Part shown: one piece after another, positions 1-38,682 of the stretch
How positions within the stretch are numbered: position 1 is the first letter of the stretch
How the letters are laid out: every line of letters begins with the position of its first letter
Origin: Gottfriedia acidiceleris
GTDB lineage: Bacteria; Bacillota; Bacilli; Bacillales; Bacillaceae_G
Length of the DNA stretch: 38,682 nucleotides
Direction of reading: 5' to 3'
NCBI RefSeq assembly: GCF_002128425.1
Contig: NZ_NESS01000022.1
Coordinates: forward strand, 1-38,682
Notes under the pieces: model-generated
Seen by the model: the letters and a program-made list of their open reading frames with translations, nothing else
Database searches by the model: none
What the model was told of the DNA's origin: nothing
Translations under genes and position numbers: made by a program

Positions 1-209
1 AAAATGCTCACATAACTTATTCAGATATGTTCGCTATGAGTGACTTACGAAGCATAAAGCAAAGGCTTCATAATCTATAAAATCTGCACATCGTGCAATT
101 TATGTTGCTGATTAACTTACAAACTTATTATAGCATATCCAACACGAGTTGCAATTAACAATTGTTTCTAAAAGGAAAACAGAATTCCAATACTTCAACA
201 ATTATCCAA
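1..209. other. Non-coding region downstream of smpB
   Basis: No gene is visible here. In Bacillus the tmRNA gene ssrA follows smpB, but the conserved tmRNA 5' end is not present on the minus strand of these bases. If ssrA is here in the genome it lies beyond the window edge. A small hairpin, TGCA-CGAT-TGCA on the minus strand near 86-97, is too weak to call a terminator with confidence. Confidence 0.5.
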
Positions 210-677
210 TTAGATTCGCTGACGATCTCTAAATGCACGCTCTACTTCACGTTTTGCTTCTTTTTTCTTTAAATCATCACGTTTATCATATTGCTTCTTA
301 CCTTTACCTAATCCGAGTAAAAGCTTAGCATAGCCATTTTTCAAATAAATTTTTAATGGAACTAGAGTATAACCTGTTTCCTTTGTATAACCTATTAGCT
401 TTACAATTTCTCTATTATGTAGCAATAATTTTCTAGTACGTAATGGCTCGTGATTGTAGCGATTGCCTTGTTCATATGGACTAATATGCATATTATGTAG
501 CCATACTTCTCCGCCTTGAACTCGTGCAAAAGAATCCTTTAGGTTAGCTTTTCCAGCACGTAATGATTTTATTTCAGTACCTTGTAATACGATACCTGTT
601 TCATACGTTTCTTCGATAAAGTAATCATGATAAGCTTTTTTATTTTGAGCAATTACTTTCCCTTCACCTTTTGGCAT
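210..677 (-). CDS. smpB: SsrA-binding protein SmpB
   Basis: SmpB binds tmRNA and delivers it to stalled ribosomes for trans-translation. The 155-residue product has the family's usual length and begins [20 protein letters not shown]. It carries the conserved segment [18 protein letters not shown] and ends in a basic helix rich in K and R ([19 protein letters not shown]), the part that mimics an mRNA in the ribosome. An in-frame upstream ATG at 731 exists, but the start at 677 is chosen because AGAGGTG lies just upstream and homologues begin MPKG. It is the last gene of the secG-est-rnr-smpB series on this strand and is separated from rnr by a repeat-like element. The assignment is secure. Confidence 0.97.
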
Positions 678-747
678 AAATAACACCTCTCTATCTTTAC
701 TTATTTTACCATAAATTATGTTTGTATACATAAAGCAGTGGACAAAA

Positions 748-879
748 TTTCAGACTGTTGACAAGCGCTCGCTTTCATCGTTACTTCGCCTGTCTGCGGT
801 GCTCATTACCGTCTAGGGTAACTCTACTCCTCACCAGACTTCGCGCCTCGAAAGACAAACGTTTTCAATCAGTCTGAAA
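748..879. repeat. Intergenic repeat-like element bounded by inverted repeats
   Basis: The 132-base block between smpB and rnr starts with TTTCAGACTG (748-757) and ends with its exact reverse complement CAGTCTGAAA (870-879). The pairing extends inward (TTG 758-760 with CAA 866-868, one bulged base). Its interior is about half G+C, clearly richer than the flanking genes, and has no long reading frame. It resembles the small non-coding repeats dispersed in intergenic regions of Bacillus genomes. No second copy was seen in this window, so repeat status is inferred from structure and composition only. It sits inside an otherwise co-directional operon, so it would be transcribed with rnr-smpB. Confidence 0.55.
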
Positions 880-896
880 ATCAAATCTTTATTTAA

Positions 897-3335
897 CTAT
901 CGTTTTTTATTACCTTTTGCTACTTTTTCGTAAAAAGGTTTGTTCTTTTTACTCTTACTTTTACTTTTCGTTGGATTAAAACGATCGTCACGTTTATTTC
1001 TCGACGATTTACCACTACGTCCACTATCTTTCTCTTCATTTCTAGGTGAACTATCTCCACGTCTTCCTCGAGAACGACCACTACGTGAGCTGTCTCCATT
1101 TCGATCTGAAGAACCTCTTCCTCGTCCACCTCGTCCTCTGCCGCCACCAGAGCCACCGCCTAGATTAACCGGTCCTCTACCGCCGCTTCTACGAGGTTTG
1201 TTCGATTTCATGCCAACAATTTCAAAATCAATTGCACGTTCCTCTTTATTAACGTTAACTACTCGAACAGATACTTCATCACCGATCCTGAAAATTTTCC
1301 CTGTTCTCTCACCAATCATAGCGTACGTACGCTCGTCATAGTTATAGTAGTCATCTGATAAATCAGCAACTCGAACTAATCCTTCAATTGTATTTGGCAG
1401 TTCAATAAACATACCGAAATTTGTTACAGAGCTGATAATACCTTCATACTCTTCACCAATTTTATCAAGCATGAACTCTGCTTTTTTCAAATCATCAGTT
1501 TCTCTTTCTGCTTCAACTGAGCGACGCTCCATATTAGATGCATGCTCAGCTATTGCAGGTAATTTATCATCCCACTCACGTTTTGTTTCACTATCCATTT
1601 TTCCTTCGATTAAATATTTACGAATTAACCGATGAACAATTAAATCCGGATAACGACGAATTGGAGATGTAAAGTGAGTATAATACTCTGCTGCTAAACC
1701 GAAATGACCAAGATTGTCGGCCTCATATTTCGCTTGTTTCATTGAACGAAGCATAACTGTTGAAATAACAGTTTCCTCTGGTTGCCCATGAACCATATCT
1801 AGAACTTGCTGTAACGCTCTCGGGTGAATTTCATTTCCAGCACCTTTTACTGTATATCCAAATGATGCAATAAATTCAAAGAATCGTTGTAATTTTTCTT
1901 CTTTTGGGTCCTCATGTACACGATACATGAACGGTACATTCAGCCAGTGAAAATGTTCAGCAACAGTTTCATTCGCTACAAGCATAAATTCTTCAATTAA
2001 TTTTTCTGCAGTTGAGCGCTCGCGTATTACGACATCAGTTGGATGACCATCATCATCAACAAGTACCTTTGATTCTTTAAAATCAAAATCAATAGCTCCA
2101 CGAGTCATGCGTCTATTACGTAAAATTTTCGCTAATTGAGCCATTTCCTCAAACATCGGGACTAACGGTTCATAGCGTTCACGTAATTCAACATCTTGTT
2201 CATCTAATATTTTATTTACATCGCTATATGTCATTCTTTCAGTTGTTTTAATGATACTTTCAAAAATTTCATGCTTAACGACTTCACCTTTTTGGTCAAT
2301 TTCCATTTCACATGAAAGTGTAAATCGATTTACTTTTGGATTTAATGAACAAATTCCATTAGATAAACGATGCGGAATCATCGGTATAACACGGTCAACC
2401 AAGTATATACTTGTTCCACGATCATGTGCTTCTTGATCAATCGGTGAGTTATCCGTCACATAGTATGAGACGTCTGCAATATGTACCCCTAACTTGTAAT
2501 GACCATTTTCAAGCGCTGTTACTGTAACGGCATCATCTAAGTCCTTCGCATCCGCTCCATCTATCGTTACAATTTGCTCGTCGCGTAAGTCACGACGATT
2601 ACCAATAGCTGATTCATCAATTTCATCTGGTACAGCATTCGCTTGATCCATTACTTCCTTAGGGAATTCTTGAGGTAAATCAAACTTATGAATAACCGAT
2701 AAAATATCAACACCAGGATCATTTTTATGTCCTAGAATTTGAACTATAATACCCTCTGCATTTTTCCCATTCTCAGGAAACTGTGTAAGTTCTACAACAA
2801 CCTTATGACCTTCCACTGCGCCTTGAGAATTACTCTTTGTTATAAAAATGTCACTTCCGAATCGCTTATCATCAGGAATAACGAATCCGAAACTTTTCTG
2901 AGCTTGGTATGTACCTACCATTTTCGTTTGACCACGTTCAACAATCTTTACAATTGTACCTTCTCTACGTGCATCACTTTTTTCTTTTGTAATACGAGCT
3001 AGAACAATGTCTCCATGTAAAGCCCCATTTAAATCTGACGGTGAAATAAATACATCTTCTGCCCCTGCTTCTTCTGGAATGACAAACGCAAAACCTTTAG
3101 CATGGCCAGTTAATTTACCTCTTACTAAATTAGATTGATCAGGTAAACTGTATTTATTATTTCGAGAACGTACAATATAACCTTCGTCTTCTAAAATAAC
3201 GAGCGTTTTTACTACTTCACGAAAGTCAGTTGCATCAGTCAACTCCATAGCCTCTTCAATACCTTGGATATTTAAAGGCTTATAATCATCACTTTTCATT
3301 AATTCCAATAACTTTTCTTTCCAATGTTGATTCAT
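897..3335 (-). CDS. rnr: Ribonuclease R
   Basis: A 3'-to-5' hydrolytic exoribonuclease that degrades structured RNA and helps tmRNA-directed decay of defective messages, consistent with its position before smpB. The 812-residue protein has an N-terminal helix-turn-helix-like part (about 1-65), two cold-shock domains (about 70-200), the RNB catalytic domain (about 245-575) with acidic metal-binding motif [10 protein letters not shown]-like at 260-269 (D262, D265, D267, D268), and an S1 domain (about 625-705). The last ~100 residues are low complexity: glycine/arginine runs, then serine/arginine and a lysine-rich end. The start is supported by AAAGGAGGG a few bases upstream. Length is a little above the usual ~780 because of the tail. 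Confidence 0.97.
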
Positions 3336-3402
3336 ACTTTTTCCCTCCTTTTTCTAACTGTTAAAGGGTATTTAGTTTAAGTTTGTCCAGAAAGATTCCA
3401 TT

Positions 3403-4143
3403 CTACCATTCCAATTCATTAAGAAATGCTAGCACATCTTCGTGTAACATGTCTTTTTCCTGTCCAAGCGTAATAACATGTGTTGAATTTTCGTACCACT
3501 TTAATTTTTTTTGATCAGATTGCACTTCATTATATATAATATTTGCGCTGTCAGTATTAATCATCTCATCTACAGTAGATTGTACGACAAACGTTGGTGC
3601 ATACACCGTATCCACATTTTCACGTACTTCTTTAATTAAGCCTTGAAGTGCTTTTAATGTATTCATCGGAGTTTTTTTAAACTCTTCCATTTCTACTTCA
3701 ATTTGTTCAGGTGATTTCCCTTCACGTTTCTTAAACTCTCTTGTATAAGCCAGAACACCTTCGTACATAATTTCTTCACTTTTTATGTACATTGGCGAAC
3801 ACATTGTGACAATACCATTCAAAGGAACAGTATAACCTAGCTTTAATGCAAATACTCCTCCTAAAGACAGACCTACCGCTGCAATTTTTTGATGTCCTTT
3901 ATCCTTTAGAAATTGATAAGCTTCCATTACATCCTTCCACCAGTCCTCTGGTCCAGTATGAACAAGCTCATCAGGTGGAACACCATGTCCTTTATAATGT
4001 GGTGCATGACAAGTATAACCTTGTTTTTCTAAAAAACGGCCAAGCATTCGAACATCCGCTGAATGTCCTGTAAATCCATGTAATAATAAAACTGCTCGAT
4101 CTCCACCTTCAAAAGTAAATGGCTTCGGCATTGTTACTCTCAT
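3403..4143 (-). CDS. est: Carboxylesterase, Est30/YvaK type
   Basis: An alpha/beta-hydrolase carboxylesterase of 246 residues acting on short acyl esters. The nucleophile motif GLSLGG places Ser at 93. Asp192 (TVDEMI) and His222 (STHV) complete a triad whose spacing matches that known for the thermostable Est30 family; an oxyanion-hole HGFTG lies at 22-26. No signal peptide is seen, so it should be cytoplasmic. The start at 4143 has GGAGTGAG upstream; a second ATG four codons later is possible. It lies 67 bases upstream of rnr on the same strand, the order known in Bacillus (secG, est, rnr, smpB). Its physiological substrate is not evident. Confidence 0.93.
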
Positions 4144-4418
4144 ATATACTCACTCCAAAACTTTTCTATCCATTTTTCTTTCGTTACTTTTATATTACCT
4201 TTAAATGTTTACTTTCATTTAAATTAAAAATCGTCATCTTACTCAATTTTAATTTATCAATAATAAGATTTAACTAATTTTACGTAAAGATTCTTTTATT
4301 TTACCTTTCATTGCAAAGATTTACCAATAAACAGTTTTTTTAATTAACTTGTTATGATTTAATAAAAGGTGTGGTAATAATAATGTTGGTCATTTATCCA
4401 ACAAAAGGAGGATACGTT

Positions 4419-4910
4419 ATGTTTAATAATGTTGAAGAATTTATTACTGAATGGAAAATGGAAGAAGAAAACACAATCAAATTACTGAATGCTATGACTG
4501 ATGAATCACTTGATCAATCAATTGGTGAAGATTTTAGTTCTTTAGGAGAATTAGCTTGGCATATAACTACAGCAATTAAAGCAATCATTTCACAATCTGG
4601 TTTACAATTCGAAGCATCTATGAGCAAGGAAGAAATGCCAGCAACTGCGAAAGAAATTACTGAAAAATATGCAGAAGCTAGTAAAGCAATGATTGAAGCA
4701 GCACAAAAAGAATGGAAAGAAAAAGATTTAAAACAAATCATTAACGCTTTTGGATTCCTTGAAATGCCTATTTATGCATTACTACGTATGGCAATTTCAC
4801 ACCAAACGCATCACCGTGGCCAAATGACTGTATTAATGAGACAAGCTGGTCTAGCTATTCCAGGTATGTACGGTCCAAGTAAAGAAGAATGGGCTGCGAT
4901 GAAAGGTTAA
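4419..4910 (+). CDS. DinB/YfiT-type four-helix-bundle protein
   Basis: A 163-residue DinB-superfamily protein, usually a metal-binding four-helix bundle used by thiol-dependent enzymes or of unknown role. The three candidate metal ligands are His48 (ELAWHIT), His128 and His132 (SHQTHHRG). The start at 4419 is chosen over an upstream in-frame ATG at 4371 because AAAGGAGG lies 7-8 bases before it. The gene is on the plus strand, opposite to est and the lipoprotein gene, and ends at a hairpin shared with the convergent gene. It interrupts the secG-est order usual in Bacillus. The substrate or thiol cofactor cannot be predicted. Confidence 0.85.
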   Translation: MFNNVEEFITEWKMEEENTIKLLNAMTDESLDQSIGEDFSSLGELAWHITTAIKAIISQSGLQFEASMSKEEMPATAKEITEKYAEASKAMIEAAQKEWKEKDLKQIINAFGFLEMPIYALLRMAISHQTHHRGQMTVLMRQAGLAIPGMYGPSKEEWAAMKG

Positions 4911-4920
4911 TCTACATATT

Positions 4921-4950
4921 AAAATACAGCCAAACCTGGCTGTATTTTTT
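4921..4950. terminator. Bidirectional terminator
   Basis: AATACAGCCA (within 4921-4932) pairs with TGGCTGTATT (from 4937) around the loop AACC. A run of T follows on the plus strand and a shorter T run follows on the minus strand. It lies between the convergent DinB-like and lipoprotein genes and can serve both. Confidence 0.85.
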
Positions 4951-4954
4951 TATC

Positions 4955-5470
4955 CTAATCATTAAGAAAAATATCTTCCTGTTCAAGAGAAGTTATTTTT
5001 CCTGATTTAGCATCAATCTCCATTGAATAATTTATATGATCCTTCATCAATTCGACACTGTAATGGAATTGATGATCATCTTTTTCTTTTTCTATTTCGG
5101 TAATCGTACCATCATTTACTTGATCTAATGCAATTTCTTTAGCTTGTTTAGGTGTAATGACAAATTCATCTTTATATAATAGATCTAATGCCTTATCATC
5201 TAACATATCCCGGTCGTTTACTTCCTTTATGACTTTTGCATTTTTTGCATCAACAATAAGCGTTTTTTTTTGATTTTTTTCAAAAACTTCAACTTCGTAA
5301 GTAGATTTTTTCTCTTTTTCTATACTTGTCACTAGTTTATTCGAATCTTTTTCTATTTTGGATACTACTTCTTCTTTTGAGAGGTTTTGAGTAGTTTGAT
5401 TACTACACCCACTAATTACTACTCCAAAGGTTAATATAAAAAAGCCTAATTTACTGAATATTTTTTTCAT
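4955..5470 (-). CDS. PepSY-domain lipoprotein
   Basis: A 171-residue predicted lipoprotein. It starts with a lysine-containing hydrophobic signal (residues 1-21) and a lipobox ISGC with Cys22 as the lipidated residue. A short charged linker follows, then two PepSY-like beta-alpha repeats. The clearest is about 90-168: ITPKQAKEIALDQ, then a beta hairpin, then SMEIDAKSGKI. PepSY domains are often peptidase-inhibitory or regulatory modules in secreted proteins; the target here is unknown. The protein should be anchored on the outer face of the membrane. It is transcribed convergently to the DinB-like gene and is followed by a shared terminator. Confidence 0.85.
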   Translation of the reverse strand: MKKIFSKLGFFILTFGVVISGCSNQTTQNLSKEEVVSKIEKDSNKLVTSIEKEKKSTYEVEVFEKNQKKTLIVDAKNAKVIKEVNDRDMLDDKALDLLYKDEFVITPKQAKEIALDQVNDGTITEIEKEKDDHQFHYSVELMKDHINYSMEIDAKSGKITSLEQEDIFLND

Positions 5471-5567
5471 CCTTCTCTCCTAATTTGCCTTATATTTTTA
5501 ATTAGTATTTAACAAATTTTCAATTGTATTACAATTACCGTAGATTGTAGCTTAATCTATAGTATAA

Positions 5568-5596
5568 AAAAAAAGACACCCAAAATGATGTCTTAT
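5568..5596 (-). terminator. Second of two tandem terminators after secG
   Basis: On the minus strand AAGACATC pairs with GGTGTCTT (one G-T pair) and is followed by nine T. It backs up the hairpin at 5615-5645. Confidence 0.8.
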
Positions 5597-5614
5597 TTAT
5601 TACAATTTTGTTAA

Positions 5615-5645
5615 AATAAAAAAGCCACCTCTCTAGGCAGCTTGT
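5615..5645 (-). terminator. First tandem terminator after secG
   Basis: On the minus strand AAGCTGCC pairs with GGTGGCTT (two G-T pairs), followed by six T. It begins directly after the secG stop codon, so secG transcription is probably uncoupled from the downstream lipoprotein and est-rnr-smpB genes. Confidence 0.8.
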
Positions 5646-5648
5646 TTA

Positions 5649-5882
5649 TTACAGTTTAAAATACGTTACAGCAATTGTTAGAATGAAGAATAAAACTGCT
5701 ACAACAACTGTTATTCGTTGTAAAACTAGTTCAAAACCACGAGCTTTTTGCTTGCCAAACAGTTGCTCAGCACCACCAGATATCGCACCTGATAGGCCGT
5801 TACTTTTACTAGATTGAAGTAGAACTAAAACAATCATAAGTACTGAAACAATAATTAAAAGTACAGATAAAAACGTATGCAT
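5649..5882 (-). CDS. secG: Preprotein translocase subunit SecG
   Basis: A 77-residue membrane subunit of the SecYEG protein-export channel. It shows the family's two hydrophobic segments (about 3-22 and 54-75) separated by the polar, glycine-rich loop [17 protein letters not shown]. Length is typical. GGAGGTGAAG lies at ideal distance before the ATG at 5882. In Bacillus secG precedes est and rnr; here two extra genes and two terminators separate them. A short palindrome (5895-5909) overlaps the region just upstream of the ribosome binding site. Confidence 0.97.
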
Positions 5883-5894
5883 TTCTTCACCTCC

Positions 5895-5909
5895 ACAGTA
5901 AAATACTGT
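5895..5909. promoter_or_regulatory. Small palindrome before the secG ribosome binding site
   Basis: ACAGTA-AAA-TACTGT is a perfect six-base inverted repeat a few bases upstream of GGAGGTG. It could form a hairpin in the secG leader or be a protein site; nothing else identifies it. Confidence 0.35.
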
Positions 5910-5966
5910 TACTTCCTATTCTACTATGAAGAATACTATACTTCAATATGAGAGTACAACTCTTAT

Positions 5967-6896
5967 TTAATGATTTAAGATCGTTTCTTCTATCCAAGTT
6001 TTTACATCTTGATGAACATCATCTTTATTGATTTCATGAAGCATCTCATGGCGACCTTCTTCATATAATTTCAACTTTACATTTGTACATCCAATATCTT
6101 TATATAGCCCATAAACCTTCTTTACACCGTCACCATTTTGGCCAACTGGATCTTTATCTCCAGAAAAAATATAAATTGGCAATGTAGTTGGTGTCTTCTT
6201 TATTTCCTCTTTACGATGTATGATTCCGATCCCTTTCAACAGTTCACGATAATAACTTGAAGAACAAATAAAACCACAAAATGGGTCTTTAATATATCGA
6301 TCGATCTCAGTTTCATCTCTTGTTAACCAATCGTATTTTGTTTTAGGAAACTTAAAATGATTATTGAAGTTTCCAAAAGTTAAAAAGTCTAAAATTTTAC
6401 TTCTCTTATTCGCACCAATCAAAAATGCCTCTGCGCTTGAAATAAAGACCCCTAATTTCCTTAGTATTCCTGGGTCATATCCGGTTCCAGAAATAATTAG
6501 CCCATCGTATAGTCCTCCATCTAATTGAACTACTCGTCTGCTCAAATAAGATCCCATACTATGTCCAAATAGAATTAAAGGGATATCTTTTATTTCTTTT
6601 CTAATCATCTTACTTATAAAAATGATATCTTTAGCAACTTCATCCCAGCCGATTTCTTCACCAAAAAAACCTAGATCATTTTCAATCGCCGCTGTTTTCC
6701 CGTGACCTCTTTGATCATGGATATAGACCGCAAACTGATTATGAACTAAATATTCAATAAATTTCTCATAAGCTCCACCATGCTCTGCCATTCCATGTAC
6801 AATTTGAATTACAGCAATTGGTTCAGCAGGAATATATTTTCGCAAATAGATTTTTGTTCGATCCTTCGCCGAAATTAATCCTTCCCAATTATTCAT
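5967..6896 (-). CDS. Alpha/beta hydrolase, monoacylglycerol lipase/lysophospholipase family
   Basis: A 309-residue serine hydrolase of the Hydrolase_4 (monoacylglycerol lipase-like) family. It has HGMAEHGG at 34-41 (oxyanion hole), DQRGHGKT at 61-68, the nucleophile elbow GHSMGS with Ser113, Asp249 in SGDKDPV, and His283 in EGRHEML. No signal peptide is visible, so it is predicted cytoplasmic. GAAGGGGC precedes the ATG at 6896. The start overlaps the end of the upstream small membrane protein gene by eight bases, so the two are translationally coupled. Likely substrates are monoacylglycerols or lysophospholipids, but this is inferred from family only. Confidence 0.9.
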   Translation of the reverse strand: MNNWEGLISAKDRTKIYLRKYIPAEPIAVIQIVHGMAEHGGAYEKFIEYLVHNQFAVYIHDQRGHGKTAAIENDLGFFGEEIGWDEVAKDIIFISKMIRKEIKDIPLILFGHSMGSYLSRRVVQLDGGLYDGLIISGTGYDPGILRKLGVFISSAEAFLIGANKRSKILDFLTFGNFNNHFKFPKTKYDWLTRDETEIDRYIKDPFCGFICSSSYYRELLKGIGIIHRKEEIKKTPTTLPIYIFSGDKDPVGQNGDGVKKVYGLYKDIGCTNVKLKLYEEGRHEMLHEINKDDVHQDVKTWIEETILNH

Positions 6897-7110
6897 TTTT
6901 ATGCCCCTTCATCTCATATGTTGTAAAAGATACTAATAAGAAAAAACAACTGAAATAGATTATTTCTAATCGTATGTTTTTAAAAGTAAATTCATCACCT
7001 AATAATCTCCAAAAAACAACTGCTATTAAAAGAATAACAATACTAAATGGAAGTAAATATGTTTTAATAGTATACCAAAAAAAATCTTTTAAGTATGCGA
7101 AAAAGTTCAT
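6889..7110 (-). CDS. Small membrane protein, two predicted TM segments
   Basis: A 73-residue protein not recognised as a named family. Two hydrophobic stretches (about 17-35 and 48-63) flank a polar loop, and a charged tail ends the protein (EMKGHKNE). GGGAGGATAATT is a strong ribosome binding site before the ATG at 7110, and the eight-base overlap with the following lipase-like gene supports a real operon. It may help localise or regulate the hydrolase at the membrane, but that is only inferred from the overlap. Confidence 0.8.
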   Translation of the reverse strand: MNFFAYLKDFFWYTIKTYLLPFSIVILLIAVVFWRLLGDEFTFKNIRLEIIYFSCFFLLVSFTTYEMKGHKNE

Positions 7111-7323
7111 AATTATCCTCCCAACTAAATACCACTCGTTTCTTTATTTCAATACTAATTCAAATTCTCTTATTCTAAAGGCTAATTTCTAACAATTTAT
7201 CATCTATTTGGTGAACTTTTTATGTCAAAGTTAAGTTCGTTTTTGAATTTTCCTAGTTTTATTGAAACAAGTTATGCATTGATATTGAAATGAGATAAAA
7301 ACAGAATGAATGGGGGATTCGAA

Positions 7324-7890
7324 ATGAAAAGAGGCGTACAAACAATTTTAAGCATTACCTTTGCAATTGTCATGCTTGTCTTATTTGTTATTTTTTTCGT
7401 GAAGGACGATTCTTATCGATACCCAATCGCATTAGGTGGCTTCGCTTGTGCACTCGTTCCACTCGTATTAGATAAGTTATTTAAAATTCGATTTACATTA
7501 CCGTTTATTATTTCTTATTTTGCTTTTTTATTAGGTTCCCTCTGTCTTGGTTCAATGCTTAGATTTTATCATTTAGGCTGGTGGGATTCATTTTTACACT
7601 TTTTAAGTGGAGCGCTAGTAGCATTTTTAGCAATTGATTTAATGGAAAAATTGACAACCACTCAGGCTAGGAGTGAAATGTCCACCGGATTCATTTTCCT
7701 GTTTGTATTTTGTTTTGGTGTATTTTGCGGAGCGATATGGGAAATTTGGGAATTCAGTATGGATCAATTCTTTGGGACCAATACTCAAGGTGGAGGGAAT
7801 TTTGATACAATGACAGACCTGATTGCTGACACAATCGGAGCATTTCTAATCGCAATTTGGTTTTCAAAAAAGTCGAGAAGGAATAAATAG
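7324..7890 (+). CDS. Multipass membrane protein, YjdF/DUF2238-like
   Basis: A 188-residue integral membrane protein with about six hydrophobic segments. Conserved-looking polar groups lie near the membrane: WWDSFLHFLSG, then AIWEIWEFSMDQ, then DTMTDLIADTIGA. This D/H, WE..E, D..D pattern resembles the YjdF/DUF2238 family, whose function is unknown. The start at 7324 (MKRGVQ) is preferred because GGGGGA lies just upstream; an in-frame ATG at 7306 would put that site inside the gene. It is monocistronic and followed by a good terminator. Confidence 0.75.
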   Translation: MKRGVQTILSITFAIVMLVLFVIFFVKDDSYRYPIALGGFACALVPLVLDKLFKIRFTLPFIISYFAFLLGSLCLGSMLRFYHLGWWDSFLHFLSGALVAFLAIDLMEKLTTTQARSEMSTGFIFLFVFCFGVFCGAIWEIWEFSMDQFFGTNTQGGGNFDTMTDLIADTIGAFLIAIWFSKKSRRNK

Positions 7891-7945
7891 GCTACACTCA
7901 AAAACTTCAGAATTAATTTATTAAATATAAAAAACAAAGAGCATT

Positions 7946-7981
7946 AAAAGGACCCACAAGTATATCCTTGTAGGTCTTTTT
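7946..7981 (+). terminator. Terminator after the DUF2238-like gene
   Basis: AAAAGGACCCACAAG pairs imperfectly with CTTGTAGGTCTTTTT, with T-rich sequence on the plus strand. It could also act on the minus strand after the camelysin remnant. Confidence 0.75.
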
Positions 7982-8010
7982 AAATTTCCTATCTCCTTAA
8001 ACTTTGACTC

Positions 8011-8236
8011 TTAATTGCTATCTGGGTCAGTATCATCATGGTAAGTTGAACCTTCTGTCTGTGCATTAAATTTCCAATTGACAAGTAGCTTATCACCTTG
8101 GAATTCGTTTTGGTTTTCTCCATTATCAATAAACTCAAATAATACAAAGATTTTTTCTTTATCCCCATGGACAATGCCGTCCGGTTTATTATAACCAATG
8201 CCAGTATCTATTGCAGTAATATCTGGTTGTTGGTTT
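8011..8236 (-). pseudogene. C-terminal remnant of a TasA/camelysin (CalY) family gene
   Basis: On the minus strand an open frame without a start runs from about 8236 to the TAA at 8011-8013. It encodes about 74 residues, including KEKIFVLFEFIDNGENQN and EFQGDKLLVNWKFNAQ. This is the pattern at the C-terminus of TasA/camelysin proteins, the SipW-processed fibre or surface proteins of Bacillus. The signal peptide and first half are missing: the frame meets the M4 protease relic at about 8236. It is therefore a truncated pseudogene left by a rearrangement. The assignment is from remembered family sequence, not from an alignment. Confidence 0.7.
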
Positions 8237-8995
8237 TGAAGGCGTTAAGTAAGGAAGACGTTGTAAAAGCATATCTTAATTCAAAAGTAGTAGATCTTAT
8301 GAAATCGGGATCTGCATGGGAACAATTTAAGATTGTAAGCGAACAAGCTGACAACGAAACTAATACTTATCATGTAAGAACAGTTGAACAGTATAAAGGA
8401 ATCCCAATCTATGGATCATGACAAACTGTTGCTCTAGACGCAAATAACAATGTATTTGCATCATTTGGTAATGTCACACAAAAGTTAGCTCGTTCAATGA
8501 TTCCAACAGAAGCAACTATTTCCGAAGAAGATGCTGTTGTAATTGCTAAAGAGGATTGAAGCAGAAATTGGTAAAGTAAATAATTATGACAAAATCGATA
8601 CGCAAATAACAATTTATCCATATAAAGGGAAGTATTACTTAGCGTATTTAGTTAAGGCTTCTACTTTTGTTCCAGCACCGGGATACTTCCTTTATTTTGT
8701 AGATGCTACAAGTGGAGAAATTATTAATAACTTTGATGCTATTAATAATTTAGCAGATCCAGCGTCGCTATCACCAGTAATGGCAAAAGGGCTGGATGCA
8801 TATGGAAAAAATGCAAACTTTCCCTGTTGGTAAAGACCTTAAAACAGGTACAAGCTATTTAGCATCTTCTGGATTTAAAGAAATGTGCGAAGCCGCTATT
8901 CAACCTTCACGTAACTTGTATCCAGATAAAAATGGCGTACCATCAGCTCAAACAAAGGCTATAATGGACGCATACACATCCGTAGGAGTAAATTA
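8237..8995 (+). pseudogene. Relic of an M4 neutral protease (bacillolysin type)
   Basis: The relic begins abruptly with LSKEDVVKAYL, the fungalysin/thermolysin propeptide (FTP) domain, and reads VRTVEQYKGIPIYGS before a TGA at about 8419. Coding resumes in the same frame (QTVALDANNNVFASFGNV) and continues to IAKED, where a one-base change near 8555 shifts frame into EAEIGKVNNYDK and a PepSY-like part (YFLYFVDATSGEIINNF). Near 8825 a second shift leads to FKEMCEAAIQPSRNLYP and ends DAYTSVGVN, like the last helices of M4 proteases. No HEXXH zinc motif is present: the catalytic domain has been deleted. The signal peptide is missing too. At least one stop, two shifts and a large internal deletion show it is dead. 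Confidence 0.85.
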
Positions 8996-9019
8996 AATAA
9001 TTTAATATTTACTAAAAGA

Positions 9020-9044
9020 CATGAACGAATTCCTTTTCGTCATG
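9020..9044 (+). terminator. Weak hairpin after the protease relic
   Basis: CATGAACGAA pairs with TTCGTCATG (one bulged A), followed by a modest T run after a few bases. It may be the original terminator of the dead protease gene. Confidence 0.45.
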
Positions 9045-9213
9045 GCTATTCATTTTTGTAAATGTTCTCTCCTATCTTCTACAGCAGTTACTTTTTAACT
9101 TTCCCTTGCTTTTTTAAATAAGCTTTATCCTACTTTCGATTCATCTAATCACAAATATACTCTACAATTTAACCTCAACTTAGCAATTTAGTTACAAGGA
9201 AGATCATTTTCAT

Positions 9214-9313
9214 AAAATACAATTGGGTCATTTCTTTAAAAAAATAACAAAAAAAATGACTTTTGAAATAAAAATCCTTTAATAGACGTTCTAGATTAAC
9301 CCAATTGTGTTTT
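9214..9313. repeat. Long-spaced inverted repeat
   Basis: AAAATACAATTGGGT (9214-9228) and ACCCAATTGTGTTTT (9299-9313) are reverse complements with one mismatch, separated by 70 bases. A nested pair, GTCATTT and AAATGAC, lies between them. The element has no reading frame and could be a degenerate miniature mobile element or a folded RNA. Confidence 0.45.
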
Positions 9314-9552
9314 GTATTGTAATTCGAAATAATTAGAATATGATTAACAAAAAAACAAATAGATGAACGTCAATTACAAGTAGCCCTGTAATTGATGATT
9401 GATGTAAACAATCTTTAATAATAGGCTCGTATACAAGACAGTTTAAGCGAAGCAAGTTTTTTACTTACCTTCCTTTTAACGTAATTGTTATATCTAAAAA
9501 AAACGAACTAAAGATGTAACAAAAATTACTTAGGTAACAAGGAGCGTGTTAA

Positions 9553-10794
9553 ATGTTAGAGGGAGAAATTATCAAATTTTACCGGCAAAAAGCTGGTCTT
9601 ACGCAGGAACAATTAGGAAAAGGTATTTGCACTATCTCTTACGTTAGTAAAATCGAGCGAGGCCAAACATCCTGTTCTGCGGAGATTATTGAATTATTAT
9701 CAGAACGCTTGCAAATAGATATAAAAGAGGAAATCGGCCGCCTTGAGAATATGGAAAATCACCTTCATCGTTGGCATAAGGCGATTATTATGAGAAAGAT
9801 GAAAGAAATAGAGGAAACCTATAACAATCTGGAAAAAATCCCGACGATTGTTTTTTCTAAATACGCTGTCTTATATAAGCTACTGCAGGCAAGGTACTTT
9901 GTCCTAAAGGAAGATTTTGAAAAAACATTTACCATTTTACAGCATGTCCAAAAAGAATATCCGACTTTTAGTCCTTTCGAAAAAAACTTATTGTATCATG
10001 TATGGGGCATTTATTATATATGCAATTGCATTACCTCAAAAAACGAAAATCATCAAAAAGCTATTAAAATCTTGCGTAAAATCAATAAAGATGAGTATGG
10101 CAATCTAGAATATCATTATGACTTAGCACTAGCATATCACTTTATCGATTCTAAAATAATGGCTTATGCTTGTGCAGAAAAAGCGCTTCGATACTTCAGA
10201 GAAACGAATAACTCTACGATGGCAATCGCAACGGAGTCTATGATGCTTCTGCAGATTGGCAGCGATATGCATTTAGATTTAGAAGAATTGGCGGAATCTT
10301 ATCAGAATCTAATTTATCATAGTGAATTACTAAATGCACATGATCGAAAAGGAATGCTCTTAAACAATTTAGGCTTTGAATATTTTAAAAGAAAAGATTA
10401 TGTTAATGCACATAAATACTATAAAGAAGCACTTTGTCTGACGAATAAGTCTTCTGTCACATATATGAATCGCCTCTATAATTGTGTGGAAAGTAGTTTA
10501 GAAGGAAAGCTACAACGAAAAAACGTGATTCTTAAAAAAGCTCAAGAAGGGATTCTACTATCAAAAAAGTTCAAAAATCGCTTTTATCAAATAGTATATA
10601 AGCTGCTGATCTTCCGAATAGAGAATAATATTGAACAGTATTATAACTTCATAGAAAAAGATGCCTTACCCTATTTCCAGTTAAATGAGCATACTCTTTT
10701 TATAAATAAATATGCTAAAGAATTATATGATTATTATGTAGAAAAGGAACATCATGAGAAAGTAGCCCAAATTTCAAAAATCCTTATAAAATAG
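9553..10794 (+). CDS. RRNPP-type regulator (XRE HTH plus TPR repeats)
   Basis: A 413-residue quorum-sensing-type transcription factor. Residues about 6-60 form an XRE helix-turn-helix (IIKFYRQKAGLTQEQLGKG, then SYVSKIERGQ). The rest is alpha-helical with tetratricopeptide-like repeats, clearest around LNNLGFEYFKRKDYVNAHKY. This architecture is that of NprR/PlcR/Rgg-like regulators, which bind short re-imported peptides. Length is close to NprR. AAGGAG precedes the start. No obvious pheromone precursor follows within the 95 bases to the next gene. The neighbouring M4 protease relic is noteworthy because NprR-type regulators control neutral protease genes, but that link is only inferred. It could equally regulate remote targets. 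Confidence 0.85.
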   Translation: MLEGEIIKFYRQKAGLTQEQLGKGICTISYVSKIERGQTSCSAEIIELLSERLQIDIKEEIGRLENMENHLHRWHKAIIMRKMKEIEETYNNLEKIPTIVFSKYAVLYKLLQARYFVLKEDFEKTFTILQHVQKEYPTFSPFEKNLLYHVWGIYYICNCITSKNENHQKAIKILRKINKDEYGNLEYHYDLALAYHFIDSKIMAYACAEKALRYFRETNNSTMAIATESMMLLQIGSDMHLDLEELAESYQNLIYHSELLNAHDRKGMLLNNLGFEYFKRKDYVNAHKYYKEALCLTNKSSVTYMNRLYNCVESSLEGKLQRKNVILKKAQEGILLSKKFKNRFYQIVYKLLIFRIENNIEQYYNFIEKDALPYFQLNEHTLFINKYAKELYDYYVEKEHHEKVAQISKILIK

Positions 10795-10847
10795 TAAATT
10801 AGCAAAACAATGCGATTAGATAATAAACAACTCATTAAAGCCAACGT

Positions 10848-10877
10848 AAAAGAGAAGGTAGGCACCTTCTCATTTTT
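10848..10877. terminator. Bidirectional terminator
   Basis: GAGAAGGT (10852-10859) and ACCTTCTC (10864-10871) form a perfect stem with loop AGGC. T runs follow on both strands. It serves the RRNPP gene and the convergent ppk gene. Confidence 0.9.
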
Positions 10878-10889
10878 GTTAAATGTTAA

Positions 10890-13010
10890 CTATTCTTCAT
10901 CATCCCATACATTATATGCCAAATTAAACAATTCAGTTTGACTATTATATTTTTCTGTTCCTATACTTTTTATATAATGATACACACCATTTTCATCTTG
11001 CTCACGTGCTTTAGCAGTATCGAATAGCATCATAAGAAGAATATTCATAATTCGCTTTTTTAACTCCTCAGCGAATATAGGAAAAAAGATCTCAACTCGT
11101 TTTTCCATATTACGTGTCATTAAATCAGCAGATGATAAAAATATTTTCTGCTCTCCATTATGATAAAAATAATATATTCGACTATGCTCTAAAAATCGAC
11201 CAACGATACTTATGACACGAATATTCTCGCTGACACCTTTAATTTGAGGACGCAAGCAACAAGTTCCGCGAACAATTAAGTCAATCTTTACCCCAGCTTT
11301 AGATGCTTCATATAGCTTCATGATAATTTGCTTATCAGTTAAAGAATTCATTTTGGCAATTATTCTTCCATTTCCATACTGTTTATGAAAAGCAATTTCC
11401 TCATCAATCATTCGAATAAAATCGTGACGAATACTATATGGAGCAACAGATAAATGCCTAAAATCTGGTTTTTCCGTAAAACCACTTAAGAAGTTAAAAA
11501 AATTTGTTGCATCTACTCCAATTTGTCGATTAGCAGTCATTAGACCCATATCTGTATAAATCTTTGCAGTAGCATCGTTATAATTCCCAGTTCCTAAATG
11601 GACAAAACGTTCAATTTTTCCATTTTTTTTACGAACAACAAGTGTAATTTTACTATGAGTTTTTAAATGCGTCATTCCATATATAACGTGACACCCTTCT
11701 TTTTCTAGCTCCTTTGCCCAATGAACATTATTTTCTTCATCAAAACGAGCTTTTAATTCAACAAGTACAGTTACTTGTTTACCATTTTCTGCAGCGCGTT
11801 TTAGTGCCTCGATTATAGGAGAATCGCCACTTACTCGATACAAGGTTTGTTTAATTGCTAAAACGTCAGGATCAATTGCTGCATCCAATACAAAATCTAA
11901 TACAGGCTCAAATGATTCATATGGATGATGGAGCAGTATATCTTGCTCCATTAGTTTCTCAAATATATTCTCATCAGAGGCAAGGTCTTGTGGTGGCTGA
12001 GGTATTAATGTTTCATACACTAAACTCTCTTTATAGTGCTCTAGCTCCTTATAAAAACTGAATAAAAATGTTAAATCTAACGGTCCATCTAACTCATATA
12101 TATCCTTGCCATGTACATCTAGCTCTTCTAATAGATAGTTTAATATGTATTTGCTCGCACCAGGTGGTCCAATTTCAAGTCGGACTGCAGAACCCCATTT
12201 TCGTTTTTTTAACTCTTTTTCTATTTCACGAAGCAAATCTCTCGCGCCTTCTTCATGAATCGTCAAGTCAGCATTTCTAGTAATTCGAAACTGAGCTACC
12301 TCACGTACTATATAGCCACGAAATAAAAGATGTATATAAGCAGTAATGGCATCTTCCAATAAAATATAACAATGCTTTTCATCAAGTGTAGGTATTGATA
12401 TAAACCTTTTTAATACAGAAGGAACTTGTACAATAGCAAATTTATTACGTTTATCCTCTTCTTCTTGTACATCTTCTAAATTAACCGCCAAATTTAAACT
12501 TTTATTTAAAAGGACTGGAAATGGTCTATAAGCATCAATTGCCATAGGTGTTAAAACGGGAAGTATTTGTTCTTCAAAATATTTTTCTAAATAATTTTTT
12601 TGTCGATCACTTAGTTCATGATATTTTACCAAATGAACATTCTCTTGTTTTAACTTTGGTATTAATGTTTCTCGGAATGTCTTATACTGCAGGTTTACAA
12701 GTTCATGACCAACAGTTGATATTTGTGAAAGTTGCTGTTTTGGCGTTAAACCAGCCTTATTTTCTGGCTTATTGAATCCAGCTTTCACCTGATCCTTTAA
12801 ACCAGCTACACGTACCATAAAAAACTCATCTAAATTCGAACTAAATATCGCCAAAAATTTTAAACGCTCAAGTAGAGGATTATGTTCATCCAAAGCTTCT
12901 TCTAAAACTCTTTCATTAAAAGCAAGCCAGCTTAATTCTCGATTATTATAATATTGTGGTTCTGCTAATTCTATCTTTCTACCACTATACTCTTTAGTCG
13001 CTATCATCAT
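10890..13010 (-). CDS. ppk: Polyphosphate kinase 1
   Basis: Makes inorganic polyphosphate from the gamma-phosphate of ATP, reversibly. The 706-residue protein has the family's four parts: N domain with [18 protein letters not shown] (22-39), head domain, and two phospholipase-D-like catalytic domains. His452 in HLKTHSK corresponds to the phosphorylated histidine (His435 in E. coli), and His471 in HLGTGNYND to the second active-site histidine. Two adjacent ATG codons begin the frame (MMIAT), with AGGGTG upstream. It lies downstream of ppx on the same strand, with a ppx terminator and a Pho-box-like site between them, so it can be expressed separately. Predicted cytoplasmic or membrane-associated. 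Confidence 0.96.
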
Positions 13011-13060
13011 TTACACCCTTTTTGAGCATTTACTAGAAATACTAACTCTTTATTTTTTTT

Positions 13061-13131
13061 ATTATATCTACCACCTAATCCTACAATAATAAAATTTATC
13101 TATTATTAACTCTGTGTTAATAAATTGTAAA
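13061..13131 (-). promoter_or_regulatory. Candidate Pho box and promoter of ppk
   Basis: Read on the minus strand, TTTACA (13131-13126), TTAACA (13120-13115) and TTAATA (13109-13104) are spaced by exactly five bases, the arrangement of PhoP-binding TT(A/C/T)ACA repeats in Bacillus. Two -10-like hexamers follow: TATTAT near 13090 and TATAAT at 13066-13061. The first places the repeats at the usual PhoP position. PhoPR control of ppk is inferred. Confidence 0.6.
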
Positions 13132-13174
13132 GATATGAAAAAAATGTTAATTCCTGACAACCTACAATTAAAAT

Positions 13175-13209
13175 TAAAAAAAGCACAATCTGATTACTCA
13201 GATTTGTGC
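13175..13209 (-). terminator. Terminator of ppx
   Basis: On the minus strand GCACAAATCTGA pairs with TCAGATTGTGC around GTAA, then seven T. The 5' arm overlaps the last codons of ppx. Confidence 0.9.
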
Positions 13210-14735
13210 GTTTCGAAATTAATATGAATTGTTTTATTAAATATCTTTTCTAATTGCTTTTTATGTTTTTCCGCTTCTATTTCTTCAACAGTCGAATCCT
13301 CTATACATTTAAATTGGACTATAATATCTTCACCACTTACTTTAAATTCAATATTTTTCACCGCTTCTCTCTTTGACGCATTTAGACTATTAACAAACTT
13401 TAAAAGAATTCCTAAAAAGCGTATCTTCTTAAGTTCGTCTGAAGTAAACCATTCAAGAAACGGCTTAATAAATTGTTTAAAACTATTTTTATTTTTATAT
13501 GAAGCTATTAAAGCTATTTTAATACGATTTTTGTGACCCAATCCTTCAATCGTACGATTAGCTAATAAATAAAAAGTATGCTGACTACTTGAATCTTCGT
13601 CTATGTATTTTCCAATATTAAAGACCCGCGCTGCTAAATTCAAATCTAAACTATCTTCAGGCATTATTTGATTTAGTTTATATAAATTAATTTGTTCTAC
13701 TAGCTGATTTATTAGAATTTTCATATGATTTACGTGATTTAAATTGATTTCATAATCTTTCTCTAAATCACTAAAACTTTTATCTACTATATTTGGAAGT
13801 AGTATTTCACCTTTTAATACAAGCTCTTCCATAAAGAACCCGTCTCTTAAGCCTTTACTACTTAATAAAAAGCCCTTCGCATGAACGATTGAATAAATTT
13901 CTTTAAAGGCTTCAATTGCGGGAAGAATGATATCGGCTCGATCTTTTGATAGACCCTCAATTCTTAGAATCTGATCATACGATAATCCAGAAAGATGTTT
14001 TTTTATAAAATCAATTTCTTCATAATTCATCTCATATTGGTGAATACCTAAAATTGGATAATTAACTAAGCTTTGGTGAATTTGTGCTACATTTCTAGCA
14101 CTTCCTCCTAACGCGATAATTGGAACTTGCTTTTCTACTAGCCAATCTAGAGATCTAAATTGTTTTTGTAAAAATTGAGTAAGTTCTTTCATTTCTTCAT
14201 CAGTTGGAATATTACTCGATATAAAATCCTGTTTTAAAGATAAAACGCCAAATGGAAAACTATGAAAATGGATCATTTCACGATTCTTAAAATACGTTAC
14301 CTCTGTACTACCTCCACCGATATCAATTGTAACTCCCTCTTGTATTGGCATAGAGTTTACAACAGCAAGAAATCCATAAAACGCTTCTTCATAACCGGAT
14401 AAAACTTGTAATGTAAAATCAGTTTTTTCGGCAACTAATTGTATAATCTCCTCTTGATTACCAGCTTGTCTAATAGTCGCAGTCGCTACACATTTAACCT
14501 CAATAATTTTATGGTAACGAGTAATATCTTGAAACATAAGAAGGGTCTTAAGTAAAACATCCTTTCCTTCATTATTCAAAATTTCTTTATCATTTAAATA
14601 TTTACGTAAACGTGCTACCGATTTTATATTCTCAACTTCTTTAATGCGACCGTTTTTACTTTGTTCATATATGACAAGTCTCATTGTATTTGAACCTATA
14701 TCAATGATGCCGTATTTCTCCCTCAAACTTCTCAT
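13194..14735 (-). CDS. ppx: Exopolyphosphatase, Ppx/GppA family
   Basis: Hydrolyses terminal phosphate from polyphosphate (or the 5' phosphate of pppGpp). The 513-residue protein has the ASKHA-fold nucleotide/phosphate loops YGIIDIGSNTMRL (8-20) and TIDIGGGSTEV (136-146), with Glu116 at the usual catalytic position, and a C-terminal HD-type helical domain (about 320-510). The length is the long form. The ATG at 14735 has AAAAAGG unusually close to it; a TTG three codons later (14726) would be better spaced from AAGGATGAG, so the start is uncertain by three residues. It stands upstream of ppk on the same strand and opposes its action. Confidence 0.93.
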   Translation of the reverse strand: MRSLREKYGIIDIGSNTMRLVIYEQSKNGRIKEVENIKSVARLRKYLNDKEILNNEGKDVLLKTLLMFQDITRYHKIIEVKCVATATIRQAGNQEEIIQLVAEKTDFTLQVLSGYEEAFYGFLAVVNSMPIQEGVTIDIGGGSTEVTYFKNREMIHFHSFPFGVLSLKQDFISSNIPTDEEMKELTQFLQKQFRSLDWLVEKQVPIIALGGSARNVAQIHQSLVNYPILGIHQYEMNYEEIDFIKKHLSGLSYDQILRIEGLSKDRADIILPAIEAFKEIYSIVHAKGFLLSSKGLRDGFFMEELVLKGEILLPNIVDKSFSDLEKDYEINLNHVNHMKILINQLVEQINLYKLNQIMPEDSLDLNLAARVFNIGKYIDEDSSSQHTFYLLANRTIEGLGHKNRIKIALIASYKNKNSFKQFIKPFLEWFTSDELKKIRFLGILLKFVNSLNASKREAVKNIEFKVSGEDIIVQFKCIEDSTVEEIEAEKHKKQLEKIFNKTIHINFETHKSE

Positions 14736-14880
14736 CCTTTTTGTCCATTTATAAATAATATCCCTATTATATCAACATATAGGGACTAAACTCATCTTTC
14801 CATTTTAATTCCTACTTTGGACCCAAATTATAATGGCATTCGAAGAGGCCATAATTACATAAAATCAGCTGAAAATAAAT

Positions 14881-14916
14881 AAAACCTGACTATTTTTAAG
14901 AAAATAATCAGGTTTT
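14881..14916 (-). terminator. Terminator after the MFS gene
   Basis: AAAACCTGA (14881-14889) pairs with TCAGGTTTT (14908-14916), with TATTTT-TAAG-AAAATA continuing the stem inside. T-rich sequence follows on the minus strand. Confidence 0.75.
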
Positions 14917-14928
14917 ATTTACACAACT

Positions 14929-16179
14929 TTATGATTTTGCTTCGATTACAGTATTTTTCACAATTTTAAACATTGGCACCATAATGATGATTCCAACAAC
15001 GAACAATAATGCTGAAACTTGATAAATAGAGATTAAAGAAAAATGTTCCTTTAAAACTCCAGCTAAGCTCATCGTAATGACCATAGCCCCCATAAATAAG
15101 GGTGTTAATATACCATTTACTCTACCTACAAACTTTTCATCAGTATTTTTTAAAATAATTGTATTAATACCAATATGCAATGCGGGCATAAATAATCCAA
15201 TAAAGAATTCGGCAACAAGCGTTAGCCAGAACATCTCAGACCAACCTATTACAAATATTCCAACCGCATTGACCGCCATACCGATTAATAATAAAACATG
15301 CGGTGCCAACTTATTAGATATTACCATTATTAGGCCACCACCTATAATCATAGCGGCTCCATTTGCAGCAAATATCCATTGTAAATATTCTTTATCTAAT
15401 CCTAGTCGTTCAGTTACTAAAAAAATAGCTAGTGGATGAATAAGACCTATTCCTAATCCTGCTGCTGCAAATACTCCACCTAAATAGACGAGAATTTTTC
15501 GAGACCAAACATATTGGAATCCTAACTTCATCTCTTCCAATAATGATGTTGTATGTTCTGCTTTCTCTTCTTCTTGATCTTTAGGTAACCTTGTTAATAC
15601 TAAAGCTGACATAAGAAAAGCAATACCTACAATTCCCATCGAAACATGCATTCCAGCTTGTTGAAATACGAATGTACCTAATACAGGACCTAAAATCATA
15701 AAAACTGCCATCATCGTTTGAAATATAGACATACCTGCTTGCATTTGCTCACCTGGTACATGAACTTTAAATAATTTCATATTGGAAGGCTGAGAAAACT
15801 GGGACAAGATTGCTGAAACAAGTGTAGCAAAAAATATAAACTTCCAAGTTCCATATAATAGAGCAAGCAGTATGACAAATATAGAAACCGCACTTAAAAG
15901 ATCACACCAAATCATCGTACGCTTCGGTTTCCAACGATCGGCAAAAGTACCACCGATAAAAGAAAAAATAAAAATTGGCGCAAATTCAGCAACTGAAATC
16001 AGTGATACTGCTGTTGCGTCACCATTTGTCTTTTCCACAACAAATAATAATATTGCAAAATTACGAATCCAAATACCAACTTGAATAAACAAACCTGCCG
16101 AAAGAATCGTCTGGATAAAAGGATTTTTTAACAAAGAAGCCATTGAAGGATTAGAAGCTGTTGGAGTAGTTGTAGACAT
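14929..16179 (-). CDS. MFS transporter, macrolide-efflux-like (MFS_3)
   Basis: A 416-residue major facilitator with about twelve hydrophobic segments and both termini in the cytoplasm. The loop between segments 2 and 3 carries the motif-A-like GGTFADRWKPKR (76-87); a charged central loop (DQEEEKAEHTT) separates the two halves. The family contains drug and siderophore exporters; the substrate is not evident. AGAGGGG precedes the ATG at 16179. The gene is monocistronic with its own terminator. The upstream region has three AGAAC/GTTCT half-sites (16237-16258), which suggests control by a dimeric repressor that is not encoded next to it. Confidence 0.85.
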   Translation of the reverse strand: MSTTTPTASNPSMASLLKNPFIQTILSAGLFIQVGIWIRNFAILLFVVEKTNGDATAVSLISVAEFAPIFIFSFIGGTFADRWKPKRTMIWCDLLSAVSIFVILLALLYGTWKFIFFATLVSAILSQFSQPSNMKLFKVHVPGEQMQAGMSIFQTMMAVFMILGPVLGTFVFQQAGMHVSMGIVGIAFLMSALVLTRLPKDQEEEKAEHTTSLLEEMKLGFQYVWSRKILVYLGGVFAAAGLGIGLIHPLAIFLVTERLGLDKEYLQWIFAANGAAMIIGGGLIMVISNKLAPHVLLLIGMAVNAVGIFVIGWSEMFWLTLVAEFFIGLFMPALHIGINTIILKNTDEKFVGRVNGILTPLFMGAMVITMSLAGVLKEHFSLISIYQVSALLFVVGIIIMVPMFKIVKNTVIEAKS

Positions 16180-16236
16180 TTTTTCCCCTCTCTTATTTTT
16201 AATCTACTTTTATTTCTAATAATATCTCTTCATACA

Positions 16237-16258
16237 AGAACTAGTGTTCTTTAGAACA
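16237..16258. promoter_or_regulatory. Operator-like palindrome cluster upstream of the MFS gene
   Basis: AGAAC-TAGT-GTTCT-TT-AGAACA holds three alternating half-sites that make two overlapping palindromes (AGAAC with GTTCT, and TGTTCT with AGAACA). It lies 58-79 bases upstream of the MFS start, an appropriate place for a repressor. Confidence 0.55.
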
Positions 16259-16660
16259 TATATTCTTATTTTAACATTAAATTCCTTTAATAATCAATCC
16301 CAATTATTCAATCTAATAGATTTCACAGAAACAATATATCTAACTCATTACAATTGACTATTAATTGTTACAATTATATTATTACCCATTTTAAGAAAAA
16401 ACTATCAACTACCATCCTACCTATCTCTTTTTTCAACACTCTTATAATTTTATAAATTTATTTCACCTTTAGCTTTTATCTCCTAGACTTACTTTATCTT
16501 TCACACTTATTTCGACCAATTAATAAACAATTTAAAAATTAATTTAAACAAGGAATTATTTACTTATTCAGCATTATTTTGATAGATTTGTGAACGCTTT
16601 TTATAAAGGTTTAAATCTTAATAGTACTGACCACTTATATTATTAAACTTATTACTAATA
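16259..16660. other. AT-rich non-coding stretch
   Basis: About 400 bases with no gene on either strand. It separates the MFS gene from the divergent SigO-like cluster and must contain the promoter of that cluster. No clear sigma-A promoter was recognised. Confidence 0.6.
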
Positions 16661-16678
16661 AAGGAGGTTATATTTTTT

Positions 16679-17247
16679 ATGGATAACAATAGAAAAAAAG
16701 TATTTCAGTATTTGGAGGGTATAGAGGTAAAAAAAGATTCATAGTTGAAAAATTCCTCGAAGAACTAAATAACTTTCTTTTATTCGAATCATATCTAGAA
16801 CATCCTAATATAGAAAAACAAAGAATTATAGACTCTTCTTTTAAAAAGTTTTTATTTGAATTTAGAAAGAGAAGTTATTTTAAAAGTCTAATGCGATACA
16901 AATCCATTGATTTCGATAAGCGTATAAATAAATTTAATAACAGGAATATTTTATCAATAGACAAACCTGTAAAACTGGATGTAATAAGTTTGACGAAAAA
17001 CAAAATTATCATTAATGAACATCCAAATATCTATAGTGGGTCAGATTCTTTTGAACAATTAGAGAATGAAGTCTTAAGAAATGCAATAAAGACATTAACA
17101 CCAAAGCAGCAACAAATTATTAAATTAATATATTTTCAACATTTAACACAAACTGAAACTGCTAGTATGACAAACTCTTCTCCCCAAAATATCAATAAAA
17201 TACATAAAAAAGCTATTGAACATATTAAATCTAAATTTAATTTATAA
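16679..17247 (+). CDS. SigO-like sigma factor (region 4), needs a -1 frameshift
   Basis: AAAGGAGG precedes the ATG at 16679, but its frame stops after 21 codons (TAG at 16742). The -1 frame is open from 16693 to 17247 and encodes the body: EKFLEELNNFLLFESYLE, then YKSIDFDKRINK, then a sigma-70 region 4 helix-turn-helix (about the last 57 residues, AIKTLTPKQQQIIKLIYF and NINKIHKKAIEHIK). The joined product is about 189 residues, near the size of SigO (YvrI) of B. subtilis, which it resembles as remembered. Like SigO it lacks region 2, which the next gene supplies. Two in-phase A AAA AAA G heptamers lie where the frames overlap. Programmed frameshift, transcript slippage or an inactivating deletion are all possible. 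The regulon is unknown. Confidence 0.7.
16714..16736 (+). other. Candidate -1 frameshift signal (dnaX-like)
   Basis: An internal GGAGGG (16714-16719) lies nine bases before A AAA AAA G (16729-16736), which is in the phase expected for -1 slippage in the frame of the ATG at 16679. An SD-like element about ten bases before a slippery A-tract is the layout known for dnaX. A first in-phase heptamer lies at 16693-16699. No strong downstream hairpin is seen. Confidence 0.45.
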
Positions 17248-17267
17248 ATGTTTGGAGTTGTACTTCT

Positions 17268-17492
17268 ATGCCCAGTGATGAGGATTTTCAAACTTTATTA
17301 GACGATCTCAAATTTTATATTAATAGTCATGTTAGAAAAGTAACTCCTGTAAATCAAGAAGATCTAGCACAAGAAATCAAAATATTAATGTACGAGAAAT
17401 TTTTAAATATCAATGATATTATCTCTGAACCACCAGGTTTCTTTGAATTTATAGAGCAAAAATCTAAGAATGTAAAACAATATAAAGGATAA
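17268..17492 (+). CDS. RsoA-like co-sigma factor (sigma-70 region 2 only)
   Basis: A 74-residue protein with the sigma-70 region 2 signature NQEDLAQEIKILMYEKF (about 29-45), where D-L-x-Q-E is the core-RNA-polymerase contact motif. It has no region 4. In B. subtilis the pair SigO (region 4) and RsoA (79 residues, region 2) together form one working sigma factor. Size, content and position, 20 bases after the SigO-like gene, all fit RsoA. GGAG lies ten bases before the ATG. This gene is intact, unlike its neighbours. RsoA would bind core polymerase and let the SigO-like partner recognise the -35 element. Confidence 0.75.
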   Translation: MPSDEDFQTLLDDLKFYINSHVRKVTPVNQEDLAQEIKILMYEKFLNINDIISEPPGFFEFIEQKSKNVKQYKG

Positions 17493-17496
17493 TAAG

Positions 17497-17605
17497 ATGT
17501 CTGAAATATACCAGATATAAACAATTATGGATTTCCAATAGCTGAATCTAATTTCTATCACAAAATATAGAACAATTAAAGGAAATAAAAAACAACAAAA
17601 ACTAA
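17497..17605 (+). pseudogene. Broken YvrJ-like fragment
   Basis: ATG at 17497 opens MSEIYQI then stops. Sequence in the next frames reads DINNYGFPIAESNFYHKI and then IEQLKEIKNNKN before TAA at 17603. Joined with two shifts this gives about 34 residues resembling the short YvrJ family (a GFP-x-x motif, then a K/E-rich helix). yvrJ lies next to sigO/rsoA in B. subtilis, which supports the reading. Both breaks fall at TATA runs and would be repaired by removing one TA each. Evidence is modest because the fragment is short. Confidence 0.45.
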
Positions 17606-17618
17606 GGAGTTAAATAAA

Positions 17619-18034
17619 ATGAAAAATATAAGGCCTTCTGAGTTTAAACTTTATTCAAAAAGTTTAAACCAGTATATTTTAGTTATAACGATATTCAAAA
17701 CTTATATCACGTTTATATAAAACAACCTTACAATTCTAGAGATATAGTAGAAGATATTGAATATTTTGGGGAAGAAAGAATTTTACAGATATTATCTCAA
17801 ACACTCGGAGCAAAACTTAACTTTACAATGTTTCAAGAAATAAAGTTATTTAATATAGAGGGTATAACATCAATTTTTTACCATACCCTAAAAGAAATGA
17901 ATATATATGAGATTTTAAATTTGTTAAAGAAAAAAGGAAAATTAAAATATGTTTTGTACGTTTATACTATTGATTTAAAAAATAGTAATAAGACTGAATT
18001 TGAACAAACCATTCAAATAGCATACATCTGGTAA
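17619..18034 (+). CDS. Unknown protein in the SigO-like cluster, needs a -1 frameshift
   Basis: AAGGAG nine bases upstream supports the ATG at 17619 (MKNIRPSEFKLYSKSL), but this frame stops at a TAA after 34 codons. The -1 frame is open from about 17647 to the TAA at 18032 and gives PVYFSYNDIQNLYHVYIKQP, then IEYFGEERILQILSQTLGAK and a lysine-rich end. The two are joined in phase by T TTA AAC at 17661-17667, a classical -1 slippery heptamer. The joined product is about 138 residues, with no signal peptide or membrane segment, so it does not look like the membrane anti-sigma factor YvrL. I do not recognise it. It may be programmed, or a gene with a one-base loss. Confidence 0.5.
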
Positions 18035-18062
18035 GGAGGTATTCCTACTAAAGATTTTTGAT

Positions 18063-18087
18063 CCTTATTTCATGAATAAGGTTTTTT
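18063..18087 (+). terminator. Terminator of the SigO-like cluster
   Basis: CCTTATT-TCATG-AATAAGG followed by six T on the plus strand. It closes the plus-strand cluster before the convergent peptide gene. Confidence 0.8.
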
Positions 18088-18109
18088 GTTTGAACCCTTA
18101 ATAACATAC

Positions 18110-18358
18110 CTAATTTAAAACATACTCAATTATATCTACAACGTCATTATGCGTATTTCCTGCTATTGCACAGATAGCTGCTGCAAAAAATACTCCTATT
18201 ATCGTTACTACCGTACCTGCACCACCAAGACTTATAGCAGCTACAATATCTTTATAGCCTCCCGAATTTTTTCGAATAAATTCATCATTTAATTGTTTGT
18301 ATGTCTTATCAACATGACTTAAGTTTTCAACAAAAAAAGTTTCTCCAGGAACTGGCAT
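18110..18358 (-). CDS. Bacteriocin-like or small membrane peptide
   Basis: An 82-residue protein not matched to a named family. A charged N-terminal part (1-36, MPVPGETFFVENLSH and following) precedes a Gly/Ala-rich hydrophobic segment, IVAAISLGGAGTVVTIIGVF then FAAAICAIAG (about 38-67), and a short acidic end (NDVVDIIEYVLN). This leader-plus-hydrophobic-core look is that of some unmodified bacteriocin or toxin-like peptides, but there is no clear GG cleavage site and no immunity or export gene nearby. AAGGAGAG is a strong ribosome binding site. It lies between the SigO-like cluster and eno. A holin-like or plain membrane role is equally possible. Confidence 0.65.
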   Translation of the reverse strand: MPVPGETFFVENLSHVDKTYKQLNDEFIRKNSGGYKDIVAAISLGGAGTVVTIIGVFFAAAICAIAGNTHNDVVDIIEYVLN

Positions 18359-18400
18359 TTGAATCTCTCCTTATAATATAATTTTTTAAAACAAAACAAC

Positions 18401-18412
18401 AAAACCGGTTTT
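18401..18412. promoter_or_regulatory. Palindrome upstream of the bacteriocin-like gene
   Basis: AAAACCGGTTTT is a perfect twelve-base palindrome 43-54 bases upstream of the peptide start; flanking CAACA/TGTGTTTG extends the symmetry imperfectly. It may be an operator. Confidence 0.4.
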
Positions 18413-18493
18413 TGTGTTTGTATATATAAGTGAAAGTTTCAAAGAATTTTTTAACTTATGTGCAAAAAAACTAAAATGTTTTAGATTTCAAAA

Positions 18494-18524
18494 AAAAAGA
18501 GAAGGTGACGATCCTTCTCTTTTT
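18494..18524 (-). terminator. Terminator of the glycolytic operon after eno
   Basis: AAAAAGAGAAGG pairs perfectly with CCTTCTCTTTTT around TGACGAT; long A/T tails flank it on both strands. Confidence 0.9.
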
Positions 18525-18577
18525 ACGTGTCTATAATGGATTATGTTTTTTTGTTAATGCACTTAGTTTTGATTCAA

Positions 18578-19933
<1,356 letters not shown>

Positions 19934-19937
19934 TCAC

Positions 19938-21470
19938 TTATTTAATAAGTGATTTACCAGTCATTTCTTTTGGCTGTTCTACTTTTAATAAATCAAGAAC
20001 AGTTGGAGCTAAATCACCTAAAATACCATCTTCACGTAACGTAATACCTTCTTCAGTAACAATAACTGGAACAGGATTAGTCGTGTGAGCTGTCATAGGT
20101 TCACCCTCAGGTGTAATTTCCTCATCAGCATTTCCATGGTCAGCAGTAATGATTGCTTTTCCACCTTTAGCAAGAATTGCATCAACTACTTCTCCTAAAC
20201 ATTCGTCAACTGCTTCAATTGCTTTAATTGTCGGCTCAAGTTTTCCTGAATGTCCAACCATATCTGGATTTGCAAAGTTTAAGATGATTACATCATGCTT
20301 GTCTGCAGCAATTTCTTTAAGTAATGCATCTTTTACTTCATAAGCACTCATTTCAGGTTTCAAATCGTAAGTTGCAACCTTTGGCGAGTTAATTAAAATA
20401 CGTTCTTCACCTGGGAACTCTGCTTCACGGCCTCCACTAAAGAAAAAGGTAACGTGTGGATACTTTTCCGTTTCAGCAATTCGTAATTGTTTTAAATTAT
20501 TTTGAGACAGAACTTCACCTAAAGTGTTATCTAGGTTAGTTGGTTTAAATGCAACATAACCTTGTACTGTTTCACTAAAATGTGTTAAGCAAACGAAATG
20601 AACATTTTTCGGGAACTTACTTCCACGATCAAAGTCACGGAAATCTTCGTTTGTAAATACATTTGAAATTTGGATTGCACGGTCAGGTCGGAAGTTGTAG
20701 AAAATGATTGAATCTTCATCACTTATTGTCGCAACTGGAGTCCCATCTTCTTTTACCATTACAGAAGGTAAAACGAATTCATCATGGATTCCGTTCGCAT
20801 ATGAATCTTCAATTAATTCATACGGACTTGTATAAGTAGGTCCTTCTCCATATACCATTGCACAATAGCATTTTTCTACACGATCCCAACGTTTGTCGCG
20901 GTCCATAGAATAATAACGGCCAGAAATTGTTGCAAATTCTCCGACACCATATTCTTTAAACTTTGCTTCTGTTTGATCGATATATTTTTTAGCTGTAGTT
21001 GGACCAACATCTCGCCCATCAAGGAAAGCATGTACATATACCTTTTTCATGCCTTCCTCTGCAGCTAATTTTAATAAAGCAAACATGTGATTAATATGGC
21101 TGTGAATACCGCCATCAGACAATAGACCAAAAATATGTAATGCTTTATCCTTTTCTTTTGCACTTTTAATCGCATCGATGAATGTATCATTTTTTTCGAA
21201 TTCGCCTTCACGAATCGCTTTATTTACGCGCGTTAAGCTTTGATAAACAACTCGTCCCGCACCAATATTTAAATGACCTACTTCAGAGTTACCCATTTGT
21301 CCTTCAGGTAGACCTACTGCTTCACCGCAAGCAGTTAATTGTGCGTGAGGATATTTATTCCAATATCTATCATAATTTGGTTTCTTCGCTTGTGCAACAG
21401 CATTTCCAAATGTTTCTTCACGCAAACCAAATCCATCTAGGATAATTAACGCTACTGGTTGTTTACTCAT
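19938..21470 (-). CDS. gpmI: 2,3-bisphosphoglycerate-independent phosphoglycerate mutase
   Basis: Interconverts 3- and 2-phosphoglycerate using a phosphoserine intermediate and Mn ions. The 510-residue protein has the metal Asp12 (LDGFGLRE), the nucleophile Ser62 in [26 protein letters not shown], the metal-binding TADHGNADE and HTTNPVPV near the end. Length is normal for the family. The ATG at 21470 shares one base with the tpiA stop (TAATG), with GGAGG ten bases before, so translation of the two is coupled. Confidence 0.98.
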
Positions 21471-22225
21471 TACTTAACAGCCTCCAATAATGCAAGGAAA
21501 GAAGCTGGTTCTAAACTTGCTCCACCAACTAACGCACCGTCGATATCAGGTTGAGCCATATATTCTTTAATGTTTTCAGGTTTTACACTACCACCATATT
21601 GTACACGTACAGATTCTGCAACAGTTTCATTATAAAGACTTGCTACTACATCACGAACAAATTTACATGAATCTTGAGCATCTTTCTCTGTAGCAGATTT
21701 ACCTGTTCCAATTGCCCAAATCGGTTCGTAAGCAATTACTAAATTCTTTACTTGCTCGTCTGTAAGACCTGCAAGATCAGCTGTCAGTTGAGTACGAATA
21801 ACTTCCTCAAATTTACCGCCTTCACGTTCTTCAAGTGTTTCACCACAGCAAAGAATTGGTGTAAGACCATGTTCGAAAGCTTTTTTTGTTTTATTATTAA
21901 TAAACTCGTCTGTTTCGCCATAATATTCACGACGTTCTGAATGTCCAATAATAGCATAAGTTACACCTAGATCTTTAAGTGCTACTGGGCTAATTTCTCC
22001 AGTATAAGCACCACTATCTTGATCACTTACATTTTGAGAACCAATTTTTAGATCAGTTCCTTTTACGCCGTATAACATTGGTGCAATAAATAAAGCAGGA
22101 GCACAAACTGCTGATTCTACTTTATCAGATGATGGAATGCTATTTTTTACTTCTTCAACAAATGTCATCGCTTCGTTAAGCGTCTTATTCATTTTCCAGT
22201 TACCTGCGATAATTGGTTTACGCAT
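21470..22225 (-). CDS. tpiA: Triosephosphate isomerase
   Basis: Interconverts dihydroxyacetone phosphate and glyceraldehyde-3-phosphate. The 251-residue protein shows all three catalytic residues: Lys11 (AGNWKMN), His95 (IIGHSERRE) and Glu167 ([11 protein letters not shown]), with the phosphate loop GGSVKPEN and GALVGGASL. The ATG at 22225 is chosen; an in-frame GTG three codons earlier overlaps the GGAAGGTG ribosome binding site. It overlaps gpmI by one base. Confidence 0.98.
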
Positions 22226-22304
22226 GAGAAACACCTTCCTAACAATTGGTAAGACATAACATCTTACTCTATTTCAATTACTAAATATTGTAAAGCTATT
22301 AGAC

Positions 22305-23486
22305 TTATTTATCGTTTAATAATGCAACACCAGGAAGTTCTTTACCTTCCATAAATTCTAATGAAGCACCGCCACCAGTAGAAATATGGCTCATTTTATC
22401 TGCTAAGCCGAATTTTTCAGCAGCAGCAGCTGAATCGCCACCACCGATAATTGAGTATGCGTCAGAATCTGCTAATGCTTGTGCTACTCCTTTAGTACCT
22501 TGTGCAAATTTATCGATTTCAAATACACCCATAGGTCCATTCCAAATGACTAATTTAGAACTTTTAATTACATCAGCATAAAGAGCAGTTGTTTTTGGTC
22601 CAATATCAAGAGCTTCCCAATCTGCAGGAATGCTGTCAATATCAACTTCCTTTGTATTAGCATCTTCACCGAATTTGTCAGCAACAATTGCATCAATTGG
22701 CATGTAGAATTTAACACCTTTAGCTTCTGCTTTTTGCATAAATTCATTTGCTAAATCAATTTTATCTTCTTCTAAAAGAGATTTACCAATTTCATAGCCT
22801 TTAGCTTTTAAGAAAGTATAAGCTAGTCCGCCACCAATAATTAAGTTATCTACTTTTTCTAATAAGTTTTCAATTACGCCAATTTTATCTCGAACTTTCG
22901 CTCCACCAATAATCGCTGTAAATGGGCGCTCTGGATTAGAAAGTGCTTTACCTAAAACATTAATTTCTTTTTCCATTAAGAAACCTGCTACAGCTGGGAT
23001 ATGTTTAGCAATACCAGCAGTTGTAGCATGTGCACGGTGTGCAGCACCAAAAGCATCATTTACATAAACATCAGCTAATGAAGCAAATTCTTTTGCTAGA
23101 GCTTCATCATTTTTCTCTTCGCCTGGGTAGAAACGAACATTTTCTAATAATAAAACATCGCCTTCGTTCATTTTGCTAATTTCTTCTTGAACTTTAGGTC
23201 CATATGCTTCATCAGCTTTAATAACGTTTTTACCTAATTTTTCACCTAAACGTTTAGCAACAGCGTTTAAACGCAAGTCTTCATTTACCTGTCCTTTTGG
23301 ACGACCTAAGTGAGATGCTAAAATAACTTTTGCTCCGTTTTCTATTAAATACTGAATCGTAGGAAGAGCAGCACGAATACGAGTATCATCTGTTACTTCA
23401 CCATTTGCCATCGGTACGTTAAAATCCACACGGCAAAATACGCGTTTCCCTTTTACATCAATGTCATGTAATGACTTTTTGTTCAT
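22305..23486 (-). CDS. pgk: Phosphoglycerate kinase
   Basis: Transfers phosphate from 1,3-bisphosphoglycerate to ADP. The 393-residue protein has the RVDFNVPM substrate motif (19-26), [10 protein letters not shown], the mid-protein [16 protein letters not shown], and the C-terminal nucleotide-binding [15 protein letters not shown] followed by [20 protein letters not shown] precedes the ATG. A 242-base gap containing a terminator separates it from gapA, so pgk and later genes depend on read-through or their own promoter. Confidence 0.98.
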
Positions 23487-23683
23487 AGTAGGTGCCTCCA
23501 GTACTGTTTATATTCATCCATGTTCAATTCCACTTGTCGATCCGTCTCTTACAAAGTCGTATCTATTCTGTGATATTGTCACCGCAATTTTAACAGATTA
23601 TGTACATCAATTGGAATTTATTTCTAGAGTATTTTTTAATATTGTGATGGATTAGTGACAAAAGAGGATTTTTTCAAACAAAA

Positions 23684-23703
23684 GAGGGGAGGAAATTCCC
23701 CTC
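23684..23703 (-). terminator. Hairpin after gapA, likely partial terminator
   Basis: On the minus strand GAGGGGA-ATTTCC-TCCCCTC is followed by TTTTGTTTG. It would lower transcription into pgk relative to gapA, a step-down known for the Bacillus gapA operon. Confidence 0.75.
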
Positions 23704-23728
23704 GCCCTCATATTAATTTTTATTAAAA

Positions 23729-25805
<2,077 letters not shown>

Positions 25806-25838
25806 TTTCATCTCCTCTTTCACAGAGTATTCACTTGG

Positions 25839-25874
25839 GTCTAAATATGTCCCACTATGACATATTATGTCCCA
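25839..25874 (-). promoter_or_regulatory. CggR operator
   Basis: On the minus strand the sequence is TGGGAC-N6-TGTC-N4-TGGGAC-N6-AGAC, matching the known CggR operator form CGGGAC-N6-TGTC-N4-CGGGAC-N6-TGTC with three substitutions. It sits 34 bases before the cggR ATG. A possible -35 (TTGCAA, 25905-25900) and -10 (TAAAAC, 25883-25878) would place the transcription start inside the operator, but this promoter is weakly supported. Confidence 0.88.
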
Positions 25875-25946
25875 CTTGTTTTAAAAAAATTACAGCGTTT
25901 TGCAACGTTGTTTTTTCGAACAAGATTTACTCCAGAAGTGAAATAA

Positions 25947-25973
25947 CCCTGCTACATTTACATTGTAACAGGG
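25947..25973 (-). terminator. Hairpin after the glutaredoxin-like gene
   Basis: CCCTG..TACA pairs with TGTA..CAGGG with one mismatch. The following T tract on the minus strand is short, so termination may be partial. Confidence 0.55.
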
Positions 25974-25997
25974 TCAATCATTTCTTTCAACTAATAA

Positions 25998-26237
25998 CTA
26001 CCCATTTATCGCATTTAATATGTCAATCTTATGAATTTTTCCGTATGCAACGGTTTTCCCATCAATTTGAATAACAGGGATCATTAGCTGATATTCCTCT
26101 AATAACGCGTCATCAGAATATATATCAATTTCATTTACTTCGATTTCATATTCCGATTGGACCAAACGAATTGCGTCTTTTGCTTCTTCGCATAATCCAC
26201 AATTCTCTTTTTTTAATAAAGTTAACTTAATCGACAT
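25998..26237 (-). CDS. Glutaredoxin-like thioredoxin-fold protein
   Basis: A 79-residue thioredoxin-fold protein with the redox motif Cys13-Gly-Leu-Cys16 near the N-terminus (KENCGLCEEAKDAI) and the cis-proline segment QLMIPVIQIDGK. It is of the short DUF836/glutaredoxin-like type and probably a thiol-disulfide reductant; its partner is unknown. AAGGAG lies before the ATG. It is 13 bases downstream of rpoN on the same strand, so the two are likely cotranscribed. Confidence 0.88.
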   Translation of the reverse strand: MSIKLTLLKKENCGLCEEAKDAIRLVQSEYEIEVNEIDIYSDDALLEEYQLMIPVIQIDGKTVAYGKIHKIDILNAING

Positions 26238-26250
26238 CCAATTCTCCTTC

Positions 26251-27552
26251 TTAACTAAAGCGCTTTCGTTTTGATGAACCAGGAATTCTAAGTATATCTC
26301 TATATTTAGCTACAGTTCTTCTAGAGATTTCCACTCCATGTTTTTCCGCTAATAATTCTACCAGCTTTTGGTCTGAAAATGGTTTTTCTTTGTTCTCTTC
26401 ATCTACTAGTTGCTTTATGAATACTTGCACACTCGTTGATGCAAGCTCCTCACCATCTACATTTACTCCTTGATGAAAGAATTTCTTCATTTCAAATAAA
26501 CCAAACGGTGTCTGTACATATTTGTTTTTACAAGTACGGCTAATTGTCGATTCATGTAAGGAAAGTTCTTCTGCTATCTCTTTTAAAGTAAGAGTTTTTA
26601 AATTCGCAGGACCCTTTTCAAAAAAAGCAATTTGCTTACGCAAAATACAATTCATTACTGCTAACATCGTTGATTTTCGTTCTTCCAAACTTTTCATTAA
26701 CCAGTTAACTTGAGTATTTTTATCCTTTAAATAAACTGAAACTTCCTTTTCATGTTGACCATTTAAAATAGAAGAATATTCACTAAGTACTTTTAAACGC
26801 GGCATAATTTTATCATTAATAAGTACTACAAACTCCCCGCCGACTTTTTCAACTGTTAAATCAGGAGCTACATAATTTACTTGGTCTTGGAAATAATTTA
26901 AACCTGGTCTTGGCTGAAGGGTTAAAATCAAGTCAATTTCCCTTTGTAAATCAGGTAAGCTAATCTTTAGTTTCTTCGCAATTTCTTTCCAGTTTTTATT
27001 AACAAATAAGTCAAAATAGTCTTTAATGACCTGTTTTGCAATTGTAGTATCAACTTCAAGGCCATCTAGTTGGATCATTAAGCACTCTTTAACGGATCTT
27101 GCTCCAACTCCTGAGGGTTCAAAACGTTGAAGTATATCAATGCAGATTTGTAACTGAACAGAAGAGATATTTAATTCATGTATTAGCTCTTCATCTGATT
27201 CCATCAAAAATCCATTTTTATCTAAGTTATAAATTAAATATTTAATAATTTTATATTCCTCATTATCAACTTTCAACTCATTTAACTGACTAACAAGTTC
27301 TTCTTGTAATGTTTCTGTTCTTCGAGTGTATAACTCCATTCCTTGTCCATTGGAAGTAGTTTGTTGTTTGATTTTTGAAGAAGTGTAATCGTTATAAGGA
27401 GTTTCGACTTCAATTAAGGGATTTTCTAATGATTGCTCAAATAAAAAATCAGTAAGTTCTTGGGCATTAAATTGAAGCATTGTAATGGCTTGTCGTAGTT
27501 CCTGAGTCATTGCAAGTTTCAATGATTGTTTTTGCATTAAATTCATTTCCAT
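26251..27552 (-). CDS. rpoN: RNA polymerase sigma-54 factor (SigL)
   Basis: Directs RNA polymerase to -24/-12 promoters and needs an AAA+ activator. The 433-residue protein has the glutamine- and leucine-rich region I (MQKQSLKLAMTQELRQAITM), the core-binding region, a helix-turn-helix (KEIAEELSLHESTISRTCKN) and the RpoN box SRRTVAKYRD (410-419). Length is close to B. subtilis SigL (436). GGGAGTG precedes the ATG. The divergent neighbour is a LevR-type sigma-54 activator, and two sigma-54-type promoters lie downstream of that gene, so factor, activator and targets are clustered. Confidence 0.97.
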   Translation of the reverse strand: MEMNLMQKQSLKLAMTQELRQAITMLQFNAQELTDFLFEQSLENPLIEVETPYNDYTSSKIKQQTTSNGQGMELYTRRTETLQEELVSQLNELKVDNEEYKIIKYLIYNLDKNGFLMESDEELIHELNISSVQLQICIDILQRFEPSGVGARSVKECLMIQLDGLEVDTTIAKQVIKDYFDLFVNKNWKEIAKKLKISLPDLQREIDLILTLQPRPGLNYFQDQVNYVAPDLTVEKVGGEFVVLINDKIMPRLKVLSEYSSILNGQHEKEVSVYLKDKNTQVNWLMKSLEERKSTMLAVMNCILRKQIAFFEKGPANLKTLTLKEIAEELSLHESTISRTCKNKYVQTPFGLFEMKKFFHQGVNVDGEELASTSVQVFIKQLVDEENKEKPFSDQKLVELLAEKHGVEISRRTVAKYRDILRIPGSSKRKRFS

Positions 27553-27637
27553 ACTACTTCACTCCCTTATTACTATTTTACTCGATATTTAACTTTTTCA
27601 TAGTACTTGACGAATTGTTATACTAATTTAAATATAG

Positions 27638-27651
27638 TGAAAACGTTTACT
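27638..27651 (+). promoter_or_regulatory. Candidate CcpA site (cre) before the LevR-type activator
   Basis: TGAAAACGTTTACT matches the cre consensus TGWNANCGNTNWCA at all fixed positions except the last. It lies 50 bases before the activator start, in the 148-base gap between rpoN and the activator, and a TTGACG (27608-27613) upstream may be a -35 element. Carbon catabolite repression of the activator is inferred. Confidence 0.6.
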
Positions 27652-27700
27652 TTTTCCTGTATAGTAAAGGTATACAACTCTTTATTATGGGTGGGCCATT

Positions 27701-30424
27701 ATGAACAGAAAAAATCAAATTTATGAAGTTTTTCTTCAAAGTAAGGAGCAAGGTTTTACCGCAATTGAGATTGCACAAAAGCTCGGTTTAGATAGAGCAA
27801 ACGTTAGCAGTGATTTAAATAAATTAGTCAAAGAAGAATTATTAATTAAAACAAATTCTAGACCTGTCGTATTTAAACTGCTTTCTCATACTATACAACA
27901 AACTAACAAATCTAGAATAAATATAGCAAGTTCAGACTATAAATATGAATATTTTTATGAAGAAAATATTAGTTTAAGACCTGCTATTGAAAAAGCAAGA
28001 TCAGCTATTCTCTATCCACCAAATGGGATGCATACATTAATACTTGGTGAGACTGGTGTTGGTAAATCTGCTTTTGCTAAAAGAATGCATGATTTCGCAA
28101 TTCGTTCAAATATTTTAGAAAAGGATTCTCCATTCATTATTTTTAACTGCGCAGACTATGCAAATAATCCACAATTATTATTAGGGCAGCTTTTCGGTGT
28201 AAGAAAAGGTGCTTATACAGGTGCAACAGAACAAAAAGGTCTACTTGAGAAGGCAAATAATGGAATATTATTTTTAGATGAGGTTCATCGTCTTACTCCT
28301 GAAGGTCAAGAAATGTTATTTACTTTCATAGATTATAAGTTGTATAGAAGACTAGGTGAGACAGAAAACGAGCGAACATCGAATGTTTTAATCATTTCAG
28401 CAACTACAGAGGACCCAGGGTCATCTTTATTATCTACATTTACGCGCCGAATCCCTATGGTCATTACGTTGCCAGCTCTTCGTGATCGAACATACGAAGA
28501 GAGATTGACACTCATTAAACGATTTTTCACAGAAGAAAGTGTTCGTCTAGGAAAAGAGATTGTTGTAAGCGCTAATACGATTCGCTCTTTTCTATTTTAT
28601 CCGTGTCAAAACAATATCGGTCAACTTAAAGCCGACATTCAATTAGCTTGCGCGAAGGCTTATGCAGATTTTATTACTCACAAACATGACAAAATACGTA
28701 TTTATAGTACTGATTTAAACTGGTATGTGAAGGAAGGCTTATTTATTGAAAAAAAAGTGAAGCATGCAGTCACTCTATTAAACGAGCATTTCGAATTTTC
28801 ACCAACAAAAGGTATAATCAGTAACCACCAAATGGATCATTCTGCAGATACAATTTATGACCGAATTGATACTAAATATGAAGAACTAAAACAACGTGGC
28901 GTTGCTCAGGACGAGTTATCCTTACTAATGGAAAATGATATTGAAAGTTATTTTACGCATTATTTAACTTCAATTAATCGCAAACTATCTAGTAAAGAAA
29001 ATGTCCAAAAAATAATAAAGCCTGAAATCGTTACATTAAGTGAAAAAGTACTAAAACTAGCAGAAGAAAAATTAAGTAAGAGATTTAATGAAAAAATACT
29101 TGTTGCACTTAGCCTACACATACAAACGCTATTACAACGCATACAGTCAAACAAGAAAATTTATCATCCTAATATAACGCAAATACGAGATCAATATAAG
29201 AAAGAGTTTTCCGTTTCAATTGAATGTGTAAAAATGATTGAAGATTTTTCAAATGTGTCAATTCCATTTGATGAAGTAGCATTTATAACGATGTTTTTTG
29301 TATATGGAAACGAAGATTTTAAAGTGACTAGTTCCAATGTAAAAGTTATTGTATTAGCTCACGGTAATGGTATTGCTAGAGAGATGGCGAATGTAACAAA
29401 TGAACTGCTAGAAAACGAGGAAGTCATTGGAATTGATATGCCATTAAGTGAACCTCCACAAGATTTTTTAATTCGTGTAAAAGATTATATTAAATCTTTA
29501 GGGAAATTAAATGGTATCCTACTTTGCATTGATATGGGGTCATTAGCTTATATCGGTGACATAATTGAAGCCGAATTTTCAATCCCTGTACGTGTGATTC
29601 AAATGGTAAGTACTGCACATGTAATCGAAGCTTCTAGAAAAGCGACACTCGGTTATAATTTAGACGAGCTTTACCAGGATGTGCGAAACTTAACTACTTT
29701 CTTCATCAATTCTCATGCGAATAAAACGAAACAACCTGAATTTAATCGTTCTGTGATTTTAACTGCATGTCTGACTGGTCAGGGAAGTGCAATAGCCATT
29801 AAAAATATACTGGCGAATAACTTGGTCTATGATAAAGAGATGCTAGAAATCGTTCCAATTAGCCTATTAAATAAAGACGAATTACAAAAAATGTTAAATG
29901 ATATATCTAAAGAACGAAGTATCGTTTGTATTGTTTCGAATTTTGATATAAATGTTCCATTCAATACGTTCCATTTACAGGATGTATTAAATATGAAGGC
30001 TACAAAGACAATACAAGAATTGATAACTTATGAAGAAACGTACTTAAAAATGGCTGAAACATTACAAGAGACTATTTCTTTAAAGGACGCTAAAAAAGTA
30101 ATTAGTGTCATTAGACGTGCTTTAAATGAAATACAAGTCCAAACAGACAAATTTTTCAAAAATGAGGATCTAATGGGAATTGTTATTCATATGAGTTGCA
30201 TGATAGATCGAATTCAAAACTCACAGCCTCTAATCCCATTTAGAGACAAAGAAGATAAAATAAATAGTGACTATATGCTATATTTAAAAATAAAAAAAAT
30301 AATGCAACAAATTGAAGATGCTTGTGACATTATCATTCCCGATGATGAAATATGTTATTTAATGGAATTTTATTCTAGAAATGAACAAGAACAGTATTTA
30401 GGAAATGCAAAATCAGGGGTATAA
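27701..30424 (+). CDS. LevR/CelR-type sigma-54 activator with PTS regulation domains
   Basis: A 907-residue transcription activator for sigma-54 promoters. Order: winged helix (1-60), AAA+ domain (about 90-330) with Walker A GETGVGKS (116-123), the sigma-54-contact loop GAYTGA (170-175, a variant of GAFTGA) and Walker B ILFLDE (189-194); PRD1 with His473; an EIIA-Man-like domain with His554 (LAHGNG); an EIIB-like segment with Cys690; and PRD2 with His830. His554 and His830 correspond to the phosphorylation sites that control LevR. Phosphorylation by HPr or the PTS would set its activity. It adjoins rpoN and two PTS operons with -24/-12 promoters, its likely targets. Confidence 0.93.
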   Translation: MNRKNQIYEVFLQSKEQGFTAIEIAQKLGLDRANVSSDLNKLVKEELLIKTNSRPVVFKLLSHTIQQTNKSRINIASSDYKYEYFYEENISLRPAIEKARSAILYPPNGMHTLILGETGVGKSAFAKRMHDFAIRSNILEKDSPFIIFNCADYANNPQLLLGQLFGVRKGAYTGATEQKGLLEKANNGILFLDEVHRLTPEGQEMLFTFIDYKLYRRLGETENERTSNVLIISATTEDPGSSLLSTFTRRIPMVITLPALRDRTYEERLTLIKRFFTEESVRLGKEIVVSANTIRSFLFYPCQNNIGQLKADIQLACAKAYADFITHKHDKIRIYSTDLNWYVKEGLFIEKKVKHAVTLLNEHFEFSPTKGIISNHQMDHSADTIYDRIDTKYEELKQRGVAQDELSLLMENDIESYFTHYLTSINRKLSSKENVQKIIKPEIVTLSEKVLKLAEEKLSKRFNEKILVALSLHIQTLLQRIQSNKKIYHPNITQIRDQYKKEFSVSIECVKMIEDFSNVSIPFDEVAFITMFFVYGNEDFKVTSSNVKVIVLAHGNGIAREMANVTNELLENEEVIGIDMPLSEPPQDFLIRVKDYIKSLGKLNGILLCIDMGSLAYIGDIIEAEFSIPVRVIQMVSTAHVIEASRKATLGYNLDELYQDVRNLTTFFINSHANKTKQPEFNRSVILTACLTGQGSAIAIKNILANNLVYDKEMLEIVPISLLNKDELQKMLNDISKERSIVCIVSNFDINVPFNTFHLQDVLNMKATKTIQELITYEETYLKMAETLQETISLKDAKKVISVIRRALNEIQVQTDKFFKNEDLMGIVIHMSCMIDRIQNSQPLIPFRDKEDKINSDYMLYLKIKKIMQQIEDACDIIIPDDEICYLMEFYSRNEQEQYLGNAKSGV

Positions 30425-30442
30425 GATCTTATAATTGAGTCA

Positions 30443-30483
30443 AAAAAGCCAGTTACTCCATTGGAAGAAACTGGCTTTTTATT
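30443..30483. terminator. Bidirectional terminator
   Basis: AAAAAGCCAGTT (30443-30454) and AACTGGCTTTTT (30469-30480) pair perfectly. It separates the activator gene from convergent chbG. Confidence 0.92.
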
Positions 30484-31200
30484 TTAATACTTTACTAATT
30501 CTACTCCCACAGGAAGTTTTGAGTTCGTTAAAATATCTAGTTCTGTTAAACGCTCAAAGCAATAAGATGTACCATTTTTCAAATGATTATCTACTAATGC
30601 AGGATGTACCATGACTTCAACTGACTCAATACTATTATTTATTCTTTCTTCTATTGTCTCAAAATAGTTTACTGGAATATCACTGCCATAAAAATCGGTT
30701 AATAATTGGTCCGTAAAATGTGTGATTCCGTCTATTTGACTTTTTGGAGAAATTCGAACTGATAGATTATATTTTTGAGATAGTTTTGCAATAACTGGAT
30801 GTAAAATTGGGATCATATGTACATGATGATGGCTATCTAGATGTGTAGGTTTTAAACCAAACGAAAGGAACTTTTGAATTTGCGCATCCCATTCCTTTTC
30901 TACTTCATCTACATTGATAATTGGATTGTCATACCAATAACTATTTTTAAGAAAAGCGCCGTTTTCATCTACGATTGTTTGTAAATCAGTTAATAAAGGT
31001 TTGCCCGCTGTTAATACAAGATGCACACCTATTCCTAATGTAGGATGTAATCTAGCTAGTTCAATACCATGCTCTACAGCATACATATTCATCATCATCG
31101 TTGCAGAATTCACTATCCCATTTAAATGTGCCTCGATAATGCCGTAATTCACACCTTTTGAATATCCATAATCATCAGCATTTACAATTAGCTTCGTCAT
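30484..31200 (-). CDS. chbG: ChbG/YdjC-type carbohydrate deacetylase
   Basis: A 238-residue deacetylase of the YdjC family, which removes one acetyl group from chitooligosaccharides or their 6-phosphates. Metal and catalytic residues are visible: Asp9/Asp10 (NADDYG), His60 (GVHL) and the HHHVH cluster (124-128). GGAG precedes the ATG. It is the last gene of the second-transcribed PTS operon. Its presence suggests that the operon handles N-acetylated disaccharides (chitobiose) as well as, or in place of, cellobiose. Confidence 0.92.
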   Translation of the reverse strand: MTKLIVNADDYGYSKGVNYGIIEAHLNGIVNSATMMMNMYAVEHGIELARLHPTLGIGVHLVLTAGKPLLTDLQTIVDENGAFLKNSYWYDNPIINVDEVEKEWDAQIQKFLSFGLKPTHLDSHHHVHMIPILHPVIAKLSQKYNLSVRISPKSQIDGITHFTDQLLTDFYGSDIPVNYFETIEERINNSIESVEVMVHPALVDNHLKNGTSYCFERLTELDILTNSKLPVGVELVKY

Positions 31201-31232
31201 CTTTCATTCTCCTTTTTCTTTTAGTATAAATT

Positions 31233-31268
31233 AAAAGGGATGCACTCTTTCATTCGAGCTACATCCCT
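31233..31268 (-). terminator. Hairpin between the GH4 gene and chbG
   Basis: On the minus strand AGGGATGTAGCTC pairs with GAGTGCATCCCT, followed by TTTTAATTT. It probably attenuates read-through into chbG. Confidence 0.7.
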
Positions 31269-31288
31269 CTCTTTATTCAATTAAAACA

Positions 31289-32626
31289 TTAATTTGCTGC
31301 TACTTTTTCATTTTTGAAAAATTGAGGTAAATGCTCTTTGTGAGCCTCTAACATTTCATCTAGAATTTGTTTTGCTAAATTATCAGATCCCACTAGTGGG
31401 TTAATACACATAGCAAGTAATGCTGTTTTATAATCACCAGTTACCCCAGCTTCCGCAGCAACACGTTCGAATGATTTAATTTGTTGAACTAAACCACGTA
31501 CTGCAACCGGTAAATCACCCATCGTAAGTGGTTTTGGACCATCTTTTGTAATAACTGCACTTACTTCAACAGCACAATCATCTGGAATTGATGCAATAGC
31601 ACCATTATTCATTGTGTTAACAGGCTGGATATCGCCTTTATTGTTATATAGAGATGAAATTAATCGGCATGCAGCATCACTATAATAAGCTCCACCGCGT
31701 TTTTCTAATTGTGGTGGCTTAATATTTAAATTAGGATCTTTATATAATTCGAATAATGATTCTTCTAATTTTTTTACAACCTCAGCACGCGTACCATCTT
31801 TTTTCGCTGCTTCAAGCTCTTCTTCTAACATTACTTTAGTTTGATAGTAGTAGCGATGATACGGACATGGAATCGCTCCAAGTGCTTCAATAAAATCAGG
31901 ATTCCAATCCATTGCCTTAATATTTTGCATCGTCATACTTTCAGCAGGGCGTGCAAATCCACTTACAACACGACTTGTTACATCTTCACCATCTAATAAT
32001 ACTTTCGTTCCGTAAACCATATGATTTAATCCCATAAAATCAATATGCACACGCTCAGCATCTACCCCTAGACCTTTCGCGATGTTCATATGGATATGAA
32101 TTGGTACATTACATAAACCAACCACTTTACGGAAGTTAGTGTATCTTAAAATCGCTTCTGTTAAAATTCCTGTAGGATTCGTAAAGTTTACTAACCAAGC
32201 ATTTGGGCAAAGCTCTTCAATATCCTTAACGATATCTAAAATAACCGGAATTGTACGAAGTGCTTTAAACAGGCCACCTGGACCATTTGTTTCTTGACCA
32301 ATTACCCCATATTTTAGAGGTATACGCTCATCCTTCATACGAGCTTCAAGTAATCCTACACGAAATTGAGTCGTGACAAAATCAGCGTCTTTAAGAGCAG
32401 CACGTCGATCAAGAGTTAAATGAATCTCCATTGGTACTCCTGCTTTTTCTACCATTCTTTTCGCAAGGTTTCCAACGATTTCAAGTTTCTCTCTACCTTC
32501 TTCAATATCCACTAGCCATAACTCTCTCACAGGTAGTTCATCATAACGTTTAATAAATCCTTCAACTAATTCTGGAGTATAACTTGAACCGCCACCAATT
32601 GTTGCTATTTTAATACCGTTTCTCAT
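31289..32626 (-). CDS. 6-phospho-beta-glucosidase, GH4 family
   Basis: Hydrolyses disaccharide 6-phosphates brought in by the PTS, using NAD and Mn. The 445-residue protein has the NAD-binding IATIGGGSSYTPE (7-19), the family motif NFTNPTG (147-153), and metal ligands Cys172 (GLCNVP) and His202 (GLNHMVYG). The ATG at 32626 is chosen because AAGGAG lies eight bases upstream; an in-frame GTG at 32635 abuts that site. It follows IIA by 72 bases containing a stem-loop. Resembles LicH/CelF/ChbF; which beta-linked sugar it prefers cannot be told. Confidence 0.95.
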   Translation of the reverse strand: MRNGIKIATIGGGSSYTPELVEGFIKRYDELPVRELWLVDIEEGREKLEIVGNLAKRMVEKAGVPMEIHLTLDRRAALKDADFVTTQFRVGLLEARMKDERIPLKYGVIGQETNGPGGLFKALRTIPVILDIVKDIEELCPNAWLVNFTNPTGILTEAILRYTNFRKVVGLCNVPIHIHMNIAKGLGVDAERVHIDFMGLNHMVYGTKVLLDGEDVTSRVVSGFARPAESMTMQNIKAMDWNPDFIEALGAIPCPYHRYYYQTKVMLEEELEAAKKDGTRAEVVKKLEESLFELYKDPNLNIKPPQLEKRGGAYYSDAACRLISSLYNNKGDIQPVNTMNNGAIASIPDDCAVEVSAVITKDGPKPLTMGDLPVAVRGLVQQIKSFERVAAEAGVTGDYKTALLAMCINPLVGSDNLAKQILDEMLEAHKEHLPQFFKNEKVAAN

Positions 32627-32652
32627 TTTCTTCACTCCTTCTTTATGATAGG

Positions 32653-32690
32653 AGAAAAGTAGCCCGGTAATTCTACAAAACTACTTTTCT
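32653..32690 (-). promoter_or_regulatory. Intercistronic stem-loop between IIA and the GH4 gene
   Basis: AGAAAAGTAG (32653-32662) and CTACTTTTCT (32681-32690) are exact reverse complements around an 18-base loop. It could protect the upstream PTS message or end part of the transcripts; on the minus strand it has TTTT inside its 3' arm and no long T run after it. Confidence 0.55.
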
Positions 32691-32698
32691 ATTTTCTT

Positions 32699-33019
32699 TT
32701 ATTTGTTTAATTTTTCATGTAAGAAAATAATTTCTGTTACTAAATCTCTCATCGTTAATGCATTCATTAAATGATCTTGAGCATGAATTAACAAGATACT
32801 TAATTCTACATTCTCTCCTCGTGCTTCACCTTGAATTAATGAAGTTTGTGCTTGATGCGCAAGATTTAATTCTACCTTTGCTTCTTCAATCTTACTATTT
32901 GCTTCTTCTAAATTACCTTCTCGAGCAGCCTGCATCGATTCCATTAATGAACTTTTTGCGTTTCCTGCGTGTAAAATTAATTGAAATGCCGTTTGCTCGA
33001 TTGTCGTTAAAGTACTCAT
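32699..33019 (-). CDS. PTS cellobiose/lichenan-type IIA component, copy 1
   Basis: The 106-residue IIA protein of the lactose/cellobiose PTS family, a trimeric three-helix bundle. The phosphorylated histidine is His79 in LLIHAQDHLMN, with His83 as neighbour. The conserved FQLILHAGNAKS is at 12-23. Receives phosphate from HPr and passes it to IIB. It lies 22 bases after the IIC gene with a good GAGG site. About four fifths of residues look identical to copy 2 in the C-terminal half, less so at the N-terminus. Confidence 0.95.
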   Translation of the reverse strand: MSTLTTIEQTAFQLILHAGNAKSSLMESMQAAREGNLEEANSKIEEAKVELNLAHQAQTSLIQGEARGENVELSILLIHAQDHLMNALTMRDLVTEIIFLHEKLNK

Positions 33020-33041
33020 TTCGTATCCTCCTCAAACTGCA

Positions 33042-34397
33042 TTACATAGCAGCACTTTGATTATTTGCCGCTTCTCTAATTTTTTTAGCTTCCATTCGTC
33101 TTTGTAGTGCAACGAATGGTAAATAGACAACTACTGAGACAATTAAGTTAAATGTTGCTAAGGCTGCACCTGTCCAATGTCCCCCTGTAATCAACCACCC
33201 ACCTAAAATTGGTGGTGTTACCCATGGAATATTCGTAGTTACTGGGTGGACCATGCCTAAAGAAATCGCTAAATATGAAATAACTGTTAAGATAATTGGT
33301 GTACCAATGAAGGGAATTAACCACATTGGATTTAATACGATCGGTAATCCGAAAAGCACTGGTTCATTAATTTGGAATAATCCTGGTGCCCCACCTAATG
33401 CAATCATTTGTTTATTACGTTTTCGATTAATTAATATCATAGAAATGATTAACCCTAACGTAGCACCTGATCCACCTAAGAATACAAATGCATCAAAGAA
33501 CTGGCCAGCCATTACATTGTATTCACTCCACTTTGTAACCCCTTTTGCTGCTAAATCAATATTTTCATTTCCTAAAGCTGTAAATAATGGTGTTGTAATT
33601 CCACCAAGAATGTTTGGTCCATGTAAGCCAAGTACCCAGAAGAAATGAATAAAGAATGCAATACCGATTGCAAACGGTAAAGAGTCTGCAGCATTCGTTA
33701 ATGGCTTAACAAGCACTGAACTTAACCAATCATTAAAATATACTCCATCCGATAAATATAATCTGAATAACAATCCAACAATTGCGATCACAAAGATTGT
33801 CAGCATACCAGGTAATAACTTCGCAAATGCTTTTGAAACAGCTGGTGGTACACCATCCGGTAATTTAATAACTAATTGCTTTACTCTTGATAATCGAACA
33901 AAAATTTCTGTTGCGATAATTGCTACAATTATTCCAGTAAAAAGTGCAGTTGAATTAGTGTAAGTAGAATTCACTAGTCCCCAAACACTACCAGTAGCTG
34001 TTTTTCCATTTTCTAATGTAACCGTTACAGTATTTAATGATTGTGGCACTAGTACAAAATATGATGCTAATGCGACAAGCATTGCTTCAAATCCTTCATC
34101 ACCATAAGAACGAGCCAGTTTATAAGCAATTCCTACAACTGCAAAAACAGTCATAAATGCAAATGTTCCCCACCAAATATCTCCACCTAGCGTCTTCCAG
34201 TTCACTCCAAAAAGAGCTTCCATCATTTTGTCGTAACCTTTAATCGCTCCACCTAAATTATTAAATAAAACTGCAAATGAACCGACCATTGTAATGGCAA
34301 TCATACCGATTAACGCATCGCGTATTGCTAATAAATGACGTTGGTTACCGAACTTTGCTGCAGCTGGCATTATATATCTATCTACAAAATTCATCAT
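33042..34397 (-). CDS. PTS cellobiose/lichenan-type IIC permease, copy 1
   Basis: The 451-residue membrane channel of the lactose/cellobiose PTS, with about ten hydrophobic segments. Family marks are the N-terminal PAAAKFGNQRHLLAIRDAL, HFFWVLGLHGPNI in mid-protein, and the sugar-binding loop QINEPVLFGLPIVLNP. GGGAG lies before a double ATG. It sits between IIB and IIA. The protein is very similar to the permease at 35527-36882, which implies tandem duplication; differences cluster in loops and at the C-terminus. Confidence 0.96.
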   Translation of the reverse strand: MMNFVDRYIMPAAAKFGNQRHLLAIRDALIGMIAITMVGSFAVLFNNLGGAIKGYDKMMEALFGVNWKTLGGDIWWGTFAFMTVFAVVGIAYKLARSYGDEGFEAMLVALASYFVLVPQSLNTVTVTLENGKTATGSVWGLVNSTYTNSTALFTGIIVAIIATEIFVRLSRVKQLVIKLPDGVPPAVSKAFAKLLPGMLTIFVIAIVGLLFRLYLSDGVYFNDWLSSVLVKPLTNAADSLPFAIGIAFFIHFFWVLGLHGPNILGGITTPLFTALGNENIDLAAKGVTKWSEYNVMAGQFFDAFVFLGGSGATLGLIISMILINRKRNKQMIALGGAPGLFQINEPVLFGLPIVLNPMWLIPFIGTPIILTVISYLAISLGMVHPVTTNIPWVTPPILGGWLITGGHWTGAALATFNLIVSVVVYLPFVALQRRMEAKKIREAANNQSAAM

Positions 34398-34439
34398 TTT
34401 TAAGACTCCCTTTTGTTAAAATTTATGCACAGATCCAGT

Positions 34440-34742
34440 CTATTTTTTTAAACTAAGTGCTAATTCTAAAACAGCTTCACCATTCATAAGTCCATAATGT
34501 ACCGGATTGATTACATCAACAGGTATCCCTTTTGGCTCGGCAACTTTTTTCATTTCAGAAGCTAAATAACGTACTTGTGGTCCTAATAAAAGAACATCTG
34601 CTTTATCTAAATTTTCTTTTGCAGCATCACCTGAAACTGCCCAAATCTTTACGTCAATTCCTTTTGCTTTTGCTGCATCCTCCATTTTAGTTACTAGTAA
34701 ACTAGTAGACATTCCTGCTGAACAAGCTAATAAAATATTCAT
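34440..34742 (-). CDS. PTS cellobiose/lichenan-type IIB component, copy 1
   Basis: The 100-residue IIB protein, which phosphorylates the sugar during transport. The phosphocysteine is Cys7 in the N-terminal [32 protein letters not shown] and [15 protein letters not shown] are typical of the CelA/LicB type. GGAGG precedes the ATG. It is the first gene of its operon; a sigma-54-type promoter ends 106 bases upstream. Confidence 0.96.
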
Positions 34743-34768
34743 GATTATTCCTCCAATATTAGATATAG

Positions 34769-34781
34769 TGTAGCGCTTACA
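34769..34781 (-). promoter_or_regulatory. cre-like palindrome before IIB copy 1
   Basis: On the minus strand TGTAAGCGCTACA begins like a perfect cre (TGTAAGCG) but is one base short of the 14-base consensus. It lies between the sigma-54 promoter and the gene. A matching 13-base element occurs before IIB copy 2. Confidence 0.45.
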
Positions 34782-34847
34782 GATTGTTTGAAAGTAATAC
34801 GACTCTTAAGCAACTACTAATTAATTTATTTTGTACACTCTTTATAT

Positions 34848-34864
34848 AGCAAATGGCGTGCCAA
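34848..34864 (-). promoter_or_regulatory. Sigma-54 (-24/-12) promoter of PTS operon 1
   Basis: The minus strand reads TTGGCAC-GCCAT-TTGCT, a perfect match to the consensus TTGGCAC-N5-TTGCW. It lies 106 bases before the IIB start. Transcription should need SigL and the LevR-type activator. Confidence 0.92.
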
Positions 34865-34980
34865 CTTTTCCTGACTTATTGAAAAATATATATTTTAATC
34901 TTAGAAACCTTGTCCTAAAAGGCTTTATAATCATGGAATCTTTTTTCTTTGCTTTTAAGGAAAGTAATTTTAAAACGTCT

Positions 34981-35088
34981 AGTGTGTTAAATATAATTCG
35001 TTAATCTTCTTAAATTGTTTTAGTGTGTTGTTAACTTATTAGTGTGTCATGATTTATATACACTAGCATTATAGTGTTTTAAAACACT
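34981..35088. promoter_or_regulatory. Upstream activating repeats of PTS operon 1
   Basis: AGTGTGT occurs at 34981, 35022 and 35041, and a 16-base perfect palindrome AGTGTTTTAAAACACT lies at 35073-35088. All are 115-240 bases upstream of the -24/-12 promoter, the usual place for a sigma-54 activator to bind. The same AGTGTGT and AGTGTTTTA words recur before PTS operon 2. Binding by the LevR-type protein is inferred. Confidence 0.65.
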
Positions 35089-35133
35089 TTTAATCTCTAC
35101 TTAAATTATACAGTTTGTTCCATATTATCTATG

Positions 35134-35172
35134 AAAAAAAGTGATGTAGATTTAGTCTACACCACTTTTTTT
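35134..35172 (-). terminator. Terminator of PTS operon 2
   Basis: AAAAAAAGTGATGTAGA (35134-35150) pairs with TCTACACCACTTTTTTT (35156-35172) with one G-T pair. It directly follows the IIA copy 2 stop. Confidence 0.92.
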
Positions 35173-35177
35173 ATTAA

Positions 35178-35501
35178 TTATTTAAGTAAAATTTTTTCAT
35201 GCAAGTAAATGATTTCCTCTACTAAATCTCTTGTTGTAAGAGTGTTCATTAAATGATCCTGTGCATGTACTAAGAGAATATTAACTTTATATTGTTGCCC
35301 GCCTGCTTCACTTTGTATAAGTGACGTTTGCGAATGATGAGCCAACCTAAGTTCCGCATTCGCTTCGTTTACTTTCTCACGAGCTTCCTCGAACTCTCCA
35401 CCACGAGCTTTATACATTGCTTCCATTAATAAACTCTTAGCATTACCAGAATGTAATATAAGCTGAAATGCAATTTGTTCATTATTTGTGTCGGTAGGCA
35501 T
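35178..35501 (-). CDS. PTS cellobiose/lichenan-type IIA component, copy 2
   Basis: A 107-residue IIA protein of the lactose/cellobiose PTS. It shows FQLILHSGNAKSLLMEAM and the phosphorylation motif LLVHAQDHLMN. The ATG at 35501 (MPTDTNNEQ) is preferred; a GTG two codons earlier is closer to the GAAGGAG site and cannot be excluded. It ends the B-C-A operon, which lacks the hydrolase genes present after copy 1. Confidence 0.94.
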   Translation of the reverse strand: MPTDTNNEQIAFQLILHSGNAKSLLMEAMYKARGGEFEEAREKVNEANAELRLAHHSQTSLIQSEAGGQQYKVNILLVHAQDHLMNTLTTRDLVEEIIYLHEKILLK

Positions 35502-35526
35502 TTGCACTCTTCTCCTTCACAATTTA

Positions 35527-36882
35527 TTATACATTTAATGAATTACTACTTGTAGTTTCTGTGGACTTCCTTGCTTCCATTCTTTCTGCTACTACAACGA
35601 ACGGTAAGTAAATAACGATTGAGATCACAACATTAACAAGCGCTAAGACTGCACCGCTCCAGTGACCACCTGTTGCTAAATATCCACCAATAACCGGTGG
35701 AGTTACCCATGGAATTGTAGAAACAATAGGGAAAACAATATGTGATTTAACAGCTAAATAAGAAGTAATGGTTAAAACAATTGGAGTACAAATAAATGGT
35801 ATTAACCAAACTGGGTTTAACACTATTGGTAAACCAAAAATAATTGGTTCATTAATATTAAATAATCCTGGTGGTGTTCCTAATGCAATCATCTGTTTAT
35901 GACGTTTACGATTTACAAAGAACATTGCAATAAGTAAACCGATCGTAGTTCCTGAACCCCCCATAAATACGAATGCATCTAAGAATGGACCTGCTAATAC
36001 TGAGTACTTATCTAAATCTGTCACACCTTTTGCATATAAATCGATGTTATGGTTACCTAAACTTGTTAATAAAGGCGTTGTAATACCACCTAAAATATTT
36101 GGACCATGTAATCCAAGCGCCCAGAAGAAATGTATAAAGAATGCAATTGCAACTGCAAATCCTAAAGAGTCAGCAGCATCAGTTAACGGTTTTACAAGAA
36201 CTGAATTTAACCAATCATTAAAGAATACGCCATCTGAAATGTATAATCTGAACAATAAGCCAATTAATGCAACGATAAAAATTGTTAACATACCTGGTAA
36301 TAACTTTGCAAATGCTTTTGATACGGCTGGTGGAACGCCATCTGGTAATTTAATAACTAATTGTTTCACTCTAGCTAATCGTACAAAGATTTCAGTTGCA
36401 ATAATCGCAACGATAATTCCTGTAAATAAAGCCGTAGAGTTTAATGAATTCCAGCTAATAAATCCCCAAGTTCCCCCTGTAGCTGTCTTACCACCATTTA
36501 AAGTAACGGATACTGCAGCTAATGATTGTGGAACAAGTACAAAGTAACATGCTAAAGCAACAAGCATCGCTTCAAAACCTTCATCACCATATGAACGCGC
36601 TAATCTATGCGCAATCCCTACTACGGCAAATACTGTCATAAATGCAAATGTTCCCCACCAAATATCACTGCCTAGTGTTTTCCAGTTTGCACCAAAGACT
36701 GTTTCCATCATTTTATCGTAGCCATGAATTGCGCCACCCAAGTTATTAATAAGTACAGCAAAAGCCCCAATCATCGTAATGGCAATCATACCAATTAAAG
36801 CATCACGGATTGCTAACAAGTGACGTTGATTACCAAATTTCGCTGCAGCAGGCATTATATACTTTTCAGCAAAATGCATCAT
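35527..36882 (-). CDS. PTS cellobiose/lichenan-type IIC permease, copy 2
   Basis: A 451-residue permease, the same length as copy 1 and nearly collinear with it. It keeps PAAAKFGNQRHLLAIRDALI, HFFWALGLHGPNILGG and the sugar-site loop NINEPIIFGLPIVLNP. Substitutions relative to copy 1 in and near that loop (for example VLFG to IIFG) and around the periplasmic segment after VPQSL could change specificity. AAGGTG-type site before a double ATG. Confidence 0.95.
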   Translation of the reverse strand: MMHFAEKYIMPAAAKFGNQRHLLAIRDALIGMIAITMIGAFAVLINNLGGAIHGYDKMMETVFGANWKTLGSDIWWGTFAFMTVFAVVGIAHRLARSYGDEGFEAMLVALACYFVLVPQSLAAVSVTLNGGKTATGGTWGFISWNSLNSTALFTGIIVAIIATEIFVRLARVKQLVIKLPDGVPPAVSKAFAKLLPGMLTIFIVALIGLLFRLYISDGVFFNDWLNSVLVKPLTDAADSLGFAVAIAFFIHFFWALGLHGPNILGGITTPLLTSLGNHNIDLYAKGVTDLDKYSVLAGPFLDAFVFMGGSGTTIGLLIAMFFVNRKRHKQMIALGTPPGLFNINEPIIFGLPIVLNPVWLIPFICTPIVLTITSYLAVKSHIVFPIVSTIPWVTPPVIGGYLATGGHWSGAVLALVNVVISIVIYLPFVVVAERMEARKSTETTSSNSLNV

Positions 36883-36924
36883 TCTAATACACCTTCTTTT
36901 CTCTCTAGAATTTTAATTCCCCGT

Positions 36925-37227
36925 TTATTTTTTCAAATTTAAGGCCATTTCCAAAACAGCTTCACCATTCATCAATCCATAATGCACTGGATTAATAGTA
37001 TCTACTGGTATCCCTTTAGGTTCAGCCAGCTTCCTCATTTCTGAGGCTAGATAACGAACCTGTGGTCCAAGTAGTAATACATCAGCTTTGGCTAAGTTTT
37101 CTTTCGCCTCATCACCAGCAACAGCCCATATAGTTGCTTGAATTCCTTTTGCCTTAGCTGCTTGTTCCATTTTTGTAACTAGTAGACTAGTTGACATCCC
37201 TGCAGAACATACCAATAAGATATTCAT
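36925..37227 (-). CDS. PTS cellobiose/lichenan-type IIB component, copy 2
   Basis: A 100-residue IIB protein with phosphocysteine Cys7 ([16 protein letters not shown]). The ATG at 37227 is chosen because GAGGAGG lies seven bases upstream; an in-frame start five codons earlier would include the site. Nearly identical in its second half to copy 1. First gene of its operon, behind a sigma-54-type promoter. Confidence 0.95.
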
Positions 37228-37255
37228 TCTACACCTCCTCAATTTTCCTCGTCGT

Positions 37256-37268
37256 TGAAACGCTTACA
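37256..37268 (-). promoter_or_regulatory. cre-like palindrome before IIB copy 2
   Basis: On the minus strand TGTAAGCGTTTCA has the cre left half TGTAAGCG but, as before copy 1, a spacer one base short. It lies between the -24/-12 promoter and the gene. Confidence 0.5.
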
Positions 37269-37333
37269 TTTTTACAAATAATGACAAAAGAACTACGCGT
37301 TACAAGGACAAGTTATGTAATCAATTTAATTAT

Positions 37334-37350
37334 TGCAAATTCTATGCCAA
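37334..37350 (-). promoter_or_regulatory. Sigma-54 (-24/-12) promoter of PTS operon 2
   Basis: The minus strand reads TTGGCAT-AGAAT-TTGCAA, one mismatch from TTGGCAC-N5-TTGC. It lies 107 bases before IIB copy 2, almost the same distance as in operon 1. Confidence 0.88.
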
Positions 37351-37384
37351 TATTCTAAAAAATCTATTTATTTAAAAACACAAC

Positions 37385-37411
37385 AAAAAAACCTTGATAA
37401 ATCAAGGTTTT
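37385..37411 (-). terminator. Terminator upstream of PTS operon 2
   Basis: ACCTTGAT-AA-ATCAAGGT is a perfect stem extended by A/T pairs, with seven T following on the minus strand. It probably ends transcription of the DUF6509-like gene and insulates the sigma-54 promoter just downstream. Confidence 0.85.
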
Positions 37412-37438
37412 CAAAACTCTACATTTATTTAAAATATT

Positions 37439-37500
37439 AGTGTTTTATAAGTGTGTAATCACAATTGGTACTGTGTTTACAATTACACAGAAGTGTGTCG
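37439..37500. promoter_or_regulatory. Upstream activating repeats of PTS operon 2
   Basis: AGTGTTTTATAAGTGTGT (37439-37456), CTGTGTTTAC and ACACAGAAGTGTGT (to about 37498) repeat the words found upstream of operon 1. They lie 90-150 bases before the -24/-12 promoter, on the far side of the terminator hairpin. Confidence 0.6.
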
Positions 37501-37556
37501 CCGAATTACCTATAAAAAGCGATTTCCTAAACTGAACTGTGTCATTCAACAACACA

Positions 37557-37850
37557 TTAATCTTCAACTGTTAAATGAGTTTTACAAAATTCGAATACTT
37601 CTTTTTCCTCATCTTCTTCCAAATCAAAATCTAAATACTGATTTGATTCAACTTCATACAAGTCATATTTAATTAATTTAGACTCGCCACCATTTACTCC
37701 AAAAAGGACTTTTATGTATATACCTTTTTCATTAAATAATTCATCATCCTCTGGCACATTGATATAAAGAATAAACTCAAATCGATCACCTTCAATAATA
37801 CCAAATGGATCTTTTATTTCTTCTACAGTGTATTCTGCGATTGTTAACAC
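37557..37850 (-). CDS. DUF6509-like protein
   Basis: A small acidic cytoplasmic protein of about 97 residues. AEYTVEEIKDPFGIIEGDRF near its N-terminus and the acidic end (DFDLEEDEEKEVFEFCK) are typical of the DUF6509 family of Bacillus, as remembered; function unknown. No ATG is available. A GTG at 37850 with GAAGGGAA upstream is the best start; the open frame continues upstream through the structured RNA, but those codons look non-coding. A terminator lies 58 bases before the start, so expression may depend on read-through control. Confidence 0.7.
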   Translation of the reverse strand: MLTIAEYTVEEIKDPFGIIEGDRFEFILYINVPEDDELFNEKGIYIKVLFGVNGGESKLIKYDLYEVESNQYLDFDLEEDEEKEVFEFCKTHLTVED

Positions 37851-37907
37851 AAAAACATTCCCTTCAATTTTAATATGTACTATTATACACAAAGGAATAA
37901 ACAAAAA

Positions 37908-37935
37908 GAAAGACGCCTGCCGCAGCAGACGTCTT
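37908..37935 (-). terminator. Terminator of the structured leader or small RNA
   Basis: On the minus strand AAGACGTCTGC-TGCG-GCAGGCGTCTT (one G-T pair) is followed by TTCTTTTTGTTT. It lies before, not after, the DUF6509-like gene. Confidence 0.88.
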
Positions 37936-38025
37936 GATGCGTTTGAGGCAAGAGACCGGGCGGCCACATCCGCGCGTTTAGCTTGCGCATATCTCTCGTC
38001 TTACTCAAATTAGCTCATCGCAAAG
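37908..38025 (-). ncRNA. Candidate structured leader RNA or small RNA
   Basis: A GC-rich block in AT-rich surroundings with nested pairing on the minus strand. GATG/CATC encloses TTTGAG (38009-38004) with CTCAAA (37947-37942), then CGAGAGAT (37998-37991) with GTCTCTTG (37956-37949), then inner stems such as GCGG/CCGC (37973-37960). The intrinsic terminator follows at once. AAGACG in the upper part repeats the 5' arm of the terminator, so it could compete for the 3' arm. The layout, fold then terminator then gene, suits a riboswitch-like attenuator or an independent small RNA. It does not match a riboswitch class I can name. Confidence 0.6.
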
Positions 38026-38081
38026 AGTAATATATCATATATTTATGAAAAAGGATAGAGGAAAAAAATAGAAGGGACGAA

Positions 38082-38124
38082 AAGAACCGAATAATTTTTA
38101 TTAGTATGAAATTACTCGGCTCTT
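38082..38124. terminator. Bidirectional terminator after the 51-residue ORF
   Basis: AAGAACCGAATAATTT (38082-38097) pairs with AAATTACTCGGCTCTT (38109-38124) with two G-T pairs; seven T follow on the plus strand and four on the minus strand. Confidence 0.75.
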
Positions 38125-38163
38125 TTTTTATTAAATTTAAAATGATTATAAACACTCTCTTGT

Positions 38164-38319
38164 TTAGATACAGAATTTAATGATTTTTAAGTCGATGCAG
38201 TATTTTTTCTTTTTAGATGTTGAGTACAGTTTATAAGTTTCTTTAAATTTTAATTCTCTTTCTATTTCATCCTTATTGAATTGTGCCATTTCTTCAAGAA
38301 ACCAAGAATTCATATCCAT
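38164..38319 (-). CDS. Small hypothetical protein, 51 residues
   Basis: GGGAGGTCA is a strong ribosome binding site before the ATG at 38319. The product starts MDMNSWFLEEMAQFNKDEIE and is rich in charged residues (KFKETYKLYSTSKKKKY), ending in a short hydrophobic stretch. No family is recognised. It has its own terminator at 38082-38124. The ribosome site and the composition support a real gene. Confidence 0.6.
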   Translation of the reverse strand: MDMNSWFLEEMAQFNKDEIERELKFKETYKLYSTSKKKKYCIDLKIIKFCI

Positions 38320-38464
38320 TTGAATGACCTCCCTTTATTTACTTTAAATATATGATTTTAAGTTAAGGGAACCCATTCTTCATTGGGTGGAGTTTTAGTA
38401 CATCTTTAGTTGTAGGGTAAAGGTAGGATTTAGGACTGAGATATAAGGTTTTAACGGAGGGAAA
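38320..38464. other. Non-coding spacer
   Basis: No gene is seen. ACCCA and TGGGT around 38370-38390 can form a small hairpin. It should contain the promoter of the 51-residue ORF. Confidence 0.4.
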
Positions 38465-38517
38465 ATAAAAACCGAGTGATATTGCTGTTTATTAACAGAT
38501 CATATCACTCGGTTTAT
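38465..38517 (-). terminator. Terminator of tRNA-Arg
   Basis: On the minus strand AAACCGAGTGATAT pairs with ATATCACTCGGTTT, with an inner CTGTT/AACAG stem, and TTTATTTT follows. It lies seven bases after the tRNA 3' end. Confidence 0.93.
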
Positions 38518-38523
38518 TTTTAG

Positions 38524-38596
38524 CGCGCTCGACAGGATTCGAACCTGCGACACACGGTACCGGAAACCGTTGCTCTATCCACTGAGCTACGAACGC
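38524..38596 (-). tRNA. tRNA-Arg (anticodon CCG)
   Basis: On the minus strand the cloverleaf is complete. Acceptor GCGTTCG pairs with CGAGCGC (one G-T pair), the D arm is GCTC/GAGC, the anticodon stem ACGGT/ACCGT holds the loop TTCCGGT with CCG at 34-36, and the T arm GCAGG/CCTGT carries TTCGAAT. The CCA end is not encoded. It reads CGG arginine codons, which are rare in this AT-rich genome. Confidence 0.97.
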
Positions 38597-38682
38597 ATTT
38601 TAATATATAGGTAAATATGTATATCGTATGGTCGCCCCAATCTCAGTAAGTTTATGCAAGGAGCGGCTCGATTGGTGCGCTG

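What the first reader, a model, noticed from the sequence alone, without database searches (positions are those of the whole stretch)
16679..18034. SigO/RsoA-like split sigma factor locus with several reading-frame breaks
A region-4-only sigma protein is followed by an intact region-2-only protein, then a YvrJ-like fragment and an unknown gene. This is the gene content of the unusual two-subunit SigO-RsoA system of B. subtilis. Three of the four genes need frame changes, yet their bodies stay open and the RsoA-like gene is intact. Either the system uses -1 frameshifting or it is decaying.
Basis: partly seen in the sequence, partly recalled or inferred. Interest (0 to 1): 0.78.

Follow-up and report, generated by a model that had tools for sequence, protein, structure and literature searches.

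The report
Decaying split sigma factor gene cluster
This stretch holds a worn-out copy of a rare two-piece gene switch (a sigma factor split into two proteins) that is intact in a sister species, and comparing its relatives suggests that many of these split switches are turned on by DNA damage.

Summary
In detail: a region-4-only sigma gene, an intact RsoA-like gene, YvrJ remnants and an unknown gene lie at 16679-18034, and three of the four change frame. The family call holds as "SigO/RsoA-like": Sigma70_r4 is over its cut-off, the RsoA and YvrJ models hit far below theirs. In a sister species (Bacillus sp. FJAT-25509) sigma (188 aa), RsoA-like (71 aa) and unknown gene (138 aa) are each one open frame. 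YvrJ is broken in both, and the window lacks 593 bp present in the sister, which fuses two convergent genes. Best explanation: recent decay. A -1 ribosomal rescue of sigma is not excluded. A SigO-type promoter pattern has two exact matches in the genome, both here (before sigma and before the convergent gene); the sister shows the same two. By-product: SigO-like genes of other Bacillales carry an exact LexA (SOS) core box just upstream in 20 of 31 loci, and in 32 of 39 loci fetched afterwards as a check (background 1 in 107 kb and 1 in 177 kb). The nine B. subtilis-group loci examined and the window's lineage lack it. That family-wide SOS link is the more interesting result.

The parts
16609..16640 (+). 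candidate SigO-type promoter of the sigma operon (GTTNA-N18-CACTTATAT)
   Evidence: one of two exact matches in the whole genome; same site in the sister
16679..16744 (+). start of the sigma gene, first frame
   Evidence: ATG after a ribosome-binding site; matches the start of the sister's 188-aa sigma, 21 codons, 81%
16693..17247 (+). sigma body, -1 frame, region 4 only; homology changes frame at the adenine run 16729-16735
   Evidence: Sigma70_r4 1.6e-10; 85% identical to the sister over 165 codons; frames compared
17268..17492 (+). RsoA-like (region-2-like) gene, intact, 74 aa
17497..17602 (+). YvrJ remnant in three frames
   Evidence: broken in the sister too
17619..18034 (+). gene of unknown family; starts in one frame, body 17648-18034 in the -1 frame
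   Evidence: body 83% identical to the sister's intact 138-aa gene; no relative outside the two species in 397 genomes
18110..18358 (-). convergent small-protein gene, fused to the end of the next gene by loss of sequence at 18158/18159
   Evidence: 593 bp of the sister absent; sister has 133-aa and 120-aa genes there
18424..18455 (-). candidate SigO-type promoter of the convergent gene
   Evidence: second of two exact genome matches; same site in the sister

Best explanation
The locus is a recently decayed SigO/RsoA-like split sigma factor module. Shown by sequence: sigma, RsoA-like and the unknown gene are intact in the sister; in the window the sigma and unknown genes change frame, YvrJ is broken in both species, and 593 bp are missing from the convergent genes. 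Inferred: in the intact form the region-4 protein and the region-2-like protein together act as one sigma factor, as SigO and RsoA do in B. subtilis, and read two promoters in this locus: that of their own operon (positive feedback) and that of a convergent gene for a small hydrophobic protein, possibly bacteriocin-like. In the window little or no full-length sigma would be made, leaving the intact RsoA-like gene without a partner.
For: Three genes intact in the sister. YvrJ broken in both. A 593-bp loss fuses two genes. The eight flanking genes compared align at full length in both species without a frame break. Exactly two exact SigO-type promoter matches in each genome, at the same two places, resembling sites in nine B. 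subtilis-group sigO loci. A sigma gene precedes the RsoA-like gene in 31 of 31 and 39 of 40 other loci. The module is present in 2 of 13 genomes of the genus, so it is dispensable there.
Against: dN/dS is low in all pieces of the operon (0.14-0.25), so loss must be recent or the genes still work. All register changes are of the -1 sense and slippery-type heptamers are present. No reads were available, so single breaks may be sequence errors. The promoter motif is a consensus match; at one mismatch it is no commoner than its control in the own genome (17 against 17). YvrJ occurs in 3 of 13 genus members that lack the RsoA-like gene.
Confidence: 0.78

Rival explanations
1. The sigma gene (and perhaps the unknown gene) is still made by -1 ribosomal slippage: ribosomes slip on an adenine heptamer around codon 18 of the sigma gene and go on in the body frame, so that slippage sets the amount of sigma.
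For: In-register heptamers AAAAAAA at 16693 and 16729 in the sigma overlap and TTTAAAC at 17663 in the unknown gene; GGAGGG at 16714-16719, before the second heptamer; all register changes are -1. Low dN/dS in the bodies.
Against: The sister reads the same genes without any shift. No heptamer in the 8-codon YvrJ start frame, and YvrJ is broken in both species. About 0.2 and 0.3 heptamers are expected by chance in the two overlaps (84 in 8,935 codons of 21 flanking genes). The loss at 18158/18159 cannot be explained this way.
Confidence: 0.1
2. The breaks are sequencing or assembly errors, many of them at homopolymer runs, and the genes are intact in the cell.
For: The sigma break falls in an adenine run; the assembly is a 45-contig draft.
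Against: Breaks cluster in 1.4 kb, while eight flanking genes compare at full length; the YvrJ breaks are shared in kind with another species; a 593-bp difference is not a base error.
Confidence: 0.07
3. A shortened sigma of 118 aa, started inside the gene at 16891, still works with the intact RsoA-like protein.
For: The 118-aa frame holds all of Sigma70_r4, and the RsoA-like gene is intact and conserved.
Against: It lacks about 70 N-terminal residues that align in the three intact relatives compared; no ribosome-binding site is evident before 16891 (by eye).
Confidence: 0.05

Closest known systems
SigO-RsoA (YvrI-YvrHa) of Bacillus subtilis
   Same: Region-4 protein and region-2-like protein from adjacent genes, YvrJ nearby, SigO-type promoter before the sigma gene (function from passages of PMC8103513 and PMC10028694).
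   Different: RsoA-like protein scores 22.5 bits (window) and 29.3 (sister) against a cut-off of 100; the oxdC-type genes of the own genome lie elsewhere; the second promoter here serves a different, convergent gene; window copy broken.
SigN (ZpdN) of B. subtilis plasmid pBS32
   Same: Self-activated sigma with a small local regulon; LexA-repressed, like many relatives of the window's pair (PMC6751061, passages).
   Different: One chain, not split; the window's own copy has no LexA box next to the sigma gene.
Plasmid-borne SigO/RsoA/YvrJ modules (pBS72, Priestia plasmids, Parageobacillus plasmid)
   Same: Sigma gene followed closely by a small region-2-like gene, YvrJ close by.
   Different: Stand among cargo such as glutaredoxin, S8 peptidase, ABC transporter or amidase genes, which the window locus lacks.

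Membership tests
SigO-RsoA split sigma factor | Sigma protein with region 4 and no recognisable region 2 | tested here: met
   Sigma70_r4 over cut-off, no region-2 Pfam hit, in the window body and in the sister's full protein
SigO-RsoA split sigma factor | Adjacent small region-2-like protein | tested here: met
   Intact 74-aa gene 21 bp downstream; matches the profile shared by relatives
SigO-RsoA split sigma factor | RsoA over the NCBIfam NF041489 equivalog cut-off (100 bits) | tested here: not met
   22.5 bits in the window, 29.3 in the sister; 9 of 397 genomes of the order pass, all of one genus, g46
SigO-RsoA split sigma factor | YvrJ gene next to the pair | tested here: not met
   Only remnants, 14.4 bits against 29.5; no PF12841 match in the own genome or the sister's
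SigO-RsoA split sigma factor | SigO-type promoter before the sigma gene | tested here: met
   16609-16640, by pattern only
SigO-RsoA split sigma factor | Target oxdC-yvrL beside the locus | tested here: not met
   Two oxdC-type genes in the own genome, on other contigs (C5, C41); none over cut-off in the sister
SigO-RsoA split sigma factor | The two proteins act only together to start transcription | not testable with these tools
   needs a reporter experiment
LexA (SOS) controlled sigma locus | Exact LexA core box GAACN4GTTC close upstream of the sigma gene | tested here: not met
   None in the sister within 400 bp; the window's only exact box (16238-16249) is about 430 bp upstream of sigma and next to the MFS gene. 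Met in 20 of 31 and 32 of 39 relatives

The most novel reading that the evidence does not exclude
Split SigO/RsoA-type sigma factors are, across Bacillales, DNA-damage switches: LexA represses the sigma gene, and after damage the two-part sigma amplifies itself through its own promoter and turns on local cargo (YvrJ and secretion, lysis or bacteriocin-like genes, sometimes on plasmids). The studied B. subtilis version and this window's lineage lack the LexA box next to the sigma gene and keep the self-activated promoter.
Probability: 0.7. Interest if true: 0.7.

Novelty: new member of a known kind. Interest (0 to 1): 0.45.

Why it matters
The window copy is a decaying member of a known kind. 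Its relatives matter more. For the two-part sigma of B. subtilis, one paper names acid stress and cell-wall antibiotics as signals (PMC10141391, passage). A LexA box next to most of the other SigO-like genes examined, yet absent from the nine B. subtilis-group loci examined, gives a direct, cheap test of what these switches are for. The sister species offers an intact copy with only two exact predicted promoters, a small system in which to test regulon and product.

Tried and rejected
Rejected: frameshifting as the main explanation (against it). Not supported: a phage origin of this copy; no match to the window's RsoA-like protein or to pBS72's SigO-like protein in 50,697 phage records and one relative in viral contigs, though PHROG families of unknown function match both proteins, so phage relatives exist. 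Not supported: a wide regulon; at one mismatch the promoter pattern gives 17 matches against 17 for the reversed control in the own genome and 27 against 20 in the sister. Led nowhere: structure prediction of the sister's unknown gene and convergent protein (mean pLDDT 37 and 48), so no fold search was made; the exact pattern in 16 other genomes (4 matches in 3 genomes, none at the sigma loci); the PDB sequence search (3 general sigma factors); family scans of the convergent proteins (only hits far below cut-off), so "bacteriocin-like" is a guess; paper searches for FJAT-25509 and for a LexA-SigO link. Recalled only and not confirmed: that megacin A-216, an SOS-induced bacteriocin of B. megaterium, may use a similar pair (one search listed no paper with megacin in title or abstract; none was opened); that the window's genus may be Gottfriedia.

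Full report
What is there. Between an MFS transporter gene (minus strand, start 16179) and the enolase gene (minus strand, 18578-19873) the window holds, on the plus strand, a region-4-only sigma gene, an RsoA-like gene, YvrJ remnants and a gene of unknown family, and on the minus strand a small convergent gene, 18110-18358. The sigma body hits Sigma70_r4 (1.6e-10) and no region-2 family. The RsoA-like gene is a clean 74-aa frame; it hits NF010682 and NF041489 (RsoA) far below their cut-offs. The YvrJ remnant is seen only in pieces.

Sister species. Of 13 genomes of the genus (own included), 2 have the RsoA-like gene: the window's and G006. The contig of G006 has the same length (379,254) as NZ_LJIZ01000013.1 of Bacillus sp. 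FJAT-25509, found as L012. There sigma (188 aa), RsoA-like (71 aa) and unknown gene (138 aa) are each one open frame. YvrJ is broken there too. The window lacks 593 bp that the sister has at 18158/18159; this joins the start of one convergent gene to the end of the next. Piece by piece, dN/dS between the species is 0.20 (sigma body, 165 codons), 0.18 (sigma start, 21 codons), 0.14 (RsoA-like, 70), 0.25 (unknown gene body, 128) and 0.48 (remaining part of the convergent gene, 66), against 0.04-0.16 for eight flanking genes. So the operon was under selection until recently, and the window copy is in decay.

Frameshifting. All register changes in the window are of the -1 sense, and in-register slippery-type heptamers stand in the sigma overlap (two) and in the unknown gene's overlap (one), none in the 8-codon YvrJ start frame. 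At the rate in 21 flanking genes (84 in 8,935 codons) about 0.2 and 0.3 would be expected in the two overlaps. GGAGGG at 16714-16719 lies upstream of the second sigma heptamer; I recall that such a site stimulates -1 shifting in dnaX. Because the sister needs no shift, this stays a minor rival (0.1).

How widespread. A 4-row profile of the RsoA-like protein (A2) matches 136 of 397 sampled genomes of the order, in 52 of 135 genera, at E 0.001; some of the weakest matches lie in frames of 185-613 aa and may be other sigma factors. The RsoA equivalog cut-off is passed in 9 of 397 genomes, all of genus g46, which I take to be B. subtilis and its close kin (the naming is inference, resting on the named B. 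subtilis control, which also passes). A SigO-like gene lies on the same strand next to the RsoA-like gene in 31 of 31 first loci (one, L038, in two pieces) and in 39 of 40 later ones; a YvrJ frame lies within the fetched stretch in 22 of the 31 and in 34 of those 39. Within the genus, YvrJ occurs in 3 of 13 genomes, none of which has the RsoA-like gene, so YvrJ is not bound to the pair. Relatives of the sister's sigma lie on 24 of 72,556 plasmid records. The unknown gene has no relative outside the two species in 397 genomes.

Promoters. Upstream of the window's sigma gene and, on the other strand, upstream of the convergent gene stands the pattern GTTNA-N18-CACTTATAT. In the 4.77-Mb genome it has two exact matches, both here; in the sister also two, at the same two places. 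With one mismatch allowed the counts (17 and 27) are close to those of the reversed control (17 and 20), so no wider regulon is claimed. In the 9 g46 loci examined, similar sites stand before sigO in 9 (AGTTTAC...CATTTAAT or CCACTTAAT), facing the divergent yvrJ in 3 (GGTTTAC...TTTCACTTATATA) and beyond yvrJ in 5 (AGTTGAC...CACTTAAC). [quoted passage not shown] That the sites are these promoters is inference. The own genome has two oxdC-type genes over the cut-off, on other contigs, and the sister none, so oxalate is probably not the output here.

SOS boxes. Comparing upstream regions I saw an exact LexA core box, GAACN4GTTC (recalled as the B. subtilis DinR/LexA core), close to the sigma start in most relatives. 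Counted from 400 bp before to 90 bp after the start of the open frame: 20 of 31 loci, against 1 box in 106,650 bp of the rest of these loci. The 9 g46 loci and the sister (L012) lack it; L008 has a one-mismatch site; so 20 of the 22 loci outside g46 carry it. I then fetched 40 further loci, chosen by rank and not by upstream sequence: 32 of 39 carry the box, at least one locus in 13 of 18 genera, against 1 in 176,759 bp of flank. One locus (L095) had no sigma gene on the same strand and was dropped. Stretches of the same length inside or downstream of the sigma gene have 0 in both sets. Loci of one genus are not independent, so the genus count is the safer one. The window's only exact box is at 16238-16249, next to the MFS gene; the sister has one at the matching place. 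Full-text searches for a LexA-SigO link showed none in their listings; most subscription papers are not held and the long lists were seen only in part, so this is weak evidence of novelty. The nearest known design is SigN of pBS32, one chain, LexA-repressed and self-activated (PMC6751061, passages).

Papers. Passages only were read of PMC10028694, PMC8103513, PMC10141391, PMC5052260 and PMC6751061. PMC10028694 and PMC8103513 give SigO as the region-4 part and RsoA as the region-2 part; the table in PMC10141391 lists the regions the other way round. The original SigO-RsoA papers were seen only as references in these; two tried were not held.

Verdict. The window locus is a decaying SigO/RsoA-like split sigma module (confidence 0.78), a new but broken member of a known kind. 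The family-wide LexA box is a by-product that deserves its own test.

Noticed in passing
upstream of the SigO-like gene in the loci (L008-L046, L089-L128): Exact LexA core box GAACN4GTTC close to the sigma start in 20 of 31 and 32 of 39 loci, against 1 in 106,650 and 1 in 176,759 bp of the remaining sequence; absent from the nine B. subtilis-group (g46) loci.
   Followed up: yes
16238-16249: The window's only exact LexA core box, 59 bp upstream of the MFS transporter gene (start 16179, minus strand); the sister has one at the matching place, L012:6854.
   Followed up: partly
L038, L035, L137: Other split sigma loci are broken too: sigma in two pieces in L038 and on a B. subtilis plasmid (L137), RsoA in two overlapping pieces in G127 (locus L035).
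   Followed up: partly
8167-8996: Three neighbouring frames on the plus strand (8167-8421, 8543-8833, 8796-8996) look like pieces of one broken gene, by eye a secreted metalloprotease; not searched.
   Followed up: no
G000:C5:11103-12203 and G000:C41:132166-133260: Two oxalate-decarboxylase-type (bicupin) genes over the family cut-off in the own genome, away from this locus.
   Followed up: no
PHROG families phrog_35151 and phrog_37242: Two PHROG families of unknown function match the RsoA-like protein (9.1e-12 for the sister's) and nearly the whole of the sister's sigma (1e-7), so phages probably carry such pairs.
   Followed up: no
33042-34742 and 35527-37242: Two similar sets of sugar PTS component genes stand close together on the minus strand (frame list; not searched).
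   Followed up: no
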